A DNA stretch of 64,000 nucleotides from Seongchinamella unica (GTDB taxonomy: Bacteria; Pseudomonadota; Gammaproteobacteria; Pseudomonadales; Halieaceae). This document shows positions 1-64,000 of this stretch, one piece after another (positions within the stretch are counted from its first letter, which is position 1; each line of letters begins with the position of its first letter). The position numbers and the translations under genes are program-made. The stretch spans positions 248,001 through 312,000 of the forward strand of contig NZ_SMSE01000004.1 in NCBI RefSeq assembly GCF_004354085.1. The letters are read 5' to 3'. A model generated the notes under the pieces. The model was not told the origin of the DNA. It saw only the letters and a program-made list of their open reading frames with translations, and did no database searches.

Positions 1-1
1 C

Positions 2-1387
2 TTGTGTAAACGGGAGGCCGTGGAGTTTACCGTCAGCAACAGCCGACGCTGTGTCGAGTGGCTGGTCTCCCAGGGGGTTGATTTCGACCTGCGCGAGGAC
101 CAGTCGGAAAACCGCGAGTTTCACCTCACGATGGAAGGTGGCCACAGCCATCGGCGGATTATTCACTCCGCCGATCGCACCGGACGGGCCATCTCCGAGG
201 TACTGACCGAGAAGGCGCTGGCCGCCAACAACATCGAGGTATTCACCCACCGGGTCGCGGTTGACCTGATACACGACAACGGCCGCTGTCAGGGCGCCTA
301 CATACTCGACCAGAACAGCGAGCATGTCGACCTGTTCCAGGCACGCGCGGTGGTGCTCGCCACCGGCGGCGCCAGCAAGGCCTATCTTTACACCAGCAAC
401 CCGGACGGGGCCAGCGGCGACGGTATCGCCATGGCCTGGCGCGCCGGCTGCCGGGTGGCAAACCTTGAGTTCAACCAGTTCCACCCCACTTGTCTCTACC
501 ACCCCAAGGCCAAGTCGTTCCTGGTTACCGAAGCGGTTCGCGGTGAAGGGGGAAAACTGTTGCTGCCGGACGGCTCCCGTTTCATGGACCGTTTTGACCA
601 GCGGGGCGAACTCGCCCCCAGGGATGTGGTTGCCCGGGCCATAGACCACGAGATGAAGCGCCTGGGCGCCGACTGCCTTTACCTGGACATCTCCCACCAG
701 CCCCGGGAGTTTCTCGACAGCCATTTCCCGACGGTGATGCAACGCTGCCGGGAACTGGGTATGGACATGGCGGCGGAACCCATACCCGTGGTCCCGGCGG
801 CGCACTATACCTGCGGCGGGATTGTGGTCGATACGGCCGGGCGCACCGACCTGGCTGGCCTCTACGCGATTGGCGAGGCGTCCTGCACGGGCCTGCACGG
901 TGCCAACCGTATGGCCTCGAACTCGCTACTGGAGTGCATTGTGTATGCCGAGTCGGCGGCCGCAGATATTGCCAGCCAGCTATCCCGGCTTCCCCTGCCG
1001 TGTGCTGCCCATCCCTGGGACGAGAGCCAGGTCACCGACTCAGACGAGGATGTGGTCATCTCCCACAACTGGGACGAACTGCGCCGCTTCATGTGGGACT
1101 ACGTGGGGATTGTGCGCACCAACAAACGGCTGGAGCGGGCACTGCACCGGGTCAACCTGCTGCAGTCGGAGATCGCCGAATATTACGGTAACTACAAGGT
1201 CAGCAATGACCTGCTGGAGCTGCGCAACCTGGCTATGGTGGCGGAGCTGATGATTCGCTGCGCGATCGAGCGCAAGGAAAGTCGGGGCCTGCACTATACA
1301 CTGGACTATCCCGGGCAACTTGCCGAGGCCCGGGACACGGTGTTAACGCCCGCAAACACCGTGCTGCAGCCGCAGACGGACCCGTAA
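2..1387 (+). CDS. nadB: L-aspartate oxidase, 5' end cut by the window
   Basis: FAD enzyme that oxidises L-aspartate to iminoaspartate, the first step of de novo NAD synthesis in the cytoplasm. The visible 461 residues carry the family signatures: [10 protein letters not shown] about residue 46, the HPTCLY block, the [12 protein letters not shown] stretch about residue 205, the [10 protein letters not shown] motif, and the FAD-tail sequence [15 protein letters not shown] about residue 300. NadB is usually about 530 residues, so roughly 70 N-terminal residues with the GxGxxG dinucleotide fold lie upstream of base 1. The TTG at base 2 is only the first in-frame codon, not a start. Its tail overlaps the convergent ygfX tail by about 45 bases. 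Identification is firm. Confidence 0.95.
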
Positions 1388-1792
1388 GCGGCGCAGCTCA
1401 TTGCGGCTGGCGCTGTCACTGAACAGCAACAGAACGCCAGATTTCCCGGACGGGCAGTGCCATCGAACACAGGTCAACCAGGGCAGGCAATGGCCACGCC
1501 GGACCTCGATCGGGCATTCGCTGCCGGCCTGGCGCAGGGACCACTGGCCCAGATGCCACACCAGGATCGCACCCACCAGCGGCTGGCGACGGTGGAGGTA
1601 GCAGGAGACGGGTAACAGGGGGAGTAGAAGCCCGCAGAAGGGATAACCCCCGAAGGCCAGGTCGAGGGCGGCGAGGCCCAGCAACAGGTGGAAAAGCCAC
1701 TGGCAGTGGCGGTACCTTGGCGAATCAGCGATTGCCAGGTGCAGTGTGGGCGAAGTCGAGTATTTTACGGACAATAACGGCCAGCTCCTCAT
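1343..1792 (-). CDS. ygfX: YgfX/CptA-family membrane protein
   Basis: Small protein with two hydrophobic segments about residues 34-70, then a soluble C-terminal part ending in an arginine-rich stretch ([12 protein letters not shown]), as in the YgfX/CptA family. It directly follows and overlaps sdhE, the conserved arrangement in gammaproteobacteria. In Escherichia coli the partner pair was studied as a toxin-antitoxin-like module, although SdhE is now known as a flavinylation factor. The start is uncertain: the ATG at 1792 lies well inside sdhE with no clear ribosome site, and a TTG at 1774 sits about 10 bases after AGGAG. Sequence similarity is moderate, so much of the call rests on position. 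Confidence 0.7.
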
Positions 1793-1991
1793 CAGCCGGC
1801 TGCTCGCGGCGCAAAAACCAGGCGAACAGGTCCTGGTCCTCGCACAGCATCAAGGACTGGAATCGCGCCCGGTCGGTCTCGTCCAGGTCGCGATAGCAGG
1901 CCTGCACGAAGGGTTCCAGCACCAGGTCCAGTTCGAGCATGCCGCGACGGGCAGCCCAGCGCATGCGATTGAGTTCTTCGTCCGGTACCAT
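1725..1991 (-). CDS. sdhE: FAD assembly factor SdhE
   Basis: An 88-residue cytoplasmic protein that helps attach FAD covalently to the flavoprotein subunits of succinate dehydrogenase and fumarate reductase. The diagnostic RRGMLELD motif is present at residues 15-22 (the RGxxE surface that contacts the flavoprotein), followed by the helical DLFAWFLRRE segment. Length is typical. It is divergent from ygfZ and followed by the overlapping ygfX, the usual gammaproteobacterial order. Firm call. Confidence 0.93.
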   Translation of the reverse strand: MVPDEELNRMRWAARRGMLELDLVLEPFVQACYRDLDETDRARFQSLMLCEDQDLFAWFLRREQPADEELAVIVRKILDFAHTAPGNR

Positions 1992-2123
1992 GCCAGTCTC
2001 TTAGTCAGGGATACATATCAGGGGTCGGCATTATACCGTCATATTCGCTCACCGGGGGATTGCTGACAGCGTCGGCTCCAGGCCCTATCATTGTCCACCC
2101 CCTCAGCCCCAAAGGAGTCTGTC

Positions 2124-3080
2124 TTGAGCGCCCTTTACGCCCCACTGCAATCGGAGGCCCTGCTGCATATCAGCGGTCCTGACACCCTGACCTTTCTCCA
2201 GGGGCAGACCACCTGCGATACCCGCAAGCTCAGTGCGTCCGGGGCTTTGCCCGGCGCCTACTGCAATATCCAGGGTCGCGTGGTTTGCGACTTTCTGCTG
2301 CTGCAACTGGAGGAAGAGCACTACGCCCTGCGCCTGAAAGCCGATACCCTGGAAAAAGCCGCGGCCACCTTCGGCAAGTACATTGTTTTTTCCAAGGCAG
2401 AGCTGGACAGCGACAACCACGACTGGGCGCTGTTCGGGTGTTGGGGCGAGTCGGTCGCGGATGCATTGCGCGCGCTGGACCTGACCCTGCCAGCTGAACG
2501 CTACCAGGCGACTTCAGGCGACGGCTGGATGGTAGTGCAAATGGACGACGCGGGGCAGCAGTTTGAAGTCTATATCAACCAACGTGAACATCCCGCACGC
2601 CAGGACGCGCTCGGCACTGCCCTGGCAGAGGGTTCCGAGGCACAGTGGCAGATACTGCAAATGCGCGCCGGTATCGGCCGGGTGGAAGGACCCAATGTCG
2701 AGGAATTGCTGCCGCAAATGCTCAACTACGACCTTACCGGCCACGTCAGTTTCAACAAGGGCTGCTACACCGGCCAGGAAATCGTCGCCCGACTGCACTA
2801 CCGCGGCAAGGCGAAGCGGCGCATGTACCTGGGCGAACTGGCCGTCGGGACGGGTATTCAGGCGGGTGCCTCCCTGTTCAATAAGGGTTCCGAGCAGAGC
2901 GTGGGCATCGTGGTCAACGCAGCCGAACAGGATGGTCGGGGCTTATGCCTGGTGTCTGCCACCGAAAAAGGGGTTGCACAGGGTCTGCGGCTAGCCTCCT
3001 CTGAAGGCTCAACCATCGACCTGCTGGCACTGCCCTACCCGGTTGACGCGGCTGATCCGGCAAAACCGCACACGGATTGA
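2124..3080 (+). CDS. ygfZ: Folate-binding Fe-S cluster repair protein YgfZ
   Basis: Tetrahydrofolate-dependent protein that helps maintain certain Fe-S enzymes; it resembles the aminomethyltransferase GcvT. The YgfZ signature is visible as NKGCYTGQEIVAR about two thirds along, with the reactive Cys in KGCYTGQE. The N-terminal ISGPDTLTFLQGQTTCD block is typical of GcvT/YgfZ. I chose the TTG at 2124 because AAAGGAG at 2111-2117 lies 6 bases upstream; an in-frame TTG at 2091 would add eleven residues of low-complexity sequence without a ribosome site. The protein is then 318 residues, normal for the family. It is divergent from sdhE, as in many relatives. Confidence 0.92.
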   Translation: MSALYAPLQSEALLHISGPDTLTFLQGQTTCDTRKLSASGALPGAYCNIQGRVVCDFLLLQLEEEHYALRLKADTLEKAAATFGKYIVFSKAELDSDNHDWALFGCWGESVADALRALDLTLPAERYQATSGDGWMVVQMDDAGQQFEVYINQREHPARQDALGTALAEGSEAQWQILQMRAGIGRVEGPNVEELLPQMLNYDLTGHVSFNKGCYTGQEIVARLHYRGKAKRRMYLGELAVGTGIQAGASLFNKGSEQSVGIVVNAAEQDGRGLCLVSATEKGVAQGLRLASSEGSTIDLLALPYPVDAADPAKPHTD

Positions 3081-3176
3081 CCGCCTGCCAAAGGGAAGCC
3101 CGGGGCCCAGGGACTGCCGAACTATTGGGGCAATGCCGATGGGGGTCAGCGCCAGGCCTCGCGCGGCCGCTGGCGA

Positions 3177-4946
3177 CTAGAGGTTGGCCTCCACCGCGTC
3201 AAGGAAGCCGTACATATCGACGATCCGCTCCGACTCCGGATCGGTGGTCTTGCCCTTGAGGTCACCGGTGATAATCCCCTGGTCGACGGTTGCGATCAGC
3301 GCCCGCTTGAGGCGGCTGGCGTAGTCACCCAGCGCTTCGTTGTCCTCCCGCCGGGCGACTTCCTCCAGCGCATTGGCGACCGCGAATATCAGCGCCGATG
3401 AATTGAAGTTCGCCTCCTTGCCGTCGGTGTCCAGGTAGCGCAGGTACAGATCGTGAGCGGTACCGTGCGGCGCCTCGTACAGCATGGTGCCGTCCTTGCT
3501 TTCAATCACTGAACTGGCGGTTGCCAGGCTTCCGCCGAGAGCGGCTGAGATGTCGGAAAAGATGTCCCCATCCAGGTTCTGCGCCGGGTACAGACCCCAG
3601 CGCGGCGGGTCACTGATCATTTTCGACAGCTGGCGGGAGGGACGCATGATCATAAAGGATGGCGGCGGCGTATCCAGGGCAGCCAGTTCCTTGCGGATCT
3701 CCAGGATAATCGAGCTGTAGACCTCGTCGTAAGGCACAAACTCGCGCTTCAGGCCAAAGTAAACTTCCTTTTTGTTGAGCGAGGCATCACGGAAAACCTG
3801 CTTGACCCAATCCTTGATGGCTTCCCGGTCATTGGACATGAACAGGATCGGATCGTTGGTCTTGACTTCCCGCGCGTGTTTTTCCTCACCATCCATGATG
3901 ACCTTGATGATGCCGTCTTCAGGTGCCGGGGCGTTGTAACTGCCGTACTGGTCACCGCCACCGGCACTCATCCGGGAGATGGAGACGTGGGCCTTGCGTT
4001 CCGGCAGTCCGTAACGCTTGAGCTGCTGAACCAGTTTGAACAGCTTGTTGCCACTGACGTTGTCCGGCACCCCCCACAGGGCCCGCTCCGGCGGGTTGGA
4101 GACGATACGCGCCGCCTGGGCATCAATCAGCTCGTAATGGTAGCTGAGGCCAGCAGCCGCCACCTTGTCCTTGTAGTCCCGCTCGTAGATTTCCTCGATG
4201 GCCGCCCGCATTACGCCATCGTAACCCGCCACCACCGTGTCCTTGAGCCCGAGGTAGATGTCGCGCTTTTCATCCAGCGCGCGCTGGAAGAAGCGGTGGG
4301 CCCAGGCCTTGACCTCCTCCAGGCAATTGGTCGCCAACATCCAGGGATCGCCCTTCTTCAGGGTGCGGCGGTGCAGCTCCACCGGGTCGCCGCTGCTACC
4401 GACAAACATGACTTTGGCCACACCGGTGGCATCGGACAGCTCGCTGTAACTGAAATCCAGGCCGCCGCTGTCCATGGTGTCCACCTCGATATCACGGTCC
4501 ACCCAGTCGGGGCGCACGCTCTTGAGATTGTGGAACTCGATGTCCTCGCGGGTGATATTGCCGCCTATACCCTTGCGAATAGCACCATTGGGTGACTTGG
4601 TGGCGAGCTTATCCAGCTCCGCCTCCACGATCCCCGGATGCTTCGCCAGCAGCTCGTCCAGTTGGGATCGGTTGACGGTCATACCGGCGTTCTTGATGCC
4701 GATACCGTGTTCCTTGAGAGCCTCGATCGCCTCCAGCACCACCTGGCCATTACTGGTCAGCCGTTTCTCCGCCGACAGGTCCACCTCGACCAGGTCCACC
4801 TCCAGCCGCGAGGTCACAAATTGCTCGAGTATGCGCTCAAACGCAATCTGCGCCATTTCATCGCCGTGCAGGATGACCAGCGGCTTGCCGACTCGTATCT
4901 TCTCACCCACTCCAGAACTCCCCATCGTCCAAAAAAGCGCGACCAT
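3177..4946 (-). CDS. NADP-type isocitrate dehydrogenase with internal duplication
   Basis: Member of the isocitrate/isopropylmalate dehydrogenase family, probably decarboxylating isocitrate to 2-oxoglutarate. It resembles the eukaryotic/homodimeric NADP type: GIKNAGMTVN about residue 82, the substrate loop KSPNGAIRKGIGG at 117-129, a YDG motif at 242-244, LID at 273-275, DGDIFSD at 459-465 and the cofactor loop EAPHGTA at 491-497. At 589 residues it is about 170 longer than usual. Residues about 175-297 and 344-462 look like two diverged copies of one segment: DPWMLATN versus DPILFMSN, IYLGLKDTVVAGYDGV versus VYFGLKREFVPYDEV, SNPPERALWG versus SDPPRWGLYP. The first copy keeps the LID metal aspartate, the second the DGD pair. 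A GTG at 4910, 7 bases after GGGGAG, is an alternative start. Confidence 0.8.
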   Translation of the reverse strand: MVALFWTMGSSGVGEKIRVGKPLVILHGDEMAQIAFERILEQFVTSRLEVDLVEVDLSAEKRLTSNGQVVLEAIEALKEHGIGIKNAGMTVNRSQLDELLAKHPGIVEAELDKLATKSPNGAIRKGIGGNITREDIEFHNLKSVRPDWVDRDIEVDTMDSGGLDFSYSELSDATGVAKVMFVGSSGDPVELHRRTLKKGDPWMLATNCLEEVKAWAHRFFQRALDEKRDIYLGLKDTVVAGYDGVMRAAIEEIYERDYKDKVAAAGLSYHYELIDAQAARIVSNPPERALWGVPDNVSGNKLFKLVQQLKRYGLPERKAHVSISRMSAGGGDQYGSYNAPAPEDGIIKVIMDGEEKHAREVKTNDPILFMSNDREAIKDWVKQVFRDASLNKKEVYFGLKREFVPYDEVYSSIILEIRKELAALDTPPPSFMIMRPSRQLSKMISDPPRWGLYPAQNLDGDIFSDISAALGGSLATASSVIESKDGTMLYEAPHGTAHDLYLRYLDTDGKEANFNSSALIFAVANALEEVARREDNEALGDYASRLKRALIATVDQGIITGDLKGKTTDPESERIVDMYGFLDAVEANL

Positions 4947-5028
4947 AAACCCAAACAGCGAAATCTCCTAGTCGATTTTAGTCGAACCACGGCTACACGC
5001 CATCCTGGGAGGCTGCGATAATGGCCGG

Positions 5029-6258
5029 ATGAAATCCTTCCTCCCCCTGATTCGCGAAGAATGGCGCCTGTTGCTGTTCGGCTTTGTGATGACTTTTGGC
5101 TCCAGCCTGGGCCAGACCTACTTCATCGGCCTGTTCAGTGGCGAGATCCGCGCCGACCTGGATCTCAGCCACGGCGACTTTGGCGGCCTCTACTCCGCCG
5201 CCACCCTGGCCAGCGCGGCAATGCTGCTGTGGACCGGTTCCCTGATCGATCGCATGCCTCTGCGCCATTTCGCCTACCTGGTCACCGGGGGGCTGGCGCT
5301 GGGCTGTGTGCTGGCGGCTGTCAGCAAGGGGCCGCTAACACTCTTTTGCGCCCTGCTGGCCCTGCGCCACATGGGACAGGGGCTGATGAGCATGGCCGGC
5401 GGCACGACCATGGTACGCTACCTGGATCACCAGAAAGGCAAGGCCAATGCCCTCGGCGGGATGGGTTACTCCGTGTCCGAGGCATTGCTGCCATCACTGG
5501 TAATCGCCTCCATTGCCCTGCTGGGCTGGCGCCAGTCCTGGTTGCTGTGGGGGGCCAGTCTGGCCGTGCTGCTGCCGCTGTTGACCCACTGGCTGCTCGC
5601 CAATCACGAGTTGCGCCACCAGCACTACCTCGAAGGCCTGACTCGGCAGGCCGGTGAACGGACAGCCAGCGCCCGCAAACAATGGACCCGCGCCGAAGTG
5701 CTGCGGGATCCCTACTTCTACCTGTTCCTGCCGGTGTTGCTGGCCCAGCCCCTGCTGTTTACCGGTTTCATGTTTCACCAGGTACAACTGGTGGAGGAAA
5801 AAGGCTGGTCCCTGGCGGCCTGGGGCGGCCTGTTTCTGTTCTACGCGCTGGTGAACACGGCTTGCAAACTACTCGCCGGGTTGCTGGTAGATCGTTTTGG
5901 CGCCATCCGGCTGGCCCCCCTGGTCTGCCTGCCCATGGGGGCCGGCCTGCTGGTTCTGGCGGCGGGTGACGGCTTTTACATCGCGGTCATCTACATGGGC
6001 TTGCTGGCGGTTTCGGTGGGCATTTATTCGACCCTGTCCTCGCCCTTCTTCTCGGAGATGTACGGCACCCTGCACCTGGGCGCCATCAAGTCGCTGACCA
6101 CGGCGGCCATGGTGTTTGCCACCGCCATAGCACCGGTGCTTATGGGCTGGCTGATCGATGCGGGAATCAGCATGGGCGCAATGGCCCTGGGCGGCACTGC
6201 CTATACGCTTATCGCCAGCGGCCTGGCCTTTCTCGCCAGGGCACGCTGCGGTCGCTGA
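5029..6258 (+). CDS. MFS transporter
   Basis: A 409-residue inner-membrane protein with about twelve hydrophobic segments. It has major facilitator features, including an RMPLRH-type basic loop after the second segment (TGSLIDRMPLRH about residue 65-76) and the related LLVDRFGAIR loop about residue 285 in the second half. The substrate is not evident; the closest general look is of oxalate/formate-antiporter-like or unknown MFS carriers. The ATG at 5029 is 15 bases from the nearest good ribosome site (GGGAGG, 5008-5013). That site serves a three-codon mini-ORF at 5021 whose stop overlaps this start. The gene is divergent from the isocitrate dehydrogenase gene. Confidence 0.85.
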   Translation: MKSFLPLIREEWRLLLFGFVMTFGSSLGQTYFIGLFSGEIRADLDLSHGDFGGLYSAATLASAAMLLWTGSLIDRMPLRHFAYLVTGGLALGCVLAAVSKGPLTLFCALLALRHMGQGLMSMAGGTTMVRYLDHQKGKANALGGMGYSVSEALLPSLVIASIALLGWRQSWLLWGASLAVLLPLLTHWLLANHELRHQHYLEGLTRQAGERTASARKQWTRAEVLRDPYFYLFLPVLLAQPLLFTGFMFHQVQLVEEKGWSLAAWGGLFLFYALVNTACKLLAGLLVDRFGAIRLAPLVCLPMGAGLLVLAAGDGFYIAVIYMGLLAVSVGIYSTLSSPFFSEMYGTLHLGAIKSLTTAAMVFATAIAPVLMGWLIDAGISMGAMALGGTAYTLIASGLAFLARARCGR

Positions 6259-6259
6259 T

Positions 6260-6814
6260 TCAGGGAGCCAGTTCCAGGAACCGGCTCCATTTGTCGCGGA
6301 ATCGAATCACCGGCGCCGGTGTCGCACTGCCACTGCCGGCATCCTCCAGGCCCGGATAGTTGGCCACAATACGCTGCAGGGCCGGCGCCTGGTCCTGGTC
6401 ACAATCGACCAGCAGGACGTGCCTTCCCGCTGCCAGGTCATTGTGGAAACGCCGGAAATCGGCGTGCTCCTCGCCAATACCGATCAGCCCCCCCTCCCAG
6501 GTGCAAAAGCCCAGTATCACGACGGCCAGGAAAACCGGCGGCATCCAGCCCAGACTGGCAGCGAGTCCAGTCGCCCAGGCCAGCAGCAATACCGCGGCAG
6601 CCAGTCCCAGGCCGATAGCCGCGCCCCGTTCGGTGCCGCGGACCACATCCTTTTGCAGTACCGCCTCCACCGGATTGAGCCGCAGCCGCTCGAGCGCTGC
6701 CTCGTCCTCGCTCAACACGTGGAACTGCGGCGGGGTCAGGCCGGCGGCAAGAAGGTCCCGCTGGACGTGCTTGAGTTCATCGAGATGGTCGTTGATAAAA
6801 TAGTGACGTTTCAT
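6260..6814 (-). CDS. Small two-segment membrane protein, possible stress-protein-like N-terminus
   Basis: A 184-residue protein. Residues 1-60 (KRHYFINDHLDELKHVQRDL) look like a small alpha/beta domain as in general-stress 17M-like or DUF1269-like proteins that sense or modulate permeability. A hydrophobic pair at about 72-112 follows, then a C-terminal soluble part with a second HVLLVDCDQDQ strand-helix unit. The start at 6814 is set by GGGAGGC seven bases upstream; an in-frame upstream ATG at 6835 lacks a ribosome site. The function is not known and the family assignment is tentative. It is convergent with the MFS gene with one base between the stops. Confidence 0.6.
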   Translation of the reverse strand: MKRHYFINDHLDELKHVQRDLLAAGLTPPQFHVLSEDEAALERLRLNPVEAVLQKDVVRGTERGAAIGLGLAAAVLLLAWATGLAASLGWMPPVFLAVVILGFCTWEGGLIGIGEEHADFRRFHNDLAAGRHVLLVDCDQDQAPALQRIVANYPGLEDAGSGSATPAPVIRFRDKWSRFLELAP

Positions 6815-6970
6815 AACACTGCCTCCCGGAAGCATAGCTGGGCGGCCAGACGGGTGACCCGCCGATCAGCTGCCAGCAGAGGAGCCAGTCATACCGGGTG
6901 CGCTACAGGCACGACTGGCCCGGTACCACACTGAGTATAGCAGCGGCGGGAATGTCCGCCAGCGGGGCAC

Positions 6971-7669
6971 CTAGCGCGGTACCCAGCGGTAACCGCGACC
7001 CCGTTCGGTGCGAATACACTGGAAGTCGGGGTCCAGGCGGGAAAACGTCCCCCGGATCGCCTTGACGTGGGCAGCGATGGTATTGGACTCCACCACGATA
7101 CTGGCCGCCTTCATCAGTTCACGGTGGCTGCGGACCTCACCGGGGTGCCGGTACAGCTCCCGCAAAATCCAGAAATGGGTTAATGGCAGGTCGACCCGCT
7201 CTCCCTTCCAGAAGACGGTAGAGTAAGTGTCGTCCAGCAGGAGGCCATCATCGGCAGGGCTGGCCGGCCCCTCGCCGGCACCGGCATGGCGAACCGTCTC
7301 AAGGCGCCTGATCAGAGTTTCTATCCTGATCACGATGTACTCCAGTGATGCGTCCTTGCTGATGTAATCATCAGCACCCAGCCGCAAACCCGATATCCGA
7401 TCGATTTCGCCGTGGCGGTTGGTCAGGAATATGATGGGCACCTCGCTGGATATCCGTCGCAGTTCAGTGCAAACCTGGTAGCCGGCATCGCGGTCACCCT
7501 CGTGGGCCACGTCCAGCAGTGCAAGGTCGGGGAGCGCCCGGCGGAAGCCGGCAATCGCTTCGTCCTTGTTGGCATAAGCCACCACCTCGAAACCCTCCCG
7601 GCGCAGCTGTCCGGCATAGGATTCGCGAGTCTGGTCCTCATCCTCGACGTAGGCAATGGTTCGCTTCAC
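6971..7669 (-). CDS. OmpR-family response regulator, orphan
   Basis: A 232-residue regulator: receiver domain 1-120 with acidic pocket EDED at 9-12, phosphoacceptor Asp53 (ALLDVAH) and the conserved Lys in DYISKD, then a winged-helix DNA-binding domain ending in RTERGRGYRWVPR. The GTG start at 7669 has a very strong ribosome site (GGGGGAGA). No histidine kinase lies beside it. The receiver, with ISGLRLGADDYISKD and a long insert after the phospho-Asp (HEGDRDAGYQV), reminds me of the regulators that accompany the proteobacterial dedicated sortase systems (PdsR type). No sortase gene is visible here, so that similarity is suggestive only. Confidence 0.85.
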   Translation of the reverse strand: MKRTIAYVEDEDQTRESYAGQLRREGFEVVAYANKDEAIAGFRRALPDLALLDVAHEGDRDAGYQVCTELRRISSEVPIIFLTNRHGEIDRISGLRLGADDYISKDASLEYIVIRIETLIRRLETVRHAGAGEGPASPADDGLLLDDTYSTVFWKGERVDLPLTHFWILRELYRHPGEVRSHRELMKAASIVVESNTIAAHVKAIRGTFSRLDPDFQCIRTERGRGYRWVPR

Positions 7670-7875
7670 AGGTCTCCCCCGGACGGATTGCTTCCCCTCC
7701 CCTGTTTGATGGTATTACAGACCGCGGCCACATCCTACTGGCTGGCGGCCTTGATATTCATACTTTTTCATAAAAGCCCACACCTTCTCATGGCCGGATC
7801 GCTAGACTCTGTTTTCAAGGTCCGGGGCAGAGCGTCCCGACCTTGCAGGGACAACGACTCACAGGGATTACGACA

Positions 7876-8205
7876 ATGACAAACGGCAAGACTTTCGCAC
7901 TGACTACCAGCCTCATGGTGCTCACACTGGGCAGTTCCCCGGGCTTTGCAGCGGACCGTAACCAGGGCTATATCGACGCCTGCCGCGGGGAGATACAACA
8001 GTACTATGGCGAAGACAAGGTGCTGTCGGTTGTTAACAAGCGCCGGGTCGCCGAAGGCACGCGGGTGACTCTGGCCGCACGCTCCGACCACGACAACGCG
8101 CAGTTCATCAACTGCTGGATTCCCAACGACGTTCGGGCAGACGACCTGGACCTGGGCAGCGACAAGGTAGCTACAAGCATCACACCGGTACCCGTTATTC
8201 GCTAG
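7876..8205 (+). CDS. Small secreted protein of unknown function
   Basis: A 109-residue protein with an N-terminal signal peptide (hydrophobic TTSLMVLTLGSSPG, predicted cut after GFAA about residue 27). The mature part of about 80 residues has two cysteines (in DACRGE and FINCWIP) that could form a disulphide. The ATG at 7876 places the signal peptide correctly. The gene is divergent from the orphan response regulator, so the 206-base gap between them may hold a promoter controlled by it. I do not recognise the family; the spacing of YYGEDK...VNKRRV...LAARSDHDN...CW suggests a small periplasmic beta domain. Confidence 0.65.
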   Translation: MTNGKTFALTTSLMVLTLGSSPGFAADRNQGYIDACRGEIQQYYGEDKVLSVVNKRRVAEGTRVTLAARSDHDNAQFINCWIPNDVRADDLDLGSDKVATSITPVPVIR

Positions 8206-8340
8206 CCGGTTCCACTCCCGGGTATGCTCATGGCTGATATGGGCCTGCCCCGGGGGCGCTGCACGCTGCCTTGAATCGACAGTGCCCGTGACGCCCGCTG
8301 TGTAATACAATCGTCACCTTCGCACCGGGTCGGGTCTGTC

Positions 8341-8916
8341 ATGAGTGTCCAGAAAACCTATATCGACGCCAACCAGCTGTTGCTGGATTCCTACGAGCTG
8401 GGGCTGATGGTCCTGGAAAGCGGCTTCAAGCCGGACTACATTGTCGGCGTCTGGCGCGGCGGCGCCCCGGTGGGCATCGCCATCCAGGAACTGCTCAAGT
8501 ACGGCGGCCTGCACACCGACCATATTGCCATTCGCACGTCCCACTACACCGGCATTGAGCAAACCAGCGATTCCGTTATCGTGCACGGCCTGCACTACCT
8601 GATCGAGCACGTGAATGCGGAAGACAAGGTGCTGATCGTCGATGATGTGTTTGACTCGGGGCGCAGTATCCACCAGGTCATCCTGGACCTGGAAAAAAAA
8701 TGCCGACGCAATACCCCGGTGTTCAAAATTGCCACACCCTACTTCAAGCCTGCCAACAACAAGACCCCTCTGGTGCCGGATTTCTACCTGCACGAGTCAG
8801 ACCAGTGGCTGGTGTTCCCCCACGAGCTGGAAGGCCTGTCGGCAGTCGAGGTGCTGGAGGAAAAACCCGGCCTTGGCAAACTTCGCCAGCGACTGGCACG
8901 GTTACACCCGGGCTGA
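8341..8916 (+). CDS. Hypoxanthine-type phosphoribosyltransferase
   Basis: Purine or related phosphoribosyltransferase that joins a base to PRPP in salvage. The PRPP-binding loop [13 protein letters not shown] is at about residues 98-110, and the WRGGAPVG loop is near residue 39. Length (191) fits the class I fold. The C-terminal hood [20 protein letters not shown] is typical of the branch annotated as hypoxanthine/xanthine phosphoribosyltransferases in gammaproteobacteria, though base specificity cannot be read from the sequence. Its last 15 bases overlap the convergent end of ung. Confidence 0.85.
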
Positions 8917-9615
8917 GTCGGTTCGAGGCAGCTCGGGCAGGGACCAGTCTATGGGGGTCTGCCCCCTTGCCTGCAGGTATTCGTTGGCTGCCTTGAAGTG
9001 GCCGCAACCGAAAAAGCCACGGTGGGCACTGAGCGGCGAGGGGTGCGGGGCCTGGAGTACGCAGTGGCGCTCACTGTCAATAATTGCGCCTTTGCGCTGG
9101 GCGTAACTCCCCCACAGCATGAACACCACACCCTCGCGCCGGCTGTTGATGACCTCAATCACCCGGTCGGTAAAAATTTCCCAGCCCTTGCCCTGGTGAG
9201 ATGCCGCCCGCGCACACTCCACCGACAGTACGCTGTTGAGCAACAACACCCCCTGGTCCGCCCAATACGTGAGATGACCGTGGGCCGGTATGGGCAATCC
9301 CAGCTCGGCGTTGATTTCCTTGTAGATATTCTGCAGCGAGGGCGGCACCCTGGTGCCGGGTCGCACGGAGAAGCAGAGACCGTGCGCCTGACCCTCGCCG
9401 TGGTAGGGGTCCTGGCCGAGAATAACCACCTTCACCGCGTCCAGCGGGGTGTGTTCGAAGGCATTGAATATTTCCCCACCGGCGGGAAATATTTGCTTGC
9501 CTGCGGCTTTTTCAGCCCGGAGAAACGCCCGCAGCTGCTCCATGTAAGGCTGCTCGAACTCGGGTGCCAATGGCTCCAGCCAGCTCGGCTCCAGCTTGAC
9601 CGCCCGCTCAGTCAC
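8902..9615 (-). CDS. ung: Uracil-DNA glycosylase
   Basis: Family 1 uracil-DNA glycosylase, which removes uracil from DNA for base-excision repair. The catalytic water-activating motif [13 protein letters not shown] and the minor-groove loop [17 protein letters not shown] are both intact. I place the start at GTG 9615, giving 237 residues, the normal length. Longer in-frame starts add a basic N-terminal extension that runs inside the upstream gene. The GTG overlaps the stop of the upstream CofC-CofG-CofH gene by 8 bases, so translation is probably coupled and ung looks like the last gene of the F420 operon. Confidence 0.93.
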
Positions 9616-12600
9616 TGGCCGCCAGCAGAAAAACCTGGTCGCCCGCTGCCGCTGACGGCGCCGGCGGACTTGAATCCCTGCCGTCAAGCTGCAGCGTGGC
9701 GATTAGCTTGCTGCTTGCGGACTTCGTGGCAGTGGCATTTTCAGTTGCGACGAGTGGCAGCGCATTGAATGCGGCCAACCGGCGGGAACCACAGACCTCG
9801 CCATAAAGGGTGTTGCGCATGCGCGACACGCGTCCGGCGGCGCGAATCTGCGCCTCCATTTTTGCCGGGGCCCATTCCTGGCCGTGGTCCGACCCCGCTG
9901 CCCGGGTGATGCTCTCATTCATCAGGGTTCCGCCCAGGTCATTACAGCCAGCTGCGAGGCAGGCTGCCACGCCCTGCTCGCCCATCTTGACCCAGGAGGC
10001 CTGGATATTGTCGATGAGACCGTTGAACACCAGCCGGGCAACAGCGTGCATTAACAGCGCTTCCCTGAAGGTGGGACCGCGCCGGGCCCTGCCCCGCAGA
10101 TACATGGGCGCTTCCATGTGCACGAAGGGCAATGGCACAAACTCGGTGAATCCGCCGGTACGCTGTTGCAGGTCACGCAGCGCCAGCAGGTGATGCGCCC
10201 AGTGTGCCGGGGTCTCGATATGGCCATACATGATCGTGGCGGTGGTGCGCAGGCCGATGCCGTGAGCGGCCTCCATCACCTCCAGCCACTGCTGGCTGTT
10301 CAGCTTGTCCGGGCACAGCGTGGCCCTCACCTCATCATGGAGGACCTCGGCCGCCGTTCCGGGCAGCGTGTTGAGACCGGCCTGCTGCAACTGCAGCAGG
10401 AACTCCCGGACACTCACCCCCAGGGTATGGGCTCCCTGCCAGACTTCCAGCGGGGAAAAGGCGTGAATATGCATTTCGGGGGTCGCCGCCCTCACCGTGG
10501 CCAGTATGTCCAGGTAGGTCTGGCCGGTATAGTCGGGGTGTATGCCTCCCTGCATGCATACCTCCGTGGCGCCCCGCTCCCAGGCCTCGACGCAGCGGCG
10601 GGCGATTTCCTCGCCGCTGATATCGTAGGGCCTGCCGCGCAGGTTCTCACTGGCCTTGCCTTTGGAAAAGGCGCAGAACTGGCACTTGAAGTAACAGACA
10701 TTGGTGTAGTTGATGTTGCGGTTGACCACGTAGCTGACGGGATCGCCCACCACCTCCTGCCGCAGTTCGTCCGCGGCACGCACCAGATAGGCAAAATCGG
10801 CGCCACGGCTCTCGAACAGCCGGCTCACATCGGCGAGGTCAAGTGCAGCCTTTGCCCGGCAGCGATCGACGATCCGGCGCAGCTCGGGATCGACCGCCTG
10901 GTTCTGAACAGGGCTGGCGAGAAGCGCCGCTTCCACCACCGGCACCGGTCGCTCTTCGCCGGGAACCCACTCATCTCGGCGGGCATAGCCCATGGCGTCG
11001 CTGTGATTGAGCACCGCCGGCAGTAGTGCAGGATCGAGCCACTCAGCGGCCCGGCGCACATAAGCCGGGTATATCGTCAGGCGCTGGTCGAGAAATTTGC
11101 CGGCAGCAGCCGTTTCCCGGGCGAGGTTGTCCAGGTGTGGCCAGGGCGCCTCAGGATTCACGTGATCTGGGGTCAACGGCGACACACCACCCCAGTCGTT
11201 GATGCCAGCGGCTACCAACTGGGGCAATACTCCCGGGCTCAGGTTTGGCGGCGCCTGGATATTCATCTGCGGTCCGAACACCAGCCGCGCCACGGCGATC
11301 GTCCACAGCAGTTCCTGCAGGTCGGGTTCCGGCGCGCGGGCCATGAGCGTGTTCGGCTTGGCGCGGAAATTCTGCACAATCACCTCCTGCAGGTGACCAT
11401 GGCGCTGATGCACCGCACGCAGTGCCAGCAGGGATTCAATACGCTCGCGGCGGGTTTCCCCGATGCCGATAAGAATGCCCGAGGTAAAGGGTACGCTGGC
11501 CTGCCCTGCCAGCTCCAGGGTTTCGAGCCGCACTGCCGGATCCTTGTCCGGCGAACCGTAATGGGGCATGCCCTTTTCACAGAGTCGCCGGGAGGCGGAC
11601 TCCAGCATGATACCCATGGACGCACTCACCGGTCTCAGCGAGGCGATTTCCTCCGCGGTCATGCAACCGGCATTGATATGGGGCAACAGCCCGGTTTCTG
11701 CCAGTACCCGACTGGCGACATCGCGCAGGTATTCCAGGGTGGAGCTATAACCCATCTCCGCCAAAGCCTTACGCGCGGTGCTGTAGCGCAGCTCGGGTTT
11801 TTCACCGAGTGTGAACAGGGCTTCCTGACAGCCCATGGCTGCGCCATGACGACACAGTTCCAGCACCTGCTCCACCGGCATATAGGGTTGGTCGATGTTT
11901 TTCGGGGTCTGGGCAAAGGTGCAGTAATGGCAGACGTCCCGGCACAGGTGAGTCAGCGGGATGAATACCTTGCGCGAGTAGGTCAACACATTGCCATGAC
12001 CGCAATCACGCTGGGCGCCCGCCACGTCCGCCAGGGCCGCGGTATCAGTGAAGGTGGACAACGACAGGGCTTCCGCATCACTGGGGCTGTACCCCGCCAG
12101 GAGCTTGTTTTTCAAGCGCTCCCAGGCGTCCTCCGATTTCCCGGCCAGCGCGCGGGCCAGCCCGGAACTGGCAAGATAGGCCTCGGTGTGACGCCCTCCG
12201 CGGCTGCCCGCCAGCAGGCATTGCAGGTCCTCCACGTCATCGACATCCAGTGCGATGCCGGGCCGCTCCAGCACCTGCACGCTGTGTCGCGATCGTTCGG
12301 CCCACTGCTGGTGGGCGGCACGGCTTCCGGGGCCGAAGCTGAAGTGCGGGCAGTTCTCGGCGCCGAACACCAGCAGGTTGGTACCCTGCCGCTGCCGGTC
12401 GGTACCAATCACCAGCCCGTTTCGCGTCGCCTGCAGTTCCAGGGCCTCGGTCAGTTCACTTGCCTGCAGCGCGGGAATATCGCCGTGCAGCACCAACAGG
12501 CGCCTGGCTCCACCGGTAATCAGCCGGCTGACCGCCGCCGAGATGACCGGATTCAAACCCCGGCTCGATACCTGTCCGCCGGCGTCCAGTTGGCTTTCGG

Positions 12601-12823
12601 CAATAAACGATGCACCGAAGTCAGCGGCGATGCGCCGGGCATCCGGATCATCGGATACCAGCGTGACAGTGTCGATCAACGAGTGTTCACTGAGTACAGC
12701 AAGCACGTCTCGGACCATGGCCTCGACCAGGGCTGAACGCTGGTCCGGCGTCAGCACGGCGGCCAGTCGGCTTTTGGCCTGAGCCAGTGACTTCAGGGGA
12801 ATCAGGGCATGTGTAGCGCTCAC
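9608..12823 (-). CDS. cofCGH: CofC-CofG-CofH fusion: F420 guanylyltransferase plus FO synthase
   Basis: A 1071-residue fusion for coenzyme F420 synthesis. Residues 1-215 are CofC-like ([40 protein letters not shown]), activating a three-carbon phospho-acid with GTP. About 240-590 are CofG, a radical SAM domain with CRDVCHYC (Cys 294, 298, 301). About 650-1010 are CofH, a radical SAM domain with CYFKCQFC (Cys 710, 714, 717). CofG and CofH together make the deazaflavin FO from tyrosine and 5-amino-6-ribitylaminouracil. A 55-residue tail without clear homology follows. The GTG start at 12823 has GGAG upstream and makes a GTGA overlap with the cofD stop. FbiC of Actinobacteria is a CofG-CofH fusion; the extra CofC is the unusual part. 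Confidence 0.93.
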
Positions 12824-13782
12824 CGCAGCTCCAGAGCCAGGCAAAGCCTGGCCAGCTCGATCTTTTGTTCCAGGGTGTTCATGATGGTGGGCGCCACGCG
12901 CGCCTTGAGTCCCAGTCGATTGATATCGTCGGCCAGTGTAGCGTCACTCTCGTCTATGAGGAAATAGTCTACCAGCCCGGGATAGTGTTCCGCGTAGTGC
13001 CGGGCAACCCCCAGCGCGGTGACCGGCACCCGCAATTCAGCCATCATTTTGGCCGCCGGTCCCTTGATCGCCAGCCCGGCGACGATGGGCGACACCATGA
13101 CGACCGGCGCATCGCAATCACGCAGGGCCTTCCAGAGACCGCGCAACTTGAGTATGGGGTCGATACTGACAAACGGATTGGAGGGGCAGACCACCACCTG
13201 ACTGAAGTGATTTTTCGCCAGCAGTTCCATCACCGCCGGGTTGGGCGCGGCGTCTTCGATGCCCTCGAAACTGAAGCCGTGGACCCGCGGCTCACAGCGC
13301 CGGCGTACAAAGTAATGCTGGAACGGCAAATCCCCCTCATCGCTGTGCACGGTGGTGCGCACAGCCTGGCATGACATGGGATGAACGACGCTCGAAATGG
13401 CCATACGCCGCGCCAGGTCGGCGGTCACCGCCGCCAGGTCATCGCCCGCAGCCAAGCGAGCGGTGCGAAACAGGTGGGTGGCAATGTCCTTGTCACCCAG
13501 CCTGAACCAGGTGCTGCCCCCCAACTGTTCCAGCGCGCCCATGGCATTCCAGGTCTCCCCCTCCAGGCCCCAGCCCATCGCCGGGTTGGCGCGTCCGGCG
13601 AGGGTGTACAGCAGTGTGTCCAGGTCGGGACTGATATGCAGCCCCAGGTGCTCAAAGTCATCGCCCGTGTTCACCAGGATCTGCAGCGTACCCGGCGGCA
13701 ACAGCCGGTCCAGCCCCAGACAGAGCTTGGCGCCACCCACCCCGCCAGTCAGCGCCAATACCCGTGTATTTTCTGCCGGCAT
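12820..13782 (-). CDS. cofD: F420 phosphotransferase CofD (FO transferase)
   Basis: Transfers the activated three-carbon phospho-acid made by CofC to FO, giving F420-0. Visible motifs are LTGGVGGAK near the N-terminus, VNTGDDFEHLGLHISPDLDT, and SPIVAGLAIKGPAAKMM near residue 240. The start at 13782 is the ATG in a TAATG overlap with the cofE stop, giving 320 residues, the usual size; longer in-frame starts would extend into cofE. Where I would expect an acidic MSDD-like stretch there is HPMSCQAVRT, which may matter for substrate choice, but that comparison is from memory. It overlaps the next gene by 4 bases. Confidence 0.93.
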   Translation of the reverse strand: MPAENTRVLALTGGVGGAKLCLGLDRLLPPGTLQILVNTGDDFEHLGLHISPDLDTLLYTLAGRANPAMGWGLEGETWNAMGALEQLGGSTWFRLGDKDIATHLFRTARLAAGDDLAAVTADLARRMAISSVVHPMSCQAVRTTVHSDEGDLPFQHYFVRRRCEPRVHGFSFEGIEDAAPNPAVMELLAKNHFSQVVVCPSNPFVSIDPILKLRGLWKALRDCDAPVVMVSPIVAGLAIKGPAAKMMAELRVPVTALGVARHYAEHYPGLVDYFLIDESDATLADDINRLGLKARVAPTIMNTLEQKIELARLCLALELR

Positions 13783-14555
13783 TAGCGGAACAGGTCCATA
13801 CTGCGATCCCGCAACAGGCTGCCTGAACCGGTATCGGCGGGTTGCAGCGTCGCTCCCCTCACCAGTACCACCGGGCATGCCTCAGCGGCCTGCCCCATGA
13901 CCAGCGAAGCTGCCGCGGCCAATTCATCGGCCACGGCGGGCTCTGTCACTTCCAGCACATTGCCGAACATGTCCTTTTCGCCGACCTGGTTAAACAGGGG
14001 CTCCAGGCCTGCCGTGCCAATGGCGATGCCGACGGTGCCGTTGCGCCAGGCGCGTCCGGCACTGTCATTGATGATGACCTGGGGCGCAACACCGGTACGC
14101 CGCTCCAGGTCCAGACGCAGGCGTTGCGCCGAGGCGTCGGGATTTTCCGGCAACAGCAGCACCCGGGGATTATCCGGGTCGATCTCAATGTTGGATTTGT
14201 CGATACCGGCATTGGCATGCACGTAGCCGTTGCGGTGCTCGACGATGATTACCCCCGGGCGCACCCGCAGGACCTCGCGACTCTCGCGCAGGATCAGCTC
14301 TGCCTGCCGGGGGTCCTTGTCGGCCCTGGCAGCCAGTTCCAGGGCCTCAGGAGAAGGCTCGATATCAGCGAGCTCGACGTAACAATCCTCGGCTTTGGAA
14401 ACGATTTTCTGGGCCAGCACCAGCACATCACCCGATTGCAGTGCCAGGGCATTGTCGGCGAGCGACCCTGCAACCAGCTGGCCGAGATCGTCCCCCGGTT
14501 CAACCCGGGGAAATCCTGCCAGTGCGATGAGTTCGATGCGGGCCGCAGCGGCCAA
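13782..14555 (-). CDS. cofE: F420:gamma-L-glutamyl ligase CofE
   Basis: GTP-dependent ligase that adds gamma-linked glutamates to F420-0. The N-terminal GDVLVLAQKIVSKAED block, the HRNGYVHANAGIDKSNIE substrate segment and INDSAGRAWRNGTVGIAIGTAG are characteristic of CofE/FbiB. At 257 residues it is the single-domain form, lacking the C-terminal nitroreductase domain that FbiB of mycobacteria uses to reduce dehydro-F420. The start is the TTG at 14555 after GCAGG; there is no ATG near the expected N-terminus. It lies 10 bases after fno and overlaps cofD by one base. Confidence 0.92.
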   Translation of the reverse strand: MAAAARIELIALAGFPRVEPGDDLGQLVAGSLADNALALQSGDVLVLAQKIVSKAEDCYVELADIEPSPEALELAARADKDPRQAELILRESREVLRVRPGVIIVEHRNGYVHANAGIDKSNIEIDPDNPRVLLLPENPDASAQRLRLDLERRTGVAPQVIINDSAGRAWRNGTVGIAIGTAGLEPLFNQVGEKDMFGNVLEVTEPAVADELAAAASLVMGQAAEACPVVLVRGATLQPADTGSGSLLRDRSMDLFR

Positions 14556-14565
14556 GGGGTACCTG

Positions 14566-15246
14566 CTACGCTTCGAGACCGGTTATGCGAATACCGGCAT
14601 GACAGTTGTACTGCTTATTGATGACGATCAGCACTGACGTAAGCGCCTCGGCAGCGGCCGCGTTGTTGATCATTCCCGCGTGGAAACCGCGCATGCCAGC
14701 TGCCTCAACCAGCTTGATCACTTCTTCCCTGGCCGCTTTCTTGTTGCCGCAGACCAGCACATCGCAATCCAGCCCGCTGCCTTCCTGCAGGTGGGCGGCG
14801 GCAACATTCTGAAACGCAGACACCACGGACACATCCTCGCCGAGCAGATCCTGGGCGATCTGGCCGGCACTGCCGCCTTCCGGCAACTGCACCCTGGCGA
14901 CCTTGGGTGGTACCAGAGGGACGGTAACGTCGATGAGTATCTTGCCCGCCAGCGCTGGTTTTACCAGTTCCAGCGTACTCGCCTGGTGGCTGAAGGGCAC
15001 AGTCAGGGCCACAATGTCAGCCGCTTCCGCCGCCGCCAGGTTCTCCATCGCCTGCACGCTGATTTCGGCGACGCCACGTTCGGCCATCACCTCGCGCAGG
15101 TCGGCCACTGCGGCCTCCGCTTTCTCCTGGGTGCGGGAACCGATAATCACCTCATAGCCCGCCTGGGCCCAACGCCGCGCCAAACCGGTACCGAGATCGC
15201 CGGTGCCGCCGAGAATTGCCAGTGTGGGAAGTGTCTCTGTCGTCAT
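14566..15246 (-). CDS. fno: NADPH-dependent F420 reductase
   Basis: Moves hydride between NADPH and F420, supplying F420H2 to dependent enzymes. The N-terminal Rossmann motif ILGGTGDLGTGLARRWA and the GSRTQEKAE stretch that binds the NADP phosphate are clear. Further in are VPFSHQ, the FQNVAA loop, and DVLVCGNKKAAREEV. The ATG at 15246 with AGGA nine bases upstream gives 226 residues, typical for Fno/NpdG. It is first in the operon fno-cofE-cofD-cofCGH-ung and divergent from an SDR gene. Confidence 0.92.
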   Translation of the reverse strand: MTTETLPTLAILGGTGDLGTGLARRWAQAGYEVIIGSRTQEKAEAAVADLREVMAERGVAEISVQAMENLAAAEAADIVALTVPFSHQASTLELVKPALAGKILIDVTVPLVPPKVARVQLPEGGSAGQIAQDLLGEDVSVVSAFQNVAAAHLQEGSGLDCDVLVCGNKKAAREEVIKLVEAAGMRGFHAGMINNAAAAEALTSVLIVINKQYNCHAGIRITGLEA

Positions 15247-15454
15247 AATGTATGTCCTGATTGGGGGCTTTAGAGAAAGGAGTACAGCAATTACTACCAA
15301 CTCCGCTTAGTCTGTTGTACGCAGAGAAGGCGCAGTCCGCTCAGTTCCCAGCCCCCTTTTGTTCAGATAGGATTGGCGGCGCCGCTGGCATCTTATGGAA
15401 ATCACCTTTCGATCACAAGTATCCGGGACCGCGTAAGCAAGGGAGTCAAACTAT

Positions 15455-16255
15455 ATGAACACCACCGACAATTCGGCAGCGGATAACCCCCTGGACTTTC
15501 ACGGCAAAGTGGTGCTGGTCACCGGCGGTGGCAAGGGCATCGGCCGCGGCATCAGCGAACGTTTCCTGGCCGCCGGCGCTGACGTGGTGATCTGCGGTCG
15601 CTCCGAACCGGAATCCCTGCCGACCGTCGGCGCCAGGCAGGCCCTGTTCACCCCCTGTGACGTGCGCAAGTTCGAGCAGGTGGAAGCCTGTGTCGAGTAT
15701 GTCGTGAAGCAGTTGGGTCGACTCGACGTGCTGGTCAACAATGCCGGCGGCGCCCCCCATGCCGATGCCGCCACCGCCTCGCCGCGCTTTTCCGAGTCCA
15801 TTATCCAGCTCAACCTGATCGCGCCGCTTAACTTCAGCCAGGTAGCCAACCGGGTGATGCAGCAACAGGACAGTGGCGGCAGCATCATCAATATCGCCAG
15901 CGTCAGCACTATTCGACCCTCCCCGGGCACCGCCGCCTATGGTGCCGCCAAGGCGGGGCTGGTGAACCTTGGCACCTCTCTGGCGGTGGAGTGGGCACCG
16001 AAAGTCCGGGTCAATGCGGTCATTGTCGGCCTCACCCGCACCGAGCAGGCGCACCTGCACTACGGCGACGAGGAGGGCATCGCTGCCGTGGGAGCAACCA
16101 TTCCACTGGGCCGCATGGCCGTTCCAGAAGACGTCGGCGACGCCTGCCTGTTTCTGGCCTCGCCAATGGCCTCCTATGTCAGTGGCACCAGCTTTGCGGT
16201 GCATGGGGGCGGCGAAAAACCGGCTTTTCTTGACGCAGCCAACCCCAAAGACTAA
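15455..16255 (+). CDS. SDR family oxidoreductase
   Basis: Classical short-chain dehydrogenase/reductase of 266 residues. It shows the cofactor motif TGGGKGIGRG near residue 24, NNAG about 95, catalytic Ser in IASVS, and the YGAAK pair (Tyr and Lys) about 165. GRS after beta-2 suggests NADP(H) preference. The ribosome site AAGGGAG lies about 9 bases before the ATG. It is divergent from the F420 reductase across a 208-base gap, so shared regulation is possible. The substrate is unknown; SDRs of this type often act on steroid or fatty-acyl hydroxyls. Confidence 0.85.
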   Translation: MNTTDNSAADNPLDFHGKVVLVTGGGKGIGRGISERFLAAGADVVICGRSEPESLPTVGARQALFTPCDVRKFEQVEACVEYVVKQLGRLDVLVNNAGGAPHADAATASPRFSESIIQLNLIAPLNFSQVANRVMQQQDSGGSIINIASVSTIRPSPGTAAYGAAKAGLVNLGTSLAVEWAPKVRVNAVIVGLTRTEQAHLHYGDEEGIAAVGATIPLGRMAVPEDVGDACLFLASPMASYVSGTSFAVHGGGEKPAFLDAANPKD

Positions 16256-16321
16256 AAACCCGGGCCCGGCCCCTGTTATACTCGCCGCCTATCTTTACCG
16301 GCGCACCATGGACCCGCTGAC

Positions 16322-18565
16322 GTGAACAAACTGCTGCACCCGCTCTACGGCTACCCCGCCGCCGCCCGGGAATTCATGAGTGCCATCGCCCAGTGCGCCA
16401 GCCTGCTGGGAACTGACCACCAGCCCGATTGCAACCTGGAGATTCCCCGGGACTTTTTTGGTGTCAATGTCGCCCCGGGAGCCACGCCGGACAGCGATGA
16501 CTATATCCTCGCGCGCCTTGCTGAGCTGGGCATCAACCAGGTGCGCATGGACTTCAGCTACGGCAGTCCGGGAGGCCCGGCCGCCCGCCTCTTGCAGCGC
16601 CTGCTCGACGCCGGGGTCGAGGTGCTGCTGGACTTGCTGCCACCGATGGCCCAGGCGCAGATTCTCGCAGACGACATCGACGCACAACAACGATGGCGCC
16701 GCTTTGTCGACGACACCTTGCGCAACTATGCCGGCAAGGTCGCACTGTTCGAAATAGGCAACACGCCCAACCGGGGTAAATGGTCGGGGTTTTCATCCCG
16801 CGGTTTCCTGCTGGCCAATGACCTGGCGCACCAGGTGGCGTCGGACTACGACGTGCGCCTGGCCGGCCCCAATGTGTCCGATTTTGAGCCGCTCTACAAC
16901 GCCACCTACCTGGGCCTGTTACGGCGGCTGGGGGCGACTCCAGCGGTGCACAGTGACAACCTCTTTGTCGAGCGGGTGCTCGAGCCGGAGGCTTACGACC
17001 ACCGCGTCCTGGGATGGGTCGCCCGCGCGCCGCTGAAGCTCAACCTGGTAAAAAAAGCCAGACTGCTACAGGCCCTGGGCCGCAATGCCGGGGTCAGCGA
17101 GCTGCTGTGCACCTACACCTGCTGGACCATCAAACGCCTGCAACGGCGCTCGGCCTGGCCGGAACAGAAGCGGGTTGACTACCTGGTTCGCTACCTTGCC
17201 CTTGCCGCCGCCAGCAGCGCCCTGAGTCGGGTGTACTGGGGCCCGCTGATCTGCTCCCGGGACGGTCTGATCGACGATGGTGCCGACGACTACCCGGTAG
17301 TGGACCAGGTGAGTTTTTACGAACGCATCCGCGGCGAGGCAGCGGGTTTCGCACCGACACCGGCCTTCGGGGCCCTGAGCAATACCGTGCGACGCCTGGC
17401 GGGTGCCCGCTGCATCAATGCCGATCATGATCCGGAAGGCGTCAGCGTATTCCAGTACCACAGCCTGGACGACCGATATTTCCTGCTGGCCTGGACCCGC
17501 GATGGCCAGACCTGGCCGCTGGAGGCTCTGCTCCCCGGCGAGATCCTCGACAACGCCCACTACAGCGACGCCTGTGGGCAGACCATGGAAAACCCGGTAG
17601 TGATCAACGAGCACCCCCTGTTTATCGACCTGGAGGGTCCCCTTGCTGACCTGTCTTGCAAAAACTTGCAACCCCAGGACATCAGGGCCGTTGTCCACCT
17701 GTCCAGCCCCCGATGGCAGTCGACAGGCTACCGCGATGACGACTGGTACGGGGCCAGAATGCTGCGCGCCGATGCCCGCGAGCATGACCTCGCCCTGACA
17801 GAACGCCTGCACCCTGATGCGGTGGCAGCACTGCCGGAAACCCGGGTATTGCGTGATGCCCGCAATCGCCTGTGGAATGTGGCTGACCCAAGGGGTCTCT
17901 GTGAGCAGGTCACGGTGAAACTGAACCGGGTCAAGGGCATCAAGCGATTCACCTACCGTTTTTATCCCAGCAAAGGCCGGCGCCACTGGAATAACGCCTG
18001 CGAGATGTTGCGCAAGGGGGTGGCCACCCCGCTGCCGCTGGCATTCTATGAGGCACACCAACAGCCCGGAATTCGCGACTCCTGGTATCTCTGCCAGTTT
18101 GTCCCCGAGGCTTTTTCCGCCCGCGATGTCTACGCCGCCATCAACCGCGGGGAGTCCCGATATCGGGGGCTGGACAAGGTCGCCTGGTTCGATCTGCTCA
18201 GCGGCTTTGTCTGCCACATGCACAACAAACAGGTGATTCACCGGGACCTGTCATCGGGTAATCTGCTGTTGCAGCAGCGCGACGATGGCGAGGTGGTACC
18301 CATGGCCATAGATATCGGTCGTGCCAGAATCTGGTCCGGGGCCGGCTCCAAAGTGCGCACCAGGCATCGCATGCTGGACCTGATCCGGATTGCCTACAAA
18401 TTGAACTGGCAGGACCGCCAGCTGTTCATCCGCCAGTACGAGGCCCACCTCGGCAAACCGCTCTCACCCCTGTGGCGAATCTCCTTCTGGTACTACGACA
18501 GCAAGCAGACCCTGAAAAAAGCCATCAAGGGCAAGCGACGCCGCAAACCGCCAGCCGCCCGCTAA
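16322..18565 (+). CDS. Glycoside-hydrolase-like domain fused to Kdo/WaaP-type kinase
   Basis: A 747-residue two-part protein. Residues about 45-330 read like a clan A glycosidase TIM barrel: DFFGVN, LGINQVRMDFSYG, VEVLLDLLPP, and FEIGNTPNRGKW where true enzymes have an NEP motif. Residues about 330-480 are a beta-rich linker region. About 520-715 resemble lipopolysaccharide (Kdo/WaaP) kinases, with HRDLSSGNLL about residue 640 (catalytic Asp) and IDIGRARIW as the metal-binding segment. The barrel appears to lack the catalytic acid Glu (Thr in NTP), so it may only bind sugar. The likely role is surface-polysaccharide or lipid A-core phosphorylation, inferred from the kinase half. The start is a GTG at 16322; ATG 16376 is possible. 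Confidence 0.72.
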   Translation: MNKLLHPLYGYPAAAREFMSAIAQCASLLGTDHQPDCNLEIPRDFFGVNVAPGATPDSDDYILARLAELGINQVRMDFSYGSPGGPAARLLQRLLDAGVEVLLDLLPPMAQAQILADDIDAQQRWRRFVDDTLRNYAGKVALFEIGNTPNRGKWSGFSSRGFLLANDLAHQVASDYDVRLAGPNVSDFEPLYNATYLGLLRRLGATPAVHSDNLFVERVLEPEAYDHRVLGWVARAPLKLNLVKKARLLQALGRNAGVSELLCTYTCWTIKRLQRRSAWPEQKRVDYLVRYLALAAASSALSRVYWGPLICSRDGLIDDGADDYPVVDQVSFYERIRGEAAGFAPTPAFGALSNTVRRLAGARCINADHDPEGVSVFQYHSLDDRYFLLAWTRDGQTWPLEALLPGEILDNAHYSDACGQTMENPVVINEHPLFIDLEGPLADLSCKNLQPQDIRAVVHLSSPRWQSTGYRDDDWYGARMLRADAREHDLALTERLHPDAVAALPETRVLRDARNRLWNVADPRGLCEQVTVKLNRVKGIKRFTYRFYPSKGRRHWNNACEMLRKGVATPLPLAFYEAHQQPGIRDSWYLCQFVPEAFSARDVYAAINRGESRYRGLDKVAWFDLLSGFVCHMHNKQVIHRDLSSGNLLLQQRDDGEVVPMAIDIGRARIWSGAGSKVRTRHRMLDLIRIAYKLNWQDRQLFIRQYEAHLGKPLSPLWRISFWYYDSKQTLKKAIKGKRRRKPPAAR

Positions 18566-18601
18566 CCCATGCGGGCTGTTTGAGGGTAGCCCCTTAGCGG
18601 T

Positions 18602-18607
18602 TATACT
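18602..18607 (+). promoter_or_regulatory. -10 element of a likely promoter for the DUF1631/GGDEF/EAL gene
   Basis: TATACT at 18602-18607 has TTGAGG at 18580-18585 sixteen bases before it and lies 40 bases before the ATG at 18647, which itself has AGGAG six bases upstream. By eye only. Confidence 0.45.
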
Positions 18608-18646
18608 CCTCGTCGAAAATCCCTTCCATTTCGTTCCAGGAGCGTA

Positions 18647-21600
18647 ATGTCAAACCCCCAACCAGAGCTTTCCAGCCACCAGGCGAACCTGGAACTGGAC
18701 AGCGGGGCCAGACTGTCGGGCCAACTCAATGCCGGTGCCGAGGGCAAGTTGCAACTGGCACAGGTCAAACTGCTGGCAGGTACCGCCGCTGGCGGCAAGG
18801 TCAGTCTGCGAACGGGCATGCAGGCCACCCTCTCCCTGCCCCGGAATGAACAACTGGCACCCGTGGTGGTGCGGATTGACGGCGTCACCGGCGGCATCCT
18901 GAGCCTTTCCCCTGTTGCACCGGACACCGAGGCGGCGCAGCACTGTCTGCAACTGCTGACCGGCCACAGCCCAGGCAGGCCGCGGCGGGGTCACTCCTCA
19001 CTGACCGGTTCCAGCGCCGACAACTCCCGTATCCTCGAACACTTTCACCAGGACTCGGTCGATCAGTTGGCGCGCCTGTTACCGGGCTGGCTGGACGAGA
19101 TGCAGGAGGAAATCCGCACGCTCTCCAGCCGCATCAAACCGGACGAGCACGGCCGCAACCGGATCTACGATGCGGCGATCCTGCTTCGCAGGCGCAAGGA
19201 GGACATCTGCGCGGCGCTGCTGGAGAAGATTGAGGATTATTTCCAGCGCCTGGTCCCGGAGGAAGGCGAGGACGAGTACTGGCAACAGGATATTGAGGAC
19301 CCGGACGAACTGGGCCTGGTCGACCTGGACGAATTCGAGGGACACCTGGCGCTTGACCGCATGGTCGGCCTGGCGGAGGAACTCCACCAGGTTGCCCTGG
19401 AATCTCTGGTGATCCGTGTGGCGACCCTCATCGACCAGGATCCGCTGGCGGTGCGCCTGCCCATACACGCCCGCCAGTTGTGCCGGGCCTTCCAGCAGGC
19501 GATGGAGTCGGTGGGGGTTTCCCCGGAGGCGGCGCCGGTGGTGTTCGAGTATTTTTCGCAACATGTCATTCGGCCGCTGGACACCTATTACCAACCGCTC
19601 AATGAATACCTGGCGGCCAATGACATCCACCCGGACATCGAGAAGCAGATCAGGTCCAAGGGCAGCCTGCTCAAACGCAAGGGTCGGCCCCGACCCACCC
19701 GCAGCAAGCCGGGCGACACCGACGCCAGGCAGCAGGCACAGGACGCGCAATACCTGAGTGATGCCGCGGCAGCACTCAAAAACCGACCCGGAGCTCCTTC
19801 AGCCGCACAATCACCCGCCATGCCCAGGGCGATCGCCGGTCCGGCAAACCTTTATCAGTCGGTGGTCGATGCACTTAACTTCCGCCGCCAGATTGAAGGC
19901 CTGGCTGACGGTGCGGACATCGAGGCCGGCACGCCGGTTAGCGGCACCTGGGATGGCGCCACGGTACCCAGTTCGCAAATCGACCAACAGGCGCTGGCGG
20001 ACGCCCATACCATTGCCCAGGCACTCAGGACCCTGCAGCATGACAACGCCGTGCGCGCTGCGGTCCAGGAGGCAAGTTCGCTGCGGGAGTATTTGGCCGA
20101 ACACCGCGAGCAACTTGGCAGCCTGCGCGACACCAGTGGCCTGACGGCGGACAGCCTCAACCAGCTCGACCTGGTGGACAACCTGTTTGGCACCATCAAG
20201 TCCCAGGTGGATGTCACTGAAGAGCTCAAACCGGCCCTGGCCAACCTGCAGATTCCACTGGCACGGCTGGCACTCCTGGATTCACGTTTTTTCCTCGACA
20301 AGGAGCACTCCGCACGCACCGTAGTCGACAAGCTCTCCAGCCTGGCAACCAGCGCCAATTTTCCCAACCGGGCACTGGAAGACCGCATCAACAGGGTCGT
20401 TGACGACATTGTCGAGCAGTATGAATCCGACAGTTCCGTGTTCGACCGGGCCCTGCAACAGATCGAAAAGCTGACTGAACAGCAGGAACGGGCCCTGTCC
20501 CGCAACATCGAACGGGTGGTGCGTATCCAGGAGGGGCAGGAGAAACTGCAACAGGCGCGTCGGGCCGTGGCCGGGATTATCAACGAGCGTATCCGCCCTC
20601 CGGCGGCGCCGCGGGTGCTGCTGGACCTGGTGGAATCAGGCTGGCGCGACCTGATGGTCCTGACCCACGTCAAGGAAGGCCCCGAGAGCAGCGCCTGGGA
20701 AGACCACATCAAGACCCTCGATCAACTGGCCAGCTGGCTCAACGACAAGCAGGCGGGCAACCTGGATGACGACATGGTCATGCAACTGGGCCTGGAGTCA
20801 GAGACGCTGATCGACATGGTCGAACAGCAGATCACCTCAGCTCTGCCAACCAATGTCACCCACCAGGACGTACTCGCCGAGATACGCGCTATTCTCGCCG
20901 GCAACCTGGCAGTGGATTCCACCGAGATCAGCCACGATGGCGCCGACGATGCCGAAGCGGCAGAAAACCTGCGCGCCCGGGTGGAAGACCTGCCCCGCCT
21001 GCGGCGCTGGGTACGCCGGGTGGAACAGCTGGAAAGAGACAGCTGGCTCACCTACCGGGATAAGCAGGGGCAGAAAAGACGCATGCAGCTGGCCTGGATC
21101 AGCCCGGAAAAAGACCGTTACATTTTTGTCAACGAACGCGGCCAGAAAATCGCTGACTTAAACGCCGTACAGCTTGCACGACAGCTCAGTAAAGGCGTGC
21201 AACCCCCTGCCCCGGCCGACAAGCTTTCAGTGATTGACAAGAGCATGTACCAGACCCTGGAACATGTGCAGAAAACCCTCAGTTTTTCCCGCAACCACGA
21301 CAGCCTCACCAAACTGATCAACCGGGAAACATTTCTCGACCAGATGGGCCGGGCACTGCGCCACGCCCAGCTCAAGAACTCCCAGCATGCCGTGCTGTAC
21401 ATCGATATCGACCAGTTCAGCCTGGTCAACGACATCTACGACGAAGTCAGCGGGGATGCCGTGCTGCTTGAATTCAGCCGCCTGCTGGCCCAGTTGCACG
21501 GCAAAAAGTCGTCTTCCGCCCGTATCGAGGCTGACCAGTTCGCGGTGCTGCTGCTGGATCGCAGCCTGGACCAGGCCGTGCAACTGGCAGAGAAGGTACG

Positions 21601-22597
21601 CCGGGATATCGAGGCCGGCAGTATCGAGATCGATGGCGAAAATGTGTCGTTCACGGTTTCAATCGGCGTCGCCCCTATTGTCGAGTACAGCCCCTCGGTG
21701 GACCAGGTACTGGAGTCAGCGCGCACCTCCATGGAGATTGCCAAGGAACAGGGTCGCAACCGGGTCCAGCGCTACGAGGAGGACCAGGCCCTGGCCAACA
21801 GTTTCAACAGCGACAAGACGCGCACCCGCCAGGACCTGGAGCAGGCGCTGGCCACTGACCGCTTTGTTTTGCGGGCGCAGCCCATCATGCAGGTTGCGGT
21901 TGACGGCAAACAGCCCACCGGGCGTCACTATGAGTTGCTGCTGGGCCTGTCGAATGATGATGGCGGGATCAGCTCGCCGGAAGAGTTTATCCAGAGCGCG
22001 GAGCGCTATGGCTTTATGAACCTGGTCGACCGCTGGGTGGTCAAGGAAGCCTTCAGCTGGGTCAGCCAGCTCATGGATGAAGAAAAGGAAGTGCCCAACC
22101 TGGCAATCAACCTCTCCGGCAGCAGCGTGACCGATAACGACTTCCTGGACTACCTGCTGGAGCAGATTTCAGAATTCGGGGTAGGCACCAGCCACATCTG
22201 CTTCGAGATCACCGAGACCGGCACTATTTCCAACCTGGTCAAGGCGGCGGACTTTGTCCGCGCGTTCCGCAACATCGGCTGTAAATTTTCTATCGACGAC
22301 TTCGGCACCGGACTGGCCAGCCACAACTACCTGCGGGAATTGCCCGTGGACTATGTAAAAATCGATGGCACCTTCATCACCGGCATTCACAAGAACCGGG
22401 CCGACTTCGCCATGGCCCGCTCCATCAACGACCTGGCCCACTTCCTCGGCCAGGAGACCATTGCCGAATCCGTGGAAAACGACCAGATCATCGACAAGCT
22501 GCACGAAATCGGCGTCGACTACCTGCAGGGATGGGGCGTAGGGATGCCCAAACTGCTGGCGGAAGTGACCGAAGACCTGTCGACTCTGGCCAAGTAG
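18647..22597 (+). CDS. PilZ-like/DUF1631/GGDEF/EAL signalling protein
   Basis: A 1316-residue cytoplasmic protein, probably in cyclic-di-GMP signalling. Residues 1-105 resemble a PilZ-type beta barrel. About 125-870 match DUF1631, ending in a RYIFVNERGQKIADL segment typical of that family. A GGDEF domain starts near HDSLTKLINRETF (885), but its active site reads IEADQ (about 958) instead of GGDEF, so cyclase activity should be lost. The EAL domain (about 1065-1310) has YELLLGL in place of YEALLR, keeping the metal-binding Glu, and retains AINLS, FEITETG, DDFGTGLAS and IAESVE, so phosphodiesterase activity is possible. The ATG has AGGAG upstream. The next gene starts six bases after its stop. 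Confidence 0.88.
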   Translation: MSNPQPELSSHQANLELDSGARLSGQLNAGAEGKLQLAQVKLLAGTAAGGKVSLRTGMQATLSLPRNEQLAPVVVRIDGVTGGILSLSPVAPDTEAAQHCLQLLTGHSPGRPRRGHSSLTGSSADNSRILEHFHQDSVDQLARLLPGWLDEMQEEIRTLSSRIKPDEHGRNRIYDAAILLRRRKEDICAALLEKIEDYFQRLVPEEGEDEYWQQDIEDPDELGLVDLDEFEGHLALDRMVGLAEELHQVALESLVIRVATLIDQDPLAVRLPIHARQLCRAFQQAMESVGVSPEAAPVVFEYFSQHVIRPLDTYYQPLNEYLAANDIHPDIEKQIRSKGSLLKRKGRPRPTRSKPGDTDARQQAQDAQYLSDAAAALKNRPGAPSAAQSPAMPRAIAGPANLYQSVVDALNFRRQIEGLADGADIEAGTPVSGTWDGATVPSSQIDQQALADAHTIAQALRTLQHDNAVRAAVQEASSLREYLAEHREQLGSLRDTSGLTADSLNQLDLVDNLFGTIKSQVDVTEELKPALANLQIPLARLALLDSRFFLDKEHSARTVVDKLSSLATSANFPNRALEDRINRVVDDIVEQYESDSSVFDRALQQIEKLTEQQERALSRNIERVVRIQEGQEKLQQARRAVAGIINERIRPPAAPRVLLDLVESGWRDLMVLTHVKEGPESSAWEDHIKTLDQLASWLNDKQAGNLDDDMVMQLGLESETLIDMVEQQITSALPTNVTHQDVLAEIRAILAGNLAVDSTEISHDGADDAEAAENLRARVEDLPRLRRWVRRVEQLERDSWLTYRDKQGQKRRMQLAWISPEKDRYIFVNERGQKIADLNAVQLARQLSKGVQPPAPADKLSVIDKSMYQTLEHVQKTLSFSRNHDSLTKLINRETFLDQMGRALRHAQLKNSQHAVLYIDIDQFSLVNDIYDEVSGDAVLLEFSRLLAQLHGKKSSSARIEADQFAVLLLDRSLDQAVQLAEKVRRDIEAGSIEIDGENVSFTVSIGVAPIVEYSPSVDQVLESARTSMEIAKEQGRNRVQRYEEDQALANSFNSDKTRTRQDLEQALATDRFVLRAQPIMQVAVDGKQPTGRHYELLLGLSNDDGGISSPEEFIQSAERYGFMNLVDRWVVKEAFSWVSQLMDEEKEVPNLAINLSGSSVTDNDFLDYLLEQISEFGVGTSHICFEITETGTISNLVKAADFVRAFRNIGCKFSIDDFGTGLASHNYLRELPVDYVKIDGTFITGIHKNRADFAMARSINDLAHFLGQETIAESVENDQIIDKLHEIGVDYLQGWGVGMPKLLAEVTEDLSTLAK

Positions 22598-22602
22598 ACC
22601 CA

Positions 22603-23769
22603 ATGGCTATCCCGATCCCCGATTCCCGCTACGATCAGTTGCTGGGACTTATTTACCAGGGCCCCCTGGAAGAGCTTCCCTGGCAAAGTGCCCTGCCACT
22701 GCTGCGCTCTCTGTTCGATGCCCAGGTGGCCTCCCTGGTACTGCGCCCCCCCTCGGCTGAAGACCGGGGTGCGATCCTCAACTGCGTCCGTCCCGAAGCG
22801 GGCCACAGCGGCGACGACCTCGCAGACCCTGAAGCCTGGCAGGCCGCCTCCTACCGCGAGGAGTTTTTCTCCCTCGACCCCTTCGTCAACCTGCCACCGG
22901 ACAAGGTGGTCACTCTTGAGGACATGCTGCCGGACGCGGAACTGATCGACTCGGAGTACTATCGGCAGTACCTGCAACCGGTTGACCTGTTTCGCATTCT
23001 CGGCGTGGACACGGTGGAACCGGGGGGTATGGTGGCCCGCCTGCGCTTTTCCCGGCGCAAGCCCGAGGCCAGTTTCAGCCAGGAAGAGCGACGCCTGCTG
23101 GAGTTGATTACACCGCACCTGCGACGGGCGATACAGATCTACGCCACCCTCAACCGCACCATCTCCGAGCGCGATGTGTATGCGGGCGCGGTTGCCCAAC
23201 TGGCAATGGCCAGCATTATTCTCGACGAGCAGGCCAGGGTGCTGAGCGCCAACCCGGTAGCCCAGGCCCTGCTGGACGAGGCGGACGGGCTGTCCCTGCG
23301 GGGCGAACGGCTGCACATTGAAGGGCGGGATATCAACAAGGAACTGCAGCAGGCGGTGGCCAGTATCGTCCGCGCCCAGCATCAGGGCGAAACCTCTGTG
23401 GTAAAAGCACTGCGAGTGCCTCGTTCCTCCGGGCGCTCGGACCTGGGCCTGGTGGTGAGGCCGGTACCGGTCTCCGAGTGGAGTGAAGGCCAGTCCAGCC
23501 CCAGCGCGGCCATATTCATCTCCGATCCCGATCTCCATGAGTCCGCCTCCAGGCAGACGCTGGCGGAGCTGTTCGGCCTGACACCGGCGGAGGCCAACCT
23601 GGCGATATTGCTGGCGCGGGGCCTCAGTCTCGCCGAAGCCTCGACCGCGCAGACGATTTCCCAACACACCGCCCGGGCCCAGCTGAAATCCATCTTTGCC
23701 AAAACCGGCGTCTCCCGCCAGGCGGAACTGGTACGCCTGATTATCAAAAGCGTGGCCTCCCTGGGCTGA
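22603..23769 (+). CDS. LuxR-type helix-turn-helix regulator
   Basis: A 388-residue protein with a PAS-like middle (LAMASIILDEQARVLSANPVAQALL) and a C-terminal LuxR/GerE DNA-binding domain: FGLTPAEANLAILLARGLSLAEAS...HTARAQLKSIFAKTGVSRQAELVRLI. The N-terminal 190 residues form an unassigned sensor region with many acidic residues. The start at ATG 22603, five bases after the stop of the GGDEF/EAL gene, gives a sensible N-terminus; a longer form would begin inside that gene. The close spacing suggests cotranscription, so it may relay or respond to the same signal. The ligand is unknown. Confidence 0.85.
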   Translation: MAIPIPDSRYDQLLGLIYQGPLEELPWQSALPLLRSLFDAQVASLVLRPPSAEDRGAILNCVRPEAGHSGDDLADPEAWQAASYREEFFSLDPFVNLPPDKVVTLEDMLPDAELIDSEYYRQYLQPVDLFRILGVDTVEPGGMVARLRFSRRKPEASFSQEERRLLELITPHLRRAIQIYATLNRTISERDVYAGAVAQLAMASIILDEQARVLSANPVAQALLDEADGLSLRGERLHIEGRDINKELQQAVASIVRAQHQGETSVVKALRVPRSSGRSDLGLVVRPVPVSEWSEGQSSPSAAIFISDPDLHESASRQTLAELFGLTPAEANLAILLARGLSLAEASTAQTISQHTARAQLKSIFAKTGVSRQAELVRLIIKSVASLG

Positions 23770-23787
23770 GACCGGCTTCACCCTCGC

Positions 23788-23801
23788 TTGACGCAGATCA
23801 A
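23788..23801 (+). promoter_or_regulatory. FNR/ANR box upstream of hemN
   Basis: TTGACGCAGATCAA differs from the consensus TTGATnnnnATCAA at one base. A TATCTT -10-like element at 23824-23829 follows, so the box centre lies about 41.5 bases before the predicted start of transcription (near 23836), the class II activator position. This also argues that hemN translation begins at 23860 and not upstream. Confidence 0.75.
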
Positions 23802-23859
23802 CACGGACGGGGGCACTCGCTGTTATCTTGCGCCCATTGACCGCCATAGTTGTATCCCG

Positions 23860-25287
23860 ATGACCATCATTCACAAACAACTCGCAGATATACCCGCCCG
23901 ACACCAGGCGGACATGGAGCTGGCCAAGAAGTACGCGTGCCAGGGCCCACGTTATACGTCCTATCCCACGGCGCCCCAGTTTCGCGGGGACTTTCCGCTG
24001 ACGGAATACCGCGCCTGGCAAGCGAGCGATGGTGAGCACCGGCAGGCTCCGCTGTCACTCTACCTGCACCTGCCCTTCTGCCACGACATCTGCTATTACT
24101 GCGCCTGTAACAAGATTGTGACGCGCAAGAAAAATGTCGCCCAGGACTACCTTGGCAGGCTGCAGCGGGAAATTTCCATGCAGGCGGAACTGGTCGGCAG
24201 GCAGCGCGCCATCACCCAGATGCACTGGGGCGGTGGCACACCGACCTACCTGGACCACGCCCAAATCACCGAATTGATGCATATACTGGCCAGCAACTTC
24301 AACCTGCTGGACAAGGGTTACCGGGAGTACTCGATCGAAATCGATCCGCGCACCGTCGACACCGCGACCATCGCCCTGCTCAAGGGCGTGGGTTTCAACC
24401 GAATCAGCCTGGGCATCCAGGACTTCGATCCGCTGGTGCAGAAATCGGTCAATCGCGTCCAGCCCTACCGGCAGGTTGCGACACTGGTGGAATCTATTCG
24501 CGCCCACGGTTTCCGTTCCCTCAGTTTCGACCTGATTTACGGCCTGCCCCACCAGGATCGCCATACGATGACGGAGACCCTGCGCCGGGTTATCGAACTG
24601 AGGCCGGATCGCGTCGCCTGCTACAACTACGCCCACCTGCCCGAGCGTTTTTCGAGCCAGCGGGCCATCGATCGGCTGACCCTTCCCGAACCCGATGAAA
24701 AACTGCTGTTGCATGAAATCATCAGCCACACACTGCAGGCAGCCGGTTATATCCACATCGGCATGGACCACTACGTGTTGCCGGAGGACGAACTGGCCCT
24801 CGCCCAGCGCGAAGGCAGGCTGCAACGAAATTTCCAGGGCTACTCCCTGCACATGGCCGACGATCTGCTGGGGCTGGGGGTGTCCGCCATCAGCCAGCTC
24901 GGCGATTACTACCTGCAGAATGAGCGCGAACTGGACAACTACTACCAGATGCTGGACGCGGGACAGCTTCCCATTACCCGGGGCTGCCAGGTTAATGCCG
25001 ACGATAAGCTGCGCCGGCACATCATCATGAGCCTGATCTCGGAGCTGCACCTGGACATCGGCGACTGTAATCGTCAGTTCGATATAGACTTTAGTCGAAT
25101 GTTTGCCGGCGAACTGGCGCAACTTGCCCCCATGGCAGAGGATGGGCTGCTGGAAATCACTGCCGACAAGATAGCCGTTACCGGGCGCGGCCGGCCCTTC
25201 CTGCGCAATATCTGTATGCCTTTTGACGCCTACCTGGGGGCCCACAAGGGCGACGAACCGGCTCCGAAATTCTCAGCCACGGTCTGA
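23860..25287 (+). CDS. hemN: Oxygen-independent coproporphyrinogen III oxidase
   Basis: Radical SAM enzyme that decarboxylates coproporphyrinogen III to protoporphyrinogen IX without oxygen, in haem synthesis. Seen are GPRYTSYPTAPQF at 29-41, the cluster motif CHDICYYC (Cys 74, 78, 81) followed by ACNKIVTR, HWGGGTPTYL, DLIYGLPHQ, YAHLPERF, and the C-terminal RNICMPFDAYL. With the ATG at 23860 it has 475 residues, close to the family's 457. The codons upstream of it overlap an FNR box. The gene sits directly before fnr and the cbb3 oxidase genes. Confidence 0.95.
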   Translation: MTIIHKQLADIPARHQADMELAKKYACQGPRYTSYPTAPQFRGDFPLTEYRAWQASDGEHRQAPLSLYLHLPFCHDICYYCACNKIVTRKKNVAQDYLGRLQREISMQAELVGRQRAITQMHWGGGTPTYLDHAQITELMHILASNFNLLDKGYREYSIEIDPRTVDTATIALLKGVGFNRISLGIQDFDPLVQKSVNRVQPYRQVATLVESIRAHGFRSLSFDLIYGLPHQDRHTMTETLRRVIELRPDRVACYNYAHLPERFSSQRAIDRLTLPEPDEKLLLHEIISHTLQAAGYIHIGMDHYVLPEDELALAQREGRLQRNFQGYSLHMADDLLGLGVSAISQLGDYYLQNERELDNYYQMLDAGQLPITRGCQVNADDKLRRHIIMSLISELHLDIGDCNRQFDIDFSRMFAGELAQLAPMAEDGLLEITADKIAVTGRGRPFLRNICMPFDAYLGAHKGDEPAPKFSATV

Positions 25288-25331
25288 GTCAGACCCAAAA
25301 ATTTCCATTACAGGCCGGCGGGAATTTCGAC

Positions 25332-25337
25332 TATAAT
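25332..25337 (+). promoter_or_regulatory. -10 element of a likely sigma-70 promoter for fnr
   Basis: A perfect TATAAT at 25332-25337 lies 28 bases before the fnr start; a weak -35 (TTACAG, 25308-25313) is 18 bases further up. No FNR box is seen here, so fnr itself may be constitutive. Confidence 0.5.
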
Positions 25338-25365
25338 CTCCCCAGAGCAATGCCAGGGGAAGCAT

Positions 25366-26121
25366 GTGACAATTCATCTCTCTCAATCCGAGAGCCAGGC
25401 TCAAAAGCCCTGCAACCATGATTACCAGGCCAATTGTGGCAACTGTCGCCTGAACAGCATCTGCCTGCCGCTGGCCCTGGAAAGTGACGACGTACAGCAA
25501 CTGGACGACATCATCCAGCGCAGCAAGCCGCTACAGAAAAACCAGCACCTGTACCGCGAGGGAGACGAATTCCAGTCGGTATTCGCGGTACGCTCGGGCA
25601 CCCTGAAAGCCTACAAAACCACCGACGACGGCCGTGAACAGGTCACCGGGTTTTACTTCCCCGGAGAAATCCTCGGCATGGACGGCATCAGCAACAACAC
25701 CCATGCCTCCTCCGCCAAGGCGCTGGAGACCGCTGCCATTTGCGAAATTCCCTTCACTTCCCTGGAAAAACTCAGCGCGCTGATGCCCAACCTGCAGCGG
25801 CACTTCTTCCAGTTGATGAGCCACGAAATCACCGAAGACCAGCAGCTGATTACCCTGCTCAGCAAGAATTCAGCCGATGAGCGCGTTGCCGCCCTGATGC
25901 TCAGTATTTCCACCCGCAACGCCCGGCGCAAGCTCAGCCCCACCCAGTTCCGCCTGCCCATGTCCCGAGTTGATATCGGCAACTACCTGGGCCTGACGGT
26001 TGAGACCGTGTCACGGGTGTTCAGTCGCATGCAGAAACTGGAATTGCTGCGGGTAGACAACAAGGAAATAGAAATTCTTGATCCGCAGGGCCTGCGGAAG
26101 ATGGCAAACCTGGGCAACTGA
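25366..26121 (+). CDS. fnr: FNR/ANR-type oxygen-sensing transcription regulator
   Basis: CRP-family regulator that senses oxygen with a [4Fe-4S] cluster and activates genes when oxygen is low. The N-terminal cysteines are Cys16, Cys24, Cys27 and Cys33, and the fourth ligand is Cys126 (AICEIPF). The ICLPLAL segment after the cluster cysteines is typical. A cyclic-nucleotide-fold domain spans about 45-160, then the helix-turn-helix VDIGNYLGLTVETVSRVFSRM, whose E-x-x-S-R contacts read TTGAT half-sites. The start is GTG 25366 with AGGGGA five bases upstream. Three matching boxes lie in this window (hemN, cco, ompW). Confidence 0.95.
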   Translation: MTIHLSQSESQAQKPCNHDYQANCGNCRLNSICLPLALESDDVQQLDDIIQRSKPLQKNQHLYREGDEFQSVFAVRSGTLKAYKTTDDGREQVTGFYFPGEILGMDGISNNTHASSAKALETAAICEIPFTSLEKLSALMPNLQRHFFQLMSHEITEDQQLITLLSKNSADERVAALMLSISTRNARRKLSPTQFRLPMSRVDIGNYLGLTVETVSRVFSRMQKLELLRVDNKEIEILDPQGLRKMANLGN

Positions 26122-26142
26122 TCCTGCCCCTCTTGGGCAGGA
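26122..26142 (+). terminator. Hairpin right after fnr
   Basis: TCCTGCCC and GGGCAGGA pair perfectly around a five-base loop, immediately after the fnr stop codon. The following sequence has only a weak T content, so termination may be partial. Confidence 0.55.
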
Positions 26143-26174
26143 GTTAGTGTCGCCAGGCACTGAATTCTGCGGCC

Positions 26175-26188
26175 TTGATTCACATCAA
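26175..26188 (+). promoter_or_regulatory. Perfect FNR box and class II promoter for the cbb3 block
   Basis: TTGATTCACATCAA matches the consensus fully. TAGAAT at 26210-26215 is at -10 spacing, putting the box centre about 41.5 bases before a start near 26223. The first gene downstream is the Yip1-family gene at 26261, then ccoN. Confidence 0.85.
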
Positions 26189-26260
26189 GGTGATCCGGCT
26201 CGAAGGAACTAGAATGCGAGCACACAACAATCAGAGTAGCTTTGGGGAGACCATATCCTA

Positions 26261-26860
26261 ATGATTCAGCACACCTTTGGCTTGCTAGTGAAGCCCAGTT
26301 CCCAGTGGAAGACTATCAGCGAGCTATCCGAGAGTTCGTTCAGGACCCTGCTGCTGTACCCCTGGATTCTGGCACTCATTCCCGCAGTGGCCTGGTATTA
26401 CGGCACAACCAACGTTGGCTGGACAGTCGGCGACGGCGAGTCAATCAGGTTAACCAAGGACAGTGCAATGACCATATGCGTCCTGTTCTACATCACCCAG
26501 GTGGTGTGCCTGTCTGCAATCGGTTACTTCATCCACTGGATGTCAGATACCTACGGCGCAGAATCCACCATTACCAAGGGGATCATTATCGCGTCACTGT
26601 CGGCGACCCCCATGTTCCTGTTTGGCGCCGTCGGCTTTTACCCGATCCTCTGGCTGGATCTGCTGATTGGTATCGTCGCGGTTTCCTGGGCGGTCTACCT
26701 GATGTACCTGGGCATTCCCATCGTCATGGATATACCGGAGGAGCGTGGCTTCCTGTTTTCCAGTGCCGTCATGGGGGTCGCGCTGGTCATCCTGATCTGC
26801 CTGATGGTGGGCGCGGTCATTCTCTGGGACTTTGGTGCGGCTCCGGCCTTCACCGACTGA
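26261..26860 (+). CDS. Yip1-family membrane protein
   Basis: A 199-residue inner-membrane protein with about five hydrophobic segments (near residues 32-46, 70-88, 106-125, 130-152 and 165-188). It begins with FGLLVKPSSQWKTI, the usual opening of bacterial Yip1/YIPF-domain proteins. It lies between the FNR promoter and ccoN, 57 bases before ccoN, and so should be transcribed with the oxidase when oxygen is low. A role in oxidase assembly or membrane adaptation is a guess; this gene is not one of the usual cco accessory genes I know. Confidence 0.75.
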   Translation: MIQHTFGLLVKPSSQWKTISELSESSFRTLLLYPWILALIPAVAWYYGTTNVGWTVGDGESIRLTKDSAMTICVLFYITQVVCLSAIGYFIHWMSDTYGAESTITKGIIIASLSATPMFLFGAVGFYPILWLDLLIGIVAVSWAVYLMYLGIPIVMDIPEERGFLFSSAVMGVALVILICLMVGAVILWDFGAAPAFTD

Positions 26861-26917
26861 CCCGGCACCGGCACACATCGACAACGAGTTTTTCTTGAAT
26901 CTTAATGGACATAAACC

Positions 26918-28357
26918 ATGAGCGAGCTTAATTCCGCACTGGAACATCCGACCTACAACTACAAGGTGGTGCGCCAGTTTGCCGTAATGACAGTGGTCTG
27001 GGGCATCGTCGGCATGCTGGTTGGCGTGTTGATCGCAGCCCAGCTGGCCTGGCCTGCCCTCAATATGGGGGTTGAATGGCTTCACTTCGGCCGACTTCGC
27101 CCCCTGCACACCAACGCCGTGATTTTCGCCTTCGGCGGATGCGCCCTGTTTGCAACGTCTTACTACATCGTGCAGCGGACCTGCCAGGTACGGCTGATCT
27201 CAGACGGGCTGGCCGCGATGACCTTCTGGGGCTGGCAACTGGTTATTCTGTGCGCGGCGATTTCGCTGCCTATGGGATGGACCAGCGGCAAGGAATACGC
27301 CGAGTTGGAGTGGCCTATCGACCTGCTGATTACCGTGGTTTGGGTGCTCTACGCCATCGTCTTCTTCGGCACCATCATCAAGCGCAAGGTCAAGCACATC
27401 TACGTGGCAAACTGGTTCCTGGGCTCGTTTATCATCACCGTGGCAGTGCTACACATCATGAACAGCATGGCCATCCCGGTTGCTGCCACCAAGTCCTACT
27501 CGGTCTATGCCGGCACCGTCGACGCCATGGTTCAGTGGTGGTACGGCCACAACGCGGTGGGCTTTTTCCTGACCGCCGGCTTCCTCGGCATGATGTACTA
27601 CTTTGTCCCCAAGCAGGCCGAGCGCCCGGTATATTCCTATCGCCTGTCCATCGTCCACTTCTGGGCGCTGGTCGCGGTCTATATCTGGGCAGGACCTCAC
27701 CACCTCCATTACACCGCTCTTCCTGACTGGGCCCAGAGCCTGGGTATGGTGATGTCGCTGATCCTGCTGGCACCCTCCTGGGGCGGCATGATCAACGGCA
27801 TGATGACCCTGTCGGGCGCCTGGCACAAACTGCGGACCGATCCCATCCTGCGCTTCCTCGTCGTCAGCCTGTCGTTCTACGGAATGTCCACCTTTGAAGG
27901 CCCGATGATGTCGATCAAGACGGTCAACGCCCTGTCTCATTACACTGACTGGACCATTGGCCACGTGCACTCCGGGGCCCTTGGCTGGGTCGCGATGATT
28001 TCCATCGGCTGCCTGTATCACCTGTTCCCCATCCTGTTTGGCAAGGAGCGCATGTACAGCATCAGCCTGATCAACACCCACTTCTGGATGTCCACCATCG
28101 GCACGGTTCTGTATATCGCCTCAATGTGGGTGAACGGCATCATGCAGGGCCTGATGTGGCGCGCCTACAACCAGGACGGCACGCTGACCTACAGTTTCGT
28201 CGAGTCGGTAGCGGCCAGCTACCCCGGCTATGTGGTGCGGGTACTGGGTGGTGCCATTTTCTTCGCCGGCATGCTGGTGATGGCCTACAACGTGTACATG
28301 ACTGCCCGCAAGGATGTTGAAGCCCAGCCGGCACCTGCTGCCGCCAGCGTGGCCTGA
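26918..28357 (+). CDS. ccoN: cbb3 cytochrome c oxidase subunit I
   Basis: Catalytic subunit of the high-affinity cbb3 oxidase, which reduces oxygen to water and pumps protons. It has 479 residues and twelve hydrophobic segments. Haem and copper ligands are visible: His64 in [10 protein letters not shown], His about 211 in [10 protein letters not shown] with its cross-linked Tyr expected further on, the His pair in [13 protein letters not shown] about 260, and the HVHSGALGW histidines about 350. First of ccoNOQP; the next gene begins 14 bases on with GGAG. Confidence 0.97.
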
Positions 28358-28371
28358 GGAGCGACAAGACT

Positions 28372-28980
28372 ATGAAACATGAAGCAGTAGAAACAAACGT
28401 AGGCCTGATGATCGTCGGCGTCATCATCGCCATCAGTTTTGGTACTCTGGTCGAACTGGTTCCCCTGATGTTCCTCAAGGAAACCAACGAGCCCATCGCC
28501 GGCCTCAAGCCCCTGCCTGCACTGGAGCTGGAAGGCCGTGACATATACATCCGCGAGGGCTGCAATACCTGTCACTCACAAATGATTCGCCCCCTGCGCG
28601 CCGAGACCGAGCGCTACGGCCATTACTCGGTGGCGGGCGAACATGTTTACGAGCATCCCTTCCTCTGGGGTTCCAAGCGCACAGGGCCGGACCTTGCCAG
28701 GGTTGGCAAGCGCTATTCCGACGACTGGCACCGGGCTCACATGTACAACCCGCGTGACGTGGTTCCCGAGTCCAATATGCCCGCCTTCCCCTGGTTGTTC
28801 GACAAGGAACTGAGCGGCGACCTGACCGGCAAGAAAATGGCTTCCCTGCGCGCTGTTGGAGTGCCCTACACCGATGACGACATCGCCGGTGCCAAGGCCG
28901 CTGTGGAAGGGAAGAAAGAAATTGATGCCCTGGTTGCGTACCTGCAACAGCTGGGCACTCTCCTGCAATCGAGGCGCTAG
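28372..28980 (+). CDS. ccoO: cbb3 oxidase monohaem subunit
   Basis: Membrane-anchored c-type cytochrome of the cbb3 oxidase, facing the periplasm. One N-terminal membrane segment (about 11-33) is followed by the haem site CNTCH at Cys64, Cys67 and His68, then [15 protein letters not shown], a hallmark of CcoO. The axial Met is in [12 protein letters not shown]. The 202-residue length is typical. It is followed four bases later by ccoQ. Confidence 0.97.
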
Positions 28981-28984
28981 GACC

Positions 28985-29164
28985 ATGGATATCAATGACC
29001 TCAGAGGCCTCAGCACCGTGTTCCTGATGATTACCTTCATCGGCATGTGTTTCTGGGCCTATGACAAAAAACGCAAAAAATCATTTGATGACGCCGCCAA
29101 CTTGCCGTTCGCAGATGAAGAGATGAACCAACGCACCATGCAGGAGGAGATCAAGAATGGCTAG
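28985..29164 (+). CDS. ccoQ: cbb3 oxidase small subunit
   Basis: A 59-residue single-span protein: hydrophobic STVFLMITFIGMCFWAY, then a basic patch KKRKK and an acidic tail, as in CcoQ/FixQ, which stabilises the oxidase. It begins four bases after ccoO and overlaps ccoP by eight bases. The family is short and variable, so the name rests partly on its position between ccoO and ccoP. Confidence 0.9.
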   Translation: MDINDLRGLSTVFLMITFIGMCFWAYDKKRKKSFDDAANLPFADEEMNQRTMQEEIKNG

Positions 29165-30035
29165 TTTCTGGAGTTTGTGGGTCATCGTACTCACATCCCT
29201 GACCATTATCCTCATCACCTGGATTCTGTTCGCTAACCGCACACGTGACCAGAACACCGAGGGTAATACCACCGGTCACGTCTACGACGGCATCGAGGAA
29301 TACGACAATCCCCTGCCCTCCTGGTGGTTTGGGATGTTTTTGCTAACGATCGTTTTCGGCGTTGGCTACCTGGTAATCTATCCCGGCCTGGGAAATTACC
29401 AGGGCCTGCTGGGCTGGAGTTCGATAGAGCAACACGACCGCGCGGTCGCAAAAGCGGATGAAAAATACCGGGACATGCGCGACCGTTACCTGGCCATGCC
29501 TATCGAGGAAATTGCCAGTGACCCTGCCGTGCGCAAGATGGGCATGCGTATGTTCAGCAACAACTGCGCCCAGTGCCACGGGGCCGACGGCAAGGGTGCC
29601 TACGGCTTCCCCAACCTGACCGACGATGACTGGATTTACGGCGGCACGCCGGAAGCCATCAAGGCTACCCTGGTCAATGGTCGCCAGGCCGCCATGCCTG
29701 CCTGGGGCTCCATACTCGGGGACCAGGGTATTGCCGAGACCACCGCCTACGTGATGTCCCTGAGCGGCCGTGACGTGGACGACTCCCTGGCCTCCGCCGG
29801 TGAAAAGCATTTCCAGACTTACTGTGCCGCCTGCCACCAGGCGGATGGCACCGGCAACCAGGCACTGGGCGCGCCCAACCTGACCAATGGCATCTGGCTT
29901 TACGGCGGCAGTGCCGAACAGATTGCCCACACGCTGCGCGCCGGCCGCAATGGAGTGATGCCAGCGTTCAAGGACACGCTAACCGAGGACAAGATCCATA
30001 TCCTTACTGCCTATGTTTATGGCCTGAATCAGTAA
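29157..30035 (+). CDS. ccoP: cbb3 oxidase dihaem subunit
   Basis: Membrane-anchored dihaem cytochrome c that passes electrons to CcoO. An N-terminal span about 8-25 is followed by NPLPSWWFGMF and a second span (about 55-75), as usual in the long CcoP form. The haem sites are CAQCH (137-141) and CAACH (223-227), each in a repeated cytochrome c fold with matching WIYGGTPE and WLYGGSAE segments. The length is 292. The start overlaps ccoQ by eight bases. Confidence 0.97.
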   Translation: MASFWSLWVIVLTSLTIILITWILFANRTRDQNTEGNTTGHVYDGIEEYDNPLPSWWFGMFLLTIVFGVGYLVIYPGLGNYQGLLGWSSIEQHDRAVAKADEKYRDMRDRYLAMPIEEIASDPAVRKMGMRMFSNNCAQCHGADGKGAYGFPNLTDDDWIYGGTPEAIKATLVNGRQAAMPAWGSILGDQGIAETTAYVMSLSGRDVDDSLASAGEKHFQTYCAACHQADGTGNQALGAPNLTNGIWLYGGSAEQIAHTLRAGRNGVMPAFKDTLTEDKIHILTAYVYGLNQ

Positions 30036-30057
30036 GGACTTCCCTTCCAGCGGTACC

Positions 30058-30081
30058 GAGGAGCCTCGCCTGAGGCTCCTC
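30058..30081 (+). terminator. Strong hairpin between ccoP and ccoG
   Basis: GAGGAGCCTC and GAGGCTCCTC form a perfect ten-base stem with a four-base loop, 22 bases after the ccoP stop. Only TTCACT follows, so it may be a partial terminator or an mRNA-stabilising 3' end that lowers ccoG-S output relative to ccoNOQP. Confidence 0.65.
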
Positions 30082-30112
30082 TTCACTCAGCAACCCCAGG
30101 TGTGCAAGCACT

Positions 30113-31528
30113 ATGTCTAAATCGGAAAAGGACCTGATCGATCTTCAGGAAGTCGCTCCGGCGGAAGTCGGCGAAGTCGACTTGTACCAGCGCCGCGAGC
30201 GTATTTACACCCGCAAGGTCGAGGGATATTTCCAGAAAGTACGCCTGTATACCGGCTGGCCACTATTGCTGGGGTACTTCCTGCTGCCGTGGATCAACCT
30301 GAACGGGCAACAGTCGGTGCTGTTTGACCTTCCGGAGCGCAAGTTCCACATTCTCGGGTTGACCTTGTGGCCGCAGGACTTCCCAATGCTCGCTTTCCTG
30401 CTGATCATCGCGGCCTATTTGCTGTTCGCGGTAACCACGTTCGCGGGTCGTATCTGGTGCGGCTATACCTGCCCGCAAACGGTATGGACCACCATGTTCA
30501 TGTGGGTGGAGCAAAAAACCGAGGGCAGCCGTAACCAGCGTATCAAACTGGACAAAGCGCCCATGTCGCTGCAGAAGTTCAGCAAGAAGTTCATGAAACA
30601 CGCCGCCTGGCTTTTTATCGCCTTCATGACCGGGCTGACATTTGTCGGTTATTTTTACGGGATCAGGGAACTGGCCGTAGATTTTGCCACCGCCCAGGTC
30701 GCCGGCTGGGCGCTGTTCTGGACTCTGTTCTTCACCGTCGCAACTTACGTCAATGCGGCCTACATGCGCGAGCAGGTGTGTAAGTACATGTGCCCCTATG
30801 CCCGTTTCCAGGCGGTGATGTTCGATCAAGACACCTTGATTGTTTCCTATGACAAGACCCGCGGAGAACCTCGCGGCAGTCGCAAGAAAAGCGCCGATCA
30901 CAAGGCCGAGGGGCTGGGCGACTGCATAGACTGCGAGCTCTGCGTGCAGGTTTGTCCCACCGGCATCGACATACGCGATGGCCTCCAATACGAGTGTATT
31001 GGCTGTGCTCTGTGTATTGACGCCTGTAATTCGGTCATGGACAAGATGGATTATCCCCGCGGCCTGGTAAGGTACACCAGCGAACACGAACTCGCCGGCG
31101 GCACCACCCACTGGATTCGCCCCCGCATCATCGGTTACGTTGTGGTGCTGACGATCATGATCGGGGTGTTTGCCTACAACATGTTCTCACGCATCCCTCT
31201 GGAACTGACCATTATCCGGGATCGCAACCAGTTGTATGTGACCACCGACACCGGGGCGGTCGACAACATCTATACGTTGCAGCTGGTAAACATGGACCCT
31301 GAGAGCCACGTATTCAACATCAGCGTTTCCGGGCTGCCGCAGGCCGAGATTATCGGTGAGACCGAGCACCGCCTGAACGGTGGCGAGGTGCGCTCAATCA
31401 GCCTGCGCCTGCGGGCCGAGCCTGACTCACTGGACAGGCCCAGCACGGAATTTGAGTTCCAGGCCAGGGCCAGCGACGACGAAGCGCTGCATGTATCCCA
31501 CGAATCACGCTTCGTCAAACCACTCTAG
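30113..31528 (+). CDS. ccoG: Cytochrome oxidase accessory ferredoxin-like protein CcoG
   Basis: Inner-membrane iron-sulphur protein (RdxA/FixG) needed to deliver reduced copper for cbb3 assembly. It has five hydrophobic segments, a CGYTCPQTVW cysteine pair about residue 118, and two [4Fe-4S] motifs of ferredoxin type near 265-300 (CIDCELCVQVC and CIGCALCIDAC). The C-terminal periplasmic part has an immunoglobulin-like look. Length 471. FixH follows eight bases later. Confidence 0.95.
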   Translation: MSKSEKDLIDLQEVAPAEVGEVDLYQRRERIYTRKVEGYFQKVRLYTGWPLLLGYFLLPWINLNGQQSVLFDLPERKFHILGLTLWPQDFPMLAFLLIIAAYLLFAVTTFAGRIWCGYTCPQTVWTTMFMWVEQKTEGSRNQRIKLDKAPMSLQKFSKKFMKHAAWLFIAFMTGLTFVGYFYGIRELAVDFATAQVAGWALFWTLFFTVATYVNAAYMREQVCKYMCPYARFQAVMFDQDTLIVSYDKTRGEPRGSRKKSADHKAEGLGDCIDCELCVQVCPTGIDIRDGLQYECIGCALCIDACNSVMDKMDYPRGLVRYTSEHELAGGTTHWIRPRIIGYVVVLTIMIGVFAYNMFSRIPLELTIIRDRNQLYVTTDTGAVDNIYTLQLVNMDPESHVFNISVSGLPQAEIIGETEHRLNGGEVRSISLRLRAEPDSLDRPSTEFEFQARASDDEALHVSHESRFVKPL

Positions 31529-31536
31529 GACTGTCG

Positions 31537-32034
31537 ATGAACAAACGCTTCCCCCAAGAGGACAACGAACCCTGGTATCGCCAGTTCTGGCCCTGGTTCC
31601 TGATCCTGCTGCCGGCTACGGTCGTGGTCGCCGGTATTACCACGGTAGTGATTGCCAATCGCGGTGCCGATGACCTCGTGGTTGACGAGTACTACAAGGA
31701 CGGACTGGCCATTAATCGCAAACTGGAGAAAAAGGAACGCGCCGACGCACTCGGTATTGGCGCGACACTGGAGGTGTACGGCAGTGAAATCCTGGTAAAA
31801 ACTGCGGGGCCGGTGGACTCAGAGAAGTTGCAACTGCTGCTGTCACACCCGCTGGAATCAGACCGCGACTTCGAAGTCGTGGTGGTACAGAGCGTTCCAG
31901 GTGAATATCGCGGTCGCCTGCAGACCGCAATCGCCCCCCGCTGGCACTGGGCACTGATCCACGACGGCGAGCTGGCCTGGCGTCTTGATGGTTCAATTAC
32001 CGCCGCGGACCTTCGTGAAGCGAGCGGTGACTGA
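31537..32034 (+). CDS. ccoH: FixH/CcoH assembly protein
   Basis: A 165-residue membrane protein needed for stable cbb3 assembly. One span at about 18-38 (FWPWFLILLPATVVVAGITTVV) is followed by the family motif DDLVVDEYYKDGLAINRKL, then a periplasmic beta domain. It lies between ccoG and ccoI; its last eight bases overlap the chosen ccoI start. Firm by motif and position. Confidence 0.92.
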   Translation: MNKRFPQEDNEPWYRQFWPWFLILLPATVVVAGITTVVIANRGADDLVVDEYYKDGLAINRKLEKKERADALGIGATLEVYGSEILVKTAGPVDSEKLQLLLSHPLESDRDFEVVVVQSVPGEYRGRLQTAIAPRWHWALIHDGELAWRLDGSITAADLREASGD

Positions 32035-34474
32035 TTCAAGGGCGGCCTCCGATGCACTGATCGAACCCTGTTACCACTGCGGGGAACCAGTGCCTGAAGG
32101 CGTCTGCCTTTATACTGAAATCGGGGGACAGGCGCGCAGCATGTGCTGTCCGGGGTGCCAGGCGGTGGCGGCCATGATTGCCGGCAGTGGCCTGGACAAC
32201 TTCTATCGGCAACGCACGGCCTACAGCGAGCGGCCCGCCGCAAGCGAGACGCCGGTCCGCGAGCAATATCTGATTTACGACCAGCCGGAACTGACTGACG
32301 CCTTCTGCCAGACGCAAGAGGACGGCAGTGTCAGCGCGCGCCTGTTACTTGGCGGCATCACCTGCGCCGCCTGCACCTGGCTGATAGAGCAAAGCCTTGC
32401 CTCTGTGCCGGGAGTCACGGAAGCTGCCGTGAATCTGCAGCAATCCCGGCTGGACATTCGTTTTGACCCCCTTGTGCTGCCCCTGAGCGAGATTTTTACC
32501 CGGGTTGATGCGCTGGGTTACCGCCCCCGGCCCTTCCAGGCCAGCGCCCGCCGCGAGCAGATGCGAGCGGAGTATCGGGCCGACCTGCGCCGGCTGGGTG
32601 TGGCCGGCTTTGGCATGATGCAGGTTGGCATGTTCGCCGTGGCACTGCACGCCGGCGACATCCAGGGCATCCAGGAACAGTACCAGGGCCTACTGCGCAG
32701 TTTCAGCTTGCTGGTCTCTGGTTTTATTGTCTACTACAGCGCCGGCACGTTCTTCCGCACCGCCTGGCGCCATCTCAAACAGGGCGCGCTGGTGATGGAC
32801 CTGCCGGTGGCGCTGGCCATCGGACTCGCCTGGCTGGCAAGTGCCTATGCCACCGTTAGCGGCAGTGGCCAGGTCTACTTTGACTCGGTAGTGATGTTCA
32901 CTTTTTTCCTGCTGCTCGGCCGTTTTCTGGAGGCCAGAGTCAGACAGCGCCATGCCAATAACTGGTTCGATGCAGAGAGCGCCTTGCCGGACGCGGTCAG
33001 CCTGCGACGCGATGGCCGGTGGATAACCGTTCCCCGCTCCCAGGCGGACCAGGGTGAGGTCATGCTGGTGCAGGCTGGGCAGACCATTCCCGCCGACGCG
33101 CGCGTGCTCAGCGGCAACAGTGCGGTGCGGGAAGACACCTTCAATGGCGAACATCTGCCGCGAACGGTCAGCATCGGCGATACCATCTACGCTGGAACCG
33201 TGAATGTCGAAGCCGCGCTGGAAGCGGAAATACTCGGCAGTTACGCCCAGAGCAGGCTGGCCGCCCTGCAGCGCTCGGTAGAAGTCGCGGAGACAGAAAA
33301 ACCGCGACTGGCAAAAATGGCGGATCGAATCGCGTCCTGGTTCGTCGCCGGCGTACTGCTCGTTACTTCCGCAACAGCCATCGCCTGGTGGCATATTGCG
33401 CCGGAACAAACCCTGTGGGTGGCCCTCTCCGTGCTGGTAATCTCCTGCCCGTGTGCCCTGGCCCTTGCCACACCCGCAGCGCTGGCCTCGGCAGCGAGCG
33501 CCCTGCGCGCCACAGGCGTGATTGTGCGTGGGGAAAATGCTCTGGAATCCCTCTCTCGCACCACCCACCTGATATTCGACAAGACCGGCACACTGACCGA
33601 AGGAAAGCTGGCGATCAGCCGGGTGGAACTGCTCGGTGAACTGACCGAAGCCCGGGCTCTGCAACTGGCCGCGGGTCTGCAACACTGGTCCAACCATCCT
33701 GTGAGCAAAGCGTTTTCGCACATTCAGCCCGGTGAGGTATTCCAGGATGTGAATTATAAAGTGGGTGCCGGACTGCAGGGCAAGCTGGATGGCCGGCAAT
33801 ATCGCGTGGGCAGTGAATCGTTCTGCCGCGAGTTTTGCCCCGCCCTGCCACCGCCCCCCGACGAGCAACGCTACTGGATTGCCCTGTGTGATGCGCAGAG
33901 CCCGCTGGCCTGGATCGGCCTCGATGACACATTGCGAGCGGAAGCAAAAGCGGTGGTTCGCAGCGCGCTCACTGGTGGTCTCGAGTTGGGATTACTGACC
34001 GGTGACAGTTCGCCCCAGGGGAAGCTGCTCGCGCGGGAACTGGGTATCGACGATGTCCGCACCGGCATGGAACCGCAGCAGAAAATGCAGCGTGTACAGT
34101 CGCTACAGGCTACCGGCGCGGTCGTCTGTATGGTCGGTGACGGGCTTAACGATGCCCCCGTGCTCAGTCTCGCTGACAGTTCTTTTGCCGTGGCGGGTGC
34201 CACTGACCTGGCCCGCACCCAGGCAGATTTTGTTATCGTCGATGATGTCCTAACCCGAGTCACTGATACCTGGCAGAAAGCGCGTGATTGCCGGCGCATT
34301 ATTCTGCAAAACTTTGCCTGGGCGCTGGGCTACAATCTCAGTGCGATCCCACTGGCGGCCACCGGTCACGTGCCGCCCTGGGCGGCGGCGATCGGCATGT
34401 CTCTCAGTTCCCTGCTGGTGGTTGCAAACTCGCTGCGATTGAACCGTAGTCCGGCAAAGGAGAAAGGGCTCTGA
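32027..34474 (+). CDS. ccoI: Copper-translocating P-type ATPase CcoI/FixI
   Basis: Copper-exporting P1B ATPase that supplies the CuB site of the cbb3 oxidase. It has an N-terminal Cys-rich CYHCGEPV...CCPGCQAV region, a heavy-metal domain with GGITCAACTWLIE, eight membrane segments, a CPC motif in ISCPCALALATPAAL, phosphorylation loop DKTGTLTEG, HP site in NHPVSKAF, and GDGLNDAPVLSLAD. I place the start at GTG 32027, giving 815 residues and an N-terminus just before the CYHC motif as in relatives. An in-frame ATG at 31988 would overlap ccoH by 47 bases. It overlaps ccoS by one base. Confidence 0.93.
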   Translation: MTDSRAASDALIEPCYHCGEPVPEGVCLYTEIGGQARSMCCPGCQAVAAMIAGSGLDNFYRQRTAYSERPAASETPVREQYLIYDQPELTDAFCQTQEDGSVSARLLLGGITCAACTWLIEQSLASVPGVTEAAVNLQQSRLDIRFDPLVLPLSEIFTRVDALGYRPRPFQASARREQMRAEYRADLRRLGVAGFGMMQVGMFAVALHAGDIQGIQEQYQGLLRSFSLLVSGFIVYYSAGTFFRTAWRHLKQGALVMDLPVALAIGLAWLASAYATVSGSGQVYFDSVVMFTFFLLLGRFLEARVRQRHANNWFDAESALPDAVSLRRDGRWITVPRSQADQGEVMLVQAGQTIPADARVLSGNSAVREDTFNGEHLPRTVSIGDTIYAGTVNVEAALEAEILGSYAQSRLAALQRSVEVAETEKPRLAKMADRIASWFVAGVLLVTSATAIAWWHIAPEQTLWVALSVLVISCPCALALATPAALASAASALRATGVIVRGENALESLSRTTHLIFDKTGTLTEGKLAISRVELLGELTEARALQLAAGLQHWSNHPVSKAFSHIQPGEVFQDVNYKVGAGLQGKLDGRQYRVGSESFCREFCPALPPPPDEQRYWIALCDAQSPLAWIGLDDTLRAEAKAVVRSALTGGLELGLLTGDSSPQGKLLARELGIDDVRTGMEPQQKMQRVQSLQATGAVVCMVGDGLNDAPVLSLADSSFAVAGATDLARTQADFVIVDDVLTRVTDTWQKARDCRRIILQNFAWALGYNLSAIPLAATGHVPPWAAAIGMSLSSLLVVANSLRLNRSPAKEKGL

Positions 34475-34659
34475 TGGACAGTTTGTACCTGTTGATTCCG
34501 GTTGCACTGCTGCTGGTCGCACTGGGCATAAAGTTGCTGCTCTGGGCCATAGACAATGGCCAGTATGAGGACCTCGACAAGGAAGCCTGGCGTATCCTCT
34601 CGGACGACAAGAGCCCGGAGCGCAGCGACAGCGAAGCAGAGAGCAAAACCGATGACTGA
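34474..34659 (+). CDS. ccoS: cbb3 oxidase assembly protein CcoS
   Basis: A 61-residue single-span protein: MDSLYLLIPVALLLVALGIKLLLWAI, then the GQYEDLDKEAWRILSDD cytoplasmic tail that marks CcoS/FixS. It is thought to help put haem and copper into CcoN. The start overlaps the ccoI stop (TGATG), and the stop overlaps the next gene's ATG. Confidence 0.93.
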   Translation: MDSLYLLIPVALLLVALGIKLLLWAIDNGQYEDLDKEAWRILSDDKSPERSDSEAESKTDD

Positions 34660-35371
34660 CATTGGTTATCTCAGCGCCCTGGCACTGGGCCTGGCTGGCG
34701 GTGGTCACTGCCTGGGCATGTGTGGCGGGATTGCCGCCGCCCTGAACCTCGGAGGTGAACGTTCCCTGCCGGTCACCATCGCCTATCACAGTGGTCGGAT
34801 TCTCAGTTATACACTGCTCGGCGGACTGCTGGGAGTGATCGCCGGCAGCATAGATCTTGTGGCCTGGACCATCGCCCTGCGCTATCTCGCCGGGCTGTTG
34901 CTGATCGGTATGGGGCTCTATGTGGCGGATTGGTGGCGGGGCATGCTGGTGCTGGAAAAAGCCGGGGCCAGGCTGTGGCAGCCGGTGCAGCGACTATCGT
35001 CCAGGCTGCTACCCATTCGCAACCCTTTGCAGGGCCTGGCGCTCGGCCTGTGCTGGGGACTGATGCCCTGCGGTTTAATCTATTCTGCCCTGGCCTGGTC
35101 CGCCACCGCCCATGACGCGGTTTATTCTGCTTCACTCATGTTCGTTTTTGGCCTTGGTACCTTGCCCGCCATGATGGCGGTCAGCCTGGGAGCAGATCGC
35201 CTGCAGGCATTTTTGCGCAGGCGCGGTCTCAAGCTTTTTATTGCCGTCATGCTGATCGGCTCGGGGATCTGGACGATCTACCTGGTGGCGTCACACGGCG
35301 CACACCTGCGGCACGCCGCCCCCGGCGCAGAACAGGGCGAGATGGATCACTCACATATGGGTCACCCATAA
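34652..35371 (+). CDS. TauE/SafE-family membrane protein of the cco cluster
   Basis: A 239-residue protein with six or seven membrane spans. It opens with GLAGGGHCLGMCGGIAAAL, the cysteine-containing motif of the sulphite-exporter TauE/SafE-like (DsbD-like) proteins that commonly end cco assembly operons, and has a second WGLMPCGLIYSALA motif. The two Cys-containing loops suggest metal or electron transfer across the membrane. A His-rich tail (MDHSHMGH) could bind copper. The start at 34652 overlaps the ccoS stop by eight bases. An assembly or copper role is inferred from place and motif. Confidence 0.85.
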   Translation: MTDIGYLSALALGLAGGGHCLGMCGGIAAALNLGGERSLPVTIAYHSGRILSYTLLGGLLGVIAGSIDLVAWTIALRYLAGLLLIGMGLYVADWWRGMLVLEKAGARLWQPVQRLSSRLLPIRNPLQGLALGLCWGLMPCGLIYSALAWSATAHDAVYSASLMFVFGLGTLPAMMAVSLGADRLQAFLRRRGLKLFIAVMLIGSGIWTIYLVASHGAHLRHAAPGAEQGEMDHSHMGHP

Positions 35372-35461
35372 AAAAGGTTCATCGCACATTAACGGGGAAG
35401 GGTAGTTAGCTAGACTCTCTGGCTTCAGCGGCCACTGCAATCGCGATGAACCATAAAAAAG
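35366..35461. repeat. Inverted repeat framed by 11-base direct repeats
   Basis: The 11-base sequence CCATAAAAAAG occurs at 35366-35376 and 35451-35461. Just inside, GGTTCATCGC (35376-35385) and GCGATGAACC (35443-35452) are perfect inverted arms with 57 bases between. The layout looks like a very small terminal-repeat element with a target duplication; read on the minus strand it is also a stem followed by six T. The left copy contains the stop codon of the TauE/SafE gene. Confidence 0.6.
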
Positions 35462-35480
35462 CCCACCCCAAGGGGCGGGC
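35455..35480 (-). terminator. Rho-independent terminator of ompW
   Basis: On the minus strand GCCCGCCCC, a short loop and GGGGTGGGC form a strong stem with one mismatch, followed directly by TTTTTT. It lies 46 bases after the ompW stop. A further inverted repeat (CCTTCAGG/CCTGAAGG, 35487-35517) stands between. Confidence 0.85.
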
Positions 35481-35525
35481 CAGAAGCCTTCAGGCCGTAG
35501 GTGAGCCGACCTGAAGGGAGTTCGC

Positions 35526-36182
35526 TCAGAACTTGTAGGCGATACCGATGTTGTATACCCAGGGATCGATATCCACATCGAACTTGACCTTGGCGTTATC
35601 GGCCTCACGCAGGGTGACAGTCGCAGTGGTATCGATATCGATGTACCAGACGCCTGCATTGAAGCTCCAGTTTTCACCAAACGGAATATCCACACCGGCA
35701 GAGGCGGAAAGCCCGAAAGAATCGTCAAGATCAAGATCGGCCTTGCCGACAATTCCCTCGAGGTCGCGTGCGGCCTTCTCATCGAAGAAATAGGTGTAGT
35801 TAATGCCCACGCCCACGTAGGGCTGCCAGCCTGCGCTACCGCCGCGGGGATACCAGTGCAGAGTCAGGGTCGGGGGCAGGTGCTTGGTTGAACCGGCATC
35901 CAGCGGCGCCTCATTGACGTCGATGTTATGCTTGAAGGGCGTCGCGGCAAGCAGTTCCAGACCCCAATCCTCGGTCACCATGTAGGCAGGAATAATGGAC
36001 AGTTGGGTGTCGTTGTCCACATCCACGGTTACACCCAGGCCTGGCACTTTATCGCTGTCGGCATCAGGGGCAACGGTTGCCGCACCCGCCCGCAAAATCC
36101 AGTCTCCGGCCTCGTAGGCCTGTGTCATCGCTGCGCCACCGGCAAGGGCGACAGCAACGGCCAGGGTCATTACATTTTTCAT
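35526..36182 (-). CDS. ompW: OmpW-family outer membrane protein
   Basis: Eight-stranded outer-membrane barrel of 218 residues. The signal peptide is cleaved after about residue 22 (MTQA). The mature protein begins YEAGDWILRAGAATVAPD and ends in the aromatic YKF, an assembly signal for outer-membrane barrels. Internal strands LTLHWYPRG, PYVGVGINYTYFF and NWSFNAGVWYID fit the family. In enterobacteria ompW responds to oxygen through FNR, and a perfect FNR box lies upstream here at class II spacing. Lipophilic-molecule passage is the usual role proposed. Confidence 0.93.
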   Translation of the reverse strand: MKNVMTLAVAVALAGGAAMTQAYEAGDWILRAGAATVAPDADSDKVPGLGVTVDVDNDTQLSIIPAYMVTEDWGLELLAATPFKHNIDVNEAPLDAGSTKHLPPTLTLHWYPRGGSAGWQPYVGVGINYTYFFDEKAARDLEGIVGKADLDLDDSFGLSASAGVDIPFGENWSFNAGVWYIDIDTTATVTLREADNAKVKFDVDIDPWVYNIGIAYKF

Positions 36183-36240
36183 GGTTTACTCCTATCTATG
36201 GACAAAAATTCAGGCCCGCAGACCCGCATACAATGGATTC

Positions 36241-36246
36241 ATATTA
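36241..36246 (-). promoter_or_regulatory. -10 element of the ompW promoter
   Basis: On the minus strand TAATAT lies 29.5 bases from the centre of the FNR box at 36269-36282, the same spacing as in the hemN promoter. Confidence 0.65.
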
Positions 36247-36268
36247 GAGCTCGGCAGTCTGCCGGGCA

Positions 36269-36282
36269 TTGATGTCAATCAA
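36269..36282 (-). promoter_or_regulatory. Perfect FNR box upstream of ompW
   Basis: TTGATGTCAATCAA fits TTGATnnnnATCAA exactly. Its centre is about 41.5 bases before a transcription start near 36234, a class II activator site. Confidence 0.85.
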
Positions 36283-36331
36283 GAGAACAGGGCGGTCCAG
36301 GGAACAACCTTGGTACTTTTACCGTAAGTAA

Positions 36332-37009
36332 TCATTCCCACGGATAGTCCAGGGCACGACCGCAACCATGGAGGCTGCGCTCGTTCAGTTGCACGTGCAC
36401 GGTGTAGGGGAAAGGCTCGCCTTTCATGGTGTCATGGCAAAGGGTTTCGCTGACGGTGACGTCAATGGCCTCGCCATTGGCCCTGGCCCGGTAGTGCAGT
36501 TCATCGCCCTCTTCGACGATTGTAAATTCACTGAACAACAGCCTCGTCGCACCGTAGTCACCGACAAACAACAGGTTCTCCTGTCGTCGCACCTCGAGAT
36601 GCCAACCGGGCTCGTTGCCGACCGCGCGAAACTCAACCCCCCGGCGCCTGGCATCCTCCCAGGGCACGCGAAGGGGATTGAGCTGACAGTCGCTATAGCG
36701 CACGCCATCGACCTCCAGCATCGCTTCCTCCCCCCTGGACCAGAACATCACATCGCCCTCCTCATAACGGGTGCCGGACGCGGAGCGAACCTGTGACAGC
36801 ACGAGGTAGCGATCCTCCAGCCAGATTGCCATTTCCCCCGGGCCGAGCCGGGTAATAAATTCGGTCCCCGTGCATTCGTAAACCAGGGTTCTTGCCAGCG
36901 GCCTGCTATCGGGCTGGAAATCGCCCGCCCGCTTGGTTTCATCAGCCTGCCCGGCGCAGGCAGTCAGCAACAGGGAAGCAATCAGCGTGATCTGGGGTTT
37001 CAGGTTCAT
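36332..37009 (-). CDS. Lipoprotein with MliC-like and COG3650-like domains
   Basis: A 225-residue lipoprotein: signal with lipobox LTAC, Cys18 the likely lipid site. Residues about 42-108 (YECTGTEFITRLGPGEMAIWL...VRYSDC) resemble the MliC lysozyme-inhibitor fold. Residues about 122-215 start GVEFRAVGNEPGWHLEV, the mark of COG3650-type proteins, and hold a Cys pair (LCHD, HGCG). It overlaps the rarD stop by four bases, so it is the last of the TSUP-rarD-lipoprotein unit. A cell-envelope role is likely; lysozyme inhibition is unproven. Confidence 0.78.
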   Translation of the reverse strand: MNLKPQITLIASLLLTACAGQADETKRAGDFQPDSRPLARTLVYECTGTEFITRLGPGEMAIWLEDRYLVLSQVRSASGTRYEEGDVMFWSRGEEAMLEVDGVRYSDCQLNPLRVPWEDARRRGVEFRAVGNEPGWHLEVRRQENLLFVGDYGATRLLFSEFTIVEEGDELHYRARANGEAIDVTVSETLCHDTMKGEPFPYTVHVQLNERSLHGCGRALDYPWE

Positions 37010-37932
37010 GGGGTCTCCAACGCCGGCCTTTCGATAAGGCGGCGCTGCTTGCGCGCCTGTCTCAGGTTATCAACGGTTACAATCATCAAGCCCGTCCACA
37101 CCAGCGTGAACGCGAGCAGCTGCGCCAGTGAAAACGGCTCTGCAAAGACCAGCACGGCCACCAACAGCTGCGCCGTCGGACCGATGTAGAACACCAGCCC
37201 GAGAGCTGTGAGCGGCAGCAAGCGGCTGGCCGCCACATAGGTTATCAGGGGAATGGCGGTAATAGCACCCGCGCCCAGCAACACCAGGTCCACCTCCAGT
37301 CCGTACTGGCCCAAACCGGCGCCATCACGGTAGATCAACCAGGCCAGTGAAAACGGTGACATCAGCAGGGTTTCGATAAACAGGCCCTCCAGCGACTCCA
37401 CCGTGACCTTTTTGCGAATCGCGCCGTAGAGGCCAAAAGAAAGGGGTAATGCCAGGGCCACCCAGGGCAGGCCGCCGTAATACACCAGTTGTAACAATAC
37501 CGCCACCAGGGCGCAGCCAATCGCGATTTTTTGCGCGGTGCCCACGGTTTCACCGAACAGCGTCAGGCCGATAAGCACATTGACCAGCGGCAGTAAAAAA
37601 TAGCCCAGCGACGCTTCAGTGGCCTGGTCATTGCTGATAGCCCAAAGGAAGATCAACCAGTTCACCGCACCGAAGCCGGCCGCCAGCGCCATAACCGCCA
37701 CCGTTCGAGGCTGTTTCAGCAACAACAGCGCGCCGCGCAGGCGACCGCTGAACAGCAACACCAGGCAGACAAAGGGCAGTGACCAGAACGCCCGATGCGC
37801 TAGTACGTCCTCTGGCGGCACTGGCTCGGCTCGCACCCAATACAGCGCTGCAAACCCCCAGATGAGGTAGGCGGTCACGCCCAGCAGGGTACCGCGCTGT
37901 TGTGGGCTTGAAGCTCCCCAGAGCAATGGCAT
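37006..37932 (-). CDS. rarD: RarD-type EamA transporter
   Basis: A 308-residue inner-membrane protein with ten hydrophobic segments, of the RarD branch of the drug/metabolite superfamily. It opens GTLLGVTAYLIWGFAALYW and has NWLIFLWAISNDQATEASLGYFLLPLVNVLIG, a segment typical of RarD. The ATG at 37932, two bases after the TSUP gene stop and after GGAAG, gives the family's usual length. Substrate unknown. Confidence 0.9.
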   Translation of the reverse strand: MPLLWGASSPQQRGTLLGVTAYLIWGFAALYWVRAEPVPPEDVLAHRAFWSLPFVCLVLLFSGRLRGALLLLKQPRTVAVMALAAGFGAVNWLIFLWAISNDQATEASLGYFLLPLVNVLIGLTLFGETVGTAQKIAIGCALVAVLLQLVYYGGLPWVALALPLSFGLYGAIRKKVTVESLEGLFIETLLMSPFSLAWLIYRDGAGLGQYGLEVDLVLLGAGAITAIPLITYVAASRLLPLTALGLVFYIGPTAQLLVAVLVFAEPFSLAQLLAFTLVWTGLMIVTVDNLRQARKQRRLIERPALETP

Positions 37933-37934
37933 CG

Positions 37935-38702
37935 TCAGCTTCCGTAGAAAGGCAGGACAATCATACGCATCGCAAGCAGTGTTACCAGCCACTTGAACCA
38001 GCGCTGGAAGTCCATCTCGGGGACTCTTCGCCGCAGTCGGGTTCCCGCCCAGGAGCCAGCGGTCACGGCGGCTATCATCGACAGCAGGAGGGGCCACCAG
38101 GGGCCGAAACTGAAGCCGAGCACCACGAAAGCGGCAAGGCGCATGACATGACTGAGACTCATATACATCGCCGTGTTCACCACCAGCCAGTCTCGTTGGG
38201 CATTGCGCCGGAGTAGCACCGCCGCTCCCAGCGGGCCGGTGGCGCCGGCCAGCATGCCCAGGCTGGTCTGGTAAAAGCCCAGCCCCAGCAGGGCCAGCTG
38301 CCCCCCGCCCCGGACCTGGGGTAGCGGCAGCCAGGTCAACAACAGGATTAACAGGCCAATCACCAGCGGCAGCCACTGCAGGTCCAAACTGGCGTATATT
38401 TCCCCGCCCAGCAGTGCACCCAGCAAGGCGCCCAGCGCTATGGCCGGCAGTATGTCCCACTGGATGTGTTGCCAGCCAAAGCCGGCGCGGCTGAGGTTAC
38501 TGGCGAGCTGGGTAGCAGCGTGCAGGGGAAAAATAGCCTGCACTGGCACCAGCCCCGGCATGGCGGCGATTAACAGCACGCCGCCCCCCATGCCCATCAC
38601 CCCCGCCAGCGCAGAGGTAAAAAAGGCTATCGGTACCAGCGCGAACTCAGCGCTTATGATCGTCAAATCGTAGCAGGGCTGCGCCTGTCCTGTGGCTGTC
38701 AA
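37935..38702 (-). CDS. TSUP (TauE/SafE) permease
   Basis: A 255-residue inner-membrane protein with about eight spans, of the sulphite-exporter-like TSUP family. Conserved features are GVMGMGGGVLLIAAMPGLVPVQ near residue 36 and the repeat-like LGMLAGATGPLGAAVLL near residue 150. It starts with TTG at 38702 after a good GAGAGG site. It is the first gene of a three-gene unit with rarD and the lipoprotein. Transport of a sulphur or organic anion is only a family-level inference. Confidence 0.85.
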   Translation of the reverse strand: MTATGQAQPCYDLTIISAEFALVPIAFFTSALAGVMGMGGGVLLIAAMPGLVPVQAIFPLHAATQLASNLSRAGFGWQHIQWDILPAIALGALLGALLGGEIYASLDLQWLPLVIGLLILLLTWLPLPQVRGGGQLALLGLGFYQTSLGMLAGATGPLGAAVLLRRNAQRDWLVVNTAMYMSLSHVMRLAAFVVLGFSFGPWWPLLLSMIAAVTAGSWAGTRLRRRVPEMDFQRWFKWLVTLLAMRMIVLPFYGS

Positions 38703-38823
38703 TGGTGCCTCTCACTGAACCCCAAACCCCTGCGCAGGTCAACAATTTAACCCAATACGGGGGCCGATAGTGACCAGGACAGCCCGCTGCTCAAACCCCT
38801 GAGCCGCCTGCCGGCGCGGCGTG

Positions 38824-39621
38824 CTAACCCATGCCCCCCCAGGCCCGGGGCATTTGCATATTGAGACGCTCCAGTCCGCCATTAATGCCAAGAATATCGC
38901 CAGTGACATAGGACGCTGCCGGGGAGCACAGGTACAGGGCTCCCAGGGCAATATCCTCCACCTCGCCAAGGCGTCCCATGGGGGTCAGGTCCACCATGGT
39001 CTGCTCTACCTCGGGGGTCAACACAGTGTTCAGGGCGTCGGTCCGGGTCGAACCCACTGCAATGGCGTTCACCCGCACCCGCGGTGCAAATTCTTGCGCC
39101 AACTCCCGGGTGAGCAGAGAGAGCGCCCCCTTGGCGGTGCCATAGGCAGAGAAACAGGGGGTAGGTTTATGGCCCGCGACGGACGAGATGTTGAGAATAC
39201 AGCCCTCCCCGTGTGCTGCCAGGTGCGGCGCACACAGCCGGGACAGTTCAAACGCGGTGGTTACGTTGAAGCGCAGTGCCGCCTCGAATTCCCTGGCGCT
39301 GGTTTGCAGCATGGGTTTGGGCGGAAAACCGCCGGCGTTATTGACCAGGATATCGATGCGCCCGAAGCGATCCATGGTCTGCTTTACCAGCGCCTGCAGT
39401 TGCTCAAAGTCGAGTACATCGGTGGCAACAACCAGGATATCGCCACCGAGTGAGGCAAGCTCTTGAGCCAACGCCTGCAGGTCGCTCTCGGTGCGAGCCG
39501 CCAGCACCAGGCTGGCCCCGGCCTCGGCAAAACCGCGAGCAATACCGGCCCCGATTCCCTTGCCGGCGCCGGTAATTATCGCCACCCTGCCCTGCAGGCT
39601 GAATCTGTCCATTAGTGCCAT
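38824..39621 (-). CDS. SDR family oxidoreductase
   Basis: A 265-residue classical short-chain dehydrogenase: TGAGKGIGAGIARGF near residue 18, AARTES after beta-2 (suits NADP), NNAGG, catalytic Ser in ISSVAG, YGTAK, and a C-terminal YVTGDILGINGGL. It stops 121 bases from the TSUP start and lies 18 bases after the penicillin-acylase gene, so those two may be cotranscribed. Substrate unknown; FabG-like or steroid/alcohol dehydrogenases both fit. Confidence 0.85.
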   Translation of the reverse strand: MALMDRFSLQGRVAIITGAGKGIGAGIARGFAEAGASLVLAARTESDLQALAQELASLGGDILVVATDVLDFEQLQALVKQTMDRFGRIDILVNNAGGFPPKPMLQTSAREFEAALRFNVTTAFELSRLCAPHLAAHGEGCILNISSVAGHKPTPCFSAYGTAKGALSLLTRELAQEFAPRVRVNAIAVGSTRTDALNTVLTPEVEQTMVDLTPMGRLGEVEDIALGALYLCSPAASYVTGDILGINGGLERLNMQMPRAWGGMG

Positions 39622-39639
39622 GTTATTTCCCCGTGTCGC

Positions 39640-42111
39640 TTATTCCCGCAGTTCCAGTGTCTCGCCGCTGCGTGCCGCCTCGATATCGGACTCGCAGTAG
39701 GGCATATCAACCCACGCCTTACGGGAGTACAACTCACTCTGGTCACCATGGTTTGGTGACTCGGGGTTGATGGATTGCGAGGTGGTGATAATTGCCTCGG
39801 CAAGGGGACATTCGCTTTCATCCCAGGTCACCGTCTGGATGTAGGAGTTGCCAGCGCGGATATTGCGATAGCCGCCCTGATCCAACCCGGCGCTGATCGC
39901 CCCGAACACGCCCATACTGCCGCTGCCCCCATGAATCGGCACATCGACCCCGTTGCGCGGCAGCACCTGGACTTCGCCCCAGGGCGCGGCCAGCGGCACC
40001 CCAGCGGCGTCGAGCGCGGCGACCGCGGTCGCCAGTGCGGTGCTAATCCGCACGGCGTTACCTTCCGCCGCGATATCGAAACCACGGGGAGTCTGCAGGG
40101 GCCGCTGCGGGTCAAAGTCCTCCCGCCACAGTGACTGGTCGGTAATCGCGTTTTCAAACGGGCTGCCGCCTACAGAGATCGCTTTCCAGAACTCGGTAAA
40201 CACCTGGGTCCCGCGGCTGTCTACCTCGGCGCGACGATCCCAGTCAGCGAGCACGGCGCAGGCCCGCAGTGCATCGACCTTCGCCTCATCCAGCGTTGCA
40301 CAAAACTCAAGCACGTCATCCAGTACCAGTTCCGCTCCCCACACCCGGTTGGCATACATGAGCTGCTGCAGGCTGGCCAGGGTAAACCCCGGGCTGGGGT
40401 CAAAGCCGTCCGCACCCGCCAGCCGTTCGGCCACCATGGCGTGGTTGATCTGGGTGCGCAGGTTCTGCTGCCTGCCCTCATGGCCGACAAAACCCATGGT
40501 GCTGGGAAACCCTTCCAGAGGCTGCGCCGGGTCGGTCAACCAGTAGCTGTCGTTGCTGTTGGCGGCATAATTACGGGTAAAGAAACTGGGCAGGCTGGAG
40601 AAACCGAACAGGCCCGAGTCCTCCGGGGCATCGCTATCCACACCCCACTGACACTCACTGCGGTCACCGTCGAGAACAATAATGGCGGCGTTGGTCAGGG
40701 CACGGACCACGGTATTAATACCGGTGACACAATCAGCCATCTTCGCTTCGGTCACATGGGGTATGGCCGAAACCTCGCCGTAAAAGGCCTCACCGTGGCG
40801 ATCAGCGGCCAGGGAATGAAACAGCGGATTGCCGATTACCTTGAGGGCCTCGGCAAATTCGCCGACATTCGCGGCCTTGCCGATATTGACCCACATCTCG
40901 ATGCCGCGCAGGTTGTCCAGGTTGGCGTCGCGCAGCGCATACACCGTACCGCGGGCGGTGGGCCAGCCGGAGAACAGGTCAACGAAATCGGGGGCAATGG
41001 CCGCCGCTGTGGCAGCGAGGCTGACAATCAGACCATGTTCCCAGTGATAGAAGGTGTGTTCACGCTCCTCCATCGAACCATCGGGCCTGGCCACCCTGAT
41101 GCGAACCGTCTCCGGAACAATGTCCCGAAATTCCCCATCCACCTCGTACTGAAGCGGATTATCCGGATTCAGTTTCAGCTCGAAGAGGGTGAAACGATTG
41201 GCCACGCTGACGGTATGCGACCAGGCCAGGTCGCGGTTGAACCCGATGGCGACTTTGGGGAAGCCCTTGAGGGCGGCACCCATGGCGTCGTATTCGCCGG
41301 GAATGGTCAGGTGCACCTGATAAAACGAGCCCACGCCATACCAGGGTTGGTGGGGATTACCCAGCAACATGCCACTCCCCGTCTGGGTCGCATGACTGCC
41401 CAGCGCAATCGCATTGCTGCCCTTGTCATCACTGGCAAAGGCCTGCCGCATTTGTTCCGCGGTCAGCTGTGCCGAAGCGCCGGCGGCGTTACCCTCTCCC
41501 GGCCCGTTGGCATCGAGTATGGCCTGACGAACAATGCCCTGGTCGGTACTGCCCTGCAACTGGATGCGGCGAAAGTATTTCCACAGGTCGATGGCCTGGA
41601 TCTCGCGCACCCAGTGGGCGCCGCGACAATCGGGATCGGTGTCGGGCAGGTTATCAACGCCGGTTTCACGGAGGTAGCGGTTGTAGCCGGCTGCGTAGCC
41701 CTCCACCAGTTCCAGAATGTATTCCGGTTGCTGGCTGAGGTAGCGCTCCCGCAATTGCCCTTCGCTGTTATTATTGACCAGGCTGAAGATAAAGTCGGTA
41801 TCCTCACTGCCCTGCGCCTCGCCGAAAAACTCCAGCGACTGGCCGCTGGCGCGAATGATCTCGGTGATCAACATGCAGTAGTTATCCTGGGCAAAGGCAT
41901 AGCCGTGACCATATCCCAGACTGCCCCAATCCTCCGCCACGATGTGCGGAATACCATATTCGGTGCGGGTCAGTGTTGCCTGGTAAGTGAAGTCTTCCGG
42001 CGCCTCGGGGTCGGGAGTGACCGGCGGGGCGGGACGGGAATGACCACTGTCACCGCAGCCGGCAAGCAACAGAGGTAGAACAAGAAAGGCCGCCGCAACT
42101 ATCGTTTTCAT
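39640..42111 (-). CDS. Penicillin-acylase-family lipoprotein
   Basis: An 823-residue Ntn-hydrolase. A lipoprotein signal ends at LLLAGC (Cys19). The alpha part (about 40-231) contains TRTEYGIPHIVAEDWGSLGYGHGYAFAQDN. The self-cleavage site and N-terminal nucleophile are Gly231-Ser232 in DDKGSNAIALGS, followed by GNPHQPWYGVGSFYQVHL and the RDLAWSHTVS motif. This group includes N-acyl-homoserine-lactone acylases (PvdQ, QuiP) as well as beta-lactam acylases; the actual amide substrate cannot be told. The lipid anchor suggests it works in the periplasm or at the outer membrane. Confidence 0.9.
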   Translation of the reverse strand: MKTIVAAAFLVLPLLLAGCGDSGHSRPAPPVTPDPEAPEDFTYQATLTRTEYGIPHIVAEDWGSLGYGHGYAFAQDNYCMLITEIIRASGQSLEFFGEAQGSEDTDFIFSLVNNNSEGQLRERYLSQQPEYILELVEGYAAGYNRYLRETGVDNLPDTDPDCRGAHWVREIQAIDLWKYFRRIQLQGSTDQGIVRQAILDANGPGEGNAAGASAQLTAEQMRQAFASDDKGSNAIALGSHATQTGSGMLLGNPHQPWYGVGSFYQVHLTIPGEYDAMGAALKGFPKVAIGFNRDLAWSHTVSVANRFTLFELKLNPDNPLQYEVDGEFRDIVPETVRIRVARPDGSMEEREHTFYHWEHGLIVSLAATAAAIAPDFVDLFSGWPTARGTVYALRDANLDNLRGIEMWVNIGKAANVGEFAEALKVIGNPLFHSLAADRHGEAFYGEVSAIPHVTEAKMADCVTGINTVVRALTNAAIIVLDGDRSECQWGVDSDAPEDSGLFGFSSLPSFFTRNYAANSNDSYWLTDPAQPLEGFPSTMGFVGHEGRQQNLRTQINHAMVAERLAGADGFDPSPGFTLASLQQLMYANRVWGAELVLDDVLEFCATLDEAKVDALRACAVLADWDRRAEVDSRGTQVFTEFWKAISVGGSPFENAITDQSLWREDFDPQRPLQTPRGFDIAAEGNAVRISTALATAVAALDAAGVPLAAPWGEVQVLPRNGVDVPIHGGSGSMGVFGAISAGLDQGGYRNIRAGNSYIQTVTWDESECPLAEAIITTSQSINPESPNHGDQSELYSRKAWVDMPYCESDIEAARSGETLELRE

Positions 42112-42138
42112 TATTCGGGTCTCTCGCCAGGGGCTTTG

Positions 42139-42153
42139 TGATGAGCCTCATCA
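42139..42153. promoter_or_regulatory. 15-base palindrome in the acylase/ABM divergent region
   Basis: TGATGAG-C-CTCATCA is a perfect palindrome 28 bases before the acylase start and 79 bases before the ABM-protein start, a good shape for a dimeric repressor site. The cognate regulator is unknown. Confidence 0.45.
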
Positions 42154-42231
42154 TACGTAAACACCTCGCCGGAAATCTACACAAGGGGAATTCACTGCCT
42201 TCCCGGCGGCGCAACAGGCTATACTGATGCC

Positions 42232-42540
42232 ATGCATTTTATTTTCGAAGTCCACATGAAACCCGGCTATCCGCCGGAGCGCTATGCCCAGGCGTGGGTG
42301 AAGGCCAGCGAACTGATCCAGCAGGCGCCGGGTGCCCTGGGTACCCGGCTGCATCGCAAAATCGGCGAGCCCAACGTGCTGCTGGCTATCGCGACCTGGG
42401 AGTCGAAAGCGGCTCGCGACGCGATGGAAGCGACACCGGACCAGCAGGTGGCGGACATCATTCGCGAGCAGGCCCAGTTTGTGGAAGTCAAAGTCATCGG
42501 CGAGTACGAAGCGCCCGAATGGGAAGTGGTCATCCGCTAA
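42232..42540 (+). CDS. Antibiotic-biosynthesis-monooxygenase (ABM)-fold protein
   Basis: A 102-residue dimeric alpha+beta-barrel-type protein: EVHMKPGYPPERYAQAWVKASELIQQAPGALGTRLHR, then LLAIATWESKAARDAM, the usual ABM layout of strand-helix-strand with a WES motif. Such proteins act as small monooxygenases, haem-degrading or sensing proteins. The next gene begins two bases after its stop, so it may work with that LLM flavoprotein. TATACT at 42220-42225 ends only six bases before the ATG, and no clear ribosome site is seen, so the message could be leaderless. Confidence 0.75.
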   Translation: MHFIFEVHMKPGYPPERYAQAWVKASELIQQAPGALGTRLHRKIGEPNVLLAIATWESKAARDAMEATPDQQVADIIREQAQFVEVKVIGEYEAPEWEVVIR

Positions 42541-42541
42541 C

Positions 42542-43522
42542 ATGCAGCTGTCTGTACTGGACCAGTCCCTGGCACGCCGTCCCGAGGAAGCCCCCGTTGC
42601 GCTGCAGGAAACCCTGCAGATGGCCCGGTGGTGCGAACAGCTGGGCTACGGGCGCTTCTGGGTGTCTGAACATCACGCTTTCCCCTCGGTGGCCGGCAGC
42701 GCGCCCGAGGTACTGCTGGCAGCCATCGGAGCTGCCACCGACACCATACGTATTGGCTCCGGCGGAATCATGTTACCCCACTACAGCCCCTACAAGGTCG
42801 CCGAGGTTTTTTCGTTGCTCGCCAATCTTTACCCGGGGCGGGTGGATCTGGGCATTGGTCGTGCCCCGGGGGCGGACATGTCCACCGCCGTTGCGCTGGC
42901 CCCCGACGGCCACCCACGATTCGACAGGTTTCCGGAATTGACAGCCCGGCTGGGCGAGTATCTGTGGCAGGACAGTACCCAGCCCCTGGTCAGTCCGAAG
43001 CCGCCCCCCGGAATCCCCCTCTGGATGCTGGGCTCGAGCCCGGACAGCGCAGTGCTGGCGGCGAGGCTGGGACTACCCTATAACCTGGGCCTGTTTATCA
43101 ACCCCCAGGCAGATCCCCGACTGATAGCTCACTACAAACGGCATTTCCAGCCCAGTGACCTGCAGCCGGCGCCGCATGCCATCCTCACCCTGAGTGTATT
43201 TTGTGCCGACGATGAAGACAGGGCGCGGGCACTATTGCTGGCCCACGACCTCAACCTTTTCCGGTTTTTCAGCGGCGAGACCACCGGCAAATCCCTGACT
43301 CCGGAAGAGGCCGTCGCCTACCCCCTGGGCCCCCGGGAAAGTGCTTTTATCCGCAGTCGGGCGCAAAGCCGGGCAGTGGGAACACCGGACCAGGTGTGGC
43401 AGCAGTTGCGGGAACTGGCCGCCGCCCACGACGCCGACGAAGTTATGGCGGTGACCAATATGTATTACTTTGAGGACCGAAAGCGCTCCTTCGAACTGCT
43501 GATTCGCCACCGGCCGGACTGA
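42542..43522 (+). CDS. LLM-class flavin-dependent oxidoreductase
   Basis: A 326-residue luciferase-like TIM barrel: QLSVLDQSL at the N-terminus, WVSEHHAFPSVAGSAPEVLLAAIGAATDTIRIGSGGIMLPHYSPYKVAEVF, and LYPGRVDLGIGRAPG. This matches the FMN-using alkanal-monooxygenase-like group (MsnO8/YhbW-like). Because the same window encodes F420 synthesis, F420 use is conceivable, but the SEHH segment is more typical of FMN enzymes. The chosen ATG follows the ABM gene by one base. Confidence 0.85.
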   Translation: MQLSVLDQSLARRPEEAPVALQETLQMARWCEQLGYGRFWVSEHHAFPSVAGSAPEVLLAAIGAATDTIRIGSGGIMLPHYSPYKVAEVFSLLANLYPGRVDLGIGRAPGADMSTAVALAPDGHPRFDRFPELTARLGEYLWQDSTQPLVSPKPPPGIPLWMLGSSPDSAVLAARLGLPYNLGLFINPQADPRLIAHYKRHFQPSDLQPAPHAILTLSVFCADDEDRARALLLAHDLNLFRFFSGETTGKSLTPEEAVAYPLGPRESAFIRSRAQSRAVGTPDQVWQQLRELAAAHDADEVMAVTNMYYFEDRKRSFELLIRHRPD

Positions 43523-43604
43523 AACCTGCGGGCCATTTCAGCAATCAATGGCGGAAGACGGCACACCCCGCGGTTGAAACCCGTACAATGGCAGGTCGAT
43601 GCCT

Positions 43605-43630
43605 GTCGATAGCGGTACGCTAATATCGAC
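43605..43630. promoter_or_regulatory. Inverted repeat before the AraC-type gene
   Basis: GTCGATA and TATCGAC, perfect seven-base arms twelve bases apart, lie 61 bases upstream of the regulator at 43691. This could be an autoregulatory site; it is a visual find only. Confidence 0.3.
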
Positions 43631-43690
43631 ATTGCCCTGACTTGAATCTACTCTCTGGATATACGATAGCGGTGAACAAAAAATAACCAG

Positions 43691-44713
43691 ATGGCCAGCG
43701 TCTCTACCCATCACTTTCTCGCGGTCATGCGCGGAGCCCAGCTCAAAGGCTGGTCACGCCAGAACCTGTTGCTGGAGGCCGGTATTCCCGACCAGGTCGA
43801 CTACTGCGCCGAGCAGCGTTTTACCATTCACCAGATGACCCGCCTCACCAGGACTATCTGGCGGGTGCTGGATGACGAGTTTATGGGATTCACCAAACAC
43901 CCCTGTAAATCCGGCGCTTTTTCCTTCGCCCTGCAAACCATGAGAAAGTCGCACAACCTGCACGACGCCCTCCTCACCGGGTTTGAATTCTATCGCCTGG
44001 CGGCGGACGACATCGCGACACAACTCATTGTGGAGGACGATATCGCCACTATCGACATCCGCTTCGCCTATCCGGAGTTCGACCCCCAGCACTATTTCGA
44101 AGAATTCTGGATGGTAATCTGGCACCGGCTTATCAGCTGGCTGTCCGGTGTACGTATTCCGCTACGGCACGTGAGATTCAGGCAGCAACAGCCTGCCTAT
44201 AAAAAAGAACTGCACTATATGTTTCCGGGCAAGCACGACTATGGCTGCGAAACCAGCCAACTGGAGTTCGATGCGAAATATCTCGCCCTGCCGCTTGTCC
44301 GCAGCCAGAAGGAGACGGAGCTGTTTCTGGCGCGTTCGCCCTACAACCTGTTGTCCATACCGGGATCGGACGGCACCCTGCAGGGCGAGATAATGAGCCA
44401 GCTTACCCCCACTAACGCGGAGCCTCTTTGCTTCCCCGATATCGAGGAACTGGCCCGCACACTGAATGTCAGCGGCACCACATTGCGCCGGCGATTGCAG
44501 GAAGAGTCAACCAACTACACCGAAATCAAGACGGAACTGCGCCGGCAACTGGCGTACAAGATGCTGTCCGACGCGAAAGTTCCCATTGGCAAGGTGGCGG
44601 AAGCTGTTGGATTTTCGGAAACCAGCGCTTTTGGCCGGGCATTCAAGGAATGGAGCGGTTTCACGCCGCGTCAATACAGAAGCACCCTGCTGAATCCAGC
44701 CGGATCTTCCTGA
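43691..44713 (+). CDS. AraC-family transcription regulator
   Basis: A 340-residue regulator: N-terminal Arabinose_bd-type sensing domain (about 20-200), then an AraC DNA-binding domain (about 235-335) with LARTLNVSGTTLRRRLQEESTNYTEIKTELRRQLAYKML and GKVAEAVGFSETSAFGRAFKEWSGFTPRQYR. This subgroup commonly controls catabolic or fatty-acid genes. Neighbours give no clear target; the second such regulator in the window lies at 59072. Confidence 0.88.
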   Translation: MASVSTHHFLAVMRGAQLKGWSRQNLLLEAGIPDQVDYCAEQRFTIHQMTRLTRTIWRVLDDEFMGFTKHPCKSGAFSFALQTMRKSHNLHDALLTGFEFYRLAADDIATQLIVEDDIATIDIRFAYPEFDPQHYFEEFWMVIWHRLISWLSGVRIPLRHVRFRQQQPAYKKELHYMFPGKHDYGCETSQLEFDAKYLALPLVRSQKETELFLARSPYNLLSIPGSDGTLQGEIMSQLTPTNAEPLCFPDIEELARTLNVSGTTLRRRLQEESTNYTEIKTELRRQLAYKMLSDAKVPIGKVAEAVGFSETSAFGRAFKEWSGFTPRQYRSTLLNPAGSS

Positions 44714-44736
44714 CGCCCTCTGAGCCTGCTGACCCT

Positions 44737-45009
44737 TCAGGCGCTGTAAAGCGTAAAGGCGCCGATCAGGATAAACCCAAAACCCGCTACATAACTCAGT
44801 ACCCGCTCGCTGATGTATTCTGCCAGCAAACTACCCGCCAGAACCCCGATCGCTGAGGCGACCACTAACGCCAAAGAGGCCGCCAGAAATACCGTCATTT
44901 TGCTGACGTCTTTGTCAGCAGCAAACAACATCGTCGCCAGTTGAGTCTTGTCACCCAACTCAGCAATAAACACCGCTGTAAAAATGGTTGCGAATATTTT
45001 AATTTCCAA
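44737..45009 (-). CDS. Half-size GDT1/TMEM165 (UPF0016) membrane protein
   Basis: A 90-residue protein with three hydrophobic segments and one copy of the family signature FIAELGDKTQLATMLF (residues 14-29). Most family members (manganese or calcium exchangers) are about 190 residues with two such repeats. A single-repeat form would need to pair as a dimer or with another half; no partner gene is beside it. Manganese export is the usual bacterial role (MneA/Mnx type), unproven here. Confidence 0.85.
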   Translation of the reverse strand: MEIKIFATIFTAVFIAELGDKTQLATMLFAADKDVSKMTVFLAASLALVVASAIGVLAGSLLAEYISERVLSYVAGFGFILIGAFTLYSA

Positions 45010-45085
45010 TTTCTTCTCACTGCTGTAATAAATTGATCACTGCCTTGACGTGGACGCAGCGGCAGACGGCTCCCTGAATAGACCT

Positions 45086-45535
45086 TCAGTCTGTATTGCC
45101 ATTATCGAGACGCGCCGACCTCATGCGCTGCAGGGCATCCTGCAGGGCCGACATAACCACGGCGGTGGAGACCCCCATCATAAGAATGCCATTCAGGGAC
45201 TGCATGGGACCGAGGATCCGGTGCCTCGCTGACATCACGATATCGCCGTAACCCAGGGTCGCGAAATTGACCGCAGAGTGGTACACCGCCACCTGGAAAT
45301 CTTCAAATTCACCCAACTGTATAAACAGCGCCCCCCAGATGCAAACCTGCAGGAAGTTACCGACCACGAGCACAATCATCACGCCGCAGATTACCAGCAT
45401 CGTACTACCAAAGGACCCGCGTTCCACGGCTGCGCTGTGGCGGGCATAGGTTCGCATAGCGGCGGTAACCAGCAAGGCCTGCACGAACAGGCACCCGACC
45501 ATGACCAGCAGTCCCAGAATGACATTTTGAAACAT
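45086..45535 (-). CDS. Potassium-channel-like pore protein
   Basis: A 149-residue membrane protein with about four hydrophobic segments. A pore loop with selectivity filter TLGYGDIV lies in YHSAVNFATLGYGDIVMSARHRILGPMQSLNGILMMGVSTAVVMSAL, the ion-channel (Ion_trans_2) layout. No ligand-binding domain is attached. It is last in the five-gene operon with the AI-2E, outer-membrane factor, HlyD and DUF2955 genes, 14 bases after DUF2955. It may balance membrane potential during export, which is inference. Confidence 0.8.
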   Translation of the reverse strand: MFQNVILGLLVMVGCLFVQALLVTAAMRTYARHSAAVERGSFGSTMLVICGVMIVLVVGNFLQVCIWGALFIQLGEFEDFQVAVYHSAVNFATLGYGDIVMSARHRILGPMQSLNGILMMGVSTAVVMSALQDALQRMRSARLDNGNTD

Positions 45536-45549
45536 GTTCCCGCCTCCAT

Positions 45550-46575
45550 CTACACCGCAGGCTGCCTTTTCAGCGCCTGCCGTTTGCGCAGATTTTCAAG
45601 TAATAACAACATCATCCAGGCATACAGGGTGACACCGATAAACAACGCGATACGCACCGCAGATGCGACGTACGGGTCCTTGCCATTGATCGTATCCTCA
45701 ACCGCCGGACCCACCAGGATAAACAGGGTGACCGTGACATTCTGCCAGAAGGTGGGACCGAATGCGCTGGCCAGAACGCCATAGAACTTGGCCAGCAGAA
45801 AACCGCTGAATAACAGCGTCCACAGCCAGAACATAAACAGGTTGGGCACCAGCTTCAGGCAAAACCAGAATACCATGGCGAACACGGCCGCCAGACAGGT
45901 AGAACCCAACAGTTCGACCCCCGCATGCTTTGCCGCAGTCTCGTTGGCCTGCTGGCCCAGAGCGACTGACTTCATGACAATCGGCGCATATGCGGTCGGG
46001 TTGTAAAGCACCAGCAGGTAACTTGGAAAAACCACCAACGTAGCGCGCAGGGCCAACCAGCTCGACTGCAGGGGTTCCGAGTGAGGGGGCGGCGCTGTCG
46101 ATACATTGTCCTCGGGAAACCAGGGGTAGACCAGCCACTGGCAGACCACGGCAATGGCAATGTTCAGTAGCAATGCCGAGATGATCATCATCGCCAGTGA
46201 TGGCCCCATCACACCCAGGGCAGAAATAAGCGTAATGCCAATGGTCAGCAACAACCCCACCGGCCCCTTGCCCTTGTTCAGGGACAGGTAATTCGCAAAG
46301 AACAGACCCAGCAAGACAATAATCAGCCCGGTCATCGTGTGGTAGGTCAGTATCGGGATCAACAACAGGCCACTGCCGAGCATCAGGGACAGCACCAGAA
46401 TCAGCCCCAAAAGACCCTTCAGCCCCATGGGCGGCTTGGGGTCGGCCCCCAGCAAAAAGGCAAACAGCGGCGCGATGAAAGGCAGGTTTGCATCCATCCC
46501 ATAACTGGTCGCGAGGGCGATACTCATTGCCAGGCTCAGCCTGAATACCCGTCGCGCTGCTATCGGCATGCTCAC
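45550..46575 (-). CDS. DUF2955 (FUSC-like) inner-membrane permease
   Basis: A 341-residue protein with about ten hydrophobic segments in two sets, opening RVFRLSLAMSIALATSYGMDANLPFIAPLFAFLLGADPKPP, characteristic of DUF2955. The family resembles FUSC/AaeB permeases and is found beside HlyD adaptors. Here it follows the HlyD gene by ten bases, so it is probably the inner-membrane pump of a tripartite exporter. Substrate unknown; aromatic acids or amphiphiles are possible by analogy with AaeAB. Confidence 0.85.
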   Translation of the reverse strand: MSMPIAARRVFRLSLAMSIALATSYGMDANLPFIAPLFAFLLGADPKPPMGLKGLLGLILVLSLMLGSGLLLIPILTYHTMTGLIIVLLGLFFANYLSLNKGKGPVGLLLTIGITLISALGVMGPSLAMMIISALLLNIAIAVVCQWLVYPWFPEDNVSTAPPPHSEPLQSSWLALRATLVVFPSYLLVLYNPTAYAPIVMKSVALGQQANETAAKHAGVELLGSTCLAAVFAMVFWFCLKLVPNLFMFWLWTLLFSGFLLAKFYGVLASAFGPTFWQNVTVTLFILVGPAVEDTINGKDPYVASAVRIALFIGVTLYAWMMLLLLENLRKRQALKRQPAV

Positions 46576-46585
46576 TCTATCGGCC

Positions 46586-47737
46586 CTAGTATGCGTAGGA
46601 GACGATGCTCATAAAACGCATATAGAGTCTTCCAAGAATCCGGGTCAGCCAGGCGCCCTCGGTATAGGCCATGACGGAGGCCTGTCCCCCCATGCGCAGC
46701 TGGGTTCGCAATTGCTCTGCCTGCTGTGGGTCAAACCTCACCCTGACCGGAAACCGCTGCGCTGGTCGCAGCCAGTTGCGATCATTATTGACGGTCGGCA
46801 GGGTTCCGGGCTGGGGGGTGCGGCCGGAACTGACTCCCATGCCGATATTGTCGATAACGCCGTGGAAAACCTCGCCAGGCAGGGAATCAAACAGGATTTG
46901 TACCGGCGTACCGGTTAGCAGATGACCGAGGTTGTTTTCGGTGTATTGCGCTTCTATCCAGACATCACTCAGGGAAAGCAGGGTAATGACTGGATGCCCC
47001 ATGCCCGCGAAGGAACCGACATCAGTGCGCAAATCAGTAATCACGCCGCGATCGCCCGCCCTCACCGTGGTGCGTTCCAGGTCCAGTTCGGCTTTCTCCA
47101 CGCCGGTTCTGGCAATGGCAAGAATCGTGTTCAGTTGTTCACTGGAATCCCCACCCTTGGCCTCAGTCGCCTGTTTGATGCCTGCTTCTGCCGCGGACAC
47201 AGCTGCCTTGCTCTGGGCCAGGGTGGCCCGGGATATCTCCAGGCGACGGGTCGATATGGTTCCCGGGTCTTCCTGGTACAAACGCTCGAGGCGATTGGTA
47301 TCTTTTTGCGCCTTGTCGAGATTCGCCAGCGCCGAACGCAGGTTGGCCCGGGCCGCTTCGACTGCGGCATCACCGGCCTCTACCTGGCTCAGGGCGTTGC
47401 GGTAATCGGAGCGGGCCTTGGCGAGCGCTATTTCATACTGGGAGGGATCGATCTGGAACAGCGGCTGACCCGCTTCCACCTCCTGGTTATTGGCAACAAA
47501 TACCTCGGTGACATTACCGGACACCTGGGGCGCCACGCCGATCACATAACCCTGCACCCGGGCCTGGGTGGTGTAGGGCGTGTACCTGTCACTGGCCAGG
47601 TACCAGCAAAGGGTCAGGAGAATGACCAGTGCCACGGCCTGTCCACCGCGTTTTACCGTTTTCGAGGCCGCGTCCTGTTCGTCGACCTGCCCGGCTTCGT
47701 CCTTACTGTCTGCGTCGCTCATGGTGTTCCCCATCAA
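46586..47737 (-). CDS. HlyD/EmrA-type periplasmic adaptor
   Basis: A 383-residue membrane-fusion protein: one N-terminal span (about 33-50), lipoyl halves VQGYVIGVAPQVSGNVTEVFVANNQEVEAGQPLFQIDP and LDLERTTVRAGDRGVITDLRTDVGSFAG, a coiled-coil hairpin between (about 100-205) rich in Ala, Arg and Gln, and a beta-barrel part. It bridges the DUF2955 permease and the outer-membrane factor. Its start overlaps the outer-membrane gene's stop by four bases; ATG 47722 is an alternative start. Confidence 0.92.
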   Translation of the reverse strand: MMGNTMSDADSKDEAGQVDEQDAASKTVKRGGQAVALVILLTLCWYLASDRYTPYTTQARVQGYVIGVAPQVSGNVTEVFVANNQEVEAGQPLFQIDPSQYEIALAKARSDYRNALSQVEAGDAAVEAARANLRSALANLDKAQKDTNRLERLYQEDPGTISTRRLEISRATLAQSKAAVSAAEAGIKQATEAKGGDSSEQLNTILAIARTGVEKAELDLERTTVRAGDRGVITDLRTDVGSFAGMGHPVITLLSLSDVWIEAQYTENNLGHLLTGTPVQILFDSLPGEVFHGVIDNIGMGVSSGRTPQPGTLPTVNNDRNWLRPAQRFPVRVRFDPQQAEQLRTQLRMGGQASVMAYTEGAWLTRILGRLYMRFMSIVSYAY

Positions 47738-49263
47738 GGCCGTTTCTGTTCGATTGCGGGCACCGGGTCATCCAGCATGCCGTCCCAGTCCGTGCGCTGT
47801 TCCATAATCTCCCGGACCGCGTCCGGCACCAGATCTTGCGCCTGGGCGGGACGCCATCCGCCCCCCAGCGCCTTGTAAAACGCGATAACCCCGTTGATGT
47901 GGGCTCCCTGGTTAGCCACGTAGGCGGCGGACCGCGCAGCCCGCGACTGCTGTGCAGTGAGTACCCGCTGGAAGTCGGAATAACCCTCCCGATAGCGCTT
48001 GGTGGACAGCGCCAGCGAACGCTCTGCCGCCTGTAGTGCCTCGGCCAGTACCTGCTGCTGCTCACGGGTTTTCACCACGGCGATGGCGGCACTGTCGATT
48101 TCAGCGGCGGCGGCCAGTACCGTCAACTGGTAGCCTTCTATCAATTGCTGCAGGCGCACGTCCTGCACCCGGACCCGATTTTCAATCCGGTCGTAGTTGA
48201 ACAGGTTCCAGGTAAATCCCGGCCCGACACCGGTAGCCAGGGCGTCGGCAGTCAGGTCCAGGGAATTGCCCGACCAGCCGATGGTTCCAAACAGGGAAAT
48301 TGAGGGGTAGAGGTCTGCCCGGGCGATGCCGATTTGTGCCGACTGGGCGGCGACGCTGAAGGCGGCGCTGCGAACATCGGGGCGACGGAGCAGCAAAGTC
48401 GCAGGAAACGCATTGATGTAAACCGGGTTCAGTGCCGGCAGTTCGCTGGCCGCCGTGTTCAACTCCGGCAGCTCGCCAGGCGAGCGTCCCAGCAGTACGC
48501 CTAATCCGTTTTCTACCTGCCTGAGGCTGGATTCAAGTTCAGGAATGGTGGACACGGTCGCCAGGTACTGGGTTCGCGCCTGTTGCACGTCCAGTTCCGA
48601 CGACTGGCCACTCTCGAACAGCCGGGTGGTGATTTCCAGACTGCGATGCTGCAGGTCAGCGTTCTCCCGGGCAATCTCGATCTGGCGGGCGATAGTCAGG
48701 TAACTGTAATAGGCCTGGGCCACCTGTGCCGCCAACAGCACCTGGGCATTTTGCTGATTGCTGATGGAGGCGAAGAAAGCCGCGTCGGCAGACTCCACCC
48801 CGCGCCGCCAGCGCCCCCAGAAATCCAGCTCCCAGCCGATATCAAACCCAAGGTCATAGGCGTTGAGATTCGAGTGATCGCCCGACTTGCGGCCCTCGGT
48901 CGGCCAGCGGTCGGCTCTCGCCCAACTGCCGCTCGCTTGCTGGACCTGCGGATACTGACTGCCGGTTGCAATACCCAGCAGCGCCCTGCTTTCAAGTACC
49001 GCCAGGCCGGCCAGGCGCAGGTTGTAGTTCTCCCGGCGGGCAATCTCGATGAATTGATTCAACAGCGGATCACCGAAGGCCTGCCACCAGAACTGCAGGT
49101 CTTCCTCCGCCGGTGACGCGGGGTTCACCTGGCCATAGAGATCAGTCTGCCACTGTTCCAGCCAGGCAACCTCGGGTTCCTCGTAATCCGGTCCCAGGTT
49201 GGTGCAGGCCTGCAGGAGCAGTGAAGCGCCGGCCATGGCCAGCGCCCTGGTGATCAAACTCAT
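47734..49263 (-). CDS. NodT/OprM-type outer-membrane efflux lipoprotein
   Basis: A 509-residue outer-membrane factor. The lipoprotein signal ends at LLLQAC (Cys20), followed by TNLGPDYEEPEVAW, the standard opening of NodT-family channels. Two TolC-type repeats follow, with QARTQYLATVSTIPELESSLRQVENGLGVLLGRSPGEL in the first and RPDVRSAAFSVAAQSAQIGIARADLYPSISLFGTIG in the second. The ATG at 49263 overlaps the AI-2E stop by four bases, and a longer in-frame form would run inside that gene. It forms the exit duct for the HlyD/DUF2955 pair. Confidence 0.93.
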   Translation of the reverse strand: MSLITRALAMAGASLLLQACTNLGPDYEEPEVAWLEQWQTDLYGQVNPASPAEEDLQFWWQAFGDPLLNQFIEIARRENYNLRLAGLAVLESRALLGIATGSQYPQVQQASGSWARADRWPTEGRKSGDHSNLNAYDLGFDIGWELDFWGRWRRGVESADAAFFASISNQQNAQVLLAAQVAQAYYSYLTIARQIEIARENADLQHRSLEITTRLFESGQSSELDVQQARTQYLATVSTIPELESSLRQVENGLGVLLGRSPGELPELNTAASELPALNPVYINAFPATLLLRRPDVRSAAFSVAAQSAQIGIARADLYPSISLFGTIGWSGNSLDLTADALATGVGPGFTWNLFNYDRIENRVRVQDVRLQQLIEGYQLTVLAAAAEIDSAAIAVVKTREQQQVLAEALQAAERSLALSTKRYREGYSDFQRVLTAQQSRAARSAAYVANQGAHINGVIAFYKALGGGWRPAQAQDLVPDAVREIMEQRTDWDGMLDDPVPAIEQKRP

Positions 49264-50381
49264 TCTCCAGCCTGATCCGTCGCCGCAACAACCTCCTCTG
49301 GCGAATGCGTATGGACGGAAACCCACTGCATAAATACCTGGTAACCGACTGCCAATACAACCGCGCCAGTGAACAGCCCGACGAATCCGGAAGAGACCAT
49401 ACCGCCCAGAGCACCAATCAGTATGACCGGCATGGGCGCCTCTACCCCGCGCCCGAGTAACAGCGGCTTGAGTACATTGTCGGCCAGGGCTGTGATAATC
49501 ACCGCAACCGTCCACACCGTATTCATCACCGTCCCGGAATCGCCGCCGTTCCAGATCCAGATGATGACCGGGATACCGATTAACATTGCGGGCAACTGCA
49601 TGATTGCCATCAGTAACACCACCAGGGCGAGGATACCCGCAGCGGGCACCCCTGCCAGCAGAAAAACGAGCCCCATCAATACCGCCTGGATAGCGGCCAC
49701 GCCGAGCACGCCCACAGCCACGGAGCGTGTCGTCATGGTCACCAGGTTATGTACCCTGGGTCCCTGCTCCGGCCCGGCGATACGACTGAAAATGTTCAGG
49801 GTCGCACCACTGCCACCCTTGCCGTAGGCCATCATGATACCGGCGACGATAAGGGCGCCGAGCAACAGGGCAATACCCCCGGCCGTATTCCTGGCCATGG
49901 CCAGCACGCCCCTCATCACCGATTCGACATTGGTCCTGTATTTGGCGATGAAGGCGGGGAGATTTTCGCTGGCCTCGGTCCAGGCGGCGTAAACCTGCTT
50001 GCCCACCACCGGCCACTCGGCGACAGCTTCTTTTGGCGGTCGCAGGCCCAGGGTACCGGCGTTATAGGCCTCGTGCAGGTACCTCAGTTCCTCGGCCATT
50101 GATCCGGCGAGTTTCACGGCGGGAACACCGATGAGCAATAGCCCGGACAGCACAATGACGGTAGCCGCGCGCCCCTGCTTGCCGGCAAATTTGTCAGCCA
50201 GCTTCTGGTGCATTGGGTATAGCGTGACCCCGAGAATCAGTGCCCAGAGCATCAGGTTCAAAAACGGACTGAATACGCGAAAACACATCACCACCAGCAG
50301 GAAGACAATACTGACCCTGATAATTACGTCAGTAAATTCCTTGGCGGTCATGGGGTGAGACTCAATTTCGTTATTTTCCAT
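49260..50381 (-). CDS. AI-2E-family transporter
   Basis: A 373-residue inner-membrane protein with about eight spans, of the AI-2E/PerM-like exporter family: paired spans at the N-terminus (RVFSPFLNLMLWALILGVTLYPMHQKL), a periplasmic helical region (about 100-165) and the C-terminal AIMQLPAMLIGIPVIIWIW...KPLLLGRGVEAPMPVILIGALGG motif. The family was named after autoinducer-2 export but many members do other work, such as Na+/H+ exchange. It is first in the export operon. Confidence 0.88.
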   Translation of the reverse strand: MENNEIESHPMTAKEFTDVIIRVSIVFLLVVMCFRVFSPFLNLMLWALILGVTLYPMHQKLADKFAGKQGRAATVIVLSGLLLIGVPAVKLAGSMAEELRYLHEAYNAGTLGLRPPKEAVAEWPVVGKQVYAAWTEASENLPAFIAKYRTNVESVMRGVLAMARNTAGGIALLLGALIVAGIMMAYGKGGSGATLNIFSRIAGPEQGPRVHNLVTMTTRSVAVGVLGVAAIQAVLMGLVFLLAGVPAAGILALVVLLMAIMQLPAMLIGIPVIIWIWNGGDSGTVMNTVWTVAVIITALADNVLKPLLLGRGVEAPMPVILIGALGGMVSSGFVGLFTGAVVLAVGYQVFMQWVSVHTHSPEEVVAATDQAGE

Positions 50382-50496
50382 GCTACATCCCTAGGTTTGA
50401 TATGGCCGGGCAAGGAGGCTCCAGCCCTAGCAGAGTAGCATATCGGAACAAATTTTCTATGCAGGAGCGGCGTTCAGGGCCGCCAGCGCGGGCGCG

Positions 50497-51528
50497 TCAG
50501 ATAGTCCCGCGTTCCCTGGCCATATCCAGGGCCAGGTCTTCAATCATGTCTTCCTGGCCCCCGACGGTGCGGCGCCTGCCGAGTTCCACCAGGATATCCC
50601 GGCTGGACAGGTTGTATTTGGCCGCCGAGCGCTTGGCAAACAACAGGAAGGAGGAGTAGACACCGGCGTACCCCAGGGTCAGGGCATCCCGGTCTATGCG
50701 CACCTGCTCATCCATCAGCGGGGTGATCAGGTCCTCGGCGATATCCATGGCCTTGAAAGTATCGACCCCGGTTTCTATGCCCATCCGGTCGCACACCGCG
50801 ATAAACACCTCCAGTGGCGTATTACCGGCGCCGGCGCCAAGACCAGCCATGGAACCATCGATGCGGTTGGCCCCTGCTGCCACCGCAGCAATGGAGTTGG
50901 CGACCCCCATGGCCAGGTTGTGGTGGCCGTGAAAGCCCAGCTCCGTTTCCGGCTTGAGCTCGGCGCGGGCCAGTGCCACCCGGGCAGTGACATCGTCCGG
51001 CAGCATGTAGCCCGCGGAGTCGGTGATGTAAACACAGTTGGCACCGTAGTCTTCCATCAGTTTCAGTTGGGTCAGCAATTCTTCCGGCTCGATCATGTGC
51101 GCCATCATCAGAAAGCCCACGGTATCCAGCCCGTCCATAGCGGCCGCCGCGCTGATGTGCTGCTCGGACACATCCGCCTCGGTGCAGTGGGTGGCCACCC
51201 GGATGGTGGAGATACCGCAATCCACGGCCATTTTCAGGTGGTCAACCGTACCGATTCCAGGCAATAGCAGGGCCGACACTCTGGTATTGTTCATTTCCTT
51301 ACAGACCGCGCTGAGGTAATCCTCGTCGCTGGCGGCCGGGAAGCCATAGTTGACCGAGGCCCCACCCAGGCCATCGCCATGGGTCACTTCAATCAGGGGG
51401 ACACCGGCGTCGTCCATGGCCCTGGCCACAGTCACCATTTCCTCCACCGTAATCTGGTGCCGCTTGGGGTGCATCCCGTCGCGCAGGCACATATCGTGTA
51501 CGGTAATTTGCTTGCCTTTCAGATCCAT
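50497..51528 (-). CDS. 4-hydroxy-2-oxovalerate aldolase
   Basis: Metal-dependent aldolase that splits 4-hydroxy-2-oxo acids to pyruvate and an aldehyde; it acts in a complex with the acetaldehyde dehydrogenase encoded just upstream. Motifs are [17 protein letters not shown] near residue 10, [15 protein letters not shown] about 49-63, [20 protein letters not shown] and [18 protein letters not shown]. Length 343. It corresponds to DmpG/BphI/HsaF. It is last in the catabolic unit 56584-50497. Confidence 0.95.
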
Positions 51529-51642
51529 TGTCTTTCTCCAAATGTCGGGCCAGTTCCTGCAAACGCGGGCTCAAGCCAGATGATTCCTCTGACATTCCGG
51601 CCAACTCGTCTGTCATCCCGGCGTTGTGTTAGCGCTAGAGCC

Positions 51643-52551
51643 TCAAGCCGCCGTGGGCACGAAATTACCCGCCAGCATTTCCTCTGCGTACATCTCGGCG
51701 GTGCGCAGTCCGGCGGCGGTCATGATATCCAGGTTACCCGCGTATTTCGGCAGGAAATCGCCCAGTCCCTCGACCTCCATGTAAATGGAGACCCGCTTGC
51801 CATCGAATACGGGGCCATTTTTAAGCAGGTAGCCCGGCACATATTGCTGCACATCTGCAATCATCTCGTGCACCGAGCGGGTGATGGCCTCCTGGTCGGG
51901 TTCATCCACGGTCAGGCAATGCACCGTATCGCGCATGATCAGCGGCGGTTCTGCCGGGTTGATGATGATGATGGCCTTGCCGCTGTCGGCACCGCCCACC
52001 AGCTCGATACCTCTTGAGGTGGTGCGGGTAAACTCATCGATATTCTTGCGCGTTCCCGGGCCGGCGGATTTGGAACTCACGGTTGCGACGATTTCACCAT
52101 AGGCCACCTTCTGCACCCGGCTCACCGCCGCCACCAGGGGAATCGTCGCCTGGCCGCCACAGGTCACCATATTGACGTTCATCGCTTTCTGCTCAACCGC
52201 GCTGGCCAGGTTCACCGGCGGCACGCAAAAGGGGCCGATGGCCGCGGGGGTGAGGTCTATCATGACCGCACCCTGCTCGTTGACCTTGCGGCTGTTCTCG
52301 GCGTGTACATAGGCCGAGGTGGCGTCGAAGCAAATTTGTACCCCGTCTTCCTTCATGGTCGGCAACATCCCGTCGACACCCTCGGCGGTGGTCTTCAGGC
52401 CCATGTCCTTTGCCCGGGCCAAGCCCGGAGAATCCGGATCCACCCCCACCATCCACACCGGTTCCACCACGTCGCTGCGCATGGCCTTCATCAGCAGATC
52501 GGTACCGATATTGCCGGGGCCAATAATGGCCGCTTTGATTTTCTTGCTCAT
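51643..52551 (-). CDS. Acetaldehyde dehydrogenase (acylating)
   Basis: Oxidises the aldehyde from the aldolase to acyl-CoA with NAD+ and CoA. It has the Rossmann start [17 protein letters not shown], the catalytic Cys131 in [17 protein letters not shown] and the VKSK-like [21 protein letters not shown] segment. The ATG at 52551 is preceded by GGGAG; a start four codons earlier lacks one. The protein is 302 residues, as DmpF/BphJ/HsaG. REP-like palindromic scraps (51592-51623 and 52564-52590) flank the gene. Confidence 0.95.
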
Positions 52552-52618
52552 TGAATCTCCCACTTCATCCCGGCGGCGGCCGGAATCCAGTTAACCTCTG
52601 TTGGCGTGACCAAATCAC

Positions 52619-53419
52619 CTAGACGAACTTACAGCTGCAGCCGCCAATGCCCTCGATTTCCAGGCGCATCTCATCACCGGCCACCACCGGTATCAGCGGC
52701 GCCAGCGAACCCGATAAAATCACCTCACCCGCCTTGAACGGAATCCCGAACTCACCGAGGGTGTTGGCCAGCCAGGCCACCGCTGTCAGCGGGTTGCCCT
52801 GCACGGCACTGCCGAGTCCCTCGGAGTGGAACTCGCCATTCTTGTAGATGGTCATCTTCAGGTTCGGCAGGTCGTAGTCGCGGGGATCGACCTCGTTTTC
52901 ACCCAGCACGTAGACACCGCAGGAGGCGTTGTCCGCCACGGTATCCTGAATCTTGATGTTCCAGTCATCGATGCGCGAGTCGACGATTTCGAAACAGGGC
53001 ATGATGGTCTCGGTGGCCGCAAGCACATCCTGCTCCGTCACGCCCGGCCCCACCAGGTCTTTCTTCAGACGGAAAGCAATCTCGCCCTCGGCTCGCGGCG
53101 CGATCAGGTGGCCCGCAATCGGAATGTCGGCACCGTCAGGGTAGGCCATCGCATCCGTGAGAAAACCAAAGTCGGGCTGGAACACGCCCAGCATGTCCTG
53201 GACCGGCTTGCTGGTCACGCCAATCTTCTTGCCGACTACGCGCTCGCCGTCGTCCTGCTGCCGGCGTTTCAGCATGCGCAGGCTGATATGGTAGGCGTCT
53301 TCAATCGTGATATCGGTTTCGCGATCGGTGAGCGGGGGCAGGGAGTTGCACTTGCGCATCGCCTGATACAGCTCATCACCTAACTGCTCGATCTTGCTGG
53401 GATCCATCATCCGGTTCAC
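52619..53419 (-). CDS. 2-hydroxypenta-2,4-dienoate hydratase
   Basis: Adds water to 2-hydroxy-dienoates to make 4-hydroxy-2-oxo acids for the aldolase. Seen are GKKIGVTSKPVQDMLGVFQPDFGFL, the metal-binding acidic pair in APRAEGEIAF and CFEIVDSRIDDW, and DNASCGVYVLG. Length 266, as DmpE/BphH/HsaE/TesE. The start is a GTG at 53419 or the ATG at 53410. Its place between the hydrolase and the acetaldehyde dehydrogenase follows pathway order. Confidence 0.93.
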   Translation of the reverse strand: MNRMMDPSKIEQLGDELYQAMRKCNSLPPLTDRETDITIEDAYHISLRMLKRRQQDDGERVVGKKIGVTSKPVQDMLGVFQPDFGFLTDAMAYPDGADIPIAGHLIAPRAEGEIAFRLKKDLVGPGVTEQDVLAATETIMPCFEIVDSRIDDWNIKIQDTVADNASCGVYVLGENEVDPRDYDLPNLKMTIYKNGEFHSEGLGSAVQGNPLTAVAWLANTLGEFGIPFKAGEVILSGSLAPLIPVVAGDEMRLEIEGIGGCSCKFV

Positions 53420-53487
53420 TACCTTGAGAAATGCAGGCGTAATTCTACACTGCCGGGGCGGCTACCCGGTTTAAATTGATTGGCTGT

Positions 53488-54321
53488 TCAGCCGTTCTGC
53501 AGAAAGTCCAGGCAGGCCCGATTGAACATGCCTTCGTGCTCCACCATCACCCAGTGGCCGCATTCGTTGACCAGTATGGTACGCATGTGCCGAATGTTCC
53601 TGACCATGGCCATGATGCCCTCCTCGGGCATCATCTTTTCGTCCATACCCCAGAACCCGAGGGTGGGACAGCCGATTTCACCCAACCTGTCGACCAGCAC
53701 GGGAATATCCATGGTGGCCATCACATGGCCATTCATGATTTCCATAATCTGCATGCGTTCCGCCACCAATTCATCGGTGGCCAATTGAGCGTTGTGCATC
53801 AGGCCGGTTGCAAACAGGTCCTTCATCACGGCCGGCGTTACCGGTTCCCCGGAGCCAAACACCTGGAAGACCTTCTGCATCCCTGGCATTTTCTGGTACT
53901 CCGCCAGCTCGCTGAGCCCCCCCGGCGCCATCAGGATCAGTTTCTCTACCAGTTCCGGATAGTCCAGCGTGAGCCCAATGGCGATGGCGCCTCCCAGGGA
54001 ATTGCCCACCAGAGTACACTTGTCCACGCCCGCGCAATCCAGGGTCTGTTTGATACACTCGACAAAGAATGACAGTGGGTGGTCCACGTCATCCGGCTTG
54101 TCAGAAAAGCCGTAGCCGATGTGATCAGGGATGATGCAGCGATACCCGGCCTCAACCAACATCGGGTAATTGCCCTTGAAGTTGGAGTAGCCGCTGGCAC
54201 CGGGGCCGGAGCCGTGAAGGAAGACCACCACCTCACCCGTGCCCTCATCCAGGTAATGGATTTTGTAACCATTGGCGCAATGGGCGTATTTACCCTCGGG
54301 CAGCAGGCCTATTTTTCCCAT
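53488..54321 (-). CDS. Alpha/beta hydrolase, meta-cleavage-product type
   Basis: A C-C bond hydrolase of the BphD/HsaD/TesD type, expected to cleave the ring-fission product. The oxyanion segment LHGSGPGASGYSNF, nucleophile Ser108 in VGNSLGGAIAIGL, Asp in FWGMDEKMMP and catalytic His in NECGHWVMVEH are all visible. The ATG at 54321, eight bases after GAGGAA, gives 277 residues. General alpha/beta hydrolases look alike; the context of hydratase, aldolase and HsaA-like genes supports the meta-cleavage role. Confidence 0.87.
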   Translation of the reverse strand: MGKIGLLPEGKYAHCANGYKIHYLDEGTGEVVVFLHGSGPGASGYSNFKGNYPMLVEAGYRCIIPDHIGYGFSDKPDDVDHPLSFFVECIKQTLDCAGVDKCTLVGNSLGGAIAIGLTLDYPELVEKLILMAPGGLSELAEYQKMPGMQKVFQVFGSGEPVTPAVMKDLFATGLMHNAQLATDELVAERMQIMEIMNGHVMATMDIPVLVDRLGEIGCPTLGFWGMDEKMMPEEGIMAMVRNIRHMRTILVNECGHWVMVEHEGMFNRACLDFLQNG

Positions 54322-54423
54322 ATTATTGTTCCTCGCTGGACTACGGCAGGTTTTAACCACAGTGGTTGGCCGACTTCACCGTGCGGCCGAACCGGCTGGT
54401 GATGATCGGCTTTGCGGACAGCA

Positions 54424-55614
54424 CTAAATCGCGTAATCGACGTTTTCCTCCCCAAACATGATAGCCCCCATGTTGTTGGCGAATGGCGTTGAATGATTGG
54501 CCACATGGGCCTGGCTCGCCAGCATATCCAGGTGGAAGTCCAGCAACTCGCTACCGCTACGAATGCCACCACTGCCAGCAGCCTTGAGCATGCGGCTGGA
54601 GAGCTCGAGGCAACGATCGGCCACCACCGCGGAGTCGTAGCGGTAACGCACCCGGTCCTCAACCGGAATCGGCTCGCCGGCCCGGCACTTTTCCATCATC
54701 GCGTCGAAGTTGCGGATCATGGTCAGCTTCATCTCTTCAATGGCAGCACGCACCTCGGCGGCCAGCTCTCGGGCATGGGGGTCGTTCTTCATTTTGTTCG
54801 GTCCGACCTGGCGGGTTTTGGCTACATCGATGAACGCCTGCAGTGCTCCTTCACAGGCGCCCAGTGTGGCGGTACACACGGCGCGCACGAAGACCTGCAT
54901 AAAGGGCATGCGGTACAGGGGGGCGTCGTTGACCGCGTTCCCGGGATTGTCGCAGAGAAACCCGTCCATGGACTTGTGAGTGCGATGTTCGGGGACAAAC
55001 ACGTCGTCCACCACGATGTCGTGGGAACCGGTGCCCTGCAGACCCACCACGTCCCAGTGATCGACAATCTCGTAGTCCTCGATGGGCACCAGGAAGGTGC
55101 GGTAATTGGCCATGTCGAAGGGGGCCTCCGGCGTGGGCACGACCGCACCGAGAAACGCCCACTTGCAGTGTTCCGATCCACTGGAGAAGCTCCAGCGACC
55201 ACTGAGGCGGAAGCCGCCATCCACTACCTTGACCTTACCCACCGGGGCATAGGACGAGGAAATCAATACCGTAGGATCGTCGGCCCAAACGTCCTGCGCG
55301 GCCTGGTCATCGAACACCGCCAACTGCCAGTTATGCACCGCGATCACACCGAGGATCCAGGCACTGGAGGGACAGAAGCGGGCAATCTCGCAGCCCACCA
55401 TGTAAAACACCTGCGGATCCATGGCATAACCGCCCCACTGCTCCGGCTGCAAAATCTTGAAAAAACCGGCCTTGTGGAAATCGGCAACCGTTTCCTCGGG
55501 TACTTTTCGCTGCGCCTTACATTGTGCCCGACGCTGCACCAGTGCCGGCCCCATCGCTCTGGCAGCGGCTATCAGTTCCTGTGCCCGGGGTGATTCCAGT
55601 CCGTATTCGTACAT
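54424..55614 (-). CDS. HsaA-like flavin-dependent aromatic hydroxylase
   Basis: A 396-residue monooxygenase of the acyl-CoA-dehydrogenase fold that uses free reduced flavin. It follows HsaA of steroid degraders closely in motif order: GFFKILQPEQWGGYAMDPQVFY, VHNWQLAVFDDQAAQDVW, ISSSYAPVGKVKVVDGGFRLSGRWSFSSG and VVGLQGTGSHDIVVDDVFVP. HsaA ortho-hydroxylates the phenolic A-ring of a seco-steroid before extradiol cleavage. The flavin reductase partner (HsaB) and dioxygenase (HsaC) are not in this window. The ATG at 55614 follows AGGTGG. Other phenol substrates cannot be excluded. Confidence 0.85.
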   Translation of the reverse strand: MYEYGLESPRAQELIAAARAMGPALVQRRAQCKAQRKVPEETVADFHKAGFFKILQPEQWGGYAMDPQVFYMVGCEIARFCPSSAWILGVIAVHNWQLAVFDDQAAQDVWADDPTVLISSSYAPVGKVKVVDGGFRLSGRWSFSSGSEHCKWAFLGAVVPTPEAPFDMANYRTFLVPIEDYEIVDHWDVVGLQGTGSHDIVVDDVFVPEHRTHKSMDGFLCDNPGNAVNDAPLYRMPFMQVFVRAVCTATLGACEGALQAFIDVAKTRQVGPNKMKNDPHARELAAEVRAAIEEMKLTMIRNFDAMMEKCRAGEPIPVEDRVRYRYDSAVVADRCLELSSRMLKAAGSGGIRSGSELLDFHLDMLASQAHVANHSTPFANNMGAIMFGEENVDYAI

Positions 55615-55723
55615 ATATCCACCTGTGGTCTGTCTTTTGGGTAACGCGATGCCGTTGATTCCGCGGCGAGGCTGTATTAAATCCAGCCCGGGAGCCAGCC
55701 GCATCCTCCATTTGGGCTATACC

Positions 55724-56584
55724 CTATTCCACCACCGCATCACCAAAACTCGTGGTTTCACCGAACATGGCCCGGTGGGAAGGTGGCCGCCTGCCATTAA
55801 CATCGGTCAAGCCGTATTGTTCCCCGAGTTCGGCACCGATCCAGACCTTTCCTGAACGGGCCATCAGTTCCGGGTCGCAGTAGAGGGCCTCGATCACCCT
55901 GCCGGTAAATTGTGGTGTTTCACAGGTCTCTGCGAGTCCGGCGTACTTCTCCGGTTCCGCCTCGAATACCCGCCGGGTACGCTCGGTCAGCAGCAGGCCC
56001 ATCCAGATTGACACCACCGCCACCTGGTGAGGACGGAAATCCACCGCCATGTCGTGGGCCATTTTGTCCACCGCCGCCTTGCCGGCGCCATAGGCGGGCC
56101 CGTGCATGTAGATTCGTCCGCCAAAGGAAGAGGTATGGACGACCAGCGCCCTGTCGCTCGCCAGCAACAGCGGTGCAGCCATATGGGTCGCCACATAGTG
56201 CGAGCGCATACCCACGTTCCAGATTTCGGTCAGCGCCAGGGGTTTTTCCCAGAAAGGCCCCTTGCGGGTCAGGGCATCATTGAGGGCGGTGGCATTGTTG
56301 ACCAGGATATCCAGCCTTCCCTGTTCCCGTTGCACCTGCTCAAAGGCTCGCTTGACCTCATCGTCGTCGGCGTGGTCACAGTACAGCGGGATCCCCTTGC
56401 CACCCGCCTCGGTCACCGCGTCGGCGGTTGCGGCCAGGTTTCCCGGTAGCGGCGCGTCGCCTTCCTGCCGCGTTCTCCCGGTGACGTACACCGTGGCACC
56501 ACTGGCGCCCAGGGCCACGGCAATGCCCTTGCCCGCGCCGCGACTGGCACCGGTTACCACCACTATCCGGTCTTTCATCTCCAT
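55724..56584 (-). CDS. SDR family oxidoreductase, DHRS1-like
   Basis: A 286-residue short-chain dehydrogenase: TGASRGAGKGIAVAL, TGRTRQEGD, NNATALNDAL in place of the usual NNAG, catalytic Ser in HTSSFGG, and YGAGK. The longer C-terminal part with WMGLLLTERTR recalls the DHRS1-type branch. It is first of the catabolic unit and ends 109 bases before the HsaA-like gene. A steroid or other alicyclic alcohol substrate is inferred from context only. Confidence 0.85.
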   Translation of the reverse strand: MEMKDRIVVVTGASRGAGKGIAVALGASGATVYVTGRTRQEGDAPLPGNLAATADAVTEAGGKGIPLYCDHADDDEVKRAFEQVQREQGRLDILVNNATALNDALTRKGPFWEKPLALTEIWNVGMRSHYVATHMAAPLLLASDRALVVHTSSFGGRIYMHGPAYGAGKAAVDKMAHDMAVDFRPHQVAVVSIWMGLLLTERTRRVFEAEPEKYAGLAETCETPQFTGRVIEALYCDPELMARSGKVWIGAELGEQYGLTDVNGRRPPSHRAMFGETTSFGDAVVE

Positions 56585-56678
56585 ACCCGCTGACTCCTGA
56601 GCTTTAAGGACAGTACAGCGCCTATCCTAATGAGGGTGACGGCGTGGGCCAAGCTGATTACCATGGGCGCAGACCACC

Positions 56679-57434
56679 ATGTTGATCCAATCCATGAATT
56701 TCACCCTGGCAATCCCTCCAATACTCCTGTTCTGGCTGCTGCCGGGCGCGAGCGGCAGCGTCGCGGACGAGCAGCGGCTTGTCTATACAGAGCACTCGCC
56801 GCGGTGGCTGCAATCGGTGGGAAAACTGGACGTACCGGGCATACAGTTCGAACAGGGACGGCGGCGGCACCAGCGGGAGAGCTGCAGCGGCACCCTGGTA
56901 GCACCGGCCGGAAAACGGCTGGCTGACATCGTGGTAACGGCCTGGCACTGCCTGGAGTTTTATCGCGACCTGAGCCAATCCATCACCTTCACGCTGTTGC
57001 CAGGGAGCGACCGGGCGATCCGGCGCGAGGCGCACCGGCTGGCCGATGGCGGTGGCATGGATGCGGATTGGGCACTACTCAGACTCTCCAGACCGGTGGA
57101 TACCGGGGCCATTCCTGCCATGGAATTGAACCCGGCGCCGGGCGACCTCCGGCGACCTGTCACCATGGCCGGGTTTTCCGGTGACAACGGACTGGGACAG
57201 GATGGCGCCCTACTGACTTACCACGACAACTGCCGGATTACCCGCCAGAACCGACAGGGCAGCGAAACCGACTGCAGCGCCTACAAGGGAGCCTCTGGCG
57301 GCGCCGTGATCCAGCTAACAGATCAGGGCCGCGCACAGCTCACCGGTGTTATTTCACGGGGCGACAGCGAGGGGACAAGCATCTATGTGCCCGTCGCCTA
57401 TTTCCGCCGCCCGCTGGACCAGTACCTCAACTAG
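56679..57434 (+). CDS. Secreted trypsin-like serine protease
   Basis: A 251-residue S1-type protease with a signal peptide (cut about residue 27, GASGS). The catalytic triad is His90 in VVTAWHCLE, Asp130 in [10 protein letters not shown] and Ser207 in [12 protein letters not shown]. Cys69-Cys91 and Cys185-Cys199 could pair. There is no PDZ domain, so it is unlike DegP. Its stop TAG and the stop of the convergent trhO share the palindrome CTAG. Confidence 0.85.
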
Positions 57435-58366
57435 GCGTCCTGGCGACGGGGTGTGTCCTGCTCTCCAACATGGGTTTCACCCCGGGCGCGGGCAAGCTCT
57501 ATCTGCTTCTGGCGTTCACTGAAACGCGCGATCTGGTCCGGGGACAGATTGTCGTAACAGTGCGGGCAGCAGACTCCCTTGCGATATTTTTCCGAGCGTT
57601 TGTCTTCCTCGGTAATTGGCATGCGGCAACCATAGCACTGGTCGTAATGCCCTTTTTCCAGGCGGTGATTCACCGCCACCCGGTTATCGAAGACAAAACA
57701 CTCACCTTCCCAGGTGCTCTCCGTTTCGGGCACCTCCTCCAGGTATTTGAGGATACCGCCCTGCAGGTGGTAGACCTCTTCAAAACCCTCCTGCAACATG
57801 AATGCAGAGGCTTTTTCACAGCGGATCCCGCCAGTGCAGAACATGGCGACCTTTTTCTGCTTCTGCGGATCCAGGTTATTACGCACGTACTCGGGGAACT
57901 GGCGGAAAGTAGTGGTATGAGGGTCCACGGCGCCCTTGAAGGTGCCGATGCTGTACTCGTAGTCGTTGCGGGTATCGATGAGTAAAACGTCGGGATCATT
58001 CACCAGCTCGTTCCAGTCCTCGGGCCTGACGTAAGTTCCCACCACCAGATTGGGATCGATGCCCTCCACTCCCATGGTGACGATTTCCCGCTTGAGTTTT
58101 ACCTTCATGCGGTAGAACGGCATTTCCTCGTCGAAGGATTCCTTGTGATCCAGTGCGGCCAGCCGCGGATCCGACCGCAGATAGGCCAGAACCGTATCAA
58201 TACCCTCGCGGGGTCCGGCAATGGTTCCGTTGATGCCCTCATGAGCAAGCAAAAGGGTGCCCCTGACTCCCGCTTGTCGACAAACATCCAGCAGCGGCTC
58301 ACGCAGTTCGTGAAAATCGTCCAGGGTACAGAAGTGGTAAAGCGCAGCGACAACAACGGAAGACAT
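57431..58366 (-). CDS. trhO: tRNA uridine(34) hydroxylase, rhodanese type
   Basis: TrhO (YceA) hydroxylates U34 of some tRNAs to 5-hydroxyuridine using oxygen. The N-terminal domain shows [14 protein letters not shown]; the rhodanese domain contains [18 protein letters not shown] and the catalytic Cys in [17 protein letters not shown]; and a C-terminal zinc-like CYGCRMPIT...[10 protein letters not shown] block is present. Length 311 fits. It follows bolA by three bases, so the two are cotranscribed. Confidence 0.93.
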
Positions 58367-58369
58367 GAC

Positions 58370-58693
58370 TCAGGAGGCCTCCGCCTTGGAACCGCCCAGG
58401 CAATCGGGTGACGCGGGCGCGGCCTGCTGACGCTGGGCCCACTCTTCGGGGGTGTAGGTATGCAGGGCCAGCGCATGAACCGGACCCGCCAGCTGGTCTG
58501 CGAGAATGGCATAGACCTGCTGATGCCGGGCTACCTTGCGCTTGCCCTCAAACGCGGCGGAGACCAGCACAACCTTGAAATGGGTTTCGGAGTTGGGGGG
58601 AACGCTGTGCATGTGGCTCTCGTTGACCACCAGCAGGTGCTCCGGCGCCAGCCCGGCATTGAGCAGCTGTTCGATTTCAGTTTGTGTGTTCAT
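58370..58693 (-). CDS. bolA: BolA-family protein
   Basis: A 107-residue protein with the BolA fold: PEHLLVVNESHMHSVPPNSETHFKVVLVS, then the helix-turn-helix-like KRKVARHQQVYAILADQL and the conserved HALALHTYTPEEW. BolA proteins pair with monothiol glutaredoxins in iron-sulphur handling and affect cell shape in stress. Just upstream of trhO. Confidence 0.92.
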   Translation of the reverse strand: MNTQTEIEQLLNAGLAPEHLLVVNESHMHSVPPNSETHFKVVLVSAAFEGKRKVARHQQVYAILADQLAGPVHALALHTYTPEEWAQRQQAAPASPDCLGGSKAEAS

Positions 58694-58777
58694 GCGGATG
58701 CCTCGAAAAACAGCGGCATATTATACGGCAATGCAGGCCCTGCGTGCATCTTCTGCGACCGGCGAGGCCGCAGTCCG

Positions 58778-59047
58778 CTAACGCGGTTTATCTTTCGCGG
58801 ATTGCGCCTTGGCGCGTTTGTACAGTTTGCCCTGGGCCCTGTCCCGAGAGCGCTTTTCGGCGAGCGTCGCGCTATTTAACGCCTGCTCCCGCTGGAGCTT
58901 GCGGAAATTGTCCAGGCACCGTTCATGCAGTTCACGCATCCCGGGGGTATCGAGTTGATCTCGGTGCTGTGCCAGGACGCGCACAGGGTAGAGCGACTCC
59001 TCCTTCTGGAGACTGAGCTGCTGCTGGAAAAAGCTGTCCCAGGCCAA
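58778..59047 (-). CDS. Small basic protein of unknown function
   Basis: An 89-residue, mostly helical, highly charged protein (WDSFFQQQLSLQKEESLYPVRVLAQHRDQL) ending in a Lys/Arg-rich tail (SRDRAQGKLYKRAKAQSAKDKPR). No signal peptide or membrane segment. It lies between the AraC-type gene, 24 bases before it, and bolA. I do not recognise the family; the basic tail suggests nucleic-acid or ribosome contact. Confidence 0.55.
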   Translation of the reverse strand: MAWDSFFQQQLSLQKEESLYPVRVLAQHRDQLDTPGMRELHERCLDNFRKLQREQALNSATLAEKRSRDRAQGKLYKRAKAQSAKDKPR

Positions 59048-59071
59048 TCACTGCAGGGTCAACGTCGGCAA

Positions 59072-60142
59072 TCAGCGGTCTCCACCCGGACTCCGGGTCC
59101 GCAAATTACCGGCGCCTGCGCACCCCTGGCGAAACTGGCCCGGGGTTTCCCCGGTCCATTTCTTGAATGAGCGATGAAAGGCGCTGGGGTCGGTAAATCC
59201 CATTTGCAGAGCCACCTCATTAATCGACAATTCATGGCGATTCAGGCACAGCTTGGCGGCTTCGCAGCGTGCCTTGTCCTTGATTTCCTGGAACGTGGTG
59301 CCCTCACGCTTGAGCCTGCGACGCAGGGTAGGTGCAGACATATTCAGCGCGCTGCTTATCATTTCAAAACTGGGAAACCCCTCGCTGAAATCGTGACCTA
59401 TCATCGCCCTCACCTGAGCGGACAGGTTATTGCCTGAACTGTCGTTTTCCATCAGCAACATCTGGTAGGGAGCGGTCCGCAAGAACTCGCGCAGGGAGTG
59501 CTGGGTGTGGACCACCGGCCAGGCCAGGCAGGCGCTGTCAAAGTACAGCAGGTCCTTACTCTGGTTAAAGTACAGGGGGCAGCAGAAAAGGTCCTCGTAC
59601 TTGCTCAGGTTGGCCGGGGGATCGCCGGTAAAATCCACCCGTTTCAGCTCTATCGGGCGGCCGCACAGCCAACCGAAAAAGCGGTGCCACATGGACAGGC
59701 CGTAGGCATCGGCCGCCCCTACCTGCGGCCGGCTCGTCCTGTCCATGGTGCGATAGCCAACCCGGGCAAATTCCTGGCTGAAATTGGTGTACAGCTGGCT
59801 GCGCTCATCAAAAAACGTGCGATAAAACTCCGACGCGCGCTGAATGGCCTGGCCCAGGTTCTCGCAGGAAATCACGCAATAACACATCATCCGGAAAGCA
59901 CCGGGTGCCACCAGTTCGCTGCCGGTCACTCCGAAGGTCTCGTCCTGCAGCAGGCTGAGCACCTGCTGGTATACGCGGGAATACTGCATCGCGCTGACTT
60001 CTGCCCGGTAGCGCGGGGAGCCCTCGTCCAGCGGATCAAAATCCAGCCCGGCTTCCTGCAGAATGGCGGAAAAGTCGTAACCCCGGTCACCCACCATGCG
60101 CAGCAGGGTTCTCATAAAACGTGTGGGGACGCGATCGCTCAT
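59072..60142 (-). CDS. AraC-family transcription regulator
   Basis: A 356-residue regulator with an Arabinose_bd-type N-terminal domain (about 20-205) and a C-terminal AraC domain: ISSALNMSAPTLRRRLKREGTTFQEIKDKARCEAAKLCLNRHELSINEVALQMGFTDPSAFHRSFKKWTGETPGQFR. It is the same architecture as the regulator at 43691. Divergent from the acidic repeat-protein gene, so it may control that promoter, which has an inverted repeat around its -10 element. Confidence 0.88.
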   Translation of the reverse strand: MSDRVPTRFMRTLLRMVGDRGYDFSAILQEAGLDFDPLDEGSPRYRAEVSAMQYSRVYQQVLSLLQDETFGVTGSELVAPGAFRMMCYCVISCENLGQAIQRASEFYRTFFDERSQLYTNFSQEFARVGYRTMDRTSRPQVGAADAYGLSMWHRFFGWLCGRPIELKRVDFTGDPPANLSKYEDLFCCPLYFNQSKDLLYFDSACLAWPVVHTQHSLREFLRTAPYQMLLMENDSSGNNLSAQVRAMIGHDFSEGFPSFEMISSALNMSAPTLRRRLKREGTTFQEIKDKARCEAAKLCLNRHELSINEVALQMGFTDPSAFHRSFKKWTGETPGQFRQGCAGAGNLRTRSPGGDR

Positions 60143-60204
60143 TGCTTCAACGGTTAGCCATAGGGGCTGCGAATATTAACAGACTTGCCGGTACAGCAAA
60201 GCGG

Positions 60205-60227
60205 CTGACATGGGCGTATACTGTCAG
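60205..60227 (+). promoter_or_regulatory. Promoter with inverted repeat before the acidic repeat protein
   Basis: CTGACA (60205-60210) and TGTCAG (60222-60227) are perfect arms eleven bases apart, straddling a TATACT -10 element at 60217-60222. A protein bound here would block the promoter. The start codon is at 60251. Confidence 0.4.
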
Positions 60228-60250
60228 GGGGTTGGCGATGGAGAACGTGG

Positions 60251-61054
60251 ATGGAACCGCTCTACAACATCTATTATGCAGGCGAGGTACTGGATGGCTT
60301 CGATACTCGTCAGGTGCGGGCCAGCCTGGGGGCGTTGTTCAAGGCGGGAGACGCCACTCTGGAAAAATTGTTCAGCGGTACCCCACAGCTGGTGAAGCGC
60401 GAATGCGACAAGCCCACCGCGCTGAAATACAAGCAGGCGATGGAAAAAGCCGGCGCGAAGCCGCTGATCAGGTCAGTCAAGACACCCTCGGCCGCGGCTG
60501 ACGACCCCCAGGCCACCCGACCCCTCACTGCCGCCGAGCGCATTGCGGCCATGGCAGCCGCGCCAGACGCGACCGCCCGGGTGGCAGACAAGCCAAAACC
60601 GGCAGCACCCGCAGCCAGCGACGACGACCCCGGGCTCGACCTGGAACCGGAGGGCACCGAGGTGCTCAAACCCGAGGAGCGGCCACAGCAGGTGTCGGTC
60701 GACATCGACACCTCAGCCCTGGATATTGACCCACCCGCAGAGCGGCTCTCGGCCGAACCGCCGGCACCTCCGCCAGCACCCGATACCAGCCACCTGAGCA
60801 TGGGCGCGGTCGGGGAGGAAATACCGACCCTGGCGACCACCGAGGACCCGGTTACTCCCAATACCGACGCCCTGGACCTGGCTCCGGAAGGTACCGATTT
60901 CTCCGACTGCGCCCGGCCCGAGGCCGCGCCGCCGGAGCTCGATCTTTCAGCGCTGGAGGTATCCCCGCCAGGCACCGATGTCCTTGACGAAGAGCAACGC
61001 AAGCACTCCCACCCCCCCGCGCCGGATACCGGTCACATCACGCTGCAGGAGTGA
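60251..61054 (+). CDS. Acidic protein with six roughly 26-residue repeats
   Basis: A 267-residue cytoplasmic protein of unknown function. Residues 1-75 look like a small folded domain (YNIYYAGEVLDGFDTRQV...LVKRECDKPTALKYKQAMEKAGAKPLIR). After a Pro/Ala-rich linker, a motif of the form D-T-S-x-L-x-L-x-P-x-G-T-D recurs at residues 126, 153, 178, 205, 231 and 259, a steady step of 25-28. The C-terminal part is strongly acidic and rich in Pro, so probably extended. No signal peptide or membrane span. The ATG has GGAGAA upstream. I do not know the family; repeated short linear motifs suggest a scaffold that binds several copies of a partner. Confidence 0.65.
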   Translation: MEPLYNIYYAGEVLDGFDTRQVRASLGALFKAGDATLEKLFSGTPQLVKRECDKPTALKYKQAMEKAGAKPLIRSVKTPSAAADDPQATRPLTAAERIAAMAAAPDATARVADKPKPAAPAASDDDPGLDLEPEGTEVLKPEERPQQVSVDIDTSALDIDPPAERLSAEPPAPPPAPDTSHLSMGAVGEEIPTLATTEDPVTPNTDALDLAPEGTDFSDCARPEAAPPELDLSALEVSPPGTDVLDEEQRKHSHPPAPDTGHITLQE

Positions 61055-61072
61055 CCTTGACGGGCAGGGCTG

Positions 61073-62443
61073 TCAGGGCAGGGTAATCAGCACCCGCAGC
61101 CCGGGATTATTATCCTGCAGGTCAACCTTGCCGCCGTGGTAATGGGCAATGGCCTGGGCCATGCTGAGGCCGAGTCCGTGTCCCGGTTGCGAGGAGCGGC
61201 TGGGCTCCACCCGGTAAAACCGCCGGAACACATCTTCCCAGTGCTCCGCTGAAATACCTGGGCCGGTATCCGCTATGGTGACCCGGTGTCCGGGGGCTCC
61301 ATCGACGGTCGTTGGCACCAGTTCCACACGCACCGCCCCCCCATCCGGCGTGTACTTGATGGCATTGTCCAGCACATTGGCAAACATCTGGAACAACAGG
61401 TCGGCCTCACCGCGGCAGGATGCCGCAGGCAGACTGGCGAGTTGCAGTTCCACGCCACACTCCTGCGCTACCGGTTCGTAAAGCTCGACCACATCCTCAA
61501 GCAACTGGCGCAGGTCAACCTCAGTTGCGCCGGCGTAGCGACTGCCCGATTCCAGGGTTGAAATCCTTAGTACGGCGTTAAAGGAGGTCAGCAGGCTATC
61601 GCAATCGGCAATCAGTTGCTGGACATCTTCCCGGCCGCCCGCCGGCAAGTCCTGGTGTAACTGGCTCAATTGGTTGCGCATGCGGCTGAGCGGCGTTCGC
61701 AGGTCATGGGCAATGTTATCCGAGACACTGCGCACGCCGTGCATTAACGACTCGGTCTGGTCGAGCATCTTGTTCATGATCTGTGCCAGCTCCCTGACCT
61801 GGCCCTTCTCTCGCTCCGCATCGAGGCGCTGGGACGGATTACCGCGGAAGATCCGTCCCATTTCCCTGCCCAGCCATTCCACCCGTTGCAGGCTTCTGGC
61901 AGCGGCAAAATAGCCCCCGATCAGCCCCAGCAGAATAGTGACGACCATGGTCCGCACCAGGGTCGCCAGCACCAGTCGCCCCTGGTATACCGCCTGCTCA
62001 AAACTGCGGGCGATGATCGCCCGGTAACCACCGCCCAGGTCCTGTCCCCGGGCGATAAAGTCCACCTCCACCGACTCACCCCATTTCAGCAATGCCAGCT
62101 CGAACCCCAGCCAACCGCGCTCAAATTCCTGGTAGGAGGTACCTTCGGGTAAATCGCCGGCAACCTTATTGCCCGCCTGGTCGCTGACCAGGTAGTGGAA
62201 ACGGTCCAACAGCTGCGTTTCCCGCTGATCGTTGATGTACTGGCTCACCCCGGCAAGCCCCTGGCCACGATAAACCAGCTCCAGGGTCTGCTGCTCTTCG
62301 ACGATGCTGGCGGACAGTTGCCGGAAATAGTTATAACTGAACAGCAGGTAGAGCCCCGCCATCACCAGGAACACCGTGGCGCTTAGCACCAGCAGGTATT
62401 TGGCAATGTACCGAAACGTCAGGCTGCTGATGACCTCGCGCAT
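61073..62443 (-). CDS. Sensor histidine kinase
   Basis: A 456-residue two-component kinase. Two membrane spans (about 12-35 and 155-180) enclose a periplasmic sensor domain, followed by a HAMP linker (REMGRIFRGNPSQRL). The phospho-accepting His is in NIAHDLRTPLSRMRNQL about 246. ATP-binding boxes are FANVLDNAIKYTPDGG (N), ADTGPGIS (G1) and GHGLGLSMAQAIAHYHGG (G2). It starts at the last base of the response-regulator stop (TGATG), so the pair is coupled. The signal is unknown. Confidence 0.93.
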   Translation of the reverse strand: MREVISSLTFRYIAKYLLVLSATVFLVMAGLYLLFSYNYFRQLSASIVEEQQTLELVYRGQGLAGVSQYINDQRETQLLDRFHYLVSDQAGNKVAGDLPEGTSYQEFERGWLGFELALLKWGESVEVDFIARGQDLGGGYRAIIARSFEQAVYQGRLVLATLVRTMVVTILLGLIGGYFAAARSLQRVEWLGREMGRIFRGNPSQRLDAEREKGQVRELAQIMNKMLDQTESLMHGVRSVSDNIAHDLRTPLSRMRNQLSQLHQDLPAGGREDVQQLIADCDSLLTSFNAVLRISTLESGSRYAGATEVDLRQLLEDVVELYEPVAQECGVELQLASLPAASCRGEADLLFQMFANVLDNAIKYTPDGGAVRVELVPTTVDGAPGHRVTIADTGPGISAEHWEDVFRRFYRVEPSRSSQPGHGLGLSMAQAIAHYHGGKVDLQDNNPGLRVLITLP

Positions 62444-63126
62444 CAGTCTGACTCAGGACCCAGTCGATATCCGGCGCCACGCACGGTAAGCAGCAGCGGC
62501 ACGTCAAAGCCCCTGTCGATTTTCTGGCGCAGGCGGGAAACGTGTACATCGATGACATTGGTCTGGGGATCGAAGTTATAACCCCAGACGTGTTCCAGCA
62601 GCATGGCCCGGGTGACCACCTGGCCGGCGTGGCGCATCAGGTATTCCAGCAATTTGTATTCCCTGGGCTGGAGTGGCAACGGCTGTCCCTGCCGGGACAC
62701 TTCCTGTCGCAACAGGTCCATCACCAGATCCCCGACCTGCAGCCGGGTGCTGCCATCACCACTACTGGCGGCACGCCGGGACAGCACCTGCAGGCGAGCC
62801 AGCAATTCCTCCATGGCGAAGGGTTTCACCAGGTAGTCATCGGCGCCACTGCGCAGCCCCTGGACCCGGTCATCCACCTCACCCAGGGCACTCAGTATCA
62901 GCGCGGGGGTCTCATTACCGCTTTCACGAAGGTCCTGAATCAGGCTGAGTCCGTCGCGAGAGGGCAGCATGCGGTCGACAATCCAGACATCAAATGCCTG
63001 GTCCCTGGCAGTGGTAAAGGCCTCGTCACCATCGACACAGTGGATGCAGGCAACACCGGCGCGCTCCAGCTCGCTGCAGATAAAGCGGGCAACGCCCTCA
63101 TCGTCTTCTACTAACAGTACGTTCAT
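62443..63126 (-). CDS. OmpR-family response regulator
   Basis: A 227-residue regulator: receiver domain with EDDE at 7-10, phospho-acceptor Asp51 in WIVDRMLPSRDGL, Thr/Ser and Lys in VKPFAMEELLAR; then an OmpR winged helix, REYKLLEYLMRHAGQVVTRAMLLEHVWGYNFDPQTNVIDVHVSRLRQKID, of the CopR/QseB look. The ATG at 63126 puts the receiver at its natural start. Transcribed before and coupled to the histidine kinase. Confidence 0.94.
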   Translation of the reverse strand: MNVLLVEDDEGVARFICSELERAGVACIHCVDGDEAFTTARDQAFDVWIVDRMLPSRDGLSLIQDLRESGNETPALILSALGEVDDRVQGLRSGADDYLVKPFAMEELLARLQVLSRRAASSGDGSTRLQVGDLVMDLLRQEVSRQGQPLPLQPREYKLLEYLMRHAGQVVTRAMLLEHVWGYNFDPQTNVIDVHVSRLRQKIDRGFDVPLLLTVRGAGYRLGPESD

Positions 63127-63230
63127 ATGGGTTTCCGTATTTGGGCGCAATGTAGCACGCAGGCAGTTGCCAACCAATGCGCCCGGCCTGATGCGCAGGT
63201 ATCATTACCAATCCTTAATAGAGCCCGACA

Positions 63231-63704
63231 GTGATAGACTCGCCGCCCATGGAAGATACCCAGGTACAACATCCCTCTTTACTGCGCCACCTCGTTTCGA
63301 TGATCTACGACGCTCTGCTGGTGATTGCCCTGATATTCGTGGTAAACGGTATTGCCCTGGCAGTGATCGTCCAGCTGAGCGGCGGTGAACAGGAAGTACT
63401 GAACCCGCTTCTGGGGCAGCTGCTGATCGTTCTGTCGATTGTTGGCTTTTACAGCGCATTCTGGCTCAAGAGCGGCCAGACCCTGGGGATGCAGGCCTGG
63501 CGGATCAAGCTGGTCAGTATCGATGGCAATCCGCTGCGCTGGCCACAGGCGTTGCTGCGCTGCGCCGGAGCCGCTATTTCCGCGGGCTGCCTGGGACTGG
63601 GTTACTTATGGAAGCTGGTCGACCGCAACCAGCGTTACTGGCACGACTACATGTCGGGTACCGAGCTGGTGCTGCTGCCAAAGACCAGCCGCGGCAAGGA
63701 CTGA
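63231..63704 (+). CDS. RDD-family membrane protein
   Basis: A 157-residue membrane protein with three hydrophobic segments: LLRHLVSMIYDALLVIALIFVVNGIALAV, then GQLLIVLSIVGFYSAFWLKSGQTLGMQAWRIKLVS (the GQTLGM motif of RDD proteins) and CAGAAISAGCLGLGYLWKLVDRNQRYWHDYMSGTELV. The family is of uncertain function; some help Na+/H+ exchange. The start is GTG 63231 or ATG 63249. Convergent with lptG, with the two stops abutting within TGATCA. Confidence 0.85.
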   Translation: MIDSPPMEDTQVQHPSLLRHLVSMIYDALLVIALIFVVNGIALAVIVQLSGGEQEVLNPLLGQLLIVLSIVGFYSAFWLKSGQTLGMQAWRIKLVSIDGNPLRWPQALLRCAGAAISAGCLGLGYLWKLVDRNQRYWHDYMSGTELVLLPKTSRGKD

Positions 63705-64000
63705 TCAGCGCGCCCTGGCCAGCAACAGCACCCCGGCCACCGCACACAATAAAATTGGGGCCAGGGCGGCGTACAGCGGCGCAAAGCCGAACACCAGACT
63801 GGCCGGACCGAGCAGGTCCTGGCTGGTTTGGAATACAATGCCGACGATCACCCCGGCGAAGATTCGAAAACCCATCGTGCCTTCGCGCAGCGGCCCGAAA
63901 ATAAAGGAAATCGCCACCAACACCAGGGCTCCGATGGCCGCCGGCTGCAGGATCTTGCGCCACAGGGCCAGCTGGTAGTCGTCGGAATCCAGGCCCTGTG
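63705..64000 (-). CDS. lptG: LPS export permease LptG, C-terminal part only
   Basis: The last 97 codons of LptG, the inner-membrane permease that, with LptF and LptB, lifts lipopolysaccharide toward the outer membrane. The visible part shows YQLALWRKILQPAAIGALVL, FIFGPLREGTMGFRIFAGVIVGIVFQ, a pattern specific to LptG, and the last two membrane spans. The reading frame runs off the right edge; most of the protein lies beyond base 64000. Confidence 0.93.
   Translation of the reverse strand, partial: QGLDSDDYQLALWRKILQPAAIGALVLVAISFIFGPLREGTMGFRIFAGVIVGIVFQTSQDLLGPASLVFGFAPLYAALAPILLCAVAGVLLLARAR

What the first reader, a model, noticed from the sequence alone, without database searches (positions are those of the whole stretch)
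8902..15246. A complete F420 operon in a gammaproteobacterium-like genome, with a CofC-CofG-CofH triple fusion
fno, cofE, cofD and a single 1071-residue gene for CofC, CofG and CofH lie head to tail with overlaps of 1 to 4 bases or a 10-base gap. Both radical SAM sites (CRDVCHYC and CYFKCQFC) are intact. F420 is best known from Actinobacteria and Archaea; CofG-CofH fusion (FbiC) is known there, but adding the CofC nucleotidyl transferase on the N-terminus links the first and the middle steps in one polypeptide. Gene overlaps and the operon come from the sequence; the rarity statement is from general knowledge.
Basis: partly seen in the sequence, partly recalled or inferred. Interest (0 to 1): 0.8.

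Follow-up and report, generated by a model that had tools for sequence, protein, structure and literature searches.

The report
Triple-fused F420 enzyme in marine bacterium
A marine bacterium of the Halieaceae family carries a complete gene set for the unusual redox cofactor F420, in which three of the cofactor-making enzymes are joined in one protein; the gene set is common among its relatives, while the three-way joining seems to have come and gone several times and was not found described in the papers checked.

Summary
Confirmed. fno, cofE, cofD and a 1071-residue CofC-CofG-CofH gene (then ung) lie head to tail at window 8902-15246, minus strand. All six F420 domains pass curated NCBIfam cut-offs; both radical-SAM motifs and the CofC metal residues are intact. 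The genome is Halieaceae, the genus of strain HTCC2148.

The operon is ordinary for the order: 83 of 293 sampled genomes match, and 73 of 107 fetched loci have fno-cofE-cofD-cofC-fbiC. The fusion is a recurrent variant: 21 fused loci in six families, about 8 gains or losses on an FbiC tree. Linkers run 27-98 residues between lineages but are 49, gap-free, in seven species of this genus.

F420 is probably made and used: F420-type luciferase-like enzymes (TIGR03559) occur in 36 of 39 genomes with FbiC and 0 of 19 without. CofC has the PEP/2-phospholactate residue, not the 3-phosphoglycerate serine. No FbiB-type dehydro-F420 reductase was found, so one step is open.

I read the fusion as a trifunctional enzyme giving co-expression and tethering; channelling is unproven. 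A new variant of a known kind.

The parts
14566..15246 (-). fno/npdG, NADPH-dependent F420 reductase (226 aa from ATG; open frame continues up to 15300)
   Evidence: TIGR01915 201 bits, cut-off 149.8; ATG seen
13782..14555 (-). cofE, F420-0:L-glutamate ligase (257 aa, TTG start), without the C-terminal nitroreductase domain of FbiB
   Evidence: TIGR01916 274.6 bits, cut-off 180.65; the full FbiB-length model NF009810 (PRK13294) stays under its cut-off, 209 of 304, and is matched only in its first 243 of 449 positions
12820..13782 (-). cofD, transferase that joins the activated acid to FO (320 aa from the ATG that overlaps the cofE stop)
   Evidence: TIGR01819 267.5 bits, cut-off 257.45; junction
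9608..12823 (-). cofC-cofG-cofH triple fusion, 1071 aa (GTG start)
   Evidence: TIGR03552, TIGR03550, TIGR03551 and NF006687 all over cut-off in one frame; AlphaFold model mean pLDDT 84.4, pTM 0.77
12215..12823 (-). CofC domain of the fusion (guanylyltransferase), limits from the profile built here
   Evidence: domain limits (L233); sequence match to 6bwg, 7p97, 2i5e; residues equivalent to K17, L92, D116, T148, G163, S166, D188, D190 of Mtb FbiD kept; fold match to 6bwg_A TMt 0.87 and 7p97_AAA TMt 0.90
12071..12214 (-). linker of about 48 residues between the CofC and CofG profile matches (CofC tail plus FbiC N-terminal part)
   Evidence: length 49 by the profile count in seven loci of the genus; no gap in seven species over fusion residues 206-285; predicted largely helical, 10-residue pLDDT blocks 80, 92, 67, 88, 93; no in-frame ATG or GTG
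10988..12070 (-). CofG radical SAM domain, motif CRDVCHYC
   Evidence: TIGR03550; limits; motif
9800..10870 (-). CofH radical SAM domain, motif CYFKCQFC
   Evidence: TIGR03551 and PF19288; limits; best fold match of the whole model is MqnE 6xi9_B, TMt 0.84
8902..9615 (-). ung, uracil-DNA glycosylase; last gene of the head-to-tail run, no known role in F420 synthesis
   Evidence: NF003589 355.8 bits, cut-off 223; follows the F420 genes in 34 of 73 loci with the full gene order
15455..16255 (+). SDR oxidoreductase, divergent from the operon; conserved neighbour, not shown to be part of the pathway
   Evidence: NF005893 (PRK07856) 401.5 bits, cut-off 255; divergent beside fno at 60% identity or more in 47 of 85 unnamed-genome loci with fno, own included

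Best explanation
It is a working F420 biosynthesis operon of the proteobacterial type. CofH and CofG, the two radical SAM domains, make the deazaflavin FO. The CofC domain on the same polypeptide activates phosphoenolpyruvate (or 2-phospholactate) with GTP. Separate CofD joins the two products, CofE adds glutamates, and Fno reduces F420 with NADPH for luciferase-like (LLM) oxidoreductases elsewhere in the genome. The fusion arose when neighbouring, often overlapping cofC and fbiC came into one frame; most likely it gives 1:1 co-expression and keeps CofC beside the FO-making domains, without obligatory channelling. Shown here: gene content, intact residues, one conserved frame, repeated change of the fused state on a tree, co-occurrence with LLM enzymes. 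Inferred: catalysis of each domain, the substrate of CofC, the direction of the changes (gain rather than loss), any benefit of the tether.
For: All six F420 domains pass curated cut-offs. CofC residues are kept in all 21 fused proteins (D116, S166, D188, D190, L92, G163; K17 in 20 of 21). The linker has no gap in seven species and no ATG or GTG in the window's own protein. TIGR03559 LLM enzymes (E 1e-60; each positive genome has a match over the cut-off): 36 of 39 genomes with FbiC, 0 of 19 without, own genome counted, Fisher p 1.6e-12; one genome per genus 27 of 30 against 0 of 19, p 8e-11. The own genome has 14 LLM proteins, 11 over cut-offs of F420-dependent subfamilies. Gene order fno-cofE-cofD-cofC-GH in 73 of 107 fetched loci, and the same order with separate genes on a Paraburkholderia plasmid. 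In 70 split loci with both genes on one strand, fbiC is out of frame with cofC in 60 and in frame in 10; 35 of the 70 have an ATG or GTG that would give an overlap of up to 20 bases.
Against: No enzyme of this lineage has been assayed to my knowledge. No FbiB-type reductase was found: TIGR03553 gives at best 47 bits against a cut-off of 249.55 among four nitroreductases, and six nitroreductase probes find no relative at E 1e-8 in 107 fetched loci, so if CofC uses PEP a reduction step is unaccounted for. Three FbiC-positive genomes lack TIGR03559 (G018, G029, G047). The CofC domain and linker evolve fast (49% and 37% mean identity in the genus against 85% for CofG), so tight coupling is not evident from conservation. 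The F420 review says that FbiC's two domains pass their product by diffusion (PMC8498797, passage).
Confidence: 0.85

Rival explanations
1. Channelling scaffold: the fusion docks CofD so that FO and the unstable GDP-activated acid are both handed over without leaving the complex.
For: CofC activity is reported to depend on CofD, and its product is labile (passages of PMC8498797, and PMC8764529). The fusion recurs in six families. The linker has fixed length within the genus and is predicted largely helical.
Against: CofD is not part of the fusion, linker length differs from 27 to 98 residues between lineages, most fetched relatives keep separate genes, and FbiC's own two domains are reported to exchange by diffusion.
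Confidence: 0.2
2. Neutral fusion: neighbouring genes fall into frame by small indels now and then, with no effect on function.
For: 35 of 70 split loci have a possible fbiC start overlapping cofC by up to 20 bases and 10 of 70 are already in the same frame; about 8 state changes on the tree; the linkers printed for six fused loci look like CofC tail plus FbiC N-terminus with no evident common sequence.
Against: The fused state is kept in all eight genomes of the genus (one cut by a contig end), in all three f13 loci and four of five f47 loci of the tree, and the linker of this genus shows no indel in seven species.
Confidence: 0.35
3. The operon makes 3PG-F420, as in Mycetohabitans.
For: It would explain the missing dehydro-F420 reductase, since 3PG-F420-0 needs no reduction step (PMC8764529, passage).
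Against: The diagnostic serine is absent: the window's CofC has glycine, and 0 of 99 CofC sequences examined have serine there.
Confidence: 0.05
4. The fusion is made but cut, or FbiC is also made from an internal start, so that the working enzymes are separate.
For: Two in-frame TTG codons lie in or just after the linker of the window's protein, and 14 of 21 fused genes have an ATG or GTG there.
Against: No ATG or GTG in the window's own linker, and a linker modelled as largely helical.
Confidence: 0.1

Closest known systems
FbiC (bifunctional CofGH, FO synthase; NCBIfam NF006687)
   Same: CofG and CofH domains in the same order, over the family's cut-off; both radical SAM motifs
   Different: CofC is joined to the N-terminus in the same frame
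Proteobacterial F420 operon npdG-cofE-cofD-cofC-fbiC with separate genes, e.g. Paraburkholderia sp. PGU19 plasmid (L266)
   Same: same genes in the same order
   Different: cofC and fbiC are two overlapping genes there
FbiD/CofC guanylyltransferases (6bwg/6bwh Mtb, 7p97 Mycetohabitans)
   Same: fold and metal/substrate residues
   Different: fused to FbiC; carries the glycine of PEP/2-PL enzymes, not the 3-PG serine
FbiB (CofE fused to the dehydro-F420 reductase) of Actinobacteria
   Same: another fusion in the same pathway; CofE domain
   Different: here CofE stands alone and no such reductase domain was found

Membership tests
F420 biosynthesis operon | CofC, CofD, CofE, CofG, CofH all present and over curated cut-offs | tested here: met
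FbiC | CofG and CofH in one protein with two CX3CX2C motifs | tested here: met
CofC/FbiD | conserved metal and substrate residues (D116, S166, D188, D190 by Mtb FbiD numbering) | tested here: met
3-PG-activating CofC (3PG-F420 pathway) | serine at the diagnostic position (S162 in M. rhizoxinica) | tested here: not met
   glycine in the window, 0 of 99 with serine
Actinobacterial FbiA-D pathway via dehydro-F420 | FbiB with C-terminal nitroreductase domain, or a stand-alone equivalent | tested here: not met
   CofE alone; TIGR03553 best 47 of 249.55 bits among the four PF00881 proteins of the genome; no relative of six probes at E 1e-8 in 107 loci. An unrelated reductase is not excluded
F420-using organism | F420-dependent enzymes present | tested here: met
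   11 of 14 LLM proteins over F420-subfamily cut-offs; co-occurrence. Family names are annotation, not assay
F420 producer | F420 detected in cells | not testable with these tools
   needs LC-MS or fluorescence

The most novel reading that the evidence does not exclude
Repeated, independent joining of CofC to FbiC in several lineages of the order (five or more changes forced by supported branches in either tree) marks selection for a tethered F420 metabolon that hands FO and the labile activated acid to CofD, in organisms that use a route without FbiB (2-phospholactate, or an unknown dehydro-F420 reductase).
Probability: 0.22. Interest if true: 0.6.

Novelty: new variant of a known kind. Interest (0 to 1): 0.4.

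Why it matters
F420 is mostly discussed in methanogens and Actinobacteria. Here a complete and apparently used F420 system is shown to be common in marine Halieaceae and relatives, including named strains (HTCC2148, Mangrovimicrobium sediminis) that carry the fusion and could be tested. The natural CofC-FbiC fusions offer ready-made constructs for F420 production in a host and a way to test whether tethering helps the CofC/CofD step. The missing dehydro-F420 reductase makes an open question of the pathway (which acid, which reductase) directly testable.

Tried and rejected
3PG-F420: rejected on the diagnostic residue. The genome's nitroreductases as dehydro-F420 reductase: L235 (15 of 39 FbiC genomes, 4 of 19 others) does not track the operon and L234 (30 of 39, 9 of 19, p 0.037) only weakly; the other two were not tested so. 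The divergent SDR as an F420-dedicated gene: it tracks the operon (30 of 39 against 3 of 19, E 1e-80) but also occurs without it, and in some genomes lies elsewhere than beside it, so it was left as a neighbour. A link to steroid breakdown through TIGR03559 (named after Rv3520c) and the SDR was considered: OM60-clade steroid genes are in print (PMC4810484, passages) and Rv3520c stands in a list of mycobacterial cholesterol genes (PMC6429209, passages), but that the SDR resembles Rv3559c is recalled and was not tested, and the neighbours of one TIGR03559 gene here match pimeloyl-CoA dehydrogenases below cut-off; it stays a lead. A PDB sequence search with the SDR at E 1e-40 gave nothing. Plasmids: 74 records match, in none does one place cover 80% of the query, so no triple fusion was seen there. 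Promoter and terminator scans were no better than shuffles.

Limits. Both trees are quick ones with SH-aLRT only; counts of changes cannot tell gain from loss. The first tree holds 100 of 107 fetched loci (seven lack a full-length domain, among them the fused but cut G005). The second holds 52 of those 100 rows (all fused, all separate-gene rows and split rows picked by hand) and nine plasmid records. Of 83 matching genomes of the order sample 13 were not fetched. Two of the three 'FbiC without cofC' genomes of that sample have under 500 bases of contig before FbiC, so cofC may be cut off. Genomes from metagenomes may hold frameshifts that split or join genes. The structure model rests on 35 rows, eight of them fused. 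F420 users were sought as PF00296 and PF01243 only. Ney et al. 2017 is not held, so mention of this fusion there is not excluded. 'Not found in print' rests on searches (listings with the starts of abstracts) and on the eight places with 'fusion' in PMC8498797; F420 with Halieaceae and with HTCC2148 gave 0 papers.
Full report
What is there. On the minus strand, fno, cofE, cofD and one long gene for CofC, CofG and CofH lie head to tail, followed by ung. Junctions were read in the DNA: 10-base gap, 1-base overlap, 4-base overlap, and 8 bases of overlap with ung. All six F420 domains pass curated NCBIfam cut-offs. The fusion is 1071 aa from its GTG. The two radical SAM motifs are intact.

Where it is. 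The window is G000:C5:248001-312000 of a 4.19 Mb genome in 10 contigs. The best named relatives are Haliea, Halioglobus, Parahaliea and other Halieaceae records; the placing in Halieaceae is my inference from these.

How common. All counts here include the window's genome. A search with the fusion protein found matches in 40 of 58 relatives at E 1e-3; one of them, G045, only at 6.6e-4, so 39 are counted as FbiC-positive. At E 1e-80 it found 83 of 293 genomes of the order, 15 of 369 of the class sample and 4 of 398 of the phylum sample. At least ten of the 83 have separate CofG and CofH (eight with two separate matches, plus G170 and G276). I fetched 107 stretches and called domains with profiles built here. 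Of the 83 genomes of the order sample, 18 hold the triple fusion, 44 have cofC split from fbiC, 3 have FbiC without cofC in the stretch (two of them with under 500 bases of contig before FbiC), 5 another arrangement, and 13 were not fetched. Of 31 FbiC-positive genomes of the family, 10 are fused, and an eleventh, G005, is fused up to the end of its contig. In all, 21 fused loci stand in six families: f1 10, f47 4, f13 3, f17 2, f14 1, f18 1. Of the 14 other class-sample genomes, 12 were fetched and none is fused.

Origins of the fusion. On a tree of 100 CofG+CofH rows the fused state needs 8 changes, at least 7 forced by starred branches; on the second, smaller tree 9 and 5. These are gains or losses; the method cannot tell which. 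The fused gene of G033 is sister to the split pair of G023 (100*, 99*), where an fbiC start overlapping cofC by 4 bases lies in another frame. Linkers between the CofC and CofG domains run from 27 to 98 residues between lineages, yet in seven species of this genus the region shows no gap. In the window's protein it holds no ATG or GTG, as in 7 of 21 fused genes, and AlphaFold models it as largely helical (35 rows, eight of them fused).

CofC chemistry. Aligned with the solved FbiD and CofC chains, all 21 fused domains keep D116, S166, D188 and D190 and the L92 and G163 states; K17 is kept in 20 of 21, and T148 is threonine in 15 and serine in 6. PMC8764529 (passages) names the serine at the G163 position as diagnostic for 3-phosphoglycerate; 0 of 99 CofC rows have it (of 78 rows not called triple, 72 have glycine, 5 aspartate, 1 asparagine). 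So PEP or 2-phospholactate is expected. With PEP a dehydro-F420 reductase is needed (PMC6450877, passages; [quoted passage not shown] CofE here lacks the FbiB domain. Of the four PF00881 proteins of the genome two score 47 and 39 bits with the FbiB C-terminal model (cut-off 249.55) and two not at all at E 1e-8. L235 does not track the operon and L234 only weakly, and six nitroreductase probes find no relative at E 1e-8 in 107 loci. This step is open.

Is F420 used. The genome has 14 LLM proteins; 11 pass cut-offs of F420-dependent subfamilies, 3 of TIGR03559, 2 of TIGR03617, 5 of TIGR03619 and 1 of TIGR03564. TIGR03559 is present in 36 of 39 FbiC-positive genomes and in 0 of 19 others; the exceptions are G018, G029 and G047. 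LLM genes of that type lie in the same fetched stretch as the operon in at least seven loci at 130 bits or more. Of two PF01243 proteins one is PdxH and the other is below the cut-off of TIGR03618, 37 of 79 bits.

Origin of the operon. The same order with separate genes is annotated on a Paraburkholderia plasmid; the other annotated records with several of the genes show other orders. On a tree of 61 rows, the gamma rows group with alpha and beta rows and one long-branched Rhodococcus row, with three actinobacterial rows outside (98*). The review's view is that fbiC arose in Actinobacteria and was then acquired by other bacteria (PMC8498797, passage); this tree does not speak against an old transfer.

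Neighbour. The SDR at 15455-16255 stands divergent to fno at 60% identity or more in 47 of 85 unnamed-genome loci that have fno, and in 24 of 45 named ones, with some genomes in both sets.

Literature. In PMC8498797 all eight places with 'fusion' speak of CofG-CofH or CofE-FbiE fusions or of fusion in general. Searches listed no title or start of abstract that mentions a CofC fusion; I did not read those papers in full. A paper on archaeal fusions has no CofC, CofH or FbiC in its main text.

Verdict. A real, probably working F420 operon with a recurrent three-domain fusion that I did not find described: a new variant of a known kind.

Noticed in passing
window 15455-16255: An SDR (PRK07856 family) stands divergent to the F420 operon; conserved so in 47 of 85 unnamed-genome loci with fno, and in genomes it tracks FbiC (30 of 39 against 3 of 19).
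   Followed up: partly
L043:6962-9403 and others among L037-L070: A second kind of locus has FbiC with no other F420 gene in the fetched stretch; in L043 it is followed by a NAD(P)-binding protein, an unknown protein, a CDP-alcohol phosphatidyltransferase and a chorismate mutase type II domain protein.
   Followed up: partly
L161 and L160 (genome G008): The operon's FbiC is cut down to its CofG part while a second FbiC without cofC in its stretch lies on another contig.
   Followed up: no
L128 (genome G006): A second, split cofC plus FbiC copy (cut by a contig end) in a genome that also has the triple fusion.
   Followed up: no
window 42332-43519: An LLM protein of the MsnO8 type (TIGR03558, 344.9 bits, cut-off 166.95), not an F420 subfamily.
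   Followed up: no
L166 (genome G018): A very long-branched FbiC with a stop codon inside the matched region, in a genome without TIGR03559: perhaps decaying.
   Followed up: no
window 8902-9615: ung follows the F420 genes in 34 of 73 loci with the full gene order; no reason is known to me.
   Followed up: no
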